From assembly GCA_015067975.1 (NCBI GenBank), contig SVLK01000005.1, positions 33,357 through 97,356 on the forward strand: a stretch of 64,000 nt of DNA. The letters run 5' to 3'. The DNA is from Oscillospiraceae bacterium (GTDB taxonomy: Bacteria; Bacillota; Clostridia; Oscillospirales; Oscillospiraceae). Below, piece by piece: positions 1 to 64,000 of this stretch. The position numbers and the translations under genes are program-made. The first letter of the stretch is position 1, and every line of letters begins with the position of its first letter. Below the pieces are notes generated by a model. The model made no database searches. It saw only the letters and a program-made list of their open reading frames with translations, and was not told the origin of the DNA.

Positions 1-1
1 T

Positions 2-319
2 ACTTGCGGCTGCCACGATCATGATCACCATCATCATCACCACGCTGACGAGGTGTTTACCAGCTGGGGTGTGGAGACTCCCAAGATTTTCAGTGAGGCG
101 GAGATCCACCGGATTCTCGCTGCGTTGGACGGTGGCGAGTACGGTGCGATTCTGCGCGCTAAGGGTATCGTTCCTGCCGGCGAAGGCAAGTGGCTGCACT
201 TTGACTATGTACCTGAGGAACACGAGGTACGTTATGGTGCGGCGGACTATACGGGCCGTCTGTGCGTGATCGGCTCGCAGCTGAAAGAACACGAACTGCA
301 CCACCTGTTTGGTGTGTAA
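2..319 (+). CDS. CobW/COG0523-family GTP-binding protein, C-terminal part (5' truncated by window edge)
   Basis: Frame open from the window edge: TCGCHDHDHHHHHHADEVFTSWGVET... followed by a CobW C-terminal-like region (WLHFDYVPEEHEVRYG). The His-rich linker is typical of the family. Confidence 0.8.
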   Translation, partial: TCGCHDHDHHHHHHADEVFTSWGVETPKIFSEAEIHRILAALDGGEYGAILRAKGIVPAGEGKWLHFDYVPEEHEVRYGAADYTGRLCVIGSQLKEHELHHLFGV

Positions 320-331
320 GGAGAATTCTAC

Positions 332-1261
332 ATGGATATTCCTGTTTATCTCATTGCCGGATTTCTGGATGCCGGTAAAACGAACTTTATCAACGGTGTG
401 CTGCAGGATGGGTTTGCCCGGGAGGACCGCACGCTGCTGATTTGCTGCGAAGAGGGCGAGGAGGAGTATTATCCCACCGCGCTGAGCAATGTGTTCACCA
501 CAAAGGTGGAAGATGAAGATGATCTGACGCCGGAATTCTTCAAGAAACTGGAGAAGACGTATAAACCCAAGCAGGTCATCATTGAGTACAACGGCATGTG
601 GAACATTGAAAAGCTGTACCGTGAGGCCCTGCCCGCCAACTGGATCCTCTATCAGATCATGACGCTGGTGGATGCCCGTACATTCGAAATGTACGCCAAA
701 AACATGGGGCAGCTGATGATGGAGAAGATCATGAACGCAGACATGCTGATCTTCAACCGCTGCAACGAGCAGCTGCGTGCTGCGCTGCGCAGCCGCAACC
801 TGCGCATGGTAAACCGCCGCGCTGACATTTATCTGGAGAACGAGGACGGCACCAGCGAGGAGTACGTGACCGAGGATATGGCGCCCTTTGATCTCAGTTC
901 CGGTCATCTGGATGTACCGGATGAGGATTATGGCGTGTGGTATGTGGACATGATGGATGCCCCGCAGCGTTATGACGGCCTGACGGTAAAGTTCAAGGCG
1001 ATCATGTGCCACTCCAAGAAGTATAAAGGCGTTCACTGCCCCGGCCGCTTTGCCATGGTCTGCTGCGAGGATGACATGCAGTTTCTTGCCTTGGTATGCA
1101 AAGGCGACGGCTTGGAGAAAATCAAGGATCGCGTGTGGGTAGAAATCACCGCTACAGTGAAGAAGGAATTTGACAAGGCGTACGAGGCGGAAGGCCCTGT
1201 GCTGTACGTCAGTGAAATCCTACCTTGTGAGAAACCGAAAGAGGAAGTTGTGAGCTTCTAA
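332..1261 (+). CDS. CobW-like P-loop GTPase fused to a TIGR03943/YcgQ-like C-terminal domain
   Basis: N-term PVYLIAGFLDAGKTNFI (Walker A GxxxxGKT). C-term MCHSKKYKGVHCPGRFAMVCCEDDMQFLALVCKGDG...VWVEITATVKKEF...GPVLYVSEILPCEKP resembles TIGR03943/DUF1980. Confidence 0.75.
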   Translation: MDIPVYLIAGFLDAGKTNFINGVLQDGFAREDRTLLICCEEGEEEYYPTALSNVFTTKVEDEDDLTPEFFKKLEKTYKPKQVIIEYNGMWNIEKLYREALPANWILYQIMTLVDARTFEMYAKNMGQLMMEKIMNADMLIFNRCNEQLRAALRSRNLRMVNRRADIYLENEDGTSEEYVTEDMAPFDLSSGHLDVPDEDYGVWYVDMMDAPQRYDGLTVKFKAIMCHSKKYKGVHCPGRFAMVCCEDDMQFLALVCKGDGLEKIKDRVWVEITATVKKEFDKAYEAEGPVLYVSEILPCEKPKEEVVSF

Positions 1262-1265
1262 AAAG

Positions 1266-1297
1266 AAAAATCCGGAGCATTGCTCCGGATTTTTTTG
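1266..1297. terminator. Intrinsic terminator (convergent)
   Basis: AAAAATCCGGAGCATTGCTCCGGATTTTTTT hairpin with T tract. Confidence 0.85.
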
Positions 1298-1300
1298 ATC

Positions 1301-1690
1301 TTATAACCACGAACTGTCAAAACCGTAGGGGAGCAGCTCGTTGAGGGTGAAGTGCTTGGCCTCGCCTTTGCCGTTAAGGCAGATGACTTCCAGATCGGGG
1401 GCAAACTCCTTCATCACCTGACGGCACACACCGCAGGGTACACAGAAATCCTCACTGCGGCCGGCAATGGCAATACGTTTAAAGTCGCGGTAGCCCTCGC
1501 TGACGGCCTTAAAAATGGCGGTGCGTTCGGCACAAATAGTAGGAGTATAGGATGCGTTTTCGATGTTGCAGCCGGTAAACACGGTGCCGTCAACGCATTC
1601 CAGTGCTGCACCTACGGGAAAGTGGGAATAGGGAATATAGGCGCGATCCAGCATTTCAATGGCCTTTTGGCAAAGCTCTTTCTCAGTCAT
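1301..1690 (-). CDS. cdd: Cytidine deaminase
   Basis: CNIENASYTPTICAERTA and PCGVCRQVM zinc/active-site motifs; 129 aa. Confidence 0.95.
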   Translation of the reverse strand: MTEKELCQKAIEMLDRAYIPYSHFPVGAALECVDGTVFTGCNIENASYTPTICAERTAIFKAVSEGYRDFKRIAIAGRSEDFCVPCGVCRQVMKEFAPDLEVICLNGKGEAKHFTLNELLPYGFDSSWL

Positions 1691-1721
1691 CGTTCGGTCC
1701 TCCTTGTGGGGAATCTACGGA

Positions 1722-1755
1722 ATAAAGGCAGCAGGAATTCCTGCTGCCTTTATTG
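1722..1755. terminator. Intrinsic terminator downstream of ABC exporter operon
   Basis: AATAAAGGCAGCAGGAATTCCTGCTGCCTTTATT. Confidence 0.8.
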
Positions 1756-1777
1756 TAACGTGAAATGGGGGAGCGCG

Positions 1778-3658
1778 TCAAGAGAGTTCCGCTTGACCGG
1801 TGTAGAGCTGATAATACTTACCCTTTTGCTCGATCAGGTCGTCATGGTCGCCGCGCTCAATGATCTCGCCCTGTTCCAGCACCATGATAGCCTGGGCGTT
1901 TCGCACGGTGGACAGGCGGTGGGCGATGACAAACACGGTGCGGTCGGCCATCAGCGAATCCATACCCTGCTCAATCAGCTTTTCTGTGCGGGTGTCGATG
2001 GAGGAGGTGGCCTCGTCGAGGATCAACACAGGGGGATCGGACACGGCGGCACGGGCGATGGCCAGCAACTGCCGTTCACCTTGGCTGAGACTGCCGCCGT
2101 CACCGGTGATCACGGTGTCATAGCCTTGCGGCAAGTGCCGGATAAAGGTGTCGGCATTAGCCAGCTTGGCCGCTGCACGGACTTCCTCATCTGTGGCGTC
2201 CAGCTTGCCGTAGCGGATATTGTCGGCAATCGTCCCGGTGAACAGGTGGGTATCCTGCAGCACCATGCCCAGCGAGCGGCGCAGAGAGTCTTTGGCAATC
2301 TCCGTTACGTCGATGCCGTCGTAGGTGATGGTGCCGGACTGGATGTCATAAAACCGGTTGATCAGATTGGTGATGGTGGTCTTACCGGCACCGGTAGAGC
2401 CGACAAAGGCGATTTTCTGGCCCGGTTTTGCATAAAGGGAGATGTTGTGCAGGACTGTTTTCTCGTCCGTGTAGCCGAAGGTGACATCGTGGAAACGCAC
2501 ATCGCCCCGCAACTCCACCAGAGCTCCGTCGGGACGCTTCCATGCCCAGTGGCCGGTGCGCTGTGCTGTTTCGGTCAAGGTGTCACCGTTTTTCTCCACG
2601 CGGACCAGCACAGTTTTGCCATCATCCGGCTCGGACCGGGCGTCCATCACAGCAAAGATGCGCTCAGCACCGGCGACGGAGGCCAACAGCACATTGATCT
2701 GCTGGCTGATCTGGCTGATAGGCTGGGAAACCTGCTTGACATACAGAAGGTATGCGCCCAGCGAACCCACGTCGAACACACCGCCGATGGACAAAAGACC
2801 GCCGACACAGCAAGTGACGGCATAGTTGATGCGAGACAGGTTACCCATGGCCGGCATCATGGAGGAGGCATAAGTCTGGGCCAGCGTGGCGGCAGCGCGA
2901 TAAGCTTCGTTGAGCTCGCTGAACTCATCTATGGCCTTTTTCTCGTGGTTGAAGACCTTGATCACCTTTTGACCCTCGGTCATCTCCTCGATAAAACCGT
3001 TGACAGCGCCCAGCGCCTTTTGCTGACGCTGGAAGTTGACACGGCTTTTCCCTCCGATGACCTTTACAATCAGGAACATCAGCACCAAAAAGACGAAGGA
3101 GATCAGTGTCAGCTGCCAGTTGAGCACCAGCATCATGGTGACCGTGCATACAAAGGTGAGGGTATTGGAGATCACACTGGCGAAGCTGGAGTTGATCATC
3201 TCCGACACGGTGTCGATATCGTTGGTGAAACGGCTCATCAGATCACCGGACTGGTGAGTATCGAAGTAGCTGATAGGCAGTTCCTGCAGTTTCTCAAACA
3301 GATCCTGCCGTAGTTTGGCCACAGTTTTCTGCGAGATGCGCACCATAATGCGGGCATAGGTGTAAGAGCAGCCGGCGCTGAGGGCAAAGCAGCCGAACAG
3401 CAGCGCAACCATCTTCAAAAGACCGGTAAAGTCGCCGGGGATAATATAATTGTTGATGATGGGCTTCATCAGATAACTGCTGGCAACCGAGGCCAAAGAG
3501 CTGATTACCAGACACAGCGCAACAAGAATCAACAGCAGCTTATACTGGCTGATGTAACCTACCAGACGCAGCACGGTTCCTCTCAGGTTTTGGGGGCGCT
3601 GATAACCGTGACCCTGACGCCCACCGGGACCGCCCTTAGGTGCGGGAGTTTTAGCCAT
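1778..3658 (-). CDS. ABC exporter, fused TM/ATPase subunit (canonical NBD)
   Basis: Walker A GSTGAGKTT, signature LSQGERQ, Walker B VLILDEATSSID; N-terminal ABC membrane domain. Confidence 0.95.
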   Translation of the reverse strand: MAKTPAPKGGPGGRQGHGYQRPQNLRGTVLRLVGYISQYKLLLILVALCLVISSLASVASSYLMKPIINNYIIPGDFTGLLKMVALLFGCFALSAGCSYTYARIMVRISQKTVAKLRQDLFEKLQELPISYFDTHQSGDLMSRFTNDIDTVSEMINSSFASVISNTLTFVCTVTMMLVLNWQLTLISFVFLVLMFLIVKVIGGKSRVNFQRQQKALGAVNGFIEEMTEGQKVIKVFNHEKKAIDEFSELNEAYRAAATLAQTYASSMMPAMGNLSRINYAVTCCVGGLLSIGGVFDVGSLGAYLLYVKQVSQPISQISQQINVLLASVAGAERIFAVMDARSEPDDGKTVLVRVEKNGDTLTETAQRTGHWAWKRPDGALVELRGDVRFHDVTFGYTDEKTVLHNISLYAKPGQKIAFVGSTGAGKTTITNLINRFYDIQSGTITYDGIDVTEIAKDSLRRSLGMVLQDTHLFTGTIADNIRYGKLDATDEEVRAAAKLANADTFIRHLPQGYDTVITGDGGSLSQGERQLLAIARAAVSDPPVLILDEATSSIDTRTEKLIEQGMDSLMADRTVFVIAHRLSTVRNAQAIMVLEQGEIIERGDHDDLIEQKGKYYQLYTGQAELS

Positions 3659-5387
3659 GGATGCTCACCCCTTCCTGCTGCGAGGAATAAACCTCGCGAT
3701 AAATGGCGTTGGATGCAAGCAACTCTTCGTGGGTGCCCATGCCGTCGATCCGTCCGTCATCCATGATGATGATCAAATCGGCATCCATAATGGAGGTAAC
3801 GCGCTGAGCAATGATAATTTTGGTCGTGCCCGGCAGAGTTTCGCGCAGTGCGGTACGAATTTTGGCGTCGGTGGCGGTATCCACAGCGGAGGTGGAGTCG
3901 TCCAGAATCAGGATCTTCGGCTTGCGGATGATGGCGCGGGCGATGCAAAGCCGCTGCTTCTGACCACCGGAGACATTGGTGCCGCCCTGTTCAATGTAGG
4001 TTTCGTAGCCATCGGGCATGGCGGAAACGAACTCATGAGCACAGGCGATACGACAGGCCTCTTCGATTTCTGCATCAGTGGCATTGGCGTCGCCCCAGCG
4101 CAGGTTTTCGCGCACCGTACCGGAAAAGAGGGTGTTTTTCTGCAGGACCATGGCGCAGGCATCACGCAGATGCTCCATGGTGTAGTCCTTTACATTGCGG
4201 CCGCCCACATAGACAGCGCCTTCGGTGGCCTCATACAGGCGGGGAATCAGGCTGACCAGCGTGGTTTTGGCACTGCCGGTGCCGCCCAGAATGCCTACCG
4301 TCATGCCGGAATCGATGGAGAGGTTGATATTCTCCAGATTCCATGCTTCGGTGGACTTGTTGTAACGGAAATTGACGTTTTCAAAGCGGATAGAGCCGTC
4401 AGCTACCTGCAGCGCAGGATCGGCAGCGTCATCGGTAATCTCACTCTTCTCATCCAGCACCTCGATGATACGCTTGGCGCAGGCGATGGAGCGGGTGAGG
4501 ATCATCATTACCATGGAGACCATCATTAGCGACATAAGGATCTCGGATACGTAGGTAAAGAAGGCAATCAGATCACCGGAGAGCATGGTGCCCTCAAATA
4601 CATAGTGGCCGCCGATCCACATCACGGCGGTAATGGTGCCGCCCATCAGCAGCATCATGATGGGCATGAAAGTGACTACAAAACCGAAAGCGCGTTCGGC
4701 CATGGTGCGCAGATTCTGGCTGCGGCGGGTGAACTTGTCTTTCTCTTCTTCTTCGCGCACATAGGATTTGACAACGCGGATGGCGGTCAGGTTTTCCTGC
4801 ACCACCAGATTCAGATCGTCGGTAGCTTTCTGCAAGGAGGTGAAATAGGGTCCTACTTTGCGAATTACCAGAATAACGGTGATGATCAGCAGCGGGATCA
4901 CGGCCAAAAATACGCGGCTGAGACGGGTGGAGATGCGCAGCGCCATGATCAGCGAGGTGATCAGCATGGAGGGGGCTCGGACAAACATGCGCATGCCCAT
5001 CATCAGCGTCATCTGCACGCTGGCGACATCACTGGTCAGTCGGGTGATGAGGGAGGCGGTAGAGAATCGCTCAATGTTGCTGAAAGAGAATTGCTGCACT
5101 TTCTCGTATTCGGCGCGGCGTAGATTGGCACCGAAGCCCATACTGGCGCGGGAGGCCAGTGCGGCGGCACCTACGCCCATGGCCAGCGCAGCCATAGCCA
5201 TCAAGATCATCTTGATGCCGGTGGAGAGAATATAGGCCCGGTCGCCGTTTTCAATGCCGATGTTGACGATGTCGCTCATAGCCAGCGGCAGCAGCAGTTC
5301 AAAAACCGCCTCGCCGGCAGAAAAGAGCACACCCAGCACGATCAGTGCCCGGTAGCCTTTGGTATAGGGATAGAGTTTGCGGAGCAT
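3651..5387 (-). CDS. ABC exporter, fused TM/ATPase subunit (degenerate Walker B)
   Basis: Walker A GGTGSAKTT, signature VSGGQKQ, Walker B ILILDDSTSAVD; overlaps the next gene by 8 bp. Confidence 0.95.
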   Translation of the reverse strand: MLRKLYPYTKGYRALIVLGVLFSAGEAVFELLLPLAMSDIVNIGIENGDRAYILSTGIKMILMAMAALAMGVGAAALASRASMGFGANLRRAEYEKVQQFSFSNIERFSTASLITRLTSDVASVQMTLMMGMRMFVRAPSMLITSLIMALRISTRLSRVFLAVIPLLIITVILVIRKVGPYFTSLQKATDDLNLVVQENLTAIRVVKSYVREEEEKDKFTRRSQNLRTMAERAFGFVVTFMPIMMLLMGGTITAVMWIGGHYVFEGTMLSGDLIAFFTYVSEILMSLMMVSMVMMILTRSIACAKRIIEVLDEKSEITDDAADPALQVADGSIRFENVNFRYNKSTEAWNLENINLSIDSGMTVGILGGTGSAKTTLVSLIPRLYEATEGAVYVGGRNVKDYTMEHLRDACAMVLQKNTLFSGTVRENLRWGDANATDAEIEEACRIACAHEFVSAMPDGYETYIEQGGTNVSGGQKQRLCIARAIIRKPKILILDDSTSAVDTATDAKIRTALRETLPGTTKIIIAQRVTSIMDADLIIIMDDGRIDGMGTHEELLASNAIYREVYSSQQEGVSIHG

Positions 5388-5553
5388 GCGTTACCTCCTA
5401 TAAGATAGGTAGAATTATCGGCAAAAGTTTGCCGTATTTTCCAAAATGAACAGCTAAATATTACGCTCAAAAGGAGAATGCGTCAAGGGGAGAAGAAAAC
5501 AGAGGCAGTAAACATTTTGTGAATTATTGGTTGCATTGTGCATGGTAACGAAC

Positions 5554-5582
5554 AAAGGCGACCGGATTATCCGGTCGCCTTT
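5554..5582. terminator. Intrinsic terminator downstream of tRNA-Leu
   Basis: AAAGGCGACCGGATTATCCGGTCGCCTTT. Confidence 0.7.
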
Positions 5583-5588
5583 ATGTTG

Positions 5589-5673
5589 TGGTGCGGGCAT
5601 GGGGACTCGAACCCCAACACATCTCTGCACGAGAACCTAAATCTCGCATGTCTACCAATTCCATCATGCCCGC
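5589..5673 (-). tRNA. tRNA-Leu(UAG), CCA encoded
   Basis: Reverse complement GCGGGCATGATGGAATTGGTAGACATGCGAGATTTAGGTTCTCGTGCAGAGATGTGTTGGGGTTCGAGTCCCCATGCCCGCACCA; anticodon loop TTTAGGT; long variable arm. Confidence 0.95.
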
Positions 5674-5730
5674 GCATCTGCGTGACATTGTACCACGGCG
5701 GCGGCAGATGCACAAGTGTTTTATACGCTA

Positions 5731-5759
5731 AAAGGCCGCAGCGAAAGCTGCGGCCTTTT
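5731..5759. terminator. Intrinsic terminator
   Basis: AAAGGCCGCAGCGAAAGCTGCGGCCTTTT. Confidence 0.8.
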
Positions 5760-5768
5760 ACAATTTGC

Positions 5769-6179
5769 TTACAGATAGTGGCGCATCAGATCGGTGGCGG
5801 TGTCGGCATCGGCACTAACAGTCACGGTGAACTTCACCATGTTCTTGTCGCTGAAACGCTCCAGCCAGCCTAAAAACTTCTCCGTCTCGTGCGCATCGCT
5901 GTTGCGGGCGATTTTCCACAGGTTGTCTACATAGACATGAGAAATATCGTAATTGCCCGCGTACAGACCGCTGATGAAGCCGCGCAGGCACTCATAAGAA
6001 TTCAGATCATATTCGCCGGCATTGACCAGACGTACATTGTAGCTGATGTCGTAGGTCATATCTGCGCTGGGCTCGATGCAGACGACGCTGCCCTTTTCAG
6101 ATTCCACGGATGCGTGGATCAATTCGATCAACTGCTTGGTCTTACCGGCACCGGCGGCGCCCATAATCAGTCTAACCAT
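5769..6179 (-). CDS. Small P-loop protein of unknown function
   Basis: MVRLIMGAAGAGKTKQLIELI (Walker A at N-terminus); 136 aa. Confidence 0.75.
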   Translation of the reverse strand: MVRLIMGAAGAGKTKQLIELIHASVESEKGSVVCIEPSADMTYDISYNVRLVNAGEYDLNSYECLRGFISGLYAGNYDISHVYVDNLWKIARNSDAHETEKFLGWLERFSDKNMVKFTVTVSADADTATDLMRHYL

Positions 6180-6302
6180 AAGAAATCACTCCTTCGATAT
6201 ATATGGTAACCAGTGGTTCCTATACTTGTAATAAAGATACCACATGGTTAAGAAAATAGCAATGAAAAAATATGCGTTCTTTTTTGTGAAAAAGAACAAG
6301 GC

Positions 6303-7640
6303 TCAGCCGTTCAGCTTGGCCAGCAGCTCCTGACGCAGTTCCTCGTAACCGGGCTTGCCCAACAGTGCAAACATGTTCTTCTTATAGGCCTCCACGCCGG
6401 GCTGGTCGAAGGGATTGACCTCCAGCAGGTAACCGCTCAGACCGCAGGAATACTCAAAGAAGTAAATCAGCTCACCCAGTGCATAGGCATCGCAGCGCTC
6501 CATATTGACAATGATGTTGGGAACACCGCCCTCCACGTGAGCCAGTAGTGTGCCGTCCATGGCCTGCAGCTTGATGAAGTCCATATCCTTGCCGGCCAGG
6601 AAGTTCAGACCGTCGCCGTTGACCTCGTCAAAGGGGACGATGTTGGTGGTAGCAGAGGGACCCATGCGCACCACGGTTTCGAAAAGGTGACGTTCACCCT
6701 GCTGGATATACTGGCCCATGGAGTGCAGATCTGCGGTAAACTCCACGCTGGCGGGGAACAGGCCCTTGTTCTCCTTGCCCTCGCTCTCGCCGTAGAGCTG
6801 CTTCCACCATTCGCACATGAAGCGGAAGTTAGGCTCGTAAGCGGCCAGCACCTCGATTTTTTTACCGGTGCGGTACAGCTCATAGCGTCCGCAGCCGTAC
6901 TGCCATGCGGGGTTGGTGGCCATGTCGGGATTGGCACAGGTATCCATCATAGCAGCGGCGCCGCTCATCAGCGCGTCAATATCCACGCCGGCCACAGCAA
7001 TAGGCAGCAGGCCCACGGCGGTCAGCACGCTGTAACGGCCGCCCACATCATCGGGAACCACAAAGGTTTCGTAGCCGGCCTGGTCAGCCAGCGTCTTCAG
7101 CGCGCCGCGAGCGCGGTCGGTGGTGGCATAGATGCGCTTGGCGGCGCCTTCCTTGCCATACTTGTCCTCCAACAGCTTGCGGAAGAAACGGAAAGCCACG
7201 GCAGGTTCGGTGGTGGTGCCGGATTTGGAAATAACGTTGACGGAGAAATCGCGGCCGTCCAGCAGCTCTACGACCTCACTCATTTGATCGGAAGACAGGC
7301 CGTTGCCGGTGAAATAGATATTGGGAGTGTTCTTTTTCTTCAGGTTATAGTTGGCAGAGCACAGGCACTCAATCACGCCGCGGGCACCCAGATAGGAACC
7401 GCCGATGCCGATGACTACCAGCGCTTCGCTGTCGCTCTGGATTTTTTGGGCGGCAGCCTTGATGCGGGCAAACTCGTCTTTGTCGTAGTCGGCGGGCAGA
7501 CGCACCCAACCGGTGTAGTCATTGCCGACGCCATCGCGGTTCTGCAGATGGTCGTGAGCGATGCGCAGACGCTGTGCCAGTTCGGTTTCGTAGTTGGGGG
7601 TCACAAAGGACCGGATATTGGCCAGATTCACCTGGATCAT
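6303..7640 (-). CDS. pgi: Glucose-6-phosphate isomerase
   Basis: [51 protein letters not shown] motifs. Confidence 0.97.
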
Positions 7641-7766
7641 GGATTATTCCTCCTATATATCATCGTTGGTAACTATGTGTATCAACTTATTTTACATCGT
7701 GCAACGGCAAAAAACAAGCGCAAAGCGGCGAAAAAGCAATAAAAGGGACGGCAAAAGCCGTCTCTT

Positions 7767-8897
7767 TTATTGCAGAAGGAAGGTAGACAGCAGCATGCGG
7801 CGGAACATCTCACCCCAAGTCAGTTTTTCTACCGCCTGTGCTGCCAGTAGTGGCAACTCCAATACGACGTGCTCTCCGCTGCGCACCGTTAAGGTGCCCA
7901 GCTGCTGGCCTGCCCCGATGGGCGCTTCTACCTGTTCCGGCAGCGAGATTTCCTGCGTTAGGGAAGAAATCTGTGATTTGGGAAGTAAGACCTGCCGCCC
8001 GGTGGAAGGGAACTGCAGCGCGATGCTGTCTTCTTCACCCAGATGCACCGGTAAAAGGGGCAGCGGCTCGGACGGTTCTACGTTGTGCAGCGTATAGGTG
8101 GAGAACCCGTAATTGAGCATGGTTTTAGCATCCTCGAACCGCTGCTGTGAAGTGCTGCCATGGAGCACTACGGCGATCAATTCCATCCCTTCGCGCTCGG
8201 CAGTGGCGCTGATGCAGTAGCCGGCACTGCTGGTGCTGCCGGTTTTCAATCCTGTGGCGCCGTCATAAAACCGGATCAGTTTGTTGGTGTTGGCCAGTTC
8301 AAATTCGCCGCCGCGCAGCGAATCCATCCAGATGGTAGTAAAGCGACGCAGATCGGGGTGGTGCAAAATCAGCTGACGGCTCATCAGTGCAATATCCCAC
8401 GCACTGGAGACATGCCCCTCGGCGGGAAGTCCGTGGCAATTGACGAAATGGGTGTCGTTCATGCCCAATTCCCGGGCGCGGTTATTCATTTGCTCCACAA
8501 ACAGTTCAGTCACACCCGCTACATGCTCGGCCAACGCCACGGAGGCATCGTTACCGGAAGCAACGCACACGGCTTTGATCAGTTCCTCCACGGTGATCTG
8601 CTCACCCTCGGCCAAATACACATTGCTGCCGCCCATGGATGCGGCGTAGGCGCTGACGGTGACCACGTCGTCGTAGGAAACAGAACCTTTTTCGATGGCC
8701 TCCATGGTCAGCAGCAGCGTCATTACCTTGGTGACGCTGGCGGGCTCCAACTGCTCGTGTTCGTTCTTGGCGTAAAGAACCTCGCCGGTGATTTTTTCCA
8801 TCAGCAGCGCGCTGGGTGCTTCCAGTGTCAAGTCTACTGCATGTGCATGCGCCGGCAAGGCCAATAGCAGCACCAACAGCCACAAAAAACGTTTCAT
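7767..8897 (-). CDS. D-alanyl-D-alanine carboxypeptidase (S11 penicillin-binding protein)
   Basis: Signal peptide MKRFLWLLVLLLALPAHAHA; SxxK (ASVTKVM), SGN (VASGNDASV), KTG (GLKTGSTSSAG). Start chosen at the Met preceding the signal peptide. Confidence 0.93.
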   Translation of the reverse strand: MKRFLWLLVLLLALPAHAHAVDLTLEAPSALLMEKITGEVLYAKNEHEQLEPASVTKVMTLLLTMEAIEKGSVSYDDVVTVSAYAASMGGSNVYLAEGEQITVEELIKAVCVASGNDASVALAEHVAGVTELFVEQMNNRARELGMNDTHFVNCHGLPAEGHVSSAWDIALMSRQLILHHPDLRRFTTIWMDSLRGGEFELANTNKLIRFYDGATGLKTGSTSSAGYCISATAEREGMELIAVVLHGSTSQQRFEDAKTMLNYGFSTYTLHNVEPSEPLPLLPVHLGEEDSIALQFPSTGRQVLLPKSQISSLTQEISLPEQVEAPIGAGQQLGTLTVRSGEHVVLELPLLAAQAVEKLTWGEMFRRMLLSTFLLQ

Positions 8898-9019
8898 CCC
8901 ATCTCCTCCAATGCTTTTTTCTAAGACATATGCACCTGAGACCACTTTCATACCCACCGCCATTTTTCGCCTTGCAAATTGCGCGGCAGCCTGCTATAAT
9001 GGCAAAGTAAATTGCATAC

Positions 9020-9093
9020 GCAGGGTTGGTATATCGGTATTACAGCGGCTTCCCAAGCCGTTAAGGCGGGTTCGACTCCCGTACCCTGCTCCA
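9020..9093 (+). tRNA. tRNA-Gly(CCC), CCA encoded
   Basis: GCAGGGTTGGTATATCGGTATTACAGCGGCTTCCCAAGCCGTTAAGGCGGGTTCGACTCCCGTACCCTGCTCCA; anticodon loop TTCCCAA. Confidence 0.95.
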
Positions 9094-9096
9094 TTA

Positions 9097-9123
9097 CGCC
9101 GCGAACGCACGACGTTCGCGGCG
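9097..9123 (+). terminator. Terminator-like hairpin after tRNA-Gly
   Basis: CGCCGCGAACG-CACGA-CGTTCGCGGCG; only a weak T tract follows. Confidence 0.6.
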
Positions 9124-9382
9124 ACATTCTTTTGGGCCGTTTGCGACAGATTTCGTTATAGATAAACAAATTCTTTTCCCTCTTGTGATCGGTCGGTATT
9201 TTTACGGTACTTTTATAGTGCACCTATACAAAAATCGCACAGAAGAAGTTGGAGAGAAAACGCACAAAAACACACAAAAATATTAAAAACATTGAAAGAA
9301 AACGCTTTCGATGGCATTTTTGTGAGAAATGAAGTTAGCAAAAAAAAACCAGTTGATTCGTGCTGACAAAAAAGAGGACTCG

Positions 9383-9411
9383 TTGACTTTTTGTTAGAAT
9401 TCTTCTATAAT
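9383..9411 (+). promoter_or_regulatory. Near-consensus sigma-A promoter of the giant adhesin
   Basis: TTGACT - 17 nt - TATAAT. Confidence 0.8.
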
Positions 9412-9518
9412 TTACCTATTAAAATATGTGCGCGGGGCATTGCGGCAATGGAACCGCATCTTACCTGCAGCTGAACAAAAGAATTGCCATTGAATCCTAA
9501 GGAAAGGGGATTGAACAT

Positions 9519-12500
9519 ATGAAAAAGAAAGTATCTTCCAACCCGCCCGTCAAGCGTCTGAGCGCGCTGCTGTTGGCGCTGATCATGCTGCTGAGCGTGG
9601 TCCCGGCTACAGTGTTTGGCGCTCCCACGGATGTCGACCCCATTGAAACGGTGGCCGATCCTGAGACGCTGACCCGTCCTGATGACATCTACGGCAACGA
9701 CACCGAGCATGCCGGCAAAGTCACGGTGGGTAAATCGGTCAGCACCGGCAGTGTAACGGTTCCGCTGACCGGGTCCACGAACACAAAGCTGGATGCTTCT
9801 GACCCGAATAACTTTATGGTCACTGTGTCGCAGTCGGCGCAGGTGATGGGTATCACCAGCGAGACAAGCGTGCCCGTGGACGTGGTGTTCGTGCTGGACA
9901 CCTCCGGCTCCATGGATGACAATAACCGTGCCGAGAACATGGTCACTGCAGCTAACGACTTGATTGAAGAGTTGATGGCGAGCAATGCACAAAACCGTAT
10001 CGGCGTGGTAACATTCTCCGGTTCTAACGGTGACGATTTTGAAGAAACGACCACCGTGCTTTCTGCTCTGGACCATTATGAGGATGGAACCGGCATCAAC
10101 TGGTATGATAACCGTCGGGCTGCCTCGAACCATATCTCCTGGAGCGGCGAGTATCTCCGTGGCCGCAATGCGGACAACTCGGTCAATACCAGCAGCACCC
10201 GCCACGGCAAATACGGCGGCACCAACATCCAGGCCGGTATTGCCCGTGGTGCGCAGATGCTGACCAATGCTACCAACACCACTGTGATGGTAGATATCAA
10301 CGGCGACGGTACCGCCGATTCCCGGGTGACCCGTATGCCGGTTCTGGTCATCCTGTCAGACGGTGCACCCACTTACAGTGCCGATAACACCCAATGGTGG
10401 AACCCCAACGGCAGCACCCAGGGTGCCGGTAATACCGAGCGCAGCGTAGACGCCGGCGAAGGCTTCCTGGCTATGCTGACAGCTGCCTATTACAAAAATG
10501 CCATTGCGGAGCATTACTATGGTGCTGATTCCGACCAGAAGGCTGCTATCTACACCATTGGTGTGTCTCTGGGCAACATTACCAGCCAGTACGGTGGATA
10601 CCGTGCCGGTGCTGAGACGACGTTGTCCAACCTGACGATGAACCCCACCCAGTGGCTGGGTGTCAGCATCAACAACACCACGATTGATGACAATATCAAC
10701 AGCTACTGGAATGAGTATAGGGCTGGCCGGAATTTCAGCGTTGATGTTGGTATTAATAATAACAACAGCAACGGCAGCTATTCCTTTACCGCCAGCGGAA
10801 CTAATGCTAATATTCTCTCCTCTGTTACCGACCTGAAGTATAATGACAGATACTGGGCAACCGGCGACAGCGACATCGGCGATGCGTTCGATGAGCTGAG
10901 CAGCGAAATCAGCAAAAAGGCGATGTCCGTGCCTACCATGGTTACTACCACAGAGGACTTCAGCGGCTACGTTACCTTCACCGATGTGCTGGGCGAGTAT
11001 ATGGAGCTCAAGGACATGGTGGGCATCGTTGCTAACGGAAAAGTCTACCGCGGCGTTTCCTTTGCCAAGCATCTGTCTGACTATGGCGAAGTAGGTGCGG
11101 CCAATAACAGCCCTGAATTTGATGCGCAGCTGCGCGAGGTGATGCAGACGCGTCTGAATATGTCTGACTCCATGAAGAACGACGCGGACTTTGTGGAGGA
11201 GAATCTTGCTCACGCAAAAGCGTCTGCCCATCAGGCCTACTACAACAGCGATACCGACTATGACAACAGCCTGGTCTGGTGGGGAACCACCTACGATGTT
11301 GGTGAAGAAGACACCAACATCCAGAATCTGGGCTATGCTGACGATGACTCCATCGCCTATATCGAGGAACAGAGAGCCGCAGGCAAGATCCCTGCCGGGG
11401 CCGACTGCGTGGTTCGCTCTTACTTCTTCTATGGCGCTGCCGGTGAGACGGATCAGGAGGCTAACCATGAATACCTGTACTTCGTGGTGCGTGTGAGCCG
11501 TTCTCTGACCGCTCCCTACCAGCAGACCGTGGTGATCAGCGCTCCCGCCAGCCTGCTGAGCATGGAGCGCGTGTTGATCCATGAGGAGAGCGACGGCACC
11601 TACACCGCTGAGGTGGAAGAGGAGCTGCCCGCCCGCGTGGTGTATGAAGTGGGCCTGCGCAGCGATATCAATCCCTACAACGTCAAGCAGATCGTTGCGG
11701 ACAACTACAAGAACGAGACTGTCAACGGTGATGGCACCGTCAACTATGACGCAGCCACCGACACCTACAGCTTCTTCACCAATGACTGGGATCGCACCCG
11801 GGCACTGGGCGAGCACCACCGCGCCATGACCAAGGCCACCTTTGACGCGGCGGCGGACAATGCGTTCTACCGCTTTCAGGAAAATGAAACACTGTATGTG
11901 CAGAGCGGCAGCACTTACACCAAGTATACCGGCGCTACGTTGCCCAACGGCGTGTACTATTACGCACGCGAGGGCTACAGCTGGAGCGGCACGGCGACCA
12001 ACGGCAAGTATACCGCTCAGCCGCAGACCTTCTATGTCAAGATGGATGTAGAGGATGATAACCGCGCTTCCATTGTGAAGAACGCCGACAACACCTGGTA
12101 TATCCCTGCCGGACTCTACACGGCTTCTACGCTGCAGGTCAACGGCGATGATGCCATGAAGGATGATCCTGCGACTGGTGCGCTCAACGATGGCAATAAG
12201 ACCGGCTCTGCTGCCGTGGTGGCCCATCCTCACCGCACCGGCAATGTGAATAACTCCCACTACACCGTGCTGCTGGGCAACAACGGCCTGCTGCAGATGA
12301 AGGCCAAGGATGCAAAGACGGTGTCTATTGACCGCGGCGGCGCAGGGACAACCATCATCAACAACGCTGACGGCAAGGCTGTCATGGTGGGCGATGTGCT
12401 GACCTATACCATCGAGGCCATGAACACCACCGGCGCTGTAGCCAACATCGTTATTAAAGATAAAGTTCCTGCCGGTACGACCTTTGTCAGTGCTGAGAAC

Positions 12501-15500
12501 GGCGGAACTGAAAACGGCGGCACAATCACTTGGACCGTCAATAACGTGGCTGCCGGTGCAGCTGCAAGCGTCAGCTTTAAGGTGAAGGTTACCGAGGCTG
12601 CGCTGGACAGCGCTGTGGTGACCATTGAGAACCAGGCGACCGTGAAGATCGGCGACGAGCCTGAATATACCACCAATACCACCACCAACCCGCCCGAAGG
12701 CAAGAAGGTGACTTCTATCGGCGGCACAGTGGGCGGCGAGGTGCAGGTGGGCAGTGAACTGATCTATGAGATCCGCTATGCCAACGATACGGAGGCGAAG
12801 CAGGATATCACTATTACTGATATTGTTCCTACCGGTACTGCTTATGTTGCCAATAGTGCAACTTATGCCGGCAACGCATCCATTTTCGCCATGACTACCA
12901 ACGGTGCCGGACAGCAGTCGCTGACCTGGACGCTGAAAGACATACAGCCCGGCGTTAATGGCACGGTGTCCTTCCGTGTAGCGGTTACTGCTGAGGCAGT
13001 TGTCAACAATAATATCCAGAACTATGCTGAGATTAAGGTGGGAACCCACGATCCCTATATCACCACCAACAGCACCAATACTCCCCGCGAGACCGGCGGT
13101 GTGAAGATTACCAAAACGGTGAGTGGCAGCACAGCAGATAAGACATTTACGATGAATTTGGTAGAGGCAACCGGTACGCTTAGCGGCACATACACCGTGA
13201 CCAGCAATAAGACGCCGGCAACGACCACCAGCGTCACATTTACCGGCGGCACGGGTACTGTGCAGATTAAAGATGGTGAAACCCTGACCATTACCGGACT
13301 GCCGCTGAATGCACATATCGCGGTGACAGAACAGGCCCCCGGTACCGGTTGGACGCCCTCTTATACCAAGCAGACGGCCTATGTCCGCGAAGGGGAAGCA
13401 AACTATGAAACGCTGGGTGTGACCAACACTTACGCTCCGCAGCCGGTATGGTTCCAACTGCAGGGTATAAAACACTTTGTGGGTGCGGAATTCCCCGCCA
13501 ATGATGTGATGACCTTCCAGGCACAGGCCTGTGATGCAAGTGGCACAGTCTACGGCTCCGGCCATGCAAATTACTACCTTGTGAGCGCCACGGCGGAGAA
13601 TCCTGCCGAGGGTAGCCACGACGTGGGCTTCAGCTTTTCCGGCAGAAGCTTCACCCACACAGGCGAATTCTACTATCTGATTTCCGAACTGGTTACCGAC
13701 AGCAACAAGATTCCCAATGTGGAGTATGCCGCCAACCAGTATCTGATGAAACTGGTGATTTCCGATAATGGAAATGGCGCTCTGCAGGCGACGACCACCA
13801 TGCAGACCCGAGCATCTTCCGGTGACAGTTGGGGTGCAGAAGCTGCGTTTGACTGGACGACTCAGAAAGTTGAGTTTACCAACACGCACTATACTCCGGC
13901 GGAAGTGACGCTCAGCGGCAGCAAGCAGATGGGCGGCGGTCTGGCGCTGGCGGACGATATGTTCAGCTTCGAGCTGTTCGACGATATCGGCACTGCCGTT
14001 TCTGCCGCACAGCTGGTGGCGGATACGACCGACACGGCAAAGGGAACCTTTACCTTTGCTCCCCTTGTCTATGAGCTGGAAGAGCTGGGCGGTGCGGATT
14101 CCAAGACGTTCACCTACTATCTGCGCGAGATCGACGGCGGTCTGGGCGGTGTGAGCTATGATGCCAATGTGTATCAGGTCACCGTAACGCTGACCAAGAA
14201 CGCTGACGGTACGCTGACGGCAGTTCCTGCCTATCAGCTGGGCGGTACGCCTGTGACGGAAATTGCGTTTAGCAACACATACACCGTGAGCTCCGAAACG
14301 GCGAAGTACAGCCCCATTGCAAACAAGACCTTGACCGGAAAGCCGCTGAGCGCAGGCGAATTCCGCTTTGAAGTGATTGCGCTGAACGCTGAAGCGACAC
14401 CGGGAACGTATACGGTTGTCACAGAGCTGGTGGGTACGGCCAATGTGCCCAAGGTGGTTTCCACCGGCACCAATGCGGCTGCCGCTGCTGGTACCGCTGC
14501 TGCCGTCACCTTTACTCCCATCGGCTTTACCGATCACGGCACACCCGGTACACCCAAGAGCTACTTCTACCTGCTGCATGAAGTGGCCGGTACCGAAGGC
14601 ACCGTCACCTATGACGAAACGGCCTATGTGCTGGAGATCGAGGTGATGGACCACAGCGGCGAGTTGAAGGTGGACCGTGTCAAGTATTACCATGCCGCCG
14701 TCAGCGGAGCCACGGTGACACTGGGTGCGGAGATCACGGAGATTTCCCGTGGCACCGCTTCCGAAATCGGACAGATTTCCGGCAATGCGATCCCCTTCAC
14801 CAACCATTACGGTTCCGGCTACAATACACTGACCCCCGTGCTGACCAAATACTTCACGGATGTGAGCGGTACCAGTGCGCTGAAGAGCCTGTCCGGCAGT
14901 GAGTTTGACTTCGAGATTACGGACACTGCTACAAGCACAGTGGTTTCCCGCGGTACAAACCGTGCCTCTTCCGGCGCAGGCGGTGCGCAGATCGACTTTG
15001 AGACCATTGTCTACACCTCTGCCAACATGGGGACCGTCAAGGGAACGCCTAATACGAAGAACTACACGTATACGATCAAGGAAATCGAACCTGCCGGCGC
15101 TGCGTCCATTGGCCTTGCCTATGATGCCAAGACCATTGAGATGACTGTTGCGGTGACGGACAACGGCTACGGTGTGATTACCGTGGGTACCCCGGTGTTT
15201 ACCGACGATGACGGTGTTGCCGGCAATGAGCAGTCCTTTACCAACAAGTACAACCCCGCCTCCACGACAGTGACGATCCCTGTGGATAAGCAGCTCCACG
15301 GCAAGACGCTGAATACGGAGCAGTTCACCTTCGTGCTGGATAAGTGGGACGGCACCCAGTGGGTGAATGTTGCCACGACCCAGAACGGTATGGCCGGTCT
15401 GGAGGCAGGTGAGGCGGCCTTTGGTCCTCTGACCCTTACCTCCGCTGATTTGGTCGGCGCGGTGCGAGGCAGCGACGGCATCATGAAGAATACGCTGAAG

Positions 15501-17297
15501 TACCGCGTGACAGAAAAGGCTGATACCGTTAGCAACGGCAGCAGCAACGGTATCTACGGCTACAGCAGCGAAGTCTATATGGTTTATGTCGATGTGATCG
15601 ACAATGGTTCCGGTAAGCTGAGCACCAATGTTACCTACAAGAAGGTAAACGGCGCTGTGGAAGAGAATTCCGCACCTCCTGTATTTACCAACAACTATAC
15701 TCCCAACAAAGTAACGCTGGATCTGGATGCAGAGCTGACGAATAACAGCAAAGCGGTGGTTTATCCCGATGGCACGGCAGTTCCGACCTATGACCTGACC
15801 AAGTTCTCCTTCGCTGTGACAGACGCGCTGGGCAATGAGCTGAGTACCGGCACTACTGCCGCTGACGGCACGGTCACCTTTGACCCCGTGCTGACCTTTA
15901 CGGAAGCGCGCGAATATCATTTCTGGATTGCAGAGAAGACCTTTACGGATGACACAATTACCTTCGATAAGCGCCACTGGGAAGTTCATGTGGTGGTTGG
16001 ATATGATGCCGCTACCGGTGCACTGAAGGACCCTGTAGCAAAGGTCTATCCCATCAGCCGCGCAGCGGAGGCGGTTGACGGTATCGACTTCGTCAACACC
16101 TATGAGCCCACAGCAACCACCTTGGTGCTGACAGTTGACAAGACGCTGACGGGCCGCGAGATGCTGCCCGGCGAGTTCCACTTCCAGCTGGTAGAGGGTG
16201 AGCGGATCGTTACCGAAGCTGTGAATGGTGCACCTGACCAGAATGGCAAGGCCACGGTCACCTTCCATGTGAACTACACCTATGCTGATCTTGGCGAACA
16301 CACTTACAAGATCGTGGAAGTGAATGCAGGCAAGGGCGGCGTGACCTATGATACCAAGGCTCCGACCGTCAAGGTCACGGTAAAGGACGAGAGCGGCCAG
16401 CTGAAGGCCTATGTGGATAGCGTAGCAGGCGGCACGCCTGTGGTCTTTGCCAACACCTACGCGACTGCCCCTGTGGATGTGCCCATCAAGGCTTTCAAGC
16501 ACCTGACCGGCAAAACTCTGACGGATGGTGCTTACACCTTCGAACTGGTGGATGCTGTCGGACAGATCGTAACTGCCAAGAACGATGCAGACGGCAAGGT
16601 CGAGTTCACTAAGACCTTCACCGCAGCAACCGAGCAGCCGGTGGTCTACACGCTGCGCGAGAAGAACGATGCACAGAGCGGCGTGACGTATGACAAGGCG
16701 GAGTATAAGGTGAGCATCTCCGTGATCGATGATCTGCATGGCCGACTGATTCCCGTGATTACGTATACCACGGCAGACGGTCAGCCTACCGATTACGATA
16801 TTCCTGTCTTTATAAACAGCTACGATGCTGCATCCGTGGATGTGACGCTGAGCGCCGAGAAGGAACTGAAGGGCCGCGGCATGAAGGACGGCGAATTCCT
16901 CTTTAAGGTGTACGACAGCTTTGGCACGCTGATTTCCGAGGGAAAGAACGAAAAGGACGGCGATGTGATCTTTACTCCCATTACGTTCGGCGAACTCGGA
17001 AAGTACACGCTGCGTGTGGTGGAAGTTGATACCGGCGATAAGGACATCACCTATGATGACAGCGAATTCACCGTCACTGTTTTGGTAACGGATGACGGTA
17101 AGGGTCAGCTGCAGGCCAAGGTGACCTATCCCGACGGCGGTGTGACTTTCACGAATAAGTGGCAGTCGCAGACAGCGCCCAATACCGGTGATACCTTCAA
17201 CGCTCCGTTGATGGTGGGCATGCTGGTGTTCAGTGCTGCTGTACTGGTACTGTTGCTGTTCCTCAACAAAAGAAAGAAGGAAGACACAGCGGAATAA
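9519..17297 (+). CDS. Giant cell-wall-anchored VWA / DUF11-like / pilin-isopeptide repeat adhesin (2592 aa)
   Basis: Signal peptide MKKKVSSNPPVKRLSALLLALIMLLSVVPATVFG; MIDAS DTSGS in DVVFVLDTSGSMDD; two DUF11-like domains; nine K..E..FxNxY repeats; C-term APNTGD-TM-KRKKE sortase-type signal. Confidence 0.93.
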   Translation: MKKKVSSNPPVKRLSALLLALIMLLSVVPATVFGAPTDVDPIETVADPETLTRPDDIYGNDTEHAGKVTVGKSVSTGSVTVPLTGSTNTKLDASDPNNFMVTVSQSAQVMGITSETSVPVDVVFVLDTSGSMDDNNRAENMVTAANDLIEELMASNAQNRIGVVTFSGSNGDDFEETTTVLSALDHYEDGTGINWYDNRRAASNHISWSGEYLRGRNADNSVNTSSTRHGKYGGTNIQAGIARGAQMLTNATNTTVMVDINGDGTADSRVTRMPVLVILSDGAPTYSADNTQWWNPNGSTQGAGNTERSVDAGEGFLAMLTAAYYKNAIAEHYYGADSDQKAAIYTIGVSLGNITSQYGGYRAGAETTLSNLTMNPTQWLGVSINNTTIDDNINSYWNEYRAGRNFSVDVGINNNNSNGSYSFTASGTNANILSSVTDLKYNDRYWATGDSDIGDAFDELSSEISKKAMSVPTMVTTTEDFSGYVTFTDVLGEYMELKDMVGIVANGKVYRGVSFAKHLSDYGEVGAANNSPEFDAQLREVMQTRLNMSDSMKNDADFVEENLAHAKASAHQAYYNSDTDYDNSLVWWGTTYDVGEEDTNIQNLGYADDDSIAYIEEQRAAGKIPAGADCVVRSYFFYGAAGETDQEANHEYLYFVVRVSRSLTAPYQQTVVISAPASLLSMERVLIHEESDGTYTAEVEEELPARVVYEVGLRSDINPYNVKQIVADNYKNETVNGDGTVNYDAATDTYSFFTNDWDRTRALGEHHRAMTKATFDAAADNAFYRFQENETLYVQSGSTYTKYTGATLPNGVYYYAREGYSWSGTATNGKYTAQPQTFYVKMDVEDDNRASIVKNADNTWYIPAGLYTASTLQVNGDDAMKDDPATGALNDGNKTGSAAVVAHPHRTGNVNNSHYTVLLGNNGLLQMKAKDAKTVSIDRGGAGTTIINNADGKAVMVGDVLTYTIEAMNTTGAVANIVIKDKVPAGTTFVSAENGGTENGGTITWTVNNVAAGAAASVSFKVKVTEAALDSAVVTIENQATVKIGDEPEYTTNTTTNPPEGKKVTSIGGTVGGEVQVGSELIYEIRYANDTEAKQDITITDIVPTGTAYVANSATYAGNASIFAMTTNGAGQQSLTWTLKDIQPGVNGTVSFRVAVTAEAVVNNNIQNYAEIKVGTHDPYITTNSTNTPRETGGVKITKTVSGSTADKTFTMNLVEATGTLSGTYTVTSNKTPATTTSVTFTGGTGTVQIKDGETLTITGLPLNAHIAVTEQAPGTGWTPSYTKQTAYVREGEANYETLGVTNTYAPQPVWFQLQGIKHFVGAEFPANDVMTFQAQACDASGTVYGSGHANYYLVSATAENPAEGSHDVGFSFSGRSFTHTGEFYYLISELVTDSNKIPNVEYAANQYLMKLVISDNGNGALQATTTMQTRASSGDSWGAEAAFDWTTQKVEFTNTHYTPAEVTLSGSKQMGGGLALADDMFSFELFDDIGTAVSAAQLVADTTDTAKGTFTFAPLVYELEELGGADSKTFTYYLREIDGGLGGVSYDANVYQVTVTLTKNADGTLTAVPAYQLGGTPVTEIAFSNTYTVSSETAKYSPIANKTLTGKPLSAGEFRFEVIALNAEATPGTYTVVTELVGTANVPKVVSTGTNAAAAAGTAAAVTFTPIGFTDHGTPGTPKSYFYLLHEVAGTEGTVTYDETAYVLEIEVMDHSGELKVDRVKYYHAAVSGATVTLGAEITEISRGTASEIGQISGNAIPFTNHYGSGYNTLTPVLTKYFTDVSGTSALKSLSGSEFDFEITDTATSTVVSRGTNRASSGAGGAQIDFETIVYTSANMGTVKGTPNTKNYTYTIKEIEPAGAASIGLAYDAKTIEMTVAVTDNGYGVITVGTPVFTDDDGVAGNEQSFTNKYNPASTTVTIPVDKQLHGKTLNTEQFTFVLDKWDGTQWVNVATTQNGMAGLEAGEAAFGPLTLTSADLVGAVRGSDGIMKNTLKYRVTEKADTVSNGSSNGIYGYSSEVYMVYVDVIDNGSGKLSTNVTYKKVNGAVEENSAPPVFTNNYTPNKVTLDLDAELTNNSKAVVYPDGTAVPTYDLTKFSFAVTDALGNELSTGTTAADGTVTFDPVLTFTEAREYHFWIAEKTFTDDTITFDKRHWEVHVVVGYDAATGALKDPVAKVYPISRAAEAVDGIDFVNTYEPTATTLVLTVDKTLTGREMLPGEFHFQLVEGERIVTEAVNGAPDQNGKATVTFHVNYTYADLGEHTYKIVEVNAGKGGVTYDTKAPTVKVTVKDESGQLKAYVDSVAGGTPVVFANTYATAPVDVPIKAFKHLTGKTLTDGAYTFELVDAVGQIVTAKNDADGKVEFTKTFTAATEQPVVYTLREKNDAQSGVTYDKAEYKVSISVIDDLHGRLIPVITYTTADGQPTDYDIPVFINSYDAASVDVTLSAEKELKGRGMKDGEFLFKVYDSFGTLISEGKNEKDGDVIFTPITFGELGKYTLRVVEVDTGDKDITYDDSEFTVTVLVTDDGKGQLQAKVTYPDGGVTFTNKWQSQTAPNTGDTFNAPLMVGMLVFSAAVLVLLLFLNKRKKEDTAE
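9874..10926 (+). other. von Willebrand factor A domain region of the adhesin (approximate bounds)
   Basis: PVDVVFVLDTSGSM ... NRIGVVTFSG ... VLVILSDGAPTYS ... IYTIGVSLG. Confidence 0.85.
13441..17163 (+). repeat. Nine tandem Spy0128/FctA-like (streptococcal pilin isopeptide linkage type) repeats in the adhesin
   Basis: Repeat ends at FTNTHY, FSNTY, FTNHY, FTNKY, FTNNY, FVNTY, FANTY, FINSY, FTNKW. Approximate DNA bounds: 13441-13893, 13894-14285, 14286-14811, 14812-15251, 15252-15699, 15700-16103, 16104-16460, 16461-16823, 16824-17163. Confidence 0.85.
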
Positions 17298-17313
17298 GCA
17301 TATTTGACTAAGC

Positions 17314-17351
17314 AAAAAGGAAGAAGCGGGTTACCGCTTCTTCCTTTTTTT
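17314..17351 (+). terminator. Intrinsic terminator after adhesin
   Basis: AAAAAGGAAGAAGCGGGTTACCGCTTCTTCCTTTTTTT. Confidence 0.85.
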
Positions 17352-17397
17352 GTGCTGATGTGGTACGATGGATGCAAAGAAGGAAAGGAGAATTGCC

Positions 17398-17928
17398 ATG
17401 AAACGTTTTTTGATCGTTGTGGATATGCAGAAAGACTTTGTGGACGCTGCATTGGGCACGGCCGAGGCGCAGCATATCGTTCCTGCCGTAGTGGAAAAAA
17501 TTCGGAACTTTGACGGAGAAATCATTGTGACCTATGATACCCACGAAGAAGATTATCTGACCACCCGGGAAGGGCGTTTCCTGCCGGTGCCCCACTGCAT
17601 CCGTGACACGGACGGTTGGCAGCTGGATACAGCGGTGGCCGATGCGCTGACGGACAGAGCCTATACCGTGGTGGAAAAGCCCACCTTTGGCGCCGTGACG
17701 CTGCCGGAAGTGGTGCAGCAACTGGCGGGTGAGGAGAACTTCGCTGTGGAACTGATCGGCCTGTGTACCGATATTTGCGTGGTGTCCAACGCTCTGCTGC
17801 TCAAGGCGGCATTTCCTGAGGTGGATATGACGGTAGATGCAGCTTGCTGCGCCGGCGTGACACCACAAAGCCATCAGGCGGCATTGACTACCATGTCCTG
17901 TTGCCAGATCAGCGTGATTAACAACTAA
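17398..17928 (+). CDS. Isochorismatase-like cysteine hydrolase (nicotinamidase-type)
   Basis: MKRFLIVVDMQKDFVD, VVEKPTFGA, LIGLCTDICVVSNALLLKAAFP. Confidence 0.88.
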   Translation: MKRFLIVVDMQKDFVDAALGTAEAQHIVPAVVEKIRNFDGEIIVTYDTHEEDYLTTREGRFLPVPHCIRDTDGWQLDTAVADALTDRAYTVVEKPTFGAVTLPEVVQQLAGEENFAVELIGLCTDICVVSNALLLKAAFPEVDMTVDAACCAGVTPQSHQAALTTMSCCQISVINN

Positions 17929-18028
17929 ACTGGTATTATTATTTATAAGAAAACTGGAAATTCCCATATACCCAGAGGCGTGGTATGCTGACGGTACGGT
18001 TAAAATTTTTCCGCAAAGGAGAATGTAT

Positions 18029-18862
18029 ATGAAACGTATCGCCAGTATTCAGGACATTTCCTGCCTGGGCCGCTGCTCACTGACCGTGGCACTGCCCGTC
18101 ATTTCTGCTATGGGCGTGGAGTGCGCCATCGTGCCCACCGCGGTGCTCAGCACCCACACCATGTTCCAGAACTTTACTGTCTGTGATCTCAGTGACCAGA
18201 TTTTGCCTATCGCCCGCCACTGGCAGGACGAAAAACTGCATTTGGATGCGATTTACACCGGCTATCTGGCCAGCGCCGAGCAGATTGGTGATGTGTGCAC
18301 ATTCTTTGATATGCTGCACAGCGAGGATACCATGATTTTTGTGGATCCCGCCATGGCCGACCATGGCAAGCTGTATCCCGGCTTCGGCCCTGAGTTCCCC
18401 GCTGAAATGGCTAAGGTGGCAGCCCGCGCCGATGTGGTGATTCCCAATATTACTGAGGCCTGCCTGCTGACCGGTACGGAGTATAAGGAAGAGTATGACG
18501 AAGCATATATCAAGGATCTGCTGCACCGACTGGTGGCACTGGGTGCCAAAAAAGCGATTCTTACCGGCGTCAGCTTTGAAGAGGGCAAGGTAGGTGTCAT
18601 GACCTTTGACAGCCTGAGCGGCGAATACTTCACCTATTTCAACGAGAAAATGCCCGCATCCTTCCATGGTACCGGCGATATCTTCTCCTCTGTGGTGATG
18701 GGCGGCTTGATGCGCGGCCTGACCATGGAAGATGCTCTGAAATTGGCGGTGGATTATACATTGGAGTGCATCCGTGTGACCAATAAGGAAGAAACGTGGT
18801 ACGGCGTGGAATTTGAGCGTGTGATCCCCATGCTGTGCGAGCGGCTGAAGGACGCGGAATAA
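18029..18862 (+). CDS. pdxY: Pyridoxamine/pyridoxal kinase (PfkB/ribokinase-like)
   Basis: IASIQDISCLGRCSLTVALPVISAMG, VFVDPAMADHGKLY-like segment, FHGTGDIFSSVVMG. Confidence 0.85.
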   Translation: MKRIASIQDISCLGRCSLTVALPVISAMGVECAIVPTAVLSTHTMFQNFTVCDLSDQILPIARHWQDEKLHLDAIYTGYLASAEQIGDVCTFFDMLHSEDTMIFVDPAMADHGKLYPGFGPEFPAEMAKVAARADVVIPNITEACLLTGTEYKEEYDEAYIKDLLHRLVALGAKKAILTGVSFEEGKVGVMTFDSLSGEYFTYFNEKMPASFHGTGDIFSSVVMGGLMRGLTMEDALKLAVDYTLECIRVTNKEETWYGVEFERVIPMLCERLKDAE

Positions 18863-18873
18863 CCCGAAATAAT

Positions 18874-18911
18874 AAAAAAGACCTGCTGCAAGCATGCAGC
18901 AGGTCTTTTTC
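18874..18911. terminator. Bidirectional terminator between pdxY and ftsH
   Basis: AAAAAAGACCTGCTGCAAGCATGCAGCAGGTCTTTTT. Confidence 0.85.
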
Positions 18912-18917
18912 TATAGA

Positions 18918-21047
18918 TTATTCTTCGCTCTTGGGTTCGTCCTTGGAAGGAACGTCCACCGGAGCGTCTTCAGAGGGAGCGGCGCTCTTTTCCTCTGCCT
19001 CAAAGTCCGGCATGGGGATAGGCTCAGACACCATGGAGATGTGCTTGGCGGGAGCCTCGATCACATCGGGGGTGCTGGGGCGGAACAGTTTGGGTTCATC
19101 CTCGCGCTTAGCACCGTAATTGTCCACCAGCTCGGGGTCGCGACCTTCGATGATGGCCATCATTTCCTGTCCGGTGATGGTTTCCTTTTTCAGCAGGTAG
19201 GCTGCGATCTTGTCCAGCAGCTCACGGTTTTCACGCAGGATCGCCTTGGCGTCTTCGTGGCACTGGCGGATCACGGCGATGGTAGCGCGGTCGGCGGCGG
19301 CATAAGTTTCCTGTGCGCAAGACATGGAGTAAGTGCCGTCCAGATACTGGTTGTGCACCGTGCCCAACGCCATCATGTCGAACTCTTCGGTCATGCCGAA
19401 ACGAGCCACCAGATTGCGGGCCAGTTCGGTGGCGCGCTCAATGTCGTTGGCGGCGCCGGAAGTCATGGTGTTGCACACCACTTCCTCGCTGGAACGACCG
19501 GCCAGCAGCGTGCGGATCTCGGCCAGAATATCCTCGCGGGACATGAGGAATTTTTCCTCTTCCGGCAGATGCAGCGTGTAGCCCAGCGCGCCTTGCGTAT
19601 GAGGTACGATAGTAATCTTGCTGACTGGCTGTGCATTCTTCTGCTTGGCAGCCACCAGCGCATGGCCCACTTCGTGGTATGCGATGATCTTCTTTTCTTC
19701 TTCAGTAATGACCGTGCCCTTCTTCTCAGAACCGGCGATGACCACTTCAAAGGAGACCAGCAGGTCGTTCTGGTTCACGGCCTTGCGCCCCTTGCGCACG
19801 GCGCGCAGCGCAGCTTCGTTTACCAGATTGGCCAGGTCTGCACCTACGCAGCCGGCAGTGGCCTGTGCGATCTTGTTTAGATCCACATCTTCGGCCAGAT
19901 GGATGTTGCGGGTATGCACCTGCAGTGTAGCCAAACGACCGGCCAGATTGGGACGGTCTACGGTGATGCGGCGGTCAAAACGGCCGGGACGCAGCAGCGC
20001 CTTGTCCAGCACCTCGGGGCGGTTGGTGGCACCCAGAACAATGACGCCCTTGCTGGGGTCAAAACCGTCCAGCTCGGCCAGCAGCTGATTCAGCGTCTGC
20101 TCGCGCTCGTCATTGCCGCCAAAACGGCCGCCGTCACGGGTTTTGCCGATGGTGTCGATTTCGTCGATGAAGATAATGCAGGGAGCAACCTTGGAGGCTT
20201 CCTTAAACAGGTCGCGCACACGGCTGGCGCCCACGCCTACGAACATTTCCACAAAGTCAGAGCCGGAGATGGAGAAGAAGGGAACGCCTGCTTCGCCTGC
20301 CACGGCCTTGGCCAGCAGCGTCTTACCGGTACCGGGAGAGCCTACCAGCAATGCACCCTTGGGAAGCCGTGCACCAATGGCGGTATATTTGCCGGGGTTG
20401 TGGAGGAAGTCGATGATCTCTTCCAACGACTCCTTGGCCTCATCCTGTCCGGCCACATCCTTGAAGGTGACACCGGTGGATTTTTCCATATACACCTTGG
20501 CGTTGGATTTGCCCACATTGCCGATGCCGCCCATGCCGCCGCCGCTCTTGGACATGATTTTCATCACCAGCATGAACAGACCCACCATCAGGATTACCGG
20601 CAGCACATAGGCCACCATCAGTTCCAGAATGGGACTCATGGGTGCTTGATAAGGCTCTGTATATTCTACCTTATGTTCCCGCAGCAGAGCGTATAGATCA
20701 TCATCGCCCAGATCGGTGGTGAACAAAATTACCTGTTCTTTGTCGCTGTGGGTGTAGGCCTTGCCATCCTCATCGGTGTAGACATAGCCTTCCTCGGGGG
20801 TGGCGTACACAACGCCTGCTTCAAAAGTGACCTCGTCAATGCGGTCCTGCTCCACCAGCTGCCACAATTCGCTGTAAGCGATTTCGTGGCTGGAGGATTT
20901 GTTGGTAGCGTTGCCGGCATAGGCACCGAGGTAGTTGATGATGACCGTCAGAACGACGGCCCATGCCACCAGTGTCAGTACACCCTTGAGGTTTTTGTTG
21001 TTTTTCTTATTGTTCTTGTTTTGGTTATTTTTGTTGTTGGGGTCCAT
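18918..21047 (-). CDS. ftsH: ATP-dependent zinc metalloprotease FtsH
   Basis: [26 protein letters not shown] of AAA ([12 protein letters not shown]), HEVGHA zinc motif. Confidence 0.97.
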
Positions 21048-21255
21048 ATATGTCTCCTTCCGTAAAACCGTCCTGCAGGACGGGAAAAGATCTTATTTTG
21101 TGGCAGTATACCATAAATAATAAAAAGCCACAAGTCGCGTCATATCGGATTTTCTGTAAAATTTCTATGAATGGTGCTTTATCTTACCTGTGGGATATGC
21201 TATACTAAAAAAATCCCGAAAAGAGCATCTGCTATACAGATTTGAGGAAAATAAT

Positions 21256-22029
21256 ATGAGAGAAAACGAAACGAAGAAAACTTTACCCGAGGCCGAAGCC
21301 GATGGATTGATCGAAGGCCGCAATGCGGTCATTGAAGCGCTGCGCAGCGGCACTGCTATTGACAAGATTTATCTGGCCAAGGGTGAAACGGATAAAACGC
21401 TGGGACATATTGCCTCCAAGGCTCGTGCTGCCGGTATCGTAGTGGTGGAGGCTGATCGCCGTAAGCTGGACAACATGAGCCGTACGCATTCCCATCAGGG
21501 TGTCATCGCATTAGCCGCACTGCGGGAATATGTGTCGGTGGAATCGCTGCTGGAAAACGCCGCTGCCAAGGGTGAAGCTCCGTTGCTGGTGGTCTGTGAT
21601 GAGATCTCCGACCCCCACAATCTGGGGGCTATCCTGCGTACGGCCGAATGCGCCGGCGCCCATGGTGTCATCATTCCCAAGCGCCGCAGTGCAGGACTGA
21701 CTGCGATTGTAGCAAAAACTTCTGCCGGAGCTGTCAGCTATATGCCGGTGGCCCGTGTACCAAATATCCCCAGCTTGCTGAAAGATTTGAAAAAACAGGG
21801 CATCTGGGTGTTCGGTACGGCAGCCGACGGCAATACCACGCTGTATAATGCCGATTTGAAGGGCCCTGCCGCCATTGTCATCGGCAGCGAGGGCAGCGGG
21901 ATGAGCCGTCTGGTCAGTGAAAACTGCGATTTCTTAGTCAGTATTCCCATGAAGGGCAAGATTTCTTCGCTGAACGCATCGGCCGCAGCAGCAATTTTGC
22001 TGTATGAGGCGGTACGCCAGCGTAGCTAA
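21256..22029 (+). CDS. rlmB: 23S rRNA 2'-O-methyltransferase, TrmH/SpoU family
   Basis: EGRNAVIEAL, ISDPHNLGAILRTAECAGAHGVI, IVIGSEGSGMSRLV, SLNASAAAAILLYE. Confidence 0.9.
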   Translation: MRENETKKTLPEAEADGLIEGRNAVIEALRSGTAIDKIYLAKGETDKTLGHIASKARAAGIVVVEADRRKLDNMSRTHSHQGVIALAALREYVSVESLLENAAAKGEAPLLVVCDEISDPHNLGAILRTAECAGAHGVIIPKRRSAGLTAIVAKTSAGAVSYMPVARVPNIPSLLKDLKKQGIWVFGTAADGNTTLYNADLKGPAAIVIGSEGSGMSRLVSENCDFLVSIPMKGKISSLNASAAAAILLYEAVRQRS

Positions 22030-22046
22030 CGGAACAAAGGAATTTC

Positions 22047-24215
22047 ATGAGCGAACGTCACGACGATATTGCGGATATGCTGTCGGAAACAAAACGCCTG
22101 TTGGGTGATTTGAAAACACCGGAGGGCGAGGAGTTTTCGTTGGATAACATTCTGGCTGAATACGGTCAGGGTGCGGCGGAGCCTGCCCAAAAAGAAGCAG
22201 ACGTTGTGAAAGAAGAACTGCCGGAGGTAGAACTGCCGGTACCTGTCTCGCCGGTGCAGCCGGAGCTGCCGAAACCGAAACGGGAAAAGGTGCTGCAGTT
22301 TCCCCGCATGTTCGCCAACAGGGAAGAAAGTAGCGAACCTGCGCCTGTCGAAGAGGAACAGGAAGCTGTGACGGAAGAGCCGGTGAAAGAGATGCAGCAA
22401 GAAGTCTCGCTGGAAGAACTGCTGTCGCGCACGGTGCAATCGGCGTTGGAGGAGCAGGACGACGAACTGCTGGACGAACCGCTTCCCCTCAAGGAGCGTC
22501 TCGGCGCATGGGGAACAAAAATTGGTGAGCGGCTGCGGCCTCTGCTGGATTTGCGTGTGCAGCGCCGCCATGTACAGGAGGATGAAACGCCGGAACCGGA
22601 GATGGAGCAGGCGGCCAAAGAAGCCAAGCGGCTTTGCCGGCGGCTATACAGACAGTGGATGTTTACTGCTGTTCCTGCGGTGCTGCTGGCGGTCGTCAGC
22701 ATTTTTGATACAGGATGGCCACAGTTGTTTCCGGTGATTTGGTTTGAAAATGCTGCGGTACGCTGCGGTACTGTTGGCGGATTACTGTTGCTGACTTGCG
22801 TGTTGGCTTTCCCGGTGTGGAAAGAGGCGGTCAGTGAGCTGAAACGCAGCCACTTTACCTGTGATGTCGCTGCGGCTCTGCCGGTGGTGGCGGTGCTGGG
22901 CGACTGTGTGTACAGCACCGTTGTAAAAGATGCCTCTTATCTGCCGCTGGCAGCTCCTGCAGCTCTGCTGGTGTGGCTGTGTCTGGGCGGACGGCTGTGT
23001 GCCGCTACTGCCGCCTATGATGCGTACCGACTGGCGGATATGGGCGGCCGGCCGCCCTATGCCGTGGCAGTAACTGCCGCCGGCGCCTGTAAGCAGCGTG
23101 GTAAACTGCAAGGCTTTTATCATATTTCACGGCAAGAAGATCCCTCACGCCGCATTCAGCATTTGGCATTGCCGCTGCTGCTGGGGGCGGCCACGGTGCT
23201 CACCGGCGTGGTATGCATCGGCAGGGAACGTGTCGATGAGTTCTTCCGTGTCTGGTCGGCCTTGCTGACGGCTTCTGTGCCGCTGGGACTTCCGTTATGC
23301 GGTACGCTGCCTCTGCGAAACTTGAACCGTCGGCTGAGCCATAGCGGCTGCGCAGTGGCCGGTTACGCCGGCGCACGGGCGGCGGGTGGCGGAAAGCGCA
23401 TGGTGCTGACCGATCAGGATCTCTTTCCACCGGGAACTGTCAGCTTGAACGGGCTGAAGACCTACGGTGAGGAGATCGGCAAAGTGGTGTCCTATGCGGC
23501 CACGGTGACCCGAGCTGCAGGCAGCCCGCTGGAGGGCGTGTTTGAACAGCTGCTGGCCAGTGAGGGCGGCGGGCGCCGCCGTCTGGATGATCTGCACTTT
23601 TATGAAGAGGGCGGCGTTGGCGGTACGATCCGCGGCGAAACGGTGATCATGGGCAGCGCCTACTTTATGAAGAAGATGCACGTCACGCTGCCTCGTGATT
23701 TGAAGGTAAAGACGGGTGTCTTTTTGGCAGTGGACGGACAGCTGGTGGCGATTTTCGCCATTAAGTATCAACCTTCCCGTAATGTGGAGTGGGCACTGCG
23801 TGCACTGCGCCGCAGCCGTACCGTACCGGTGCTGGCGGTGCGTAGCAGCAACATTACGCCGGGTCTCCTCAAACGCAAGTTTTCTGTGGATGCCAAGCCG
23901 CTTTATCCCAATGTTTCCACCCGTTTGGCCCTGTCCGACCTGTGTAAAGAACAGGCGGAGTGCGCCAACGCGCTGATTTACCGGGAAGGCTTGATGCCCT
24001 TTGCCGAAACGGTGATCGGCAGCCGCCGCTGCTGCCGGATGGTGCGCTGGGCGACCGCGCTTTGCTGGCTGGGAAGTCTGTGCGGTTTGTGGCTGAGCTA
24101 CTATTTAACTAATCTGGCAGCTTACGATGCACTCAATGCCGGTTATCTGCTGGTGTTTACGCTGCTGTGGCTGCTGCCGACAGTACTGTTGGCGGACTTA
24201 ACAAGGAGATATTAA
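22047..24215 (+). CDS. P-type-ATPase-like membrane protein with degenerate catalytic motifs and a long acidic N-terminus
   Basis: Segment GGVGGTIRGETVIMGSAYFMKKM...GVFLAVDGQLVAIFAI...NVEWALRALRR resembles the P-type ATPase N/P domains; DKTGTLT position reads TDQDLFPPGTVSL; no GDGxND. Confidence 0.7.
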   Translation: MSERHDDIADMLSETKRLLGDLKTPEGEEFSLDNILAEYGQGAAEPAQKEADVVKEELPEVELPVPVSPVQPELPKPKREKVLQFPRMFANREESSEPAPVEEEQEAVTEEPVKEMQQEVSLEELLSRTVQSALEEQDDELLDEPLPLKERLGAWGTKIGERLRPLLDLRVQRRHVQEDETPEPEMEQAAKEAKRLCRRLYRQWMFTAVPAVLLAVVSIFDTGWPQLFPVIWFENAAVRCGTVGGLLLLTCVLAFPVWKEAVSELKRSHFTCDVAAALPVVAVLGDCVYSTVVKDASYLPLAAPAALLVWLCLGGRLCAATAAYDAYRLADMGGRPPYAVAVTAAGACKQRGKLQGFYHISRQEDPSRRIQHLALPLLLGAATVLTGVVCIGRERVDEFFRVWSALLTASVPLGLPLCGTLPLRNLNRRLSHSGCAVAGYAGARAAGGGKRMVLTDQDLFPPGTVSLNGLKTYGEEIGKVVSYAATVTRAAGSPLEGVFEQLLASEGGGRRRLDDLHFYEEGGVGGTIRGETVIMGSAYFMKKMHVTLPRDLKVKTGVFLAVDGQLVAIFAIKYQPSRNVEWALRALRRSRTVPVLAVRSSNITPGLLKRKFSVDAKPLYPNVSTRLALSDLCKEQAECANALIYREGLMPFAETVIGSRRCCRMVRWATALCWLGSLCGLWLSYYLTNLAAYDALNAGYLLVFTLLWLLPTVLLADLTRRY

Positions 24216-24246
24216 AAAAGAGGACGCGGAAGCGTCCTCTTTTTTG
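24214..24246 (+). terminator. Intrinsic terminator
   Basis: AAAAAAGAGGACGCGGAAGCGTCCTCTTTTTT. Confidence 0.85.
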
Positions 24247-24350
24247 CGAAAAGTTCTGAGAATTGAGCATTTAAACAATTTAGTAAACAATATCAACGAA
24301 AAATGTAATTGTCAATGTGGGGAAAGGGAGTAGAATCAAAGGAGGGAAGT

Positions 24351-24434
24351 ATGACCGGAAAGTTTGTATTTACGTTGTCCGAAAGGACAGGGAAGGCGGC
24401 AGAATATGAATTTAAAGGAATATGCATCATTTGA
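24351..24434 (+). CDS. Putative 27-codon leader ORF overlapping the amidase start
   Basis: AAAGGAGGGAAGT-ATG...; [27 protein letters not shown]; absent from the supplied ORF track because it is short. Confidence 0.4.
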   Translation: MTGKFVFTLSERTGKAAEYEFKGICII

Positions 24435-25848
24435 CGCTACCGGACTGGCACAGCTTGTCCGAAAAAAGGAAATTTCGCCGATGGAACTGTTAGATATATC
24501 TCTGGCGGCGATAGAGCAGGTGAATGGTAAATTGAATGCCGTGGTGGACGATACACGCGATTATGCACTGCAGCAGATTCGCGCCGGCATTGATTTGTCC
24601 GCGCCGTTTTGCGGTGTACCCATGGCCATCAAAGACTGCGGCGGATTCTCTTCGCAGATTCGTGCTACGGTAGGAACAAGATTGTCAGGTGATGGTGTTT
24701 ATGCGGCAAAGGACGCCACGCTGCTGCAGCGGTTTAAAAGGGCGGGCGCACTGATCGTAGCCACATCGACCACATCGGAATTCTGCATCGATTCCTCCAC
24801 GGAAACGCTGCGCCACGGTGCCACGCATAACCCGTGGCATTTGGATTATTCTGTGGGTGGCAGCAGCGGTGGTGCTGCGGCATTGGTAGCATCCGGCGCA
24901 CTGCCCTTTGCTCATGGCAGCGATGGCGGCGGATCGATTCGGATTCCGGCCTCTATGTGCGGCATTATCGGCTTCAAACCGTCCCGCTTTCGCGTTCCGG
25001 TGGGGCCTGTCAGCTGGGATCCGGGTGTGGTGGCTCATTTTGCGCTGACACGCAGTGTCCGCGATGCAGCCGCCTTGCTGGACGCAGTGGAAGGTCCTGA
25101 CCCTGGGTATTACGGCACCTTTGCTCCGGATGCGCAGCGTCATCTGCAGGCCATACAACAGCCGCCGCGGAAACTGCGGATTGCCTATATGCTGCACACA
25201 CCGTATGGAACGCCTTTTTATGATGAAGAGTGTATTACCGCGGTGTTGAGAACGGTGGAGGTGCTGCGTGCGCTGGGGCACGAGTGCGAAGAAGCCTATC
25301 CGGAAATTTCCCCGGCCTATCAGGAAGCTAGGATCCATAGCATGTGCGACAGTATTGCCATCACGCTGGAAAATATGGCAAAGGAGACCGGACTTCCCAT
25401 TGATGAGACGACTGTGGAACCGCTGGTCTATAAAACTTATCTGCAATCCAGGCGCCGTACCGGGCTGGATGTGTTCCGTTCGCAAGCGGAAATGGCGAAG
25501 GCGGCGCGCTCTGTGGGACAGTTTTTCTGCAACTACGACATCCTGCTCAGCCCCACCATGGGGCGAATCGAGCGGCGGTTAGGCACGCTGAACGGCGTGG
25601 TCAACGCGGAGATCTCAGCCGAAGAATGGGCAAGACGGAGACAGGATTATGCCTGCATCACGCCGCTGGCCAATATTGCGGGACTGCCGTCTGTCTCGCT
25701 GCCGCTTTACAGAAACCAGCACGGTATGCCTTTGGGCATCGAATTGGACAGCGCGGTAGACAACGACCAACTGGTGCTGCAGCTGGCGGCACAGCTGGAG
25801 AAGACAGAGCTTTGGATCACGGGAAAACCCGCCATATACGTAAAGTAA
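24406..25848 (+). CDS. Amidase signature family protein (GatA-like)
   Basis: [11 protein letters not shown] (catalytic Lys), [36 protein letters not shown]. Confidence 0.92.
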
Positions 25849-25863
25849 AGCGTGAATCAAAAT

Positions 25864-25892
25864 AAAAGAGGACGCGCGGCGTCCTCTTTTTT
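25864..25892 (+). terminator. Intrinsic terminator
   Basis: AAAAGAGGACGCGCGGCGTCCTCTTTTTT. Confidence 0.8.
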
Positions 25893-25946
25893 AACGTCAA
25901 AAAGGGATTGTGTGTAAATTTCGCTGAAATTTTAAGAAAAAGATGG

Positions 25947-25975
25947 TTGTCAGGTCAGCAAAAATATTATATAAT
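25947..25975 (+). promoter_or_regulatory. Sigma-A promoter for EF-G-like gene
   Basis: TTGTCA - 17 nt - TATAAT. Confidence 0.7.
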
Positions 25976-26039
25976 CCGATTATTGAGCGATTTGCACGCT
26001 GCATTGCGTGCTTCACAAAACGAAGGGAGAAAACTGTAT

Positions 26040-28103
26040 ATGACTGCCAACGACATTCGTAATATCTGCCTGCTGGGCCATGGTGGCTCCGGCAAGACCT
26101 CTCTGGTCGAGCAGATGCTCTTTATGACGAAGGGTACCGACCGTCTGGGCAAGCCTGCTGACGGCAACACCACCTGCGACTATGACGCTGAAGAAATCAA
26201 GCGCCAGATTTCCATTTCCCTGGCCTTTGCCCCTGTGAATTACAAGGGTGTGAAGATCAACGCCATGGACGCTCCCGGTAACTTTGACTTCTCCGGCGAA
26301 GCGATCTCCGCCATCCGCGCTGCTGAGTGCGCTGTGCTGGTGGGTGCTGCCAAGGATGGTCTGTCCGTGGGTATGGAGCGTACCTGGAAGATGCTGGGCA
26401 AGAAGCCCCGCATGATCTTCATCAACCGTACCGATGAAGATAACAGCGATTATACTACTTGCCTGGAGAACATCAAGGGCAAGTTTGGTCAGGCCATTGC
26501 TCCCATCGTTGTCCCCGTACTGGACGGCAACAAGAAGGTCACCGCAATCGTGGACCTGCTGCACAATAAGGCCTACGAGGTCAAGGGCGGCAAGGCTACC
26601 GAGTGCGCGATCCCCGGCGATCTGGCTGACGAAGTGGAAACCCTGCGTGCTGAGCTGATGGAAGCCGCCGCCGGTGCTGACGAGGAGCTGATGGAGAAGT
26701 TCTTCGACACCATGGAGCTGACCGACGCTGAAATGGCCAAGGGTCTGAAGATCGGTGTGCGTGACGGTAGTGTCTGCCCCGTGCTGTGCGGCAGCGCTGT
26801 GACCGGCCTGGGCGTGGATATGCTGATGCAGACCATCGTTGATCTGGTTCCTGTTGCTACCGATATGCCCGCTGAGTCCGCTATGGACGATGACGATAAG
26901 GCGATCGAGGTTGCTTATGATCCCAATGGCGCTACCGCTGCCATCGTGTTCAAGACCATCTCCGACCAGTACGGCAAGTACTCCATGGTCAAGGTCGTTC
27001 GCGGTAAGATCACCGGCGATATGGCTCTGTACAACCCCACCACCGGCAACACCGAAAAGCTGGGTCGTCTGTACATCATGAAGGGCAAGAAGACCGAGGA
27101 GACCAAGGAAATCTGCTGCGGCGATATCGCTGCCATCGGCAAGATGGATAAGGTTAAGACCGGTGATACTCTGTGCGATGCCAAGAATATCGTCAAGCTG
27201 CAGGGCATGAGCTATGCCAAGCCTTGCTACAGCCGCGCCATCTCCCCCAAGGTCAAGCAGGAGATTGAGAAGCTGGGTGCCGGCCTGCACAAGCTGAACG
27301 AAGAAGATCCCACCTTTACCGTCGTCAACAACGCCGAGACTCACCAGACCGTGATCTCCGGCGCCGGCGATATCCAGATCGACATCCTGTGCGCTAAGCT
27401 GAAGAGCCGTTTCGGCGTAGACAGCGAACTGAGCGCTCCCCGCGTTGCTTACCGCGAGAAGATCCGCTCCACCGTGCGCAAGCAGGGTCGCTATAAGAAG
27501 CAGACCGGCGGCAGCGGCCAGTTCGGTGATGTTCATATCATCTTCGAGCCTCAGGCTGAGCAGGAAGAGATGATCTTCGAAGAGAACGTGTTCGGCGGCT
27601 CCGTGCCCAAGAACTTCTTCCCCGCTGTTGAAAAGGGTCTGCGTGAGAGCTGCCTGCACGGCGTGCTGGCCGGCTATCCCGTGGTGTTCCTGAAGGCCAC
27701 GCTGGTGGACGGTTCTTACCACCCCGTTGACTCTTCCGAAATCGCCTTTAAGCTGGCGGCAGGTCTGGCCTTCAAGGCCGCTCTGCCCGAGGCCAAGCCC
27801 GTGCTGATGGAGCCCATCGGCGAGCTGAAGGTCACCATCCCCGATAACTATCTGGGCGACGTGATGGGCGATCTGAATAAGCGTCGCGGCCGCGTGATGG
27901 GCATGGATCCCACCGGCGACGGCGAGCAGGTGCTGACCGCTGAAGTCCCCATGGCCGAGATGATGAGCTATGCCATCGATCTGCGCTCCATGACTCAGTC
28001 CCGCGGTACCTTCACTTTCGACTTTGTTCGCTACGAGGATTGCCCCGGTGCGGCTCAGGAGAAGGCCATTGCTGAGGCCAAGGCTCTGGCCGAGGCTGAA
28101 TAA
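26040..28103 (+). CDS. Elongation factor G-like protein (EF-G paralog)
   Basis: GHGGSGKTSLVEQML (G1), DAPGNFDF (G3), NRTD (G4), EF-G domains III-V; start at ATG 26040. Confidence 0.9.
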   Translation: MTANDIRNICLLGHGGSGKTSLVEQMLFMTKGTDRLGKPADGNTTCDYDAEEIKRQISISLAFAPVNYKGVKINAMDAPGNFDFSGEAISAIRAAECAVLVGAAKDGLSVGMERTWKMLGKKPRMIFINRTDEDNSDYTTCLENIKGKFGQAIAPIVVPVLDGNKKVTAIVDLLHNKAYEVKGGKATECAIPGDLADEVETLRAELMEAAAGADEELMEKFFDTMELTDAEMAKGLKIGVRDGSVCPVLCGSAVTGLGVDMLMQTIVDLVPVATDMPAESAMDDDDKAIEVAYDPNGATAAIVFKTISDQYGKYSMVKVVRGKITGDMALYNPTTGNTEKLGRLYIMKGKKTEETKEICCGDIAAIGKMDKVKTGDTLCDAKNIVKLQGMSYAKPCYSRAISPKVKQEIEKLGAGLHKLNEEDPTFTVVNNAETHQTVISGAGDIQIDILCAKLKSRFGVDSELSAPRVAYREKIRSTVRKQGRYKKQTGGSGQFGDVHIIFEPQAEQEEMIFEENVFGGSVPKNFFPAVEKGLRESCLHGVLAGYPVVFLKATLVDGSYHPVDSSEIAFKLAAGLAFKAALPEAKPVLMEPIGELKVTIPDNYLGDVMGDLNKRRGRVMGMDPTGDGEQVLTAEVPMAEMMSYAIDLRSMTQSRGTFTFDFVRYEDCPGAAQEKAIAEAKALAEAE

Positions 28104-28121
28104 GCTTACCTTATTTATAAA

Positions 28122-28155
28122 GGACCCCGAACCAATTGGTTCGGGGGCTTTTTTT
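28122..28155 (+). terminator. Intrinsic terminator
   Basis: CCCCGAACCAATTGGTTCGGGGGCTTTTTTT. Confidence 0.85.
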
Positions 28156-28232
28156 ACCTTCAAAAAATTTTTGAAAAATTTCAAAAAAACTCTTTACAAA
28201 TGCTGATCCATATGCTACTATACAAATGCAAA

Positions 28233-28247
28233 CAATAATCATTATCA
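28233..28247. promoter_or_regulatory. Per/Fur box candidate upstream of perR
   Basis: CAATAATCATTATCA (reverse TGATAATGATTATTG), 7-1-7 inverted repeat close to TGATAATnATTATCA. Confidence 0.7.
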
Positions 28248-28266
28248 TTAAGGAACGAGGTGGTAT

Positions 28267-28638
28267 ATGGAAAAGGCGAGAAGACACAGTCCTAAGCGGG
28301 AAGCAATCCTCGATTGTATCCGCTCGACCCACAGCCATCCGGCTGCGGAATGGGTCTATGCTCAGCTCAAGCCCACCATCCCCGATTTGTCGCTGGCCAC
28401 GGTGTACCGCAATCTGGCGCAGTTCCGAAAGGACGGTACCATACAGGTCATTGGCAATGTGAATGGAGAGGAGCGATATGATGCTGATCTTTCACCTCAC
28501 AGTCACTTCATCTGCCGCAGCTGCGGCAAGGTGGCAGATCTTCCCTATAGTGAAATAGATATGCCGGACACCTCCGGTGTAGGGAAGATGGAATCGTGCA
28601 GCGTGACTTTCTACGGCTGCTGCAACGAATGCCTGTAA
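28267..28638 (+). CDS. perR: Fur-family regulator, PerR-like
   Basis: SPKREAILDCIRSTHSHPAAEWVY, DLSLATVYRNLAQF, HSHFICRSCGKVADL, terminal CCNECL. Confidence 0.88.
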   Translation: MEKARRHSPKREAILDCIRSTHSHPAAEWVYAQLKPTIPDLSLATVYRNLAQFRKDGTIQVIGNVNGEERYDADLSPHSHFICRSCGKVADLPYSEIDMPDTSGVGKMESCSVTFYGCCNECL

Positions 28639-28722
28639 GGCAACATAAGTAATCTACTCCCGTCCGGTGAAGGCGGGAAACTAAAATAAAAATTTAAATG
28701 ATAATTATTGGAGGAAAAAATT

Positions 28723-29316
28723 ATGAAGAAGTTCGTGTGTTCTGTGTGCGGTTATGTCCATACTGCTGAGTCTCTGGATGCTGATTTCCGTTGCCCTGTG
28801 TGCAAGGTCCCTGCTTCCAAGTTTGTGGAGCAGAAGGGTGAGATGAAGCTGGCTGCCGAGCATGAGTACGGCGTCTATGCCAAGACCGTGAAGAACAATG
28901 CCGATATCTCCGAGGAAGATAAGAAGTACATCTTCGAGCAGCTGATGGCTAACTTCCAGGGCGAGTGCTCCGAGGTTGGTATGTATCTGTGCATGGCCCG
29001 CATCGCACACCGCGAGGGTTATCCCGAGATCGGTCTGTACTGGGAGAAGGCCGCTTACGAAGAGGCTGAGCATGCCGCTAAGTTTGCAGAGCTCCTGGGC
29101 GAGGATCTGGAGCCCAACATGAAGGCGACCACCAAGGAGAACCTGGCATGGCGTGTGGACTGCGAGTACGGTGCTACCCAGGGTAAGTTCGATCTGGCTG
29201 CCTGCGCTAAGAAGAACGGCCTGGACGCCATCCACGACACCGTCCATGAGATGGCCCGCGACGAGGCCCGCCACGGCCGCGGTCTGGAAGGCCTGCTGAA
29301 GCGTTACTTCGGCTAA
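28723..29316 (+). CDS. Reverse rubrerythrin (N-terminal rubredoxin + C-terminal diiron domain)
   Basis: N-term [15 protein letters not shown]...CPVCKVP followed by four-helix EExxH motifs ([24 protein letters not shown]). Confidence 0.93.
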
Positions 29317-29349
29317 TCCCCAAAGAATATATCCCGACGATCACTTTTA

Positions 29350-29384
29350 CCGCCGGCTCCCGGGTCGGGGAGCCGGCGGTTTTC
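29350..29384 (+). terminator. Intrinsic terminator after rubrerythrin
   Basis: CCGCCGGCTCCCGGGTCGGGGAGCCGGCGGTTTTC. Confidence 0.7.
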
Positions 29385-29410
29385 ATCAAAGTGATGAAAG
29401 AAGACAGAAC

Positions 29411-29722
29411 GTGGCACTATTTGGAAAAAGAGAGATTGTTTTTAAATCAGTTGGCGGTGCAGAACGTTGGAAAGCGGCCGGCATACAGATCATGGAAGCT
29501 GGTTCTCATGAGAGCGAGATACCGCTTTGCAGCTGCGGGCCCAAAATTGACCGCCGAAATTACGGCTCTTACGGCTGGATCGACCGCCGTGCCTACTATG
29601 TGTCGGTGCGCCCGGAAGATGTGGAGCGTGCCCGTGCTGTCTTACTGGATGCGGTAGGTGCTCCGCTGGAGAGCGATGAGCTGGTTTTGCCTGAGAAAAA
29701 GACGGCTTGCACCTGGGCATGA
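29411..29722 (+). CDS. Small hypothetical protein
   Basis: MALFGKREIVFKSVGGAERWKAAGIQIMEAGSHE...; GTG start; lies between rubrerythrin and ferritin. Confidence 0.55.
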   Translation: MALFGKREIVFKSVGGAERWKAAGIQIMEAGSHESEIPLCSCGPKIDRRNYGSYGWIDRRAYYVSVRPEDVERARAVLLDAVGAPLESDELVLPEKKTACTWA

Positions 29723-29772
29723 TTTATAGCAGTAATATCAATTATCTTAAGTCATAAGAAAGGAGACTTCCT

Positions 29773-30282
29773 ATGAACGATACTGTTGCCCGCCTGCTCA
29801 ACGAGCAGATCAATAAGGAGTTCTACAGCGCATACCTCTATTTGGATATGGCCATTTATTATGACGCACTGGATTTGGACGGCTATGCCAACTATTATAC
29901 GATTCAGGCGCAGGAAGAGCGCGACCATGCGCTGCTGTTTATGAAATATCTGCAGAATAACGGCCTCAAAGTGACGCTGGATGCCATTGGTAAGCCGGAT
30001 AAGACCTACGAAACGGTGCTTGATCCGCTGCTGGCTGCCGCCGAGCATGAGCGTTATGTGACCGAGCTGATCAATAATATCTATCACGAGGCACATCAGG
30101 CCAAGGACTATCGTACCATGAAGTTCCTTGACTGGTTTGTGGATGAGCAGATGGAGGAAGAGGACAACGCCGACTCCATGATCAGCCGCTACAAGCTGTT
30201 CGGTCAGGACGCCAAGGGCCTGTACCTGTTGGATCAGGAGTATGCCGGCCGCGTCTATACGGCGCCCAGCCTTGTTTTGTAA
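29773..30282 (+). CDS. Ferritin
   Basis: LLNEQINKEFYSAYLYLDMA, QAQEERDHALLFMKYL, DWFVDEQMEEEDNA. Confidence 0.95.
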   Translation: MNDTVARLLNEQINKEFYSAYLYLDMAIYYDALDLDGYANYYTIQAQEERDHALLFMKYLQNNGLKVTLDAIGKPDKTYETVLDPLLAAAEHERYVTELINNIYHEAHQAKDYRTMKFLDWFVDEQMEEEDNADSMISRYKLFGQDAKGLYLLDQEYAGRVYTAPSLVL

Positions 30283-30322
30283 AGAGATTTTTCACTTCAC
30301 CTTATTCATACTAAATTCCCCT

Positions 30323-30363
30323 AACGCAAAAAGAGAGGAGCGATGCTCCTCTCTTTTTGCGTT
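30323..30363. terminator. Bidirectional terminator
   Basis: AACGCAAAAAGAGAGGAGCGATGCTCCTCTCTTTTTGCGTT. Confidence 0.9.
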
Positions 30364-30376
30364 ATAAAAGTCAATG

Positions 30377-31417
30377 TCAAATATCCAACATATAGGCCAG
30401 CATCAGCTTGGCGGTGCCCACAATACCGTCGATGTGGGTGCGCTCACGGCCGTGGCTGCACCAGCAGGCCATGCCGAAGGCGGCGGCGCGCAGATTTTGT
30501 CCGCCCATCATGGCGGCATTGCCATCGGTACTGTAGTTGAGAAATACATCCAGATTGTAGTCCACACCGGCCTTTTCGGCGTAGTTTGCCAGACGGCTGA
30601 TCAGCTCGTAGTCGTAAGGCCCGTTTTTGTCCTTGCAGCAGATACTCACGGCATGCTCATTACCGGCATGCTCCGGGCCGATCAGGCCGATGTCCACGGC
30701 AATGTACTCCTCTACCTCCGGAGGCACATAGCTGCCGCCCTGTCCCAGCTCTTCGCGGAAGGGGAAGGCCAGCAGAGTTCGATATTTGGGCTTCAAACCG
30801 TTCTCCCGCAGATACTTCAGCACGCCGAAAGCGCAGGCCACAGCGGCTTTGTCATCGATAAAACGGGACTTGAGGAATCCCTTTTCCGTAAACTCACAAT
30901 CCGGCGCAATGTGTACGATGTCGCCGTTGCGGATACCCAGTGCCAGCACATCTTCCTTACTGGTCACGGGTTCATCCAGCAGGATGTACATGGTCTCATC
31001 ATTGCGTGTCAATGTGCGGGCATCGAGGAAAACGTGGACGGAGTGAGAATTACAGACCATCATGCCGGTATACTTGCGGCCGTCACGGGTGAAAACCGTC
31101 ACGGTAGAGCCCTCGATGTTGCTGTAATTGATGCCGCCCAGTGCCCGAACGCGCAGCGTTCCGTTGTTCTCGATATGGCGCACCATCAATCCCAAGGTGT
31201 CGCAGTGCGCACCCAGCAAAACCGTTTTGCTGTTGTCCTCACCCTCCAGCGTGATATAGGGTGTACCGCGGCGGTCATAGGTCAGCGTTTGGCCGAACAT
31301 AGCGGCGTAACGTTCCAGCACGGGCTTGAACTGTACGTCATAGCCCACAGGGCTGGGAACTTCCACAATTTCCTTAAAACAGTCGATCAAAAACTTTTCA
31401 TCCATACGAAAATCCAT
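30377..31417 (-). CDS. M42-family metallopeptidase
   Basis: LLGAHCDTLGLMVRHI, SRFIDDKAAVA, FPFREELGQGG, STDGNAAM. Confidence 0.9.
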   Translation of the reverse strand: MDFRMDEKFLIDCFKEIVEVPSPVGYDVQFKPVLERYAAMFGQTLTYDRRGTPYITLEGEDNSKTVLLGAHCDTLGLMVRHIENNGTLRVRALGGINYSNIEGSTVTVFTRDGRKYTGMMVCNSHSVHVFLDARTLTRNDETMYILLDEPVTSKEDVLALGIRNGDIVHIAPDCEFTEKGFLKSRFIDDKAAVACAFGVLKYLRENGLKPKYRTLLAFPFREELGQGGSYVPPEVEEYIAVDIGLIGPEHAGNEHAVSICCKDKNGPYDYELISRLANYAEKAGVDYNLDVFLNYSTDGNAAMMGGQNLRAAAFGMACWCSHGRERTHIDGIVGTAKLMLAYMLDI

Positions 31418-31504
31418 CTTGATTCCTCCTGCACCTTGGCAGTATTTTCCTCAGTATACCACGCTTTTTCCTTTGTGGATAGGCATTTTTCAAAAAGAGG
31501 AACG

Positions 31505-31532
31505 TTGACTTTTGGACAGGGGTTGATATAAT
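31505..31532 (+). promoter_or_regulatory. Sigma-A promoter
   Basis: TTGACT - 16 nt - TATAAT. Confidence 0.7.
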
Positions 31533-31566
31533 AAAGAAAATGTAAAAAACGAGGGAGGGGCGCGCT

Positions 31567-32139
31567 GTGGAGCATAACCACAGACCGGGAAAAGTGCATG
31601 TAGGCATGCGCAACGTGAAAACAGCATTTTCCGCTACACTGGTGGCATTTCTCTATCTGTTGATTGACCGGAACCCTACGTTTGCGTGTATTGGCGCCAT
31701 TTTTGGTACCGGAAAAGATATTCCTCACTCTTGGCTGAATGGCGGCAACCGTCTGTTTGGTACCATTATCGGCGGTTTTTTAGGCATGGGCCTGTTCCGT
31801 ATTTATATCATCTTTTATCCCGAGGGGGGCCTGCATCTGCTGATGATGCCGCTGGTGTTTGTGGGTGTGATTTTGCTGATTTTGGCCAGCCAGATATTCA
31901 AGTGGCCCGGTGCCATCCATCCCGGCGGCGTGATGCTTTGTATTTTGCTTTTTAACCTGCCGGTAGATACGTATGTGTCTTACTCCCTCAATCGCATTTT
32001 GGATACGGGAATCGGCGTGGTCGTTGCACTGGCCGTCAATTTGCTGTTGCCTCGTGAGCGAATCCAAAGGGTCCTTCAAATTCTCTCCGGTGGCCGCTAC
32101 AAGCCGGAAGAGCATCCTATGCCGGAAAGTGAAAAGTAA
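31567..32139 (+). CDS. FUSC/aromatic acid exporter-like membrane protein
   Basis: VGMRNVKTAFSATLVAFLYLLIDRNPTFACIGAIFGTG...; multiple TM segments. Confidence 0.75.
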   Translation: MEHNHRPGKVHVGMRNVKTAFSATLVAFLYLLIDRNPTFACIGAIFGTGKDIPHSWLNGGNRLFGTIIGGFLGMGLFRIYIIFYPEGGLHLLMMPLVFVGVILLILASQIFKWPGAIHPGGVMLCILLFNLPVDTYVSYSLNRILDTGIGVVVALAVNLLLPRERIQRVLQILSGGRYKPEEHPMPESEK

Positions 32140-32141
32140 CA

Positions 32142-32175
32142 AAAAAGAGGAAAGGGATTTGTCCCTTTCCTCTTT
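32142..32175. terminator. Bidirectional terminator
   Basis: AAAAAGAGGAAAGGGATTTGTCCCTTTCCTCTTT. Confidence 0.85.
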
Positions 32176-32190
32176 CCCATTCATAAAAAA

Positions 32191-32415
32191 TCAGATTTTT
32201 CCCAACAGGATCAATACGATCAGCACCACCATTACAACCACCATCACGGCGGAAAAAATGCGAACACAGCGGTAATAGAACTCTGATGGCTCGTTTTCCT
32301 CGCTTTTTGTAAGGCCTGAAAAGTTAAGTCGATCCGCCTTGGTCGGGTCGATGATTCTGGTGATGCCGACACATATAACGATAACGCATAGCATGATTCG
32401 CAAAAGATTGTCCAT
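32191..32415 (-). CDS. Small two-TM membrane protein
   Basis: MDNLLRIMLCVIVICVGITRIID...YYRCVRIFSAVMVVVMVVLIVLILLGKI. Confidence 0.65.
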   Translation of the reverse strand: MDNLLRIMLCVIVICVGITRIIDPTKADRLNFSGLTKSEENEPSEFYYRCVRIFSAVMVVVMVVLIVLILLGKI

Positions 32416-32441
32416 GGACATATCCTCCCGCAACAAATAGT

Positions 32442-32927
32442 TCAGCGATGGTCGTATTGCTTTACTTCCACACTCTTCTTTTCAAAGTCAATGAAGATCT
32501 GGAAAGCGTAATTATCTTCGCTGGTGTCCCATACCTCTACGAACTTGGGGGTGATCTCAATGATGATCTCGTCCTCTTCGTGAGAGTATTTATTGTAGCT
32601 GCCCCACAGGTGCTCTTTATACAGCTTTTCGAACCGACGATCCGGCTCGTCGATCACAAGACCGCAGTTGCGGGCCGTGCCTTCGATCTGTACACCGCTC
32701 CAGCATAGAGCGACCTGCGGATTCTGATAAAGCTGCTGGGTCTTGCGGAAGTTCTTGTCCGTCTTGAACCAAACCTTGTTGTCATAGAACAGACAGCTGA
32801 CGTTGCGTACCATCACATAGTCGTTGACACTGCTGGCCAGCGCCATGATCTTCCAATCGCCCAGCTTACCAAACATCAGGGCTACAGCCTCGTCAAAAGA
32901 CAGGTTCTTTTCCACACTGAAATTCAT
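32442..32927 (-). CDS. Pyridoxamine 5'-phosphate oxidase-like (split-barrel flavin) protein
   Basis: KIMALASSVNDYVMVRNVSCLFYDNKVWFKTDKNFRKTQQLYQNPQVALCWSGVQIEG. Confidence 0.8.
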   Translation of the reverse strand: MNFSVEKNLSFDEAVALMFGKLGDWKIMALASSVNDYVMVRNVSCLFYDNKVWFKTDKNFRKTQQLYQNPQVALCWSGVQIEGTARNCGLVIDEPDRRFEKLYKEHLWGSYNKYSHEEDEIIIEITPKFVEVWDTSEDNYAFQIFIDFEKKSVEVKQYDHR

Positions 32928-32939
32928 TTTCGCTCCTCC

Positions 32940-33539
32940 TTACTGGATCATCTTCTTCAGCGGCACGCTCAGCTTCTTATAGGTAAAGAAAGCCAGCACT
33001 GCCGTAATCGTACGGGAAATCAGGTTAAAAGGCACCACGGAAAAGGCTACCATGGTAGGGATGTTCTTGATCCACGGATTCACCGCGCTGAACATAGCCA
33101 CGATGCCGTCCCAGTTCATGCCGTACAGTTTGATATAGAACGGGAAGATAATATAGAGATTGGTAAATACAGCGGCAACCACGCTGATCACCGCACCAAT
33201 GGCCAATCCCACAGCAGCACCCTTCTTGGTGCGGTGGCGGCGATAATATAACACGGCCGGCAGAACATAGGCGACACTCAAAAGAAAGTTCTGGATTTCT
33301 CCGGTAAACATGGATTCGGTGCCCTGAATGGCCAGTTTCAGTCCCAGCTTCACCACAATGATCATCACGGCGCCTACAGGGCCGAGAATAAAGCCGCCGA
33401 TCAGTTCGGGCAGGGCAGACAGGTCGAATTCTGCTACCGGAGAAAGGAACGGCACACCGAAATTGATAAAAATCAAGATAAAGGCAATAGTTCCCATCAT
33501 AGCGGCCAGCGTCAAACGCCGCAGCTTGGTTTTGTTCAT
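32940..33539 (-). CDS. ribU: ECF transporter S component, riboflavin type
   Basis: MNKTKLRRLTLAAMMGTIAFILIFINFGVPFL...EFDLSALPELIGGFILGPVGAVMI; preceded by an FMN riboswitch. Confidence 0.88.
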   Translation of the reverse strand: MNKTKLRRLTLAAMMGTIAFILIFINFGVPFLSPVAEFDLSALPELIGGFILGPVGAVMIIVVKLGLKLAIQGTESMFTGEIQNFLLSVAYVLPAVLYYRRHRTKKGAAVGLAIGAVISVVAAVFTNLYIIFPFYIKLYGMNWDGIVAMFSAVNPWIKNIPTMVAFSVVPFNLISRTITAVLAFFTYKKLSVPLKKMIQ

Positions 33540-33640
33540 AGAATGTACCTCCAAAATGTAAAAAATCCCCGAAGCCAAAAGAAAACAGCCTCGGGAAATA
33601 CACACCGCACGGCGCGCATAATGCGGCCGCGGAGATATTT

Positions 33641-33760
33641 CGTCTTTTCCCATCCGGACTCTAACCGTCGGTTCCGGAATTGCACCGGATCGGCCTTCGC
33701 AAAGCGAAGGTTCATGGACTGTACCATCGGTCGGGAATTTCACCCTGCCCCAAAGACGTT
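33641..33760 (-). promoter_or_regulatory. FMN riboswitch (RFN element)
   Basis: Reverse complement contains GGGGCAGGGTGAAATTCCCGACCGATGGT...GATCCGGTGCAATTCCGGAACCGACGGTTAGAGTCCGGATGGGAAAAGACG. Confidence 0.92.
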
Positions 33761-33848
33761 TCCATGTGAACTTCTGTGGTTATCATAATATATCTTGCCC
33801 TGCCCGTCAATAACCAATCGCAGTCTTGCCGGTAAAAAAGGAATGAGG

Positions 33849-33877
33849 TTTACAAACCGCCCCGTTTTTGATAAAAT
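33849..33877 (+). promoter_or_regulatory. Sigma-A promoter for deoC-deoD
   Basis: TTTACA - 17 nt - TAAAAT. Confidence 0.6.
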
Positions 33878-33922
33878 ATAACTATTACATTAGGGAATTC
33901 CCCCGTGAAAGGAGTTATTGAT

Positions 33923-34600
33923 ATGAATCAGGAAATCCAGAAGATCCTCTCGGCTGTAGACCATACGTTGCTGGCACAGGGTGCTACATGGAAAGAAATT
34001 CAGGCGATTTGCGACGATGGCATGAAGTACGGCTGCGCCAGTGTTTGCATTCCGGCTTCCTACGTGAAGCAGGCGGCAGACTATGTAGAAGGCAAGCTGC
34101 CCATCTGTACGGTCATCGGGTTCCCCAATGGTTACTCCACCACCGCTGTGAAGTGCGCCGAGACCCGCGACGCCGTGGCCAACGGTGCTGAGGAGATCGA
34201 TATGGTCATCAATATCGGCTGGGTCAAAGACGGCCTGTACGACAAGGTGCTGGAAGAGATCCGCGCTATCAAGGAAGCCTGCGGTGGCAAACTGCTGAAG
34301 GTGATTATCGAAACCTGCCTGCTGACCGATGCAGAAAAGGTGGAGATGTGCCGCGTCGTCAGCGAGTCCGGCGCTGAGTATATCAAGACCTCCACCGGTT
34401 TCGGCGGTGGCGGAGCTACCCGCGAGGATGTGGCTCTGTTCAAGGCCAATGTTGCTCCCCATGTGAAAATCAAGGCCGCCGGCGGTATTGCCGATCTGAA
34501 TGATGCCCGCGATTTTATGGCGCTGGGCGCTGACCGTCTGGGCACTTCCCGCATCGTCAAAGCCGTCAAGAATATTCAGACGACAGACGACACTTATTAA
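33923..34600 (+). CDS. deoC: Deoxyribose-phosphate aldolase
   Basis: [47 protein letters not shown]. Confidence 0.96.
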
Positions 34601-34620
34601 GACAAAAGGAGACACCGACT

Positions 34621-35337
34621 ATGCCTACTGCTCACAATAACGCGCCCAAAGGCGCATTTGCCAAAACCGTGTTGATGCCCGGCGATCCCTTGCGCGCCAA
34701 GTTCATTGCCGAAACATTTCTGGAAAATCCCCAGCTGGTAAATAATGTCCGTGGTATTCAGGGCTATACCGGCACTTATAAGGGTGTCCCCGTGTCCGTG
34801 ATGGCCTCCGGCATGGGCATTCCCACCATCGGTATCTACTCTTACGAACTGTTTACCGAATATGATGTAGAGAATATTATCCGAGTCGGCTCCGCCGGAG
34901 CCATGCGCGCCGATCTGGAGCTGGGCAGCGTGGTGGCCGGTATGGGCGCCTGCACCAATTCCAGCTATGCCGATCAGTATGAACTGGGCGGTACGTTTGC
35001 CCCCATCGCGTCTTTCGAACTGCTGCAGGCCGCCGTGGAGGCTGCTGCCGAGCTGGGCGTGAAGATGCCCGTGGGCAACCTGTATTCCTCTGATACCTTC
35101 TATGATGCCGCCCAGCGCAACATGCGCTGGACCAAGATGGGCGTCATGGCTGTGGAGATGGAGGCTGCCGGCCTTTACTGCAACGCAGCCTATACCGGCA
35201 AGCGCGCCCTGGCCATCTGCTCTATTTCCGACAATCTGGTCACCGGCGAGGAACTGCCTCCCGAAGCGCGCCAGACCACCTTTACCAATATGATGAAGAT
35301 CGGTCTGGAAATTGCCGTCAAAATGGCAAACAAGTAA
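34621..35337 (+). CDS. deoD: Purine-nucleoside phosphorylase, DeoD type
   Basis: VLMPGDPLRAKFIAETFLENPQLVNNVRG, ASGMGIPTIGIYSYELF, VGSAGAM, AVEMEAAGLY. Confidence 0.96.
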   Translation: MPTAHNNAPKGAFAKTVLMPGDPLRAKFIAETFLENPQLVNNVRGIQGYTGTYKGVPVSVMASGMGIPTIGIYSYELFTEYDVENIIRVGSAGAMRADLELGSVVAGMGACTNSSYADQYELGGTFAPIASFELLQAAVEAAAELGVKMPVGNLYSSDTFYDAAQRNMRWTKMGVMAVEMEAAGLYCNAAYTGKRALAICSISDNLVTGEELPPEARQTTFTNMMKIGLEIAVKMANK

Positions 35338-35341
35338 ACAT

Positions 35342-35384
35342 AAAACAGAAAAAGCGGGCAAAAGTGCCCGCTTTTTCTGTTTTG
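35342..35384 (+). terminator. Intrinsic terminator
   Basis: AAAACAGAAAAAGCGGGCAAAAGTGCCCGCTTTTTCTGTTTT. Confidence 0.85.
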
Positions 35385-35544
35385 CGCCTGTATTTATCGT
35401 AAAAACTCTCCAAATGTCAAAAGAGGAAGAAAAAGGACTTGCTTTTTAGATGTTGATAATATAAAATGGCAGTGTTCGCGAAGGGCGCGCCCTTCGTAGT
35501 TTTTCCACAGGAAAAACTAATAAATATTGAAAGGTATGAAGATT

Positions 35545-36696
35545 ATGAAGAAGATTCTTGCTCTGATTCTGGCTCTGGTCATGGCTCTGTCCCTGGTTGC
35601 CTGCGGCTCCAAGGACGATGACAAGGGCGGCGATGAGAAGACCCCCGAGTATCAGGTTGCTATGGTTACCGACTACGGTGATATCACCGACGAGTCCTTC
35701 AACCAGACCACCTACGAGGCCTGCAAGGCTTTCTGCGATGCCAACGGTGTGAAGTTCACCTACTACAAGCCCGCCGGTGACAGCGATGCTGAGCGCGTTG
35801 CTATGATCGAAAAGGCTGTGGACGAGGGCTATAATGTCATCGTTCTGCCCGGCTTTGCTTTCGCCAAAGCCATTGCCCAGACTGCCCCCAACTACGCTGA
35901 TGTCAAGTTCATCGCTCTGGACGTTTCCGAGTTTGACCTGACCTCCGCCGGCCTGACCGCCGACACCATGAAGAATGTCTACTCCGCCGTCTATCAGGAA
36001 GAGCTGTCCGGTTACATGGCCGGTTACGCTGCTGCCAAGCTGGGCTACACCAAGCTGGGCTTCCTGGGTGGTATGGCTGTTCCTGCTGTGCAGAAGTTCG
36101 GTTACGGCTTCGTGCAGGGCGTTGACGCTGCTGCCAAGGAGATGAACATCAATGTAGAGATGAACTACGTCTACGGCGGCCTGTTCTACGGTGATCCTGA
36201 TATCACTGCCGTGATGGATACTTGGTATCAGAACGGCACTGAAATCGTGTTTGCTTGCGGCGGCGGTATCTACACCTCCGCTGTTGACGCTGCCAAGAAG
36301 GTGGAAGGCTCCAAGGTCATCGGCGTTGACGTTGACCAGGCTGCTGTTATCGCCAAGTATGCCGGCCAGTCTGACAAGTCCCTGACCGTTACCTCCGCCA
36401 TGAAGGGTCTGTATCCCACCACTGTTGACACCCTGACCGATGTCATCGTCAACGGCAACTGGGACAAGTATGCCGGTAAGGTGGAGACCCTGGGTCTGGT
36501 CAGCGGCGACGATCCCGAGTTGAACTATGTCCAGATCCCCATGGAGTCCACTCAGTGGGCCGATGGCTTCACCAAGGACGATTATAAGGCTCTGGTGAAG
36601 GGCATGTTCGACGGCACCATCAAGGTTTCCGCCGATGTCTCTGCTGCTCCTGCTACCACCAACGTGACTGTCAGCTATCAGGACCAGATCAAGTAA
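35545..36696 (+). CDS. BMP-family nucleoside-binding lipoprotein
   Basis: Lipobox LSLVACGSK; VAMVTDYGDITDESFNQTTYEACKAF; BMP family fold signatures; followed by nucleoside ABC genes. Confidence 0.92.
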   Translation: MKKILALILALVMALSLVACGSKDDDKGGDEKTPEYQVAMVTDYGDITDESFNQTTYEACKAFCDANGVKFTYYKPAGDSDAERVAMIEKAVDEGYNVIVLPGFAFAKAIAQTAPNYADVKFIALDVSEFDLTSAGLTADTMKNVYSAVYQEELSGYMAGYAAAKLGYTKLGFLGGMAVPAVQKFGYGFVQGVDAAAKEMNINVEMNYVYGGLFYGDPDITAVMDTWYQNGTEIVFACGGGIYTSAVDAAKKVEGSKVIGVDVDQAAVIAKYAGQSDKSLTVTSAMKGLYPTTVDTLTDVIVNGNWDKYAGKVETLGLVSGDDPELNYVQIPMESTQWADGFTKDDYKALVKGMFDGTIKVSADVSAAPATTNVTVSYQDQIK

Positions 36697-36708
36697 GTTA
36701 ATTTAGCT

Positions 36709-36745
36709 AAAAAAACGGACGAGCTTTTTGCTCGTCCGTTTTTTG
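36709..36745 (+). terminator. Intrinsic terminator between BMP lipoprotein and ABC genes
   Basis: AAAAAACGGACGAGCTTTTTGCTCGTCCGTTTTTT. Confidence 0.85.
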
Positions 36746-36876
36746 ACTTTTGCGGCAGAAAAAGGGCGGTAACAGGGTAAAAATCTTTTGCGTTACCGTC
36801 CTTTATATAGTATACTATTACATTATACAAGTTTTTCGCCGCGGAAAGAGGCGAAAACGAAAGGAGGGCATTTGCT

Positions 36877-38415
36877 TTGGAACAACAGTATGCCATTGAA
36901 ATGCTGCATATCACCAAGAAATTCCCCGGAATCATCGCCAACGACGACATTACGCTGCAGCTGCGCAAAGGTGAGATCCATGCGCTGCTGGGTGAAAACG
37001 GTGCCGGCAAGTCCACGCTGATGAGCGTGCTCTTTGGCCTTTACCAGCCGGAGGAGGGCGAGATCCGCAAGGACGGACAGCCGGTTTCCATCAAGAATCC
37101 CAACGATGCCAATGCGCTGGGTATCGGCATGGTGCACCAGCACTTCAAACTGGTGGAGTGCTTCAGCGTGCTGGATAATATCATCATGGGCGTGGAACCC
37201 ACCAAAATGGGCTTTTTGCAGAAAAAAGAAGCCCGTGAAAAGGTGCTGGCGCTTTCTGAAAAGTATGGCCTGCATGTGGATCCCGATGCCATCATTGAGG
37301 ACATCACCGTGGGCATGCAGCAGCGCACCGAGATCCTGAAGATGCTCTACCGCGACAATGAGATCCTCATTTTCGATGAGCCCACGGCTGTGCTGACACC
37401 CCAGGAGATCGATGAGCTGATGCAGATCATGAAGAATCTGGCAGCTGAGGGCAAGTCCATTCTGTTCATCTCCCATAAGCTGGCAGAGATCATGGCTGTG
37501 GCTGACCGCTGCAGTGTGCTGCGTAAGGGTAAGTATATCGGCACGGTGGAAACTGCCAATACCACCATGGAAGAACTGTCTGCCATGATGGTGGGCCGCA
37601 ATGTCAACTTCCATGTGGAGAAGAAGCCCTCTGTTCCCGGCGAGGCGGTGCTGCAGGTGGAGCATATGTCTGTTGCTTCCAAGCGCAGCAAGGAAGATGC
37701 GGTGAAGGATGTGTCCTTCTCCGTGCGCCGCGGCGAGATCGTCTGTATTGCCGGTATCGACGGCAACGGTCAGACGGAACTGGTCTACGGTCTCACCGGC
37801 CTGGAGCCTCTGCGCGAGGGTAAGGTGACGCTGTGCGGCACGGATATTACCCGTGCTCCCATCCGCTACCGTAATACCCATGGCATGAGCCATATTCCTG
37901 AGGACCGCCATAAGCACGGCCTGGTGCTGGATTATACGCTGGAGGACAATATGGTGCTGCAGCGTTACTTCGAACCGGAGTTCACCGGCAAAGCCGGTTT
38001 CCTCCGTCGCGACAATATCCGCGCCTATGCCGAGCGGCTCATCGAGCAGTATGATGTGCGCTCCGGTCAGGGTCCCATCACCCATGCCCGCAGCATGTCC
38101 GGCGGCAACCAGCAAAAGGCTATCGTTGCCCGCGAAATTGATAAGGATCCAGAGCTGCTGGTGGCGGTGCAGCCTACCCGTGGTCTGGATGTGGGTGCTA
38201 TCGAGTATATCCATAAGCAGTTGGTGGCCCAGCGCGATGCCGGTAAGGCAGTGTTGTTGGTGTCGCTGGAGCTGGACGAGGTCATGGATGTGCCCGACCG
38301 CATTCTCGTGATGTACGAGGGTGAGATCGTGGGCGAATTGGATCCCAAGACCGCCACGCAGGAAGAACTGGGTCTGTATATGGCCGGTGCCAAGAGAGAT
38401 GAGGTGAAGGCATGA
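36877..38415 (+). CDS. Nucleoside ABC transporter, duplicated ATP-binding protein (YufO/NupO-like); TTG start
   Basis: GENGAGKSTLMSVLFG, two ABC domains, SGGNQQKAIVAREID; AAGGAGGG upstream of TTG at 36877. Confidence 0.92.
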   Translation: MEQQYAIEMLHITKKFPGIIANDDITLQLRKGEIHALLGENGAGKSTLMSVLFGLYQPEEGEIRKDGQPVSIKNPNDANALGIGMVHQHFKLVECFSVLDNIIMGVEPTKMGFLQKKEAREKVLALSEKYGLHVDPDAIIEDITVGMQQRTEILKMLYRDNEILIFDEPTAVLTPQEIDELMQIMKNLAAEGKSILFISHKLAEIMAVADRCSVLRKGKYIGTVETANTTMEELSAMMVGRNVNFHVEKKPSVPGEAVLQVEHMSVASKRSKEDAVKDVSFSVRRGEIVCIAGIDGNGQTELVYGLTGLEPLREGKVTLCGTDITRAPIRYRNTHGMSHIPEDRHKHGLVLDYTLEDNMVLQRYFEPEFTGKAGFLRRDNIRAYAERLIEQYDVRSGQGPITHARSMSGGNQQKAIVAREIDKDPELLVAVQPTRGLDVGAIEYIHKQLVAQRDAGKAVLLVSLELDEVMDVPDRILVMYEGEIVGELDPKTATQEELGLYMAGAKRDEVKA

Positions 38416-39548
38416 AGAAAAATCTGCTGAAAAACAGCGGTGTGCAGTCGCTGCTGTCCTCTTTGATCTGCATTGTGCTGGGTCTGCTGATCGGCTATGT
38501 GGTGTTGCTGTTCATCAATCCCGCCGGAGCCGGTGAGGCGATCGCGACGGTCATCAAAAACTTTATGACCTACAGTAAGCCGGAAACCCAGATGAAATAT
38601 CTGGGCAGCACGCTGGTGAAAACGGCGCCGCTGCTGATGTGCTCGCTGTCCATTCTCTTTGCTTATAAAGTGGGCCTGTTCAATATCGGCGCCGCCGGCC
38701 AGTATTGTGCCGGTGTGGGTCTGGCACTGTATAGCGCGCTGGCATGGCAGCTGCCTTGGTGGGCCTGCCTGCTGCTGGCCATGGCTGCCGGTGCGCTGCT
38801 GGGCGCTGTCAGCGGTCTGCTGAAAGCCTATTGCAACGTCAATGAAGTGATCTCCGGTATCATGCTCAACTGGATCACCCTGTATCTGGTCAACATGCTG
38901 CTCACGTTGGTGAAGGAAGAAACCAGCCCCTATACGCTGCATATTTCCACCGTGAACGAATCGGCACTGATCCCCTCTCTGGGACTGGGCAAGCTGTTCA
39001 CCAATAACCAGTATGTGACCATTGCCATTCCTCTGGCCATCATCATGGCTTTTGCGGTATGGATCGTGTTGGACAAGACCCGCTTTGGCTATGAACTGAA
39101 GGCAACGGGTAACAACAAAAATGCTGCCAAATACTGCGGTATGGCGGAAAAACGCAACATTATTGTCACGCTGATCATCGGCGGCGCGCTGGCCGGTATG
39201 GGTGCCGCGCTGCTGTATCTCACCGGATTTGAGCAGTGGCAGTGCTCTACATCCTCTGTGCCCGGCATGGGCTTCAGCGGCATCTCCGCTGCCTTTTTGG
39301 GCGGTCTCCATCCCGTGGGTGCAGTGCTGTCTTCTTTCTTCATTCAGCATATCACCGTGGGCGGTGCTTATGTGGATAAAACCATGTACTGTGCGCAGAT
39401 CTCCGATTTGATCAGTTCCATTATCATCTACCTGTGCGGCTTCGTGCTGTTTATGAAGTATGCCATGAATGCCGGCATTGCCAAGCGTGAAGAAAAGGCT
39501 GCCGCTAAACTGGCTGCCAAGACCGAGGAGAAAGGGGGCGAACAGTAA
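38412..39548 (+). CDS. Nucleoside ABC transporter permease (YufP/NupP-like)
   Basis: Multi-TM protein; LFNIGAAGQYCAGVG, NVNEVISGIMLNWI; 4-bp overlap with upstream CDS. Confidence 0.9.
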   Translation: MKKNLLKNSGVQSLLSSLICIVLGLLIGYVVLLFINPAGAGEAIATVIKNFMTYSKPETQMKYLGSTLVKTAPLLMCSLSILFAYKVGLFNIGAAGQYCAGVGLALYSALAWQLPWWACLLLAMAAGALLGAVSGLLKAYCNVNEVISGIMLNWITLYLVNMLLTLVKEETSPYTLHISTVNESALIPSLGLGKLFTNNQYVTIAIPLAIIMAFAVWIVLDKTRFGYELKATGNNKNAAKYCGMAEKRNIIVTLIIGGALAGMGAALLYLTGFEQWQCSTSSVPGMGFSGISAAFLGGLHPVGAVLSSFFIQHITVGGAYVDKTMYCAQISDLISSIIIYLCGFVLFMKYAMNAGIAKREEKAAAKLAAKTEEKGGEQ

Positions 39549-40489
39549 TGCTGCTTCTGCTTCAATATACATTAACTTTCTCCTCCGTGCTGATTTTGGT
39601 GGCACTGGGCGGCTGTATCTCTGAGCGTTCCGGCGTCATTAACCTGGGTCTGGAAGGCATCATGGTCATGGGTGCCATGGGCGGCGCACTGACTATGCGC
39701 TATCTGCCGGAAGGCAGCAGCGCCATTGTCATCATTCTGGCGGTATTGCTGATCTCTATGCTGGTGGGCGTGCTGTATTCGTCTATGCTGGCTGTGGCTG
39801 CTATTAACTTTAAGGCAGACCAGACCATCGTAGGTACGGCTCTGAATATGCTGGGCACGGCCGGTGCCACGGTCATCGTCAAGGCCATCAATACAGCGGC
39901 CAATCCTGATGATGTGTCCTCCGCCGTGCAGTATGCCATTCCCAAGCAGGCCTTCTTTGTGAAATTGGGCAGTTTCGAGTTCAGCTGGTTCATGCTGGTG
40001 ACGCTGATCGCCCTGTTGGTTGTGTATGTCATGCTCTATAAGACCCGCTTCGGCCTGCGGCTGATGGCCTGCGGCGAGCATCCTCAGGCGGCAGACAGTG
40101 TAGGTATCAATGTGTACAAGATGCGCTGGGCCGGTGTGCTGATCTCCGGTGCACTGGGCGGTCTGGGCGGCATCGTGTTCATTACCACCGGTGTGTCCGA
40201 GTGGCGCTTTGAAAACGGTGTGGCAGGCTTTGGCTTCCTGGCACTGGCGGTCATGATCTTCGGCCAGTGGAAGCCGCTGCGCATTGCGCTGTCTGCGCTG
40301 CTGTTCGGTTTGTTCCGCGCTCTGTCCAACGTGTATGTGGGCTTTGATTTCCTGGTGGCGCTGAATCTTCCCAGCCAGATCTATAACATGATGCCCTACA
40401 TTATCTCTCTGCTGGTGCTGGCCTTCACTTCCAAAAAGTCCCGCGCACCCAAGGCCGAGGGTATCCCCTACGACAAGGGCCAGCGCTGA
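39548..40489 (+). CDS. Nucleoside ABC transporter permease (YufQ/NupQ-like)
   Basis: GGCISERSGVINLGLEGIMVMGAMG, GLRLMACGEHPQAADSVGINVYKMRW; 1-bp overlap. Confidence 0.92.
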   Translation: MLLLLQYTLTFSSVLILVALGGCISERSGVINLGLEGIMVMGAMGGALTMRYLPEGSSAIVIILAVLLISMLVGVLYSSMLAVAAINFKADQTIVGTALNMLGTAGATVIVKAINTAANPDDVSSAVQYAIPKQAFFVKLGSFEFSWFMLVTLIALLVVYVMLYKTRFGLRLMACGEHPQAADSVGINVYKMRWAGVLISGALGGLGGIVFITTGVSEWRFENGVAGFGFLALAVMIFGQWKPLRIALSALLFGLFRALSNVYVGFDFLVALNLPSQIYNMMPYIISLLVLAFTSKKSRAPKAEGIPYDKGQR

Positions 40490-40504
40490 AAATTGCATTT
40501 TATT

Positions 40505-40536
40505 AAAAAGACGACCCATCGGGTCGTCTTTTTTTG
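40505..40536. terminator. Bidirectional terminator
   Basis: AAAAAGACGACCCATCGGGTCGTCTTTTTTT. Confidence 0.85.
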
Positions 40537-41433
40537 TCACAAAACAAATGAAGAAAGTGCAAAAGCTATGCCATAAGAGAGCGCAGCATGCGCAGCTTTT
40601 GCACATAAATAGCGCAGAAAATGCACGGGAGTGCCCTCTAAAACGGCGGCAGTCTGCAAATGTACGCTGATCCCACCCCAGCCCAACAGAGCGGCAGCCA
40701 TGGCAAAATCTGCGTGGCCGTTCCCTAACTGCAAAATGCCGTTGGTCAGTTCCACGGCGCCCAACAGCAGTGGGTGAGAGAGGTTGGTGGTGGAAGAAAA
40801 GAGCTGCAGCAGCGTGATAAAAAACACCACGAAAGCGCAGATCTGCACCATGCTGCTGCCGGCAGAAGAAATGGCATGCACCAGTGCTGCAGAAAAAGGC
40901 GGCGGAGTTGAGTAGTGCTGTGCTCCAAGCGCGGAGGTCGTTTTCTTTCGAAAGATAATTCCCAGCAGTGCAGCGCAAAACACATGGATGAGATAGAGAT
41001 AAACGCCTATGCGCAAGCTGCCGAAACGGCCCAGGCCAACCATGCCGAGAATGAAGGCCGGGCCGGCATTATTGCAGAACAGCAGCAGATGCTGCACTTC
41101 TTCACCACGTAACCGACCGCTTTTGTACATTTGACAGATCATCCGCGCGCCTAACGGATATCCGCCAAGAATCCCCAGAAAAAAGACCATGAGTCCATCG
41201 CTGCTGCAGCCCCAAAGTCTGCCGCCTGCGCGTGAAACGGCACGCGGAAAAAACTGAGGAGGAGTAAGGGACACAAAGAGTCCTGACAGCACAAAAAAGG
41301 GGAAGAGAGAGGGAATCACCGAATAAGCACAAAGCTGCAGAGCCTGCCGCACGGCCTGAGCGGCTTGCGCCGATAAAGCCAGCACACCAAGCATAGCGCA
41401 CAATAGAATTCCTGCTGTAAGACGTTGTTTCAC
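40537..41433 (-). CDS. YlbJ-like sporulation/nucleoside-recognition-domain membrane protein (GTG start)
   Basis: SVIPSLFPFFVLSGLFV, LGILGGYPLGARMICQMYKSGRL, FCNNAGPAFILGMVG; AGGGGGTG upstream of GTG. Confidence 0.75.
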   Translation of the reverse strand: MKQRLTAGILLCAMLGVLALSAQAAQAVRQALQLCAYSVIPSLFPFFVLSGLFVSLTPPQFFPRAVSRAGGRLWGCSSDGLMVFFLGILGGYPLGARMICQMYKSGRLRGEEVQHLLLFCNNAGPAFILGMVGLGRFGSLRIGVYLYLIHVFCAALLGIIFRKKTTSALGAQHYSTPPPFSAALVHAISSAGSSMVQICAFVVFFITLLQLFSSTTNLSHPLLLGAVELTNGILQLGNGHADFAMAAALLGWGGISVHLQTAAVLEGTPVHFLRYLCAKAAHAALSYGIAFALSSFVL

Positions 41434-41531
41434 AGACACACCCCCTAAAAAACATATGCCGGACAAAACAAACGCATAACTGCAGCAAGTTTTCGTGGTA
41501 AGACGCATAAGTTTTGACAGGGAGGTGGGTC

Positions 41532-41813
41532 ATGGAGAGACGAAAAATAGCGCAGATGGGATTAAAGGCGATGGAACATCTGGACTTGCCGGGAGAATTG
41601 ACACCGGGGGTGCCGGATATGCAGCTCCTTGGCAGCCGCCAGTTTTTCATGACACAGCACAAAGGAGTGGTTTCCTACAGTCCGGAAACAATCGAAATTG
41701 ACGGCGGCACTATGCTGGTGCGGCTGGTAGGGCGGGAATTGCAGCTGTTGGCCATGACGGAGAGGGAGCTCCGCGTGGCAGGATGCATTGAGAAAGTGGA
41801 ACTGGTGGAGTAG
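41532..41813 (+). CDS. yqfC: YqfC-like sporulation protein
   Basis: ELTPGVPDMQLLGSRQFFMTQHKGVVSYSPETIEIDGGTMLVRLVGRELQL; adjacent to yqfD. Confidence 0.88.
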   Translation: MERRKIAQMGLKAMEHLDLPGELTPGVPDMQLLGSRQFFMTQHKGVVSYSPETIEIDGGTMLVRLVGRELQLLAMTERELRVAGCIEKVELVE

Positions 41814-42998
41814 ATGTATCGCAAAATAACCAACTTTCTGCGAGGATATGTGACAGTACGGGTAGAGAGTCCCTATCCCGAACAGATGATCAATCTATGT
41901 GCTGCTCACGAGATCCCCTTTTGGGATCTATGCTGGACAGACGAGATCTCTTTTCGCATGTGCACCACCCGCAGCGGAGCGCGGCGTTTGCGCCGGATCG
42001 GCGAAAGCAGCGCTGCGGTGACGGTGGGGCGGGAACGTGGTGCACCGGTACTGCTGGGGCGGCTGCGGCATCATTATGCGCTGCTGACGGGGCTGGTCGC
42101 CCTGCTTTTGTTTTTATTTGGCGGCAATTTTTTCATCTGGGGCTTTGAAGTCAACGGAAACGAAACCGTGCCGACAGAAACGATTTTACGAGCCTTGGAG
42201 GATTACGGCATCACGGTTGGCTCGCTGGGGATGAAAATCGATCAGGAGCGCCTGCGCAATCATGTACTGCTGGAACTGCCGGATATTTCATGGCTGGTGG
42301 TCAATGTAAAGGGATGTACCGCTCATGTGCAGGTGGTGGAGCGGCTGCGGCCGCCGCAGATTTTAGATGATGCGGATATCAGCAATGTGGTGGCGTCGCG
42401 GGATGGACTGGTGACAACAATACGGGTACTGGACGGAAAGGGCCAGGTGAGTGAAGGCAGCACCGTGGTGAAAGGGCAACTGCTGATCTCCGGCGTTGCC
42501 GACAGCAGCCAAAGCGGCGTGCGTTTGATGCACAGTCTGGGTGAAGTGTGGGCCAGAACATGGTACGATCTGTCGGTGCTCGTGCCGTTGACGGTGGAGG
42601 CACAGACGCAGCAAGAGGAGGAAACCTTTCGAATTTCACTTGATTTTGGGAAACGGCGAAAAAAATTGTACGCAAAGGGTAGCATGATGGCGGCAGATTG
42701 TGATAAAATAATCCAATACAAACCGCTGACGCTGCCCGGTGGCTTTTTGCTGCCTGTCACGGTGATGACGGAACGAACGGCTCACTATGCGACTGTACCG
42801 CTGCACCGCACCGCGGAACAAGCCTATGAAGAGGGAAAGACGGAACTGCTGGAACTGCTACAGCAACAGATGACGGAAAGCGGCAGCATCAAAGAAACAC
42901 GGTTTGCTGCGGCGCAGCAAGGGAATTGTCTGTTGGTGACGCTGCGGGCAGAATGTTTGGAACAGATCGGACAGCAGGTGATGCTGCCCAAAGAATAA
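41814..42998 (+). CDS. yqfD: YqfD-like sporulation protein
   Basis: FLRGYVTVRVESPYPEQMINLCAAHEIPFWDLCW...; synteny with yqfC and phoH. Confidence 0.9.
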   Translation: MYRKITNFLRGYVTVRVESPYPEQMINLCAAHEIPFWDLCWTDEISFRMCTTRSGARRLRRIGESSAAVTVGRERGAPVLLGRLRHHYALLTGLVALLLFLFGGNFFIWGFEVNGNETVPTETILRALEDYGITVGSLGMKIDQERLRNHVLLELPDISWLVVNVKGCTAHVQVVERLRPPQILDDADISNVVASRDGLVTTIRVLDGKGQVSEGSTVVKGQLLISGVADSSQSGVRLMHSLGEVWARTWYDLSVLVPLTVEAQTQQEEETFRISLDFGKRRKKLYAKGSMMAADCDKIIQYKPLTLPGGFLLPVTVMTERTAHYATVPLHRTAEQAYEEGKTELLELLQQQMTESGSIKETRFAAAQQGNCLLVTLRAECLEQIGQQVMLPKE

Positions 42999-43027
42999 AT
43001 CCAACCACGAAAGAGAGAAGGGATCTC

Positions 43028-43996
43028 ATGGAACAGCGCATCAGTATGGAACGCATGGAAGAGGCCATCAATCTGTTTGGCTCTTTTGACGAGAATATCC
43101 GTTTGCTGGAAACGGAACTGCATGTCACGGTGGTAAACCGCGGCGGAGAACTGTGTATTTCCGGCGACGTGGAAAATGTGATGCTGGCCACCAAGGCGGT
43201 GGAGGCTTTGCTGACGCTGTCGGCCAAGGGCGAGGTGATCAACGCCCAGCATGTGCGCTACGTGATTGGCCTTTGCCGCAGCGGACAGAGCGAACGGGTG
43301 GCGGAACTGACGCAGGATGTGATCTGCATCACCTCCAAGGGGCGTCCCGTAAAGCCTAAAACCATTGGCCAAAAGCAGTATGTGGATTCCATTCTGGAAA
43401 ATACAGTGACCATCGGCGTAGGACCTGCCGGTACGGGCAAGACGTATCTGGCGGTGGCTGCGGCGGTGGCCGCATTCCGGGACAAGCAGATCAACCGAAT
43501 CATCCTCACCCGACCAGCGGTGGAGGCCGGCGAGCGGTTGGGTTTCCTGCCCGGCGATCTGCAGAGTAAGGTGGATCCTTATCTCCGGCCACTGTATGAC
43601 GCTCTTTTTGATATGCTGGGTGCGGAGACGTACCAAAAGTATCTGGAGCGGGGCAATATCGAAGTGGCGCCTCTGGCCTATATGCGCGGCCGTACACTGG
43701 ACGACAGCTTTATCATTCTCGATGAAGCGCAGAATACCAGCCGTGAGCAGATGAAGATGTTCCTGACCCGCATGGGGTTTGGCTCCAAAGTGGTCATTAC
43801 CGGCGATATTACCCAGATCGACCTGCCGGGGGACAAGCCCAGCGGACTGAAGGAGGCCATGAAGGTGCTGCGCGGCGTAGAGGGTGTGGGGATCTGCGAG
43901 CTTTCTCAGCAGGACGTGGTACGCCACGTGATGGTGCAGCGGATCATCGAGGCCTATGCCAAATATGAAGACCGCAAGGGAGGGGCACGCAAGTGA
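43028..43996 (+). CDS. phoH: PhoH-family ATPase
   Basis: GVGPAGTGKTYLAVAAAV, LTRPAVEAGERLGFLPGDLQSKVDPYLRPLYDAL, IILDEAQNTSREQMKMFLTRMG. Confidence 0.97.
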   Translation: MEQRISMERMEEAINLFGSFDENIRLLETELHVTVVNRGGELCISGDVENVMLATKAVEALLTLSAKGEVINAQHVRYVIGLCRSGQSERVAELTQDVICITSKGRPVKPKTIGQKQYVDSILENTVTIGVGPAGTGKTYLAVAAAVAAFRDKQINRIILTRPAVEAGERLGFLPGDLQSKVDPYLRPLYDALFDMLGAETYQKYLERGNIEVAPLAYMRGRTLDDSFIILDEAQNTSREQMKMFLTRMGFGSKVVITGDITQIDLPGDKPSGLKEAMKVLRGVEGVGICELSQQDVVRHVMVQRIIEAYAKYEDRKGGARK

Positions 43997-44481
43997 AGCA
44001 TAAGATTTCCGTTACCGGCGCACGCTCCGGTATCAACTCCCCTGCACTGGCGGCCATGCTGCGCCGCACGGTGAAGGCAGCGCTGGCGGCAGAGGACATG
44101 GAACTGCCGTGTGAGATCAACATCCTGCTGACGGATGATGAGGGAATCCGGGAAGTAAACAGGGAGATGCGTGACATTGACAGCGCCACGGACGTGCTCA
44201 GCTTCCCTATGTTCGATCTGCTTCCCGGAGAGCATCCCGATGAGATGGATGCCGATCCGGCCACGGATCTGATCCCACTGGGAGATATGTGCATCAGCGT
44301 CGAGCGTGCCCATGCGCAGGCGGAGGAATACGGTCACAGCTTTGATCGGGAGATCTGCTATCTGGCAGTACATTCTGTGCTGCACCTGCTGGGGTACGAT
44401 CATCTTGATGAAGGTGAAATGAAACGCCAAATGCGCGCAAGGGAAGAAGAAATCATGCAGCAGCTGAAGCTGGAACGGTAA
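43993..44481 (+). CDS. ybeY: Endoribonuclease YbeY
   Basis: ATDVLSFPM, LGDMCISVERA, HSVLHLLGYDHLDEGEMKRQMRAREEEIM; GTG start, 4-bp overlap with phoH. Confidence 0.96.
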   Translation: MKHKISVTGARSGINSPALAAMLRRTVKAALAAEDMELPCEINILLTDDEGIREVNREMRDIDSATDVLSFPMFDLLPGEHPDEMDADPATDLIPLGDMCISVERAHAQAEEYGHSFDREICYLAVHSVLHLLGYDHLDEGEMKRQMRAREEEIMQQLKLER

Positions 44482-44485
44482 GCAG

Positions 44486-44695
44486 ATGAAAAAGACGCTT
44501 TTTTGGCTTGCCATATGGGCAGCTGCCCTATTGCTGCTGCTATTTGTTGTGTTCTGTGTAAAAGACACGATATACTACAGTGCTGCTATGAACAGCGCGC
44601 CGCTGCGCGTGTTTTATCTGGTACGCGCTATCGAATTTGCCCTGCCGGCGGCCATCTGCGGCGGTGCGGCATGGATTTTGAAAAAGAAAACATAA
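44486..44695 (+). CDS. Small two-TM membrane protein between ybeY and era
   Basis: MKKTLFWLAIWAAALLLLLFVVFCVKDTIYYSAAMNSAPLRVFYLVRAIEFALPAAICGGAAWILKKKT. Confidence 0.65.
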   Translation: MKKTLFWLAIWAAALLLLLFVVFCVKDTIYYSAAMNSAPLRVFYLVRAIEFALPAAICGGAAWILKKKT

Positions 44696-44723
44696 TTGCT
44701 CAAGAAAGTTGAGGATCAGGAGA

Positions 44724-45623
44724 ATGAATATTACCAAAACTGCGATGATCACCGTATGCGGTCGCCCCAACGTGGGAAAATCCAGCCTGACCAATGCGCT
44801 GGTGGGCGAAAAAATCGCTATCGTATCCAACAAGCCCCAGACCACCCGTAACCGTATTTACGGCGTGGTCAACCGTGGAGATACCCAGTATGTGCTGCTG
44901 GATACGCCGGGTCTGCATAAGCCCCGTTCCCGTCTGGGCGATTACATGGTAAAAGTGGTGCGCGAAAGTCTGGCGGAAGTAGAGGCGGCGTTGCTGCTGG
45001 TAGAGCCCATTGCCCATGTAGGTGAGCCGGAGAAGATTTTGATCCAGCGTATGCAGGAAGAGCAGATTCCCGCCATTTTGTGCATCAACAAGGTGGACAT
45101 GGTGGAGAAGAAGGAAGAACTGCTGGAGGTCATCGCAGCCTATAGCCAGTATTACGACGGCTTTGAGGCCATCATCCCCATTTCTGCCCGCACCGGCGAC
45201 GGATTGGAGGAACTGATGGTGCAGCTGAGCAAGTATGCCGAGGAAGGTCCTCAGCTGTTCCCCGACGGCATGACCACCGATCAGCCTGATGCACAGGTGT
45301 GCGCTGAGATCGTGCGCGAAAAGATGCTGCACTGCCTCGACAAGGAGATCCCTCACGGCACGGCGGTGGAAGTGACCCGTTTCACCGAGCGTGAGAGCGG
45401 CATCATTGATTTGGATGTGACCATTTATTGCGAAAAGTCCAGCCACAAGGGGATTATCATCGGCAAGGGCGGCGAGATGATGAAGAAAATCTCTTCGCTG
45501 GCCCGCCGCGACATTGAGCGCTTTATGGGCACCAAGGTGTATATGGAAACTTGGGTAAAGGTGAAGGAAAACTGGCGCGACAATGCCAATTTCATCAGAT
45601 CGCAGGGCTACGACGAGCAGTAA
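44724..45623 (+). CDS. era: GTPase Era
   Basis: CGRPNVGKSSLTNALVGEKIAIVSNKPQTTRNRIYG, DTPGLHKP, NKVD, KH domain KGIIIGKGGEMMKKI. Confidence 0.97.
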   Translation: MNITKTAMITVCGRPNVGKSSLTNALVGEKIAIVSNKPQTTRNRIYGVVNRGDTQYVLLDTPGLHKPRSRLGDYMVKVVRESLAEVEAALLLVEPIAHVGEPEKILIQRMQEEQIPAILCINKVDMVEKKEELLEVIAAYSQYYDGFEAIIPISARTGDGLEELMVQLSKYAEEGPQLFPDGMTTDQPDAQVCAEIVREKMLHCLDKEIPHGTAVEVTRFTERESGIIDLDVTIYCEKSSHKGIIIGKGGEMMKKISSLARRDIERFMGTKVYMETWVKVKENWRDNANFIRSQGYDEQ

Positions 45624-45683
45624 TAATTCCCACCTATAACCCGCTGCCTGCCGGCACAAGCTAAGTGCAGGGAGGTGGCGCAT

Positions 45684-45776
45684 ATGGACGCGGAAAACTG
45701 TTGGCGGCTGTTTTGTGAAACAGGTGCGCCGGAACTGTACCTTTTTTATCGCGCGGCAAACCGGCGGGACGGCTGA
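45684..45776 (+). CDS. yqzL: YqzL-family microprotein (30 aa)
   Basis: GGGAGGTGGCGCAT-ATG; MDAENCWRLFCETGAPELYLFYRAANRRDG (W..F..TG....YL.Y pattern); sits between era and recO. Confidence 0.75.
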   Translation: MDAENCWRLFCETGAPELYLFYRAANRRDG

Positions 45777-45809
45777 GGCTGTCCCGTCAGCTGCAAAGGA
45801 GTTTACATA

Positions 45810-46571
45810 ATGCAAAATGCAAAAATCGTGACCTCCGGCATCGTGCTGCGGGAGACGGAAACAAAGGAAACGGACAAGATCCTGACGGTGCTGACGGCAG
45901 ACTTGGGCAAGATAGCGCTGATCGCCCGCGGTGCACGGCGGAAGAACAGTCGTATTGCTGCAGCCAGCCAGATTCTCGCCTATTCAGAACTGACGCTCTA
46001 TAAGCGGGGCAACTGGTACATGCTGGACGAGGCATCCACGCTGGAGCTGTTTCGCGGTGTGCAGGAGGATTTCACGCTGCTGAGTCTGGCCTCCTATTTT
46101 GCGGAGCTGACAGAAGCGGTAACGGAGGAAGGCGAAGAAAGTCGGGAAATCTTGCCGCTGCTGCTCAATGCGTTGTATGCACTGGGCACGCTGAAAAAAG
46201 ACCCGCGGCAGGTGAAAGCGGCGTTTGAGTTGCGATTGTTGGCATTGTGCGGCTTTGAACCTCTATGGGATGGCTGCGCCATCTGCGGCGCGCAGCGGCC
46301 GGAAAATCCCATGCTGGATGTGGTGCGAGGCTTTGTGCACTGCGGTAAATGCAAAGAACAGGGCGGATTGTCCATGCCGTTGGGAACGGGAGGGTTGACC
46401 GCCATGGAGCATATCCTCGGTTGTCCGCCCAAACGGCTGTACAGTTTTGCGCTGGATGCGCCGCAGCTGCAGATGCTTTCCCATGCAGCGGAGGCGTTTG
46501 CGGCGGCGCAGCTGGAGCGGGGATTCCGCACGCTGGAGTATTATAAGTCGATTTTGCCGCCCGAGCGGTAA
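45810..46571 (+). CDS. recO: DNA repair protein RecO
   Basis: VTSGIVLRETETKETDKILTVLTADLGKIALIARGARRKNSR; CxxC zinc motifs (CAIC, CGKC). Confidence 0.94.
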   Translation: MQNAKIVTSGIVLRETETKETDKILTVLTADLGKIALIARGARRKNSRIAAASQILAYSELTLYKRGNWYMLDEASTLELFRGVQEDFTLLSLASYFAELTEAVTEEGEESREILPLLLNALYALGTLKKDPRQVKAAFELRLLALCGFEPLWDGCAICGAQRPENPMLDVVRGFVHCGKCKEQGGLSMPLGTGGLTAMEHILGCPPKRLYSFALDAPQLQMLSHAAEAFAAAQLERGFRTLEYYKSILPPER

Positions 46572-46586
46572 GAGGAAGAAACGATC

Positions 46587-48980
46587 ATGAGTGAAATGTT
46601 TGAAAAATCCATTCGTACGCTGGAACTGCCGGCTGTGCTGGAGATGTTGAGCCACAAGGCAGTCAGCGAAGCGGCCAAGGCACGCTGTTTGCAGCTGATG
46701 CCCAGCACCGATCCGGAGCAGGTGGTACACTGGCTCAGCGAGACAGACGCAGCTAAGGAAAGGCTGGGACTGCACGGCAGTCCCTCGTTTTCCGGGGTAA
46801 AAGATGTGGCGCCCTCTCTCAGCCGTGCCGATCACGGCGGTATGCTGAACACCCGGGAACTGCTGGATATTGCCGGTGTGCTGACGGCCAGCCGTCGCGT
46901 ATACGAATATGATTTGGAGCGCAAAGGAGAACCGACGGTCATCGACCAGCTGTTTTCCTCGCTCCATACCAATAAGTATCTGGAGGAGAAGATCCGATCC
47001 TCCATTCTGGATGAGGAGACCATTGCTGACAACGCCAGCGCAGAACTGGCAGATATCCGCCGCAAGATGCGCATTGCAGCAGCCAAGGGACGGCAGATCC
47101 TGCAGAAGATCATTGCCTCGCCCTCTTACGCCAAGGTACTGCAGGAGGCGCTGATCACGCAGCGTGATGGCCGCTTTGTGGTGCCGGTGAAAGCGGAATA
47201 TAAGGGGAGCCTGCCCGGTCTGGTACACGATATCTCCTCTTCCGGCGCTACCCTCTTTGTGGAGCCTATGGGCGTGGTGCAGGCGAACAATGAGCTGCGG
47301 GAGCTGCAGGCCAAGGAAGAAAAGGAGATCGACCGCATTTTGCGCCAGCTTTCCGCCGATTGCGCCATGCAGATGAACAATATCCTGTGGGATTATGACA
47401 TCTTAGTGCATCTGGATGTGATTTTTGCCCGCGCGCAGTTGAGCTATCAGATGAATGCCGGACGGCCGGAAGTACGCAAAAAAGGCGGTGTGATGCTGCG
47501 CCGTGCCCGCCATCCGCTGTTGGACAGCGCCAAAGCGGTGCCCATTACGGTGGATCTGGGGGAATCCTTTGATACATTGGTGATCACCGGCCCCAACACC
47601 GGCGGCAAGACGGTGACGCTGAAAACGCTGGGTTTGCTGTGCCTGATGGCCCAGTGCGGTTTGCACATTCCTGCCGATGACGGCAGCGCGGTGCGCGTCT
47701 TTGAGCGGGTGCTGGCGGACGTAGGTGATGAGCAGAGCATCGAGCAAAGTCTGTCCACTTTCTCGGCGCATATGTCTAACACGGTGCAGATTCTGGCGGA
47801 GGCTGACGAGAAGAGTCTGATTCTCTTCGATGAATTGGGGGCAGGCACTGACCCCGTGGAAGGTGCAGCACTGGCCATTGCCATCATCCAGAATGCCCGC
47901 AGCAAGGGCGCGCTGACGGCGGCTACGACGCACTATGCAGAGCTGAAAACCTTTGCCATGACCACCGCCGGCGTAGAAAATGCCAGCTGCGAATTTGATG
48001 TGCAGACGCTGCGGCCCACGTACCGACTGTTGATCGGTATTCCGGGTAAGTCCAACGCCTTTGCCATTTCCCGCCGACTGGGACTGGATGAGGCGGTGAT
48101 TCAAGCGGCCAAAGAGCAAATGGACAGCGAATCTGTCCGCTTTGAGGACGTGTTGGCGCAGCTGGAGGAAAAGCGGCAGCGTTTGGAAAAGGCGCAGAAC
48201 GAGGCTGACCGACTGTGGCGGCAGCGGGAAGAGGATGCCCGTAAGGCCCGTACCTTCCGCGAGCAGATGGAGCGTGCCAAGGACAACGCCCGCAGCAAGG
48301 GAGAAGCAGAGGCGAAACGCATTATCCGTGAAGCCACGGAGAAAAGTGAAGCCATTTTTGCCGAGCTGGATGCGCTGCGTAAGGAACAGGCAAAGCAGGC
48401 CAATTTCCAGGCCATCAACGACGCCAAGGCGGCGGTGCGCCACACCTTGAAAGAGACGGAAGCGCTGCTGCATCAGCGAGAAGAGCAGCAAGATCCTACA
48501 CTGACGCCCAGCCGTCCCTTTGCGGTGGGCGATATGGTGGAACTGCCCGGTGTGAAGATGGCGGCCACAGTGCTGAGCGTCAATGGCGACGGCACGCTGT
48601 TGCTGCAGGCGGGTAAAATGAAAATGACCACTAAGGCGGCGCAGGTGCGCTTGCTGGAGAGCGCCGAGGCCCAGCAGAAGAAAAAACAGTCTGTACCGAA
48701 AGCGACCGCGGCTCCCGCGGTGCGTATTGCGGCACGGGCGGCGACGGAACTGGATATCCGCGGGCTGGAAACGCTGGAGGCCGAGAGCGTGGTGGAAAAT
48801 TATATCGACAGCGCCGTTATGGCAAAACTGGGCACCGTGACCATCATCCACGGTAAGGGGACCGGTGCACTGCGCAAGGCGGTGCATGAAATGCTCAAGC
48901 GAAACCGCGCCGTGAAAAGCTTTCGCCTTGGTCATTTCGGTGAAGGAGAGGCCGGTGTAACGGTAGTGGAGTTAAAATAA
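46587..48980 (+). CDS. mutS2: Endonuclease MutS2
   Basis: ITGPNTGGKTVTLKTLGLLCLMAQ, DELGAGTDPVEGAALA, C-terminal Smr domain ELDIRGLETLEAE...IIHGKGTGALR. Confidence 0.97.
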   Translation: MSEMFEKSIRTLELPAVLEMLSHKAVSEAAKARCLQLMPSTDPEQVVHWLSETDAAKERLGLHGSPSFSGVKDVAPSLSRADHGGMLNTRELLDIAGVLTASRRVYEYDLERKGEPTVIDQLFSSLHTNKYLEEKIRSSILDEETIADNASAELADIRRKMRIAAAKGRQILQKIIASPSYAKVLQEALITQRDGRFVVPVKAEYKGSLPGLVHDISSSGATLFVEPMGVVQANNELRELQAKEEKEIDRILRQLSADCAMQMNNILWDYDILVHLDVIFARAQLSYQMNAGRPEVRKKGGVMLRRARHPLLDSAKAVPITVDLGESFDTLVITGPNTGGKTVTLKTLGLLCLMAQCGLHIPADDGSAVRVFERVLADVGDEQSIEQSLSTFSAHMSNTVQILAEADEKSLILFDELGAGTDPVEGAALAIAIIQNARSKGALTAATTHYAELKTFAMTTAGVENASCEFDVQTLRPTYRLLIGIPGKSNAFAISRRLGLDEAVIQAAKEQMDSESVRFEDVLAQLEEKRQRLEKAQNEADRLWRQREEDARKARTFREQMERAKDNARSKGEAEAKRIIREATEKSEAIFAELDALRKEQAKQANFQAINDAKAAVRHTLKETEALLHQREEQQDPTLTPSRPFAVGDMVELPGVKMAATVLSVNGDGTLLLQAGKMKMTTKAAQVRLLESAEAQQKKKQSVPKATAAPAVRIAARAATELDIRGLETLEAESVVENYIDSAVMAKLGTVTIIHGKGTGALRKAVHEMLKRNRAVKSFRLGHFGEGEAGVTVVELK

Positions 48981-49056
48981 CGATAAATTTTGTTAAAAGC
49001 TCCAAAATGCTTAACAAAAAGCTGAGACTGACCGCAAAAAATTGGTGGATTAGATA

Positions 49057-49086
49057 TTGCAAAAGTGCACCATATTTCGGTATAAT
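49057..49086 (+). promoter_or_regulatory. Sigma-A promoter for HPr gene
   Basis: TTGCAA - 18 nt - TATAAT. Confidence 0.55.
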
Positions 49087-49148
49087 ATAAACACCAATAC
49101 TTGTTGCATGAATTGTGCGAACGCTGCGTATAAAGGAGAGCTGATAGT

Positions 49149-49412
49149 ATGTATACTCAGGAAATCGTCGTCAAAAATGAGGTCGGTCTGCACGCCCGTC
49201 CCGCAACGTATTTCATTCAGAAAGCTAACGAATTTAAAAGCGGCATTTGGGTGGAGAAGGAAGAGCGCCGTGTCAACGCCAAGAGCCTGCTGGGTGTTCT
49301 GTCCCTGGGCATTGTGAAAGGCACCACCATCACCCTGATCGCTGACGGTGCCGACGAGAAGGAAGCTGTGGCTGCTCTGGTCGAACTGATTGAGAACAAC
49401 TTCGGCGAATAA
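49149..49412 (+). CDS. ptsH: Phosphocarrier protein HPr
   Basis: NEVGLHARPATYFIQKANEF (active His), NAKSLLGVLSLGI (regulatory Ser). Confidence 0.93.
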   Translation: MYTQEIVVKNEVGLHARPATYFIQKANEFKSGIWVEKEERRVNAKSLLGVLSLGIVKGTTITLIADGADEKEAVAALVELIENNFGE

Positions 49413-49418
49413 TGAACA

Positions 49419-49459
49419 CAAAAAACATCCGCTGTCCGTAGACAGCGGATGTTTTTTTG
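49419..49459. terminator. Bidirectional terminator
   Basis: AAAAAACATCCGCTGTCCGTAGACAGCGGATGTTTTTTT. Confidence 0.85.
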
Positions 49460-49462
49460 TGT

Positions 49463-50443
49463 TTAGCGGTCTTCTTCGCCGCAGCGGGCCATTTCCAGCA
49501 GAATACGCACCGCTTCCACGCCGTGTGCACCCTGTGCGGTTTCACCGGTAAGCATCAGGGCGGCTGCGCCGTCCAGACAGGCGTTGTAAATATCCGTCAC
49601 TTCGGCGCGGGTAGGAACGGCGCTGTGGATCATACTTTGCAGCAGATGGGTTACTACCAGAAAGTCTTTTCCTGCCGCGCGGCAGATGGCGGCGATGCGC
49701 TTTTGTGCGCGGGGAAGTTCATAAAAAGGCAGGTTGCTGCCTAAATCGCCGCGGGCAATGGTGACCACATCGCACAGATCCAGCCAACTGTCTATGGAGC
49801 TGAGACCTTCTGCGTTTTCCACCTTGGCAAAAATCCGGAAGTTTTCAAGACCGTGCTGCGCCAGCGCCTGACGTACCTGCAGGAGATCTTCACGACTGCG
49901 GACAAAGGGCTGCATGACGGCGGTAACGCCGTGATTGCGGGCGACAGAGAGGTCTGCATGATCGGCAGCAGATACAGCAGGACGGGGGATCTCTATGCCG
50001 GGAAGCGTAATGCTTTTGCGGCTCTCCACCGCACCGCCGCGCAGGCAGCGACAGCGTGCAGAAATGTTGTCTGCGGATTCCACCAACATTTCTATGGCAC
50101 CATCGTCAATGAGGATGGTTTGGCCGAGCCGCAAGGCGGAAAGAATATCGCCGTCCAAAGGGATGCCGTCTTCACCCAGTAAGACCGATTCGCCGGCAGA
50201 GACAGGAATGGGCTGGGGCAGCTGCGGCAGGCGCAGCTCAGCGCCGCGCAAATCAATGATCAGTTCTGGGCGGCATCCGGTTTTGACCGCAGCTTGCTGC
50301 AAGGCATCCGTCCAGTCCCGACAATCTTCCAACGTGCGGTGGGACAGATTCAGCCGGAAACCGGTAAGTCCCAAGCGCAGCATGGAAGCAAGGGTATCGA
50401 CGCTGCAGCAGGCGGGGCCCAATGTGGCGTAGGTTTTAATCAT
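49463..50443 (-). CDS. Minimal pyruvate-kinase-like protein lacking the C-terminal domain
   Basis: YATLGPACCS, FRLNLSHR, IFAKVENAEGL, IARGDLGSNLP, PTRAEVTDIYNACLDGAAALMLTGETAQGAHGVEAV; ends about 20 aa after this motif. Confidence 0.85.
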   Translation of the reverse strand: MIKTYATLGPACCSVDTLASMLRLGLTGFRLNLSHRTLEDCRDWTDALQQAAVKTGCRPELIIDLRGAELRLPQLPQPIPVSAGESVLLGEDGIPLDGDILSALRLGQTILIDDGAIEMLVESADNISARCRCLRGGAVESRKSITLPGIEIPRPAVSAADHADLSVARNHGVTAVMQPFVRSREDLLQVRQALAQHGLENFRIFAKVENAEGLSSIDSWLDLCDVVTIARGDLGSNLPFYELPRAQKRIAAICRAAGKDFLVVTHLLQSMIHSAVPTRAEVTDIYNACLDGAAALMLTGETAQGAHGVEAVRILLEMARCGEEDR

Positions 50444-52289
50444 AGGAGTTCTCCTTATGGAAATGGTCATAGACAGCTTGTGCCGCTTTAGCGCCTACTG
50501 CGGAAGACAAATCCTCTACCGAGGCGGCTGCAATGGCTTTGACCGACTTGAAGTGCTTCACGAGAGCCTTTTTGCGTGCCTCGCCTACACCGGGGATGCC
50601 GTCCAACCGGGAGGAAAAGGTGCTGCGCTTATGCTTCTCGTGGTGATAGGTGATGGCGAAGCGATGCACTTCCTCCTGAATACGGCCGATCATGGTGAAA
50701 AGATGGGGGCTTTGCTGAATGCCCAGCTCCTGTCCCTGCGCCGTCATCAGCGCGCGGGTCCGGTGTTTGTCATCTTTTACCATGCCCAGAATCGGCAGGG
50801 ACAAGCCCAGCGCGGACAGAGCTTCCTCTGCCGTACGGGCGTGCATTTCGCCGCCGTCGATCAACAGCAGATCCGGCAGATGGTCGAACTTTTCGTCGCC
50901 GTCCAAATAGCGGCGGAAGCGGCGCGTCAGCACTTCGCGCATGGCGGCGTAGTCGTCGGGATGCTCTAATGTTTTGATGGAAAATCGACGGTAGTCCCGC
51001 TTCAGTGGTTTGCCGTCCTGAAAAACCACCATGCTGGCAACCATATCGGCGCTGCCGGTATTGGAAATGTCGTAAGCCTCCAGTCGGCGGGGAGCGTGGG
51101 AGAGCCCGGCCAGTGTGCCCAGCTGTTCCAGCGTCTTATAGGTGCGCTCTGCCTCCGAGGTGATGCGCTCGACCTCTTCGGCGGCATTGCGCTGTGCCAT
51201 TTTGAGCAGCTCTGCCTTTTCGCCACGTTGGGGCAGCCGCACGGTGACGCGGTGTCCGGCGCGCTCGGTCAGCACCTGAGCAAAAATATCCTGATCTTCC
51301 AACGGACAGGGCAGCAGGATCTCGGAGGGGAATATCCCACGATCCAAATAATACTGGCTCAGTACCGCGGAGAGAATTTCACTCTCACTTTCATCGGCAG
51401 CTGCGGGGAATACCTGTACCTCGCGACCCAACAGATCGCCACTTTGAATATGCAGCACAGCGCAGCCGCAGCGCACCTGGCCGGGATAGACGCCCCATAC
51501 ATCGGTATCGGCGCAGACACCGGCAATGACCTGCTGCTGCTTACCTAATACGGACAGGGCGCGCAGACGGTCACGCAGAGCGGCAGCCTTTTCAAAGGCT
51601 AATTCTTCTGCAGCCTGTTCCATCTGAGCTTGCAGCTCTGCGCTCAGTTGGCGCAGTTTCCCGGAAAACAGGCGGGAAGCCTGATCAATGCGTGCCTGAT
51701 ACTCCGCCTGTCCGGGTCCGTCCGGCAGGCAGAACCCGTCGCACTTACCGATATGATAGTTCAAACACGGACGTTCTTTGCCAATGTCGCGAGGGAAACG
51801 GCGGGAACAGGTGGGCAAGTGCAGTGCACTACACACGGCATCAATGGCATTGCGGCTCTCCTGACGGCCGCCGAAGGGCCCGAAATAGCGGGCGCTGTCA
51901 TTCTCGGCGCGGCTGCACAGAGAAAAGCGGGGATAGGGAACATTTTGCTCCAAACGGACAAAGGGATAGCCTTTATCGTCCTTCAGAAGAATGTTATAGC
52001 GCGGTTGGTGATGCTTGATGAGGGAGTTTTCCAGCACCAGCGCTTCAAATTCGGAGGAAACGAAAATCGTATCAAACCGGTCCACTTGCGCCACCATAGC
52101 GCGGGTTTTGGCGTTGTGAGCAGAGCCGCTCTGGAAATACTGCGTCACGCGGTTTTTCAGTTTTTTGGCTTTTCCGACGTAGATCACCTTGCCGGTTTTG
52201 TCCATCATCAGGTATACACCGGGAACAGTGGGCAGGTCGTTGGCTTTCTGGCGCAGTTCTTCGCGTGTCACAGCACTTCCTCCTTTCAT
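50436..52289 (-). CDS. uvrC: Excinuclease ABC subunit C
   Basis: LPTVPGVYLMMDKTGKVIYVGKAKKLKNRVTQYF, GIY-YIG domain, HhH C-term; alternative GTG start at 52271. Confidence 0.96.
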   Translation of the reverse strand: MKGGSAVTREELRQKANDLPTVPGVYLMMDKTGKVIYVGKAKKLKNRVTQYFQSGSAHNAKTRAMVAQVDRFDTIFVSSEFEALVLENSLIKHHQPRYNILLKDDKGYPFVRLEQNVPYPRFSLCSRAENDSARYFGPFGGRQESRNAIDAVCSALHLPTCSRRFPRDIGKERPCLNYHIGKCDGFCLPDGPGQAEYQARIDQASRLFSGKLRQLSAELQAQMEQAAEELAFEKAAALRDRLRALSVLGKQQQVIAGVCADTDVWGVYPGQVRCGCAVLHIQSGDLLGREVQVFPAAADESESEILSAVLSQYYLDRGIFPSEILLPCPLEDQDIFAQVLTERAGHRVTVRLPQRGEKAELLKMAQRNAAEEVERITSEAERTYKTLEQLGTLAGLSHAPRRLEAYDISNTGSADMVASMVVFQDGKPLKRDYRRFSIKTLEHPDDYAAMREVLTRRFRRYLDGDEKFDHLPDLLLIDGGEMHARTAEEALSALGLSLPILGMVKDDKHRTRALMTAQGQELGIQQSPHLFTMIGRIQEEVHRFAITYHHEKHKRSTFSSRLDGIPGVGEARKKALVKHFKSVKAIAAASVEDLSSAVGAKAAQAVYDHFHKENSYD

Positions 52290-52403
52290 TTTAATGTGGT
52301 TTCAGTATAGCATGGTGCAGCCGCCCCTGCAAGCAAAAGGGAGATTGCCATATGGTGCGAGACACAGTATAATGGGAGAAAATATGTGTCAGGAGGCACG
52401 GAA

Positions 52404-53252
52404 ATGATTCAGGACATCGGGCAACATATATTTGACAGGGAATACAGCCTTCGCCCGGCCACGGCGGAGGATTACGCGCTGTGCTATGTTGGCGGCAAGG
52501 TGCTGCTGCGGCGCACAGGGGAACATACATGGGGACTGCCCCGCTTTGCGGATTTTCCGGAGGCGATTTGCCCTGATATGACGGCGGCGCGACACTTTTT
52601 TGCGCTGGATGGCGTGGGATGCTATTTGGCAGATCCCGATCCGGACGAGGCGGCATTGCCGGATGATTCGTGGCAGTACTGTACATATACACAGCTGCGG
52701 ACAGTGCGCCCCATGGAAGTGGCATTTGCTGCCATCACCGGTGCACAGCTGGATCGATGGTATAAGAGCCGCGCCTATTGCGGGAAGTGCGGCGCAAAGA
52801 ATGAGCCCAGCCAGATCGAGCGCGCTTTGGTGTGCCCTGTGTGCGGGCAGCTGGAGTATCCCAAGATCTCTCCGGCGGTGATCGTGGCAGTGACGGACGG
52901 TGACCGGTTACTGCTGACCCGTTACGCCGACCGGCCTTACCGTGGCCCGGCGCTGATCGCCGGCTTTGTGGAAATCGGTGAAACGCTGGAAACCACGGTG
53001 CACCGTGAGGTGTTGGAGGAAGTGGGGTTGCATGTGAAGAACCTCCGTTATTATAAAACCCAGCCTTGGGCGTTTTCCGATACGCTGCTGACCGGCTTCT
53101 ACTGTGAACTGGACGGTGACGCTGAAATCAGTCTGGACCGTAACGAGCTTTGCGAAGGCGTTTGGGTACGGCGGGAGGATCTGCCGCAGCAGGAGAATGA
53201 CATTAGCCTGACCTCGGAAATGATTGAGCGCTTCCGTCTTGGCTTAGTATAA
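52404..53252 (+). CDS. nudC: NAD(+) diphosphatase / NADH pyrophosphatase (NudC-type Nudix)
   Basis: Zn ribbon CGKCGAKNEPSQIERALVCPVCGQLEYPKISPAVIV; Nudix box GFVEIGETLETTVHREVLEEVGL; TQPWAFSDTLL. Confidence 0.93.
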   Translation: MIQDIGQHIFDREYSLRPATAEDYALCYVGGKVLLRRTGEHTWGLPRFADFPEAICPDMTAARHFFALDGVGCYLADPDPDEAALPDDSWQYCTYTQLRTVRPMEVAFAAITGAQLDRWYKSRAYCGKCGAKNEPSQIERALVCPVCGQLEYPKISPAVIVAVTDGDRLLLTRYADRPYRGPALIAGFVEIGETLETTVHREVLEEVGLHVKNLRYYKTQPWAFSDTLLTGFYCELDGDAEISLDRNELCEGVWVRREDLPQQENDISLTSEMIERFRLGLV

Positions 53253-53254
53253 TC

Positions 53255-53290
53255 AAAAAACGCATCTGCCTACAGGCAGATGCGTTTTTT
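53255..53290. terminator. Bidirectional terminator
   Basis: AAAAAACGCATCTGCCTACAGGCAGATGCGTTTTTT. Confidence 0.9.
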
Positions 53291-53291
53291 G

Positions 53292-55346
53292 TCAGTTAAG
53301 TGTTTCGGCATTCAACTCGAAGAGTTCACTGATGCGGCGGCGCAGGGAGAGATTTTCCGGCAATTCCAGTGCGGCATCCTCTGCCAGTACTGCTTTTGCA
53401 GCAGTTTGCGCCTCGTCCAACAAGCGCATGTCGCAGCTGAGATCTGCGATTTTCATGGCGGGCAGACCGTGCTGGCGCTGACCGAAAAAGTCGCCCGGTC
53501 CACGAAGTCGCAAATCTTCCTCAGAAATCTTGAAGCCGTCGTTGGTGCGGGTCATTACCTGCAATCGTTGCTTTGTTTCCTCGTTCTGATGGTCACTGAG
53601 AAGGATACAGTAGCTTTTGACGCGGCCGCGGCCGACACGTCCGCGCAGCTGATGCAGCTGACTCAGGCCAAACCGTTCGGCATTTTCCACGATCATCGTG
53701 TTGGCGTTTGGCACGTCCACGCCCACCTCCACCACCGTAGTAGATACCAGAACATCGATTGCCCCGGCGGCAAAATCGGCCATAATGGCCTCCTTTTCCT
53801 TAGGACGCATTTTTCCGTGGAGCGCGACAATCTCCAGATCGGGAAACACCTCTTTTTTCAGTTTCTCTGCGTAGGCGGTGACGGCCTTGCGCTCATCGGG
53901 AAGCTCCTCGCCGTCGCCTACCAGCGGACAGACAATAAACACCTGATGGCCGGCGGCCACTTGCTTGCGTATAAAGGCGTTGATGCGCTGGCGGTACGAT
54001 TCACCCACAGCAAACGTGTCCACCTTTTGCCGTCCCGGGGGCAGCTCATCAATGACAGACACATCCAGATCACCATAAATAATCAGCGCCAGCGTGCGGG
54101 GGATGGGCGTGGCGGAGAGCACCAGCATATGGGGATGATCCGACTTTTGCCCCAGGGCGGCGCGCTGATTGACACCGAAACGGTGCTGTTCATCGGTGAT
54201 CACGAGGCCCAGTTTGGCGTATTGTACATCCTCAGTCAGCAGGGCGTGGGTGCCGATGCACAGGTCGATGGTACCGCTTTTCAGTGCGGCAAGGATTTCG
54301 CGGCGCTCTTTCGCTTTGGTGGAACCTGTCAACAGTGCGCAGCGCAGACCGAAGCGGGCAAACAGAGGAGAAAGCCCCTCGTAATGCTGACGCGCCAGAA
54401 TTTCTGTGGGCGCCATCAAGGCGCTTTGCCACCCGTTTTGCGCGGCAAACCATATGCATGCAGCGGCTACCATGGTTTTTCCGCTGCCCACGTCGCCCTG
54501 ACACAGCCGGTTCATGGGCCGGGCAGAGCACATGTCGCCGATGGCATCTTCAATGGCACGTCGTTGGGCGTTGGTGAGCGTAAAGGAAAGCTTTTCGTAA
54601 AAGGGCGTCATATCTATCGGTTCGCAGACAGGCCCGGAAACATGCTGACGCCGCTGCCGCAGCAGCTGCAAGCCGCAGGTCAGCAAAAAAAGTTCTTCAA
54701 ACACCAACCGCCGCCGCGCGATTTCCAGCGCTTCGGGAGAGGTGGGGAAATGGATATTTTCATAGGCAAAATTGGCGTAGCACAGATTATGCGCCTGACG
54801 TACCGCGTCGGGCAAAACATCCTCCAGCAGTTCGCGGCACTCGTCCAGTCCCTGCCGGACGGCGCGGGAGAGAAGCAGCTGGCTGACGCCGGCAGTGAGG
54901 GAGTAGAGAGGCATAATGCGTCCGGTGATTTGCTGCTGCCCCTCGCGTTCAATCAAGGGATTGATCATTTGACGGCGCAGCAGATTCCCCTCTACTTTTC
55001 CGTAAAAGATATACGTTTCACCTTTGTGGAGTGAGTTTTTGCGGTACTCCTGATTAAAAAAGATCAGATCCAAAGAGCCACCCTCATCCACGGCGCGGCA
55101 TTTTACCAGTGTGCGCCCGCCGCTGATACGGTGGGCGGTAGGATCGGCGGCTATCATGGCCTTGACACAGGCATTTTCGCCCAGCAGCAAGTTCTTGATG
55201 GGGCGCGTCAGCGTGCGATCTTCATAGCCGCGGGGGAAGAAGGAGATGAGATCTTTCAGCGTGGCGATGCCCAGTTTTCCCAACGCCTTGGCGCGCGTTT
55301 CGCCAATGCCCTTGATATAGCGGATATTGGTTTGCAGATCGGCCAT
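53292..55346 (-). CDS. recG: ATP-dependent DNA helicase RecG
   Basis: LCQGDVGSGKTMVAAACIW, APTEILARQHY, ITDEQHRFGVNQRAAL, QLHQLRGRVGRG. Confidence 0.97.
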   Translation of the reverse strand: MADLQTNIRYIKGIGETRAKALGKLGIATLKDLISFFPRGYEDRTLTRPIKNLLLGENACVKAMIAADPTAHRISGGRTLVKCRAVDEGGSLDLIFFNQEYRKNSLHKGETYIFYGKVEGNLLRRQMINPLIEREGQQQITGRIMPLYSLTAGVSQLLLSRAVRQGLDECRELLEDVLPDAVRQAHNLCYANFAYENIHFPTSPEALEIARRRLVFEELFLLTCGLQLLRQRRQHVSGPVCEPIDMTPFYEKLSFTLTNAQRRAIEDAIGDMCSARPMNRLCQGDVGSGKTMVAAACIWFAAQNGWQSALMAPTEILARQHYEGLSPLFARFGLRCALLTGSTKAKERREILAALKSGTIDLCIGTHALLTEDVQYAKLGLVITDEQHRFGVNQRAALGQKSDHPHMLVLSATPIPRTLALIIYGDLDVSVIDELPPGRQKVDTFAVGESYRQRINAFIRKQVAAGHQVFIVCPLVGDGEELPDERKAVTAYAEKLKKEVFPDLEIVALHGKMRPKEKEAIMADFAAGAIDVLVSTTVVEVGVDVPNANTMIVENAERFGLSQLHQLRGRVGRGRVKSYCILLSDHQNEETKQRLQVMTRTNDGFKISEEDLRLRGPGDFFGQRQHGLPAMKIADLSCDMRLLDEAQTAAKAVLAEDAALELPENLSLRRRISELFELNAETLN

Positions 55347-55416
55347 GGTCATCACCTCCTGCCGATTTTTCTCCATTGTAGCAGTTTTATCGCGAAAAAA
55401 CAATCGAAAGAGAACA

Positions 55417-55439
55417 GGACGACCCGTTAGGTCGTCCTG
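55417..55439 (-). terminator. Terminator-like hairpin downstream of folA
   Basis: AGGACGACCCGTTAGGTCGTCCT. Confidence 0.5.
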
Positions 55440-55445
55440 CAGAGC

Positions 55446-56021
55446 TTATTGGAATCCGGTAAAAAGGCCAAACCCTTCAGTCATGGCAAACGGTGCGGGC
55501 TCTTCCTCGATTTGCTGAGGCGGCAGTACAAGCTCATCTTCCTCTTCGCGGGGCACATAGTCCACATACTGGAAACGCAGGCCGTTTTCCTCCATGATCT
55601 CGCTTTGCGCGGCGATCTCCCAATGGGGATCGGCATCCAGATCGGGGAAGAATGCATCCGCTTCAGGTGCAGCAAACACGCGCGTCACGTAGACACGGTC
55701 ACACAGACTCAGCATCTGGCGGTATACCGTAGCTCCGCCGATGATAAAGGCATCAGCACCGGCAGCGAAGATAGCGCCGGCCAATGTGCGGACCGTTTCG
55801 GCGTTTTCGGCGCTGAAATCCGGATCACTGGTGAGCACGATGTTGCGGCGGTTGGGCAGGCCCTTGCTGCCCGGCAGGCTTTGCAGTGTTTTGCGTCCCA
55901 TGATCACGGTGTGACCGGCGGTCAGCTCTTTGAAACGCTTTAAATCAGCACTGATGCGGAAGAGCAGTTGGTTTTCTTTTCCAATGCCCCAGTTTTCGCT
56001 GACGGCAACAATAGCTTGCAT
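55446..56021 (-). CDS. folA: Dihydrofolate reductase
   Basis: AIVAVSENWGIGKENQLLFRISADLKRFKELT, VIMGRKTLQSLPG, FIIGGATVYRQML. Confidence 0.95.
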   Translation of the reverse strand: MQAIVAVSENWGIGKENQLLFRISADLKRFKELTAGHTVIMGRKTLQSLPGSKGLPNRRNIVLTSDPDFSAENAETVRTLAGAIFAAGADAFIIGGATVYRQMLSLCDRVYVTRVFAAPEADAFFPDLDADPHWEIAAQSEIMEENGLRFQYVDYVPREEEDELVLPPQQIEEEPAPFAMTEGFGLFTGFQ

Positions 56022-56033
56022 AGCGGTACTCCT

Positions 56034-56864
56034 TTAGATTGCAACAGGAATCTTGTCGTCAAAGGCATGAGGCTCGTAACCCTGCAGAGAGAAGCTGTCA
56101 CGGGTGAACTGATAGAAATCGGTGACAGACGTATCGATAACGAACTGCGGAGCGGCCTTGCCTTCCTTATCCAGCATCTTTTCAATGATGGGTACATGGC
56201 GGTCATAAATATGCGCGTCAGCAATGACATGCACCAGCTCGCCGGCCTCCAGTCCGCTGACCTGTGCCATCATGTGCACCAGAACAGCATACTGTACCAC
56301 GTTCCAGTTGTTGGCGGCCAGCATGTCCTGACTGCGCTGGTTCAAAATGGCGTTGAGGGTATTACCGGACACGTTGAAGGTCATGGAATAGGCACAGGGA
56401 TAAAGCGCCATCTCGTGCAGATCCTGGAAGTTGTAAATATTGGTCAGGATGCGGCGGGAGGCAGGATTATGCTTCAGGTCGTACAGCACACGATCCACCT
56501 GATCCATCTCACCCTCGCGGTACTGGTGCTTGACGCCAAGCTGATAACCGTAGGCCTTGCCGATAGAGCCGTTCTCGTCTGCCCAGCTGTCCCAGATGTG
56601 GCCGCGCAGATTCTTGATATTATTGGACTTCATCTGCCAGATCCACAGCAATTCATCAATGCAGGTTTTGAAATAAGTCCGGCGAATGGTGAGAATGGGG
56701 AATTCGGCCTTCAAATCGTAACGATTGACAATGCCGAACTTCTTCACCGTATGGGCCGGCGTACCGTCGTCCCAACGGGGACGGACATTCTGGTCGGTAT
56801 CCCACACACCGTGGGTCAGGATATCGCGGCAATTCTGCTTAAAAATTTCATCAGCGCGGCTCAT
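56034..56864 (-). CDS. thyA: Thymidylate synthase
   Basis: DELLWIWQMKSNNI, LYPCAYSMTFNVSGNTLNAILNQRSQDMLAANNWNVVQYAVL. Confidence 0.96.
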   Translation of the reverse strand: MSRADEIFKQNCRDILTHGVWDTDQNVRPRWDDGTPAHTVKKFGIVNRYDLKAEFPILTIRRTYFKTCIDELLWIWQMKSNNIKNLRGHIWDSWADENGSIGKAYGYQLGVKHQYREGEMDQVDRVLYDLKHNPASRRILTNIYNFQDLHEMALYPCAYSMTFNVSGNTLNAILNQRSQDMLAANNWNVVQYAVLVHMMAQVSGLEAGELVHVIADAHIYDRHVPIIEKMLDKEGKAAPQFVIDTSVTDFYQFTRDSFSLQGYEPHAFDDKIPVAI

Positions 56865-57147
56865 AAGTGATCCTCCTTTATAGCATTTTATTCAGTATAG
56901 CACACGAAGCCGTACCAGCACAAGAAAAAGGGAAACAGGAAACAGAACTTTTTGTGCGATTAGAAAGAAAAGAACAGATACATTGTAGATTACATAACAA
57001 AACTTGGGGATTAACACGCTCTTGTGTGGGAAAATGTGTGATAATATTGCAAAGATAAAGTTTCTTTTTTAATATAGATACGCTATAATATGTATCGTGT
57101 GTGGCAGAGGCCGGAATCTCTGCTGCGGGAAAGAAGGAGGACATTAC

Positions 57148-58383
57148 ATGAAGAATGAAAAGAAAAAGCTGTCATTGACAGTCCAGATCGTCATCGGTCT
57201 GGTATTGGGCGTCATTGCAGGTCTGCTGCTGCAGAACAATGCTGCCTTTGCCAAGGAGTACATTAAGCCTTTCGGCACCATTTATCTGAACCTGATCAAG
57301 ACCATCGTGGTACCCGTGGTGCTGCTGTCCATTATCCAGGGCATCATTTCTCTGGAGGATGTGAAGAAGGTCGGCAGCATCGGTATCCGCACCGTGGCCT
57401 ACTATATGTGCACCACCGCGCTGGCTGTGACCATCGGTCTGCTGTTTGCCAATCTCCTGAGCGTGGGCGCCGGCTATGTGCTGCCCAGCGAAGAGCTGAG
57501 CTATGAGGCCACCGCAGCGCCCGGCTTTATGACCACGCTGGTCAATATTTTCCCCTCCAACATCATTCAGCCGCTGGCCAACGCCACCATGCTGCAGGTG
57601 ATCGTGATCGCTATTCTCTTCGGTTTCGGTATCATTCTGGCCGGCGAAAAGGGTAAAGTGGCCGCCAATGTGGTGGACAGCTTTGCAGAAGTTTCCTTTA
57701 AGATCATGGGTATGATCATCCGCCTGAGCGCCATCGGTGTGTTCGCCCTGATCTGCCCCGTGGTAGCGGAAAATGGTCCTAAGGTGCTGCTGCCGCTGCT
57801 GAAGGTGATCCTGGTGGCCTACGCTGCCTATATCATCCATATGCTGGTAGTATACTCCACCAGCGTGAAGCTGTTTGCCGGTATGAGCCCTCTTAAATTC
57901 TTCAAGGGCATGAGCCAGCCTATGATCTTCGCATTCTCCAGCGCCAGCAGCGTGGGCGTGCTGCCCTTCAATCTGGAGGCCACCGAGAAGAAGCTGGGCG
58001 TGCGCAAGGAGATCGGCAGCTTCGTGCTGCCGCTGGGCGCCACCATCAACATGGATGGTACTGCCATCTATCAGGGCGTTTGCGCCATCTTTATCGCCCA
58101 GATCTTCGGCTTTGACCTGACCATCTCCCAGCAGATCACCATTATTCTCACCGCCACGCTGGCCTCCATCGGTACCGCCGGCGTGCCCGGCAGCGGCATG
58201 ATCATGCTGACCATGGTGCTGCAGAGCGTGGGTCTGCCTGTGGAAGGTATCGCCCTGGTGGCCGGTATCGACCGCATTCTGGATATGGGCCGTACCGTTG
58301 TCAACATCACCGGTGACGCTGCCTGCTCCGTGTGCGTGGACGCTATGGATAAGAAGCGTGAAGCCAAGAAACTGGCAAAGTAA
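57148..58383 (+). CDS. Dicarboxylate/amino acid:cation symporter (DAACS/SDF family)
   Basis: FGTIYLNLIKTIVVPVVLLSIIQGI, AFSSASSVGVLPFNLE, LPLGATINMDGTAIYQGV, GIDRILDMGRTVVNITGDA. Confidence 0.95.
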   Translation: MKNEKKKLSLTVQIVIGLVLGVIAGLLLQNNAAFAKEYIKPFGTIYLNLIKTIVVPVVLLSIIQGIISLEDVKKVGSIGIRTVAYYMCTTALAVTIGLLFANLLSVGAGYVLPSEELSYEATAAPGFMTTLVNIFPSNIIQPLANATMLQVIVIAILFGFGIILAGEKGKVAANVVDSFAEVSFKIMGMIIRLSAIGVFALICPVVAENGPKVLLPLLKVILVAYAAYIIHMLVVYSTSVKLFAGMSPLKFFKGMSQPMIFAFSSASSVGVLPFNLEATEKKLGVRKEIGSFVLPLGATINMDGTAIYQGVCAIFIAQIFGFDLTISQQITIILTATLASIGTAGVPGSGMIMLTMVLQSVGLPVEGIALVAGIDRILDMGRTVVNITGDAACSVCVDAMDKKREAKKLAK

Positions 58384-58409
58384 AACGCTGCAAAAAAACA
58401 AATACAACG

Positions 58410-58437
58410 AAAAGGAGCGCCGTAAGGCGCTCCTTTT
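58410..58437. terminator. Bidirectional terminator
   Basis: AAAAGGAGCGCCGTAAGGCGCTCCTTTT. Confidence 0.8.
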
Positions 58438-58452
58438 GTGCTGGACATGTAC

Positions 58453-58686
58453 TTACTCTGCGGATTTTGCGCTTGTATCACAGTCGATGATGACTTTTTG
58501 GCATGCGGCACAGCGGTAGGCATAGACTGTGCGGGAGTTGTCGGCAGCGCCGTTGGACAAAGGTACGCTGTCCCGCCCGAAAACGGATAAGGCAGCTACC
58601 AACTGGCGGCGCGGTGTCCATGTCAGACCATCGCGGCACTGAATGTAGCCGAGCATCATTTGCTTTTGACAGTAGGGACAGTTCAT
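58453..58686 (-). CDS. Small zinc-ribbon protein
   Basis: MNCPYCQKQM...YAYRCAACQKVIIDC; 77 aa, paired CxxC. Confidence 0.75.
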   Translation of the reverse strand: MNCPYCQKQMMLGYIQCRDGLTWTPRRQLVAALSVFGRDSVPLSNGAADNSRTVYAYRCAACQKVIIDCDTSAKSAE

Positions 58687-58702
58687 AAGGGGGCTCCTTT
58701 CA

Positions 58703-60142
58703 TCACGATACTTTTTCTATGGTAAATATCATGGCGCACTGGGGCGTCTCTTCCTCCTGCGGCCATAGGCAATCCATGGAATCAATTTCGTAATAACCAG
58801 AATGCTCCAGCTGCCAGGAGATGCGCACGCCGTGAATGGTGTGCGAGGCGGGAGTAAAGGGATCATCGGCCATCGACTGCACCACGGCGTCGATCTCTTT
58901 GGTAGACAGGGGAGTGGGGTCAAAGGCCTGCACATAGGCATATACTGCCAGCAGCCGCCGGTTGGTGAATAGGGGAAGCATGCTGTCCTGATCTCCCTCT
59001 ACTGACAGAGAGAAACTGAGCCCGGTCATGAGCCCGTCCTCTTCTGTGTAAACGAAGTCGGGGGGATCAATGTCGTGCATGTGGATGACCACCCCTCCGT
59101 CGGGGCGGGGGTAATCTGTCCAGCGACCGTTTTCGTCCAGCCAGCATTCAAACTCGCGAATCTTTGCTTGCCGGTTGTAGTTTTCGGCAAACTGCGCAAT
59201 CGTCAGATCTCCTTGGTGAACAGGGCGGGAGATGAAAAGCCCGCAGAGCAGAATCAGCGCAAATTGGGCAATGATTCCGCCCACCACAGCTGCAATGCGC
59301 CAGTTTTTCTCATCCTGCAGCACCAGCTCGCTGTCCCATTCCCATGCCATTGTCTTGCCTTCAATGCAGTCGTAGTAGCGCTGATAGCCGCGAAAGATCT
59401 CTACAATAGGGATGAAGAAACCCGCGCCGGACCAAAGGGCCTGAAAGGTGCGGTAAATACCCTCGCTGTAGTCAAGCTTCTGACCGGTGTTGTTGGTAAC
59501 GCGTAATCCCAGCAGCCACTTGCCGGGGGTGGTGCCCCAGGTGCAGAGAAAAAGGGGTTCAAACAGAAGCATCATCAGCACAGATATAAAGAAGGTCAGA
59601 TCGAACCATGCGCCGCCTTGCTCGGTGGCGGGACTTTTTTGCAGCAGCAGAAGCCCCAGTATGATCCACACGGAGCCATAGAGCATCAGATCAAAGCGGC
59701 GGGCAAAGAAACGGCGCCACGGAGAACGCACACGGGGGACGGTATCCTTTTCCGGTACGCTGGCCGGTGCGCCGGCCGGTGTTTGCATGGCATCCAGATA
59801 GTGACGGGCATCCAGCGTTTCGTACCGTGCGCCGTCGCGGCGGATGTCGCGGCAAACCTGCTGCGAACATTGCAGTGCCTGTTCCTGCTGCTCCAGTGTG
59901 CGCAGATGTTCCTGCAAAGCGAGGTCCAGTTCCTTTTCGCCCCGCTGCAGTGCGCGGATCTCCTCCAGCGGCAGTTCCAGCGAGCGCAGCAGACGGATGC
60001 GCAGCAGCTGCTGCAGATCCTCCTCGCTGTAATCGCGGTAATTGTTGTCATGGCGCTGAGGCGAGATCAAACCCTCCCGTTCGTAAAAACGGATATTGCT
60101 GCGGTTCATTCCCGAGCGATCTTCCAGTTCTTTGATGGTCAT
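58703..60142 (-). CDS. MerR-type HTH fused to RDD membrane domain and C-terminal extracytoplasmic region
   Basis: MTIKELEDRSGMNRSNIRFYEREGLISPQRHDNNYRDYSEEDL (MerR); RSPWRRFFARRFDLMLYG...TWGTTPGKWLLGLRVTNNTGQKLDYSEGIYRTFQALW (RDD); NWRIAAVVGGIIAQFALILLCGLFI TM. Confidence 0.85.
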   Translation of the reverse strand: MTIKELEDRSGMNRSNIRFYEREGLISPQRHDNNYRDYSEEDLQQLLRIRLLRSLELPLEEIRALQRGEKELDLALQEHLRTLEQQEQALQCSQQVCRDIRRDGARYETLDARHYLDAMQTPAGAPASVPEKDTVPRVRSPWRRFFARRFDLMLYGSVWIILGLLLLQKSPATEQGGAWFDLTFFISVLMMLLFEPLFLCTWGTTPGKWLLGLRVTNNTGQKLDYSEGIYRTFQALWSGAGFFIPIVEIFRGYQRYYDCIEGKTMAWEWDSELVLQDEKNWRIAAVVGGIIAQFALILLCGLFISRPVHQGDLTIAQFAENYNRQAKIREFECWLDENGRWTDYPRPDGGVVIHMHDIDPPDFVYTEEDGLMTGLSFSLSVEGDQDSMLPLFTNRRLLAVYAYVQAFDPTPLSTKEIDAVVQSMADDPFTPASHTIHGVRISWQLEHSGYYEIDSMDCLWPQEEETPQCAMIFTIEKVS

Positions 60143-60255
60143 GGGTCGTTTCCCCCTTTCTTGAGGCCATGATAAGCTGTGCAGTCAGTGCACAGTCAAG
60201 TACTTTTTTCCTATTTTACAATATTTGCTTTTGCTGCGCAACAAAAAGCGAAACA

Positions 60256-60278
60256 GCGCACCGCTAACTGCGGTGCGC
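60256..60278 (-). terminator. Terminator-like hairpin
   Basis: GCGCACCGCTAACTGCGGTGCGC, followed on the minus strand by a weak T-rich tract. Confidence 0.5.
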
Positions 60279-60288
60279 CGTAGAAAGG

Positions 60289-60699
60289 TCAGTCAATATC
60301 CACGCTGATGTTGTCGGTGCCGTGAAGCTCAAACTCGCTGAGATAGGTGCCCATGCGCTCCATCACCTCGTCGTAGTTCTCCGGCGTGATGGGGGGATCA
60401 TCCATATCACGCAGCGCCATCTCCTGCGCCAGGATCTCGAAGAACGTCGTGTCCTCATAGGCCATGATAGCCTCGTGGATGCCGCCCTCGGCGAAGGCGC
60501 GGGAGGGAATCAGTTCTCCCTCATACAGTTCAGTCAGCCCCGCCATGCCGTGCGTCAGGCAATGGGAGAAGATGAGACTTTCCACCTCATCATACTGGCG
60601 AATGCGGTCATCGCCGCGGGTGGAATTTAAAATCCAATTACCGATATATACCAGATCCAACAGACGCCGGAACTGCTTTTCGCTTAATTTGATTTCCAT
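60289..60699 (-). CDS. Hypothetical protein (136 aa)
   Basis: Intact ORF MEIKLSEKQFRRLLDLVYIGNWILNSTRGDD... with upstream SD-like GGAGGTGA; no family recognised. Confidence 0.7.
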   Translation of the reverse strand: MEIKLSEKQFRRLLDLVYIGNWILNSTRGDDRIRQYDEVESLIFSHCLTHGMAGLTELYEGELIPSRAFAEGGIHEAIMAYEDTTFFEILAQEMALRDMDDPPITPENYDEVMERMGTYLSEFELHGTDNISVDID

Positions 60700-60800
60700 A
60701 AGTCACCTCCGAAGACGTCTGTGGGAAATATAGCTGCATTATAACAGACAACGACAAAAAATACTACTGAAAAAAGCGGGGAAAAGGGCCAAAATTTAGC

Positions 60801-60829
60801 TTGTTTATCCTGCTTTGTGATAGTATAAT
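60801..60829 (+). promoter_or_regulatory. Sigma-A promoter for murI
   Basis: TTGTTT - 17 nt - TATAAT. Confidence 0.65.
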
Positions 60830-60860
60830 AAATAAGTTACAATGTTAAGGAGGTCCAGTT

Positions 60861-61673
60861 ATGGATCAAAGACCTCTGGGAGTGTTCGACTCGGGTTTGG
60901 GCGGATTGACCGCCGTGCGCGAGCTGCGCAGCATTCTCCCCTCTGAAAACATTATATACTTTGGTGACACGTCCCGTGTCCCCTATGGCGGAAGAAGCGA
61001 AGAAATTTTGCTGCACTACGCCCGCCAGGATGTCCACTTCCTGCGCTCATTTGACATCAAGGCGATTCTGGTGGCTTGCGGTACGGTATCTACCACGGCT
61101 CTGCCGGTACTGCAGAGGGAAAACGACCTGCCCATTTTGGGCGTAGTAGAGCCTGCCTGCCGCCGCGCCGCTGCCAAGACGCGCAATAAGCGGGTGGGCC
61201 TGATTGCTACGGCGGCTTCGGTGCGCTCCGGCGCTTATGAGCGCACGTTGCAGCAGCTCGACCCGGAGATCCAGGTGGTGGGCAAGGCTTGCCCGCTGTT
61301 TGTCCCTTTGGTTGAGAATGGACGATTCCACCGCGGTGACGTGGTCATCGAAACAGTTGCCAGGGAGTATCTGGAGCCCATGAAGGCACAGGGAATGGAT
61401 ACACTGATTCTGGGCTGCACCCACTATCCGCTGCTGACGGAGATCGTGCAGGAGATTATGGGCGATGATGTGACGCTGATCAACGTGGGGCAGGAAGCTG
61501 CGTGGGAACTCAAACGCACGCTGGAGCAGAAGAATATGTGCTCCGATGCGCCGCAAGGTGAGTTAAACCTTTATGTCAGTGACCGTCCGGACGACTTCGG
61601 AGCACTTGCCTCCCAATTCCTGCAGCAGGAGCTGCGCGGAGCGGTGGGCAGCGTGGATATTGAACAGTATTGA
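60861..61673 (+). CDS. murI: Glutamate racemase
   Basis: GVFDSGLGGLTAVRELRSILPSENIIYFGDTSRVPYGGRS; second Cys motif LGCTHYPLL. Confidence 0.94.
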   Translation: MDQRPLGVFDSGLGGLTAVRELRSILPSENIIYFGDTSRVPYGGRSEEILLHYARQDVHFLRSFDIKAILVACGTVSTTALPVLQRENDLPILGVVEPACRRAAAKTRNKRVGLIATAASVRSGAYERTLQQLDPEIQVVGKACPLFVPLVENGRFHRGDVVIETVAREYLEPMKAQGMDTLILGCTHYPLLTEIVQEIMGDDVTLINVGQEAAWELKRTLEQKNMCSDAPQGELNLYVSDRPDDFGALASQFLQQELRGAVGSVDIEQY

Positions 61674-61681
61674 GGAGCGCT

Positions 61682-62098
61682 ATGGAAGAACATGTCCGCG
61701 TGAGCGTTACCACCCGCAGCATCTATGATGGCGGGGAAGATTTACTGGTTTTTACCGGCAGTGGCCTTTTGAAACGGACAGCCGACGGATGGCGTCTGCG
61801 CTACAGCGCCAAAGGAGAGGACGGCAGTCCCTCTGCTTCCGATATCGAACTGTGCGGCCACAGGGCTGCAGTGCGCAATATCACCGGCGGCTATACGCTA
61901 CAGCTTGATCCGACGCAGCAGACGTTGGCGCAGATCCCTACGGCAGCCGGAACGCTGCACATGACTGTGATGACGGAACAGTTGATCTGGGCACTGGAAG
62001 GCGAAGCTTCCGGCGACATTAACATGCATTACAAACTGCTGGCGCAGCAGCAGATCCTGTCGGATCTGCACGTCAGCATTCATCTGATAAACAAATGA
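61682..62098 (+). CDS. DUF1934-like beta-barrel protein
   Basis: VRVSVTTRSIYDGGEDLLVFTGSGLLKRTADGWRLRY...; located between murI and argS. Confidence 0.75.
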   Translation: MEEHVRVSVTTRSIYDGGEDLLVFTGSGLLKRTADGWRLRYSAKGEDGSPSASDIELCGHRAAVRNITGGYTLQLDPTQQTLAQIPTAAGTLHMTVMTEQLIWALEGEASGDINMHYKLLAQQQILSDLHVSIHLINK

Positions 62099-62112
62099 GG
62101 AGAGATAGAACC

Positions 62113-63852
62113 ATGAACATGATTCAAAATGCAAAAGATCAGGTGCTGCAGCTGACGCTGGCTGCCCTGTCTCGCGCCGTGGCAGAGGGTGTGCTGCCGG
62201 AAGTGTCCGTCAAGCCCTCTGTGGAGATCCCTAAGGATACCTCTAACGGTGACTATACCACCACCTTCTGTCTGGCTGCCGCTAAGGCGATGCGCATGAA
62301 CCCCCGTCAGGTGGCACAGCTGCTGACTGAGCGCATGGAGCTGGAAGGCTCTTACTTCACCTCCGTGGAGATTGCCGGCCCCGGCTTTCTGAACTTCCGC
62401 CTGGGTACCAAGTGGTTCGCTGATACCGTTGCCTGCATTGAAAATGAGGGCGGTGACTATGGCTGCAATGATATGCTCAGCGGCAAGAAGTACATGGTGG
62501 AGTTTGTTTCTGCCAACCCCACCGGCCCCATGCATATGGGCAACGCCCGCGGCGGCGTGCTGGGCGATACGCTGGCCTCTGTGCTGCAAAAATCCGGCGC
62601 TGAAGTGTGGCGTGAGTTCTATGTCAACGATGCCGGCAATCAGATCGAGAAGTTTGCCAATAGCTTGGAAGCCCGCTATCTGCAGCTGATCCACGGTGAG
62701 GACGCTGTGGAGTTCCCCGAGGACGGCTATCACGGCGACGATATCCGCGAACTGGCCAAGGCGTTCTATGAGCGCGAGGGCGATAAGTATGACAAGGCCG
62801 ATGTGGCGCAGCGTCATGAGGCACTGGCCCAGTTCGGTCTGAGCCACAATATCCCCAAGATGAAGACGGATCTGGCCCGTTACGGCATCAACTACGACGA
62901 GTGGTTCTTCGAATCCTCTCTGCACGAGAGCGGCTATGTGGCCGATTCCGTGGCGATGCTGACCGAGCGCGGCTATACCTACGAAAAGGACGGCGCTCTG
63001 TGGCTGAAGACCAGCCAGATTATGGCCGAGAACCTGAAGAAGGCCGGCAAGTCCGATGAGGATATCGAGAAGCTGGGATTGAAGGACGACGTGCTGCGCC
63101 GTGCCAACGGTTTCTATACCTACTTTGCCGCTGATATTGCCTACCACCGCAATAAGTTCGCCGTGCGCGGCTTTGATAAGGTCATCAACATCTGGGGCGC
63201 CGACCATCACGGTCATGTGGCCCGTTTGAAGGGCGCTATGGATGCGCTGGGTCTCAACGGCAGTGAGCGGCTGGACATCGTGCTGATGCAGCTGGTGAAG
63301 TTGATGCAGGACGGCGAGGTGGTGCGTATGTCCAAGCGTACCGGTAAGGCCATCAGCCTCACCGACCTGCTGGATATGGTGCCGGTGGATGCCTGTCGCT
63401 ACTTCTTCAACGCCAAGCCCGAGACCCAGATGGATTTCGACCTGGGGCTGGCCGTTCGTGAGGACAGCGAGAACCCCGTATACTATGTGCAGTACGCCCA
63501 CGCCCGCATCTGCACGCTGCTGAAGAATCTGGAGGCGGAGGGCTACGCTGTGCCCACGGCTGCTGACGTGGATTTCACCCTGCTGTCCGGCGAGGCGGAG
63601 ATCGCCCTCATCAAGCAGCTGGCTGTGTACTGCGAGGCCGTGCGTCTGGCTGCCCGTGACTACGATCCCAGTCACATCAACCGCTACCTCACCGAGCTGG
63701 CAGCTGCATTCCATAAGTTCTATAATGCTTGCCGCATCAAGGGCGAGGAGACAGCGGTGCTGTGCGCCCGTCTGAAGCTGGCTGACACCGTGCGCAGCGT
63801 GTTGCGTAACGGCATGGAGCTGATCGGCAGCTCCGCTCCCGAAAAGATGTAA
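62113..63852 (+). CDS. argS: Arginyl-tRNA synthetase
   Basis: VEFVSANPTGPMHMGNARGGVLGDTLASVLQKSG (HIGH-type), VRMSKRTGKAISLTDLLD. Confidence 0.97.
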   Translation: MNMIQNAKDQVLQLTLAALSRAVAEGVLPEVSVKPSVEIPKDTSNGDYTTTFCLAAAKAMRMNPRQVAQLLTERMELEGSYFTSVEIAGPGFLNFRLGTKWFADTVACIENEGGDYGCNDMLSGKKYMVEFVSANPTGPMHMGNARGGVLGDTLASVLQKSGAEVWREFYVNDAGNQIEKFANSLEARYLQLIHGEDAVEFPEDGYHGDDIRELAKAFYEREGDKYDKADVAQRHEALAQFGLSHNIPKMKTDLARYGINYDEWFFESSLHESGYVADSVAMLTERGYTYEKDGALWLKTSQIMAENLKKAGKSDEDIEKLGLKDDVLRRANGFYTYFAADIAYHRNKFAVRGFDKVINIWGADHHGHVARLKGAMDALGLNGSERLDIVLMQLVKLMQDGEVVRMSKRTGKAISLTDLLDMVPVDACRYFFNAKPETQMDFDLGLAVREDSENPVYYVQYAHARICTLLKNLEAEGYAVPTAADVDFTLLSGEAEIALIKQLAVYCEAVRLAARDYDPSHINRYLTELAAAFHKFYNACRIKGEETAVLCARLKLADTVRSVLRNGMELIGSSAPEKM

Positions 63853-63926
63853 AAAGCAAAAAAGAAGTCCCCCGAAGGGTAATATCACTTAGTTAGTGGC
63901 ATTACCTGTAGGGTGGCATCCAAAAA

Positions 63927-63962
63927 AGAATGAGTGCATCCGTCGACGGATGCACTCATTCT
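63927..63962. repeat. 36-bp perfect palindrome
   Basis: AGAATGAGTGCATCCGTC|GACGGATGCACTCATTCT. Confidence 0.85.
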
Positions 63963-64000
63963 GCAATTTGGGCATGACAAGTAAGCGGATTGGAAAATCC

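Follow-up and report, generated by a model that had tools for sequence, protein, structure and literature searches.

MerR regulators are textbook soluble switches. Could such a regulator act while anchored in the membrane? The question is raised by an open reading frame at positions 58703-60142, minus strand, of the window, by which we mean the whole 64,000-nucleotide stretch of DNA, from a gut-dwelling Oscillospiraceae bacterium, analysed here. A preliminary description, made from the sequence alone, saw in this frame a MerR helix-turn-helix, an RDD membrane domain and an external tail, and proposed a membrane-tethered one-component regulator. The domains, the predicted topology and a promoter conserved at 36/36 genes support that proposal. 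We think it likely that the locus encodes a membrane-tethered, autoregulated MerR one-component regulator with a tiny regulon, forming a small autogenous envelope-response circuit.

Domain organisation and predicted topology

The reading frame is uninterrupted. It starts with ATG and encodes 479 amino acids and a stop codon, with 0 internal stops. Pfam identifies a MerR winged-helix DNA-binding domain (MerR_1) at residues 1-67 (59942-60142, minus strand), with an E value of 1.4e-19 and 70.4 bits against a cut-off of 21.6. An RDD membrane domain (PF06271) follows at residues 139-247 (59402-59728, minus strand; E 1.2e-15, 58.5 bits, gathering cut-off 24.1). Hence, both domains named in the preliminary description clear curated cut-offs in one frame, and the RDD similarity holds in an HMM search. 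Foldseek matched the MerR head to CadR and PbrR, the CadR match having an E value of 7e-5 over about 110-146 columns. None of the metal-sensing MerR equivalogs (CadR/PbrR, CueR, MerR, ZntR) was reached; the best, CadR-PbrR, scored 49 bits against a cut-off of 151. The RDD signature residues, R144 at the start and D151 in the middle of the first transmembrane (TM) helix, are present in 36/36 aligned MerR-RDD proteins.

We modelled the window protein as a single chain with AlphaFold2, using 21 sequences as input. The model has a mean pLDDT of 86, a MerR fold at the N-terminal end and an alpha/beta domain at the C-terminal end. Between them lie a coiled-coil helix assigned to dimerisation (residues 72-102; 59837-59929, minus strand), TM helices at 141-167 and 176-202, RDD helices at 225-239 and 245-260, and a last TM helix at 281-304 (59231-59302, minus strand). 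Cys97 (59852-59854) falls inside the coiled coil. The linker between coiled coil and membrane (residues 124-134) has a pLDDT below 50 and is flexible. Thus, Pfam and AlphaFold, both suggested for this frame beforehand, recover the MerR domain, the RDD domain and the membrane segments. The coiled coil and the additional TM helix beyond the RDD domain, both anticipated, are present too.

Topology was assessed from hydropathy and positive-inside counts in 36 sequences. Lysine and arginine counts are high on the predicted inner side, with means of 4.1 ahead of TM1 and of 3.7 and 3.8 in the two inner loops, which follow TM2 and precede the last TM helix. They are low on the outer side, averaging 1.1 in the first outer loop and 1.3 past the last TM helix. 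The RDD helices at 225-260 have near-neutral hydropathy, too low for membrane crossing. This charge distribution and weak hydropathy fit a topology with three predicted TM helices, the N-terminus inside and the tail outside. Were the 225-260 RDD helix a membrane-spanning one, the tail would instead lie in the cytoplasm. The C-terminal domain (residues 305-479; 58706-59230, minus strand) is therefore predicted to be extracytoplasmic, as first proposed, with a length of about 175 rather than about 165 residues. HMM matches, hydropathy, positive-inside counts and the model all place the DNA-binding domain and the TM helices on one chain.

The fusion recurs across two families

A search for further MerR-RDD architectures, as the preliminary description had advised, found 35 additional genes. 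The resulting 36, the window's included, occur in Oscillospiraceae and Lachnospiraceae, and the homologues are about 29-58% identical to the window protein. Among 199 relatives, long homologues were found in approximately 20 genomes from at least 15 genera. A scan of GTDB contigs returned approximately 20 more MerR-RDD genes, again in Oscillospiraceae and Lachnospiraceae. An Angelakisella massiliensis isolate (L068) has its copy on a 3-Mb contig and another MerR-RDD gene lies on a 2.3-Mb contig. Because the same fusion recurs in 35 other genes, a frameshift or assembly join between the two parts, raised at the outset as a way the reading could fail, does not explain the frame. Relatives from many genera keep both the layout and the control site before their own gene. 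Hence, we regard the fusion as a real design. In a tree of the HTH-coil region, which has few columns, a single branch with support of 83 separates the MerR-RDD proteins from the other sequences. This grouping is consistent with the fusion having arisen once.

A conserved promoter with a predicted operator

A 19-20 bp spacer containing a palindrome is the hallmark of MerR promoters (PMC8113463, PMC11049809, PMC1526738). A promoter of this kind, sought near the locus on the advice of the preliminary description, lies at 60169-60199 on the minus strand, 26 bp upstream of the start codon. Its -35 element TTGACT (60194-60199) and -10 element TATCAT (60169-60174) are separated by a 19-bp spacer. 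The predicted operator of the window protein is a perfect dyad, CTGTGCA-CTGAC-TGCACAG (60177-60195, minus strand), with 7-bp arms (CTGTGCA-N5-TGCACAG).

The element TTGACTGTnAA-N5-TTnA, followed by a -10 element at 19-bp spacing, was present upstream of 36/36 MerR-RDD genes examined; in one case (L073) it lies 233 bp upstream. It was found in 0/41 coding regions, upstream of 0/3 RDD-tail proteins without the MerR part (L071, L084, L085) and in 5/11,700 shuffled upstream regions (0.04%). The exact operator pattern had 33 matches in the 199 genomes and the reversed control pattern had 0. Approximately half of the 33 are upstream of MerR-RDD genes, and others are upstream of related MerR-TM genes.

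We also compared the recognition helix with the operator. Residue 14 and operator base 7 pair as arginine with G in 39 cases and as another residue with T in 47, with 4 exceptions. The tree accounts for these pairings by approximately 7 changes, with only 2 well-supported independent pairs. Hence, we do not claim independent covariation. The pairing of Ser15 with operator G9 is only suggestive (p 0.005, uncorrected).

Gene neighbourhood and candidate targets

A zinc-ribbon gene had been noted downstream in the same orientation. It encodes a 77-residue DUF6487 protein (58453-58686, minus strand; Pfam E 9e-17), starts 17 bp past the MerR-RDD stop codon and is kept in 2/3 close homologues of the same genus (L003, L004). 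Terminator-like hairpins occur on the minus strand at 58410-58437, 3' of the zinc-ribbon gene, and at 60253-60281, between an upstream 136-residue ORF (60289-60699) and the MerR-type promoter. The MerR-RDD and zinc-ribbon genes are likely to form an operon bounded by the two hairpins, the zinc-ribbon gene being its probable second member. Since the 60253-60281 hairpin intervenes, the upstream ORF is probably outside this operon. When downstream context was compared across homologues, no neighbouring gene was conserved past the genus. Because neighbours differ from genus to genus, context gives no clue to function, and we dropped this line of evidence.

The window's genome, which is 84% complete, contains two sites matching the operator pattern. 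One precedes the MerR-RDD gene itself. The other, with identical GCA arms, is at G000:C7:36227-36257. The gene behind it (G000:C7:36281-36730; L145:4282-4731) encodes an orphan protein of 150 residues with one N-terminal TM helix. This protein has no Pfam match, and the search for relatives in the 199 genomes gave one marginal match. A single further MerR protein was found in the genome; it is TipA-like, lacks TM helices and has a different promoter. G088 has two MerR-RDD paralogues, and the operator variant of one of them, with GAAC arms, also precedes a gene for a 335-residue secreted protein. In most genomes the self site stands alone. Judged from the operator sequences, the predicted regulon comprises the regulator itself and no more than one or two proteins that are exported or membrane-bound.

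Two further sets of sites came to light. At G139:C33:25354-27853, genes for a 261-residue MerR-TM protein (L159) and a secreted protein of at least 482 residues (L151) lie approximately 2.5 kb apart and have a common operator, TTGACTGTAAAG...TTTATAG. These are likely a regulator-target pair of another architecture. Separately, the MerR-type promoter TTGACTGTAYAGTTACTRTA precedes genes for similar multi-TM membrane proteins, which we take to be YitT-like, at G083:C1:114495 and G198:C34:25183 (L152, L158). Their genomes are without MerR-RDD, and the promoters probably belong to a separate MerR regulon.

The C-terminal domain

Taken alone, the tail has a pLDDT of 91.7. No significant Pfam match was obtained for any of 20 members. 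Foldseek searches of PDB folds gave nothing confident; the best E value was 0.12, at a probability of 0.11, and the highest probability was 0.35. We judged similarity to the WalK sensor domain (E 0.55) to be chance, as we did similarity to Cyt proteins or TlpQ (probability up to 0.35). This domain may represent a new sensor fold.

Among the 199 relatives, the tail is confined to MerR-RDD genes and a single shortened remnant, in G110. Beyond these relatives it also occurs with RDD alone, in proteins lacking MerR (L071, L084, L085). The tail is found either with MerR-RDD or with RDD alone and hence, judged by its distribution, is an RDD-linked module. We infer that it may act as the sensor.

The remnant and two of the MerR-free proteins have features of their own. 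In the shortened gene (L153; G110:C35:93730-94156), the operator and the start of the HTH run straight into the start of the exported domain. The coil and RDD are missing, and the gene looks like a decaying copy. The RDD-tail protein at L084:2875-4614 extends approximately 200 residues further at its C-terminus, in what may be a second exported domain, and its gene adjoins that of another small membrane protein. At L085:514-2582, the RDD-tail gene is followed, in the same direction, by genes for a 144-residue single-TM protein and a multi-TM protein. This arrangement is a possible split version of the MerR-RDD system.

Sister proteins share the coiled coil and Cys97

The nearest other MerR relatives (L022-L031, L086-L143) are nearly all approximately 216 residues long and have two C-terminal TM helices. 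They occur in Clostridia and some Treponema. Like the MerR-RDD proteins, they have a coiled coil with Cys97 and their own promoter with a 19-bp spacer. Unlike them, they have no RDD or exported domain, and their promoters are of the type TTGAC-nTTCC..GGAAGG, with a TTGAC-nTTCC operator rather than TTGAC-TGTnAA. Cys97 sits at the end of the coiled coil that faces the membrane and is present in 34/34 MerR-RDD and 51/54 two-TM sister proteins. Its presence in both groups suggests that membrane-anchored MerR proteins form a broad class, built on a common DNA-binding and coil unit.

A wider reading can be given slightly better than even chances. In it, an undescribed, large class in Clostridia, of which the MerR-RDD proteins would be one branch, would combine a DNA-reading and coil module, with its invariant cysteine, and swappable membrane modules. 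These would be RDD together with the new exported fold in some proteins and a pair of TM helices in others. Each protein would twist its own 19-bp-spacer promoter from the membrane upon an envelope signal.

A model for signalling and its alternatives

In the model that we prefer, two chains would dimerise via the coiled coil beneath the membrane and the dimer would occupy the dyad in the promoter spacer. A change outside or in the membrane would be sensed by the C-terminal domain, the RDD bundle or both. The coiled coil would shift as a result, and the over-long spacer would then be distorted by the DNA heads, allowing RNA polymerase to start. The main target would be the protein's own operon, encoding the regulator and the zinc-ribbon protein. 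An additional target in the window's genome would be the orphan membrane-anchored protein on contig C7. Cys97 could hold the dimer or serve as a thiol or metal switch.

The tail may instead serve only to cap the structure or to dock a partner, with sensing left to the membrane part. The RDD bundle or Cys97 would then read membrane state, an ion gradient or thiol/metal status. We consider this improbable, though it is the strongest of the alternatives. It accords with both sub-families having an invariant Cys97 close to the membrane and with the tail being the least conserved part of the MerR-RDD protein. Furthermore, the two-TM sisters have no exported domain and still keep the autoregulatory promoter type; hence, the tail is dispensable for the basic design. 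However, intact MerR-RDD proteins keep the tail and its fold is well predicted. The tail also accompanies RDD in the three MerR-free proteins, as a sensor-membrane module would.

The RDD domain could be a transporter rather than a sensor. For one RDD protein, from Halobacillus andaensis, Na+(Li+,K+)/H+ antiporter activity has been reported, with D154 indispensable for transport (PMC5996927). With this precedent, and with R144 and D151 invariant, the protein might be a bifunctional transporter-regulator in which the transport state of an ion/H+ antiporter controls the fused MerR domain. However, only three TM helices are predicted. Moreover, D258, which by motif may correspond to D154 and sits past the Pfam-matched RDD stretch, is found in only 6/36 aligned proteins, the window protein among them. 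Since a counterpart of D154 is apparently lost in 30/36, an antiporter role is less likely, and we rate the bifunctional reading as quite unlikely.

Regulated proteolysis, in which the membrane part would retain the MerR domain until a protease frees a soluble regulator, seems very unlikely. The flexible linker at residues 124-134 would suit such a release, but it shows no conserved cleavage motif, its length and sequence vary among homologues, and no conserved protease gene adjoins the homologues. Finally, although the window's genome assembly is fragmented and incomplete, an artefact, whether from a frameshift, a chimeric contig or a chance similarity, is refuted by the MerR-RDD homologues, whose identical domain order, including on megabase contigs, and conserved operator leave it a negligible chance.

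If our preferred model of a membrane-embedded MerR regulator is true, promoter DNA can be untwisted by a protein seated in the membrane, and external signals can reach DNA without a kinase in common gut bacteria. Since the operator is short and autoregulatory and there is usually only one, a single reporter could serve to find the signal.

Comparison with known systems

Our literature search, which covered few subscription papers, returned no MerR-RDD fusion and no instance of the phrase "membrane-bound MerR". Transmembrane transcription regulators were surveyed by Demey et al. in 2023 (PMC10269533), and the main text of that survey does not mention MerR. The MerR-RDD design is thus apparently undescribed. 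Both of its Pfam domains will already appear in automatic annotation.

The window protein resembles the MerR family (CadR, PbrR, CueR, BmrR, TipA) in its winged helix, coiled-coil dimer helix and dyad in a 19-bp spacer. TipA is autoregulated, as proposed here for MerR-RDD. In the MerR proteins known so far, which are soluble, the effector part is a small metal site or ligand domain, whereas in the window protein it is a membrane bundle and a predicted exported domain. Its likeness to the RDD family (PF06271) lies in the HMM match above cut-off and in R144 and D151. To this it adds a DNA-binding domain, an extra TM helix and the exported domain, and the candidate for the second conserved RDD aspartate is mostly lost among MerR-RDD proteins. 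Among transmembrane transcription regulators, ToxR, CadC and BcrR provide a parallel in layout; they too carry a DNA-binding domain and TM helices on one chain and act from the membrane without a kinase. Their DNA-binding domains are of types other than MerR. Unlike them, a MerR protein would need to distort promoter DNA while membrane-bound. We file the MerR-RDD design as a MerR-type member of the known transmembrane one-component regulators.
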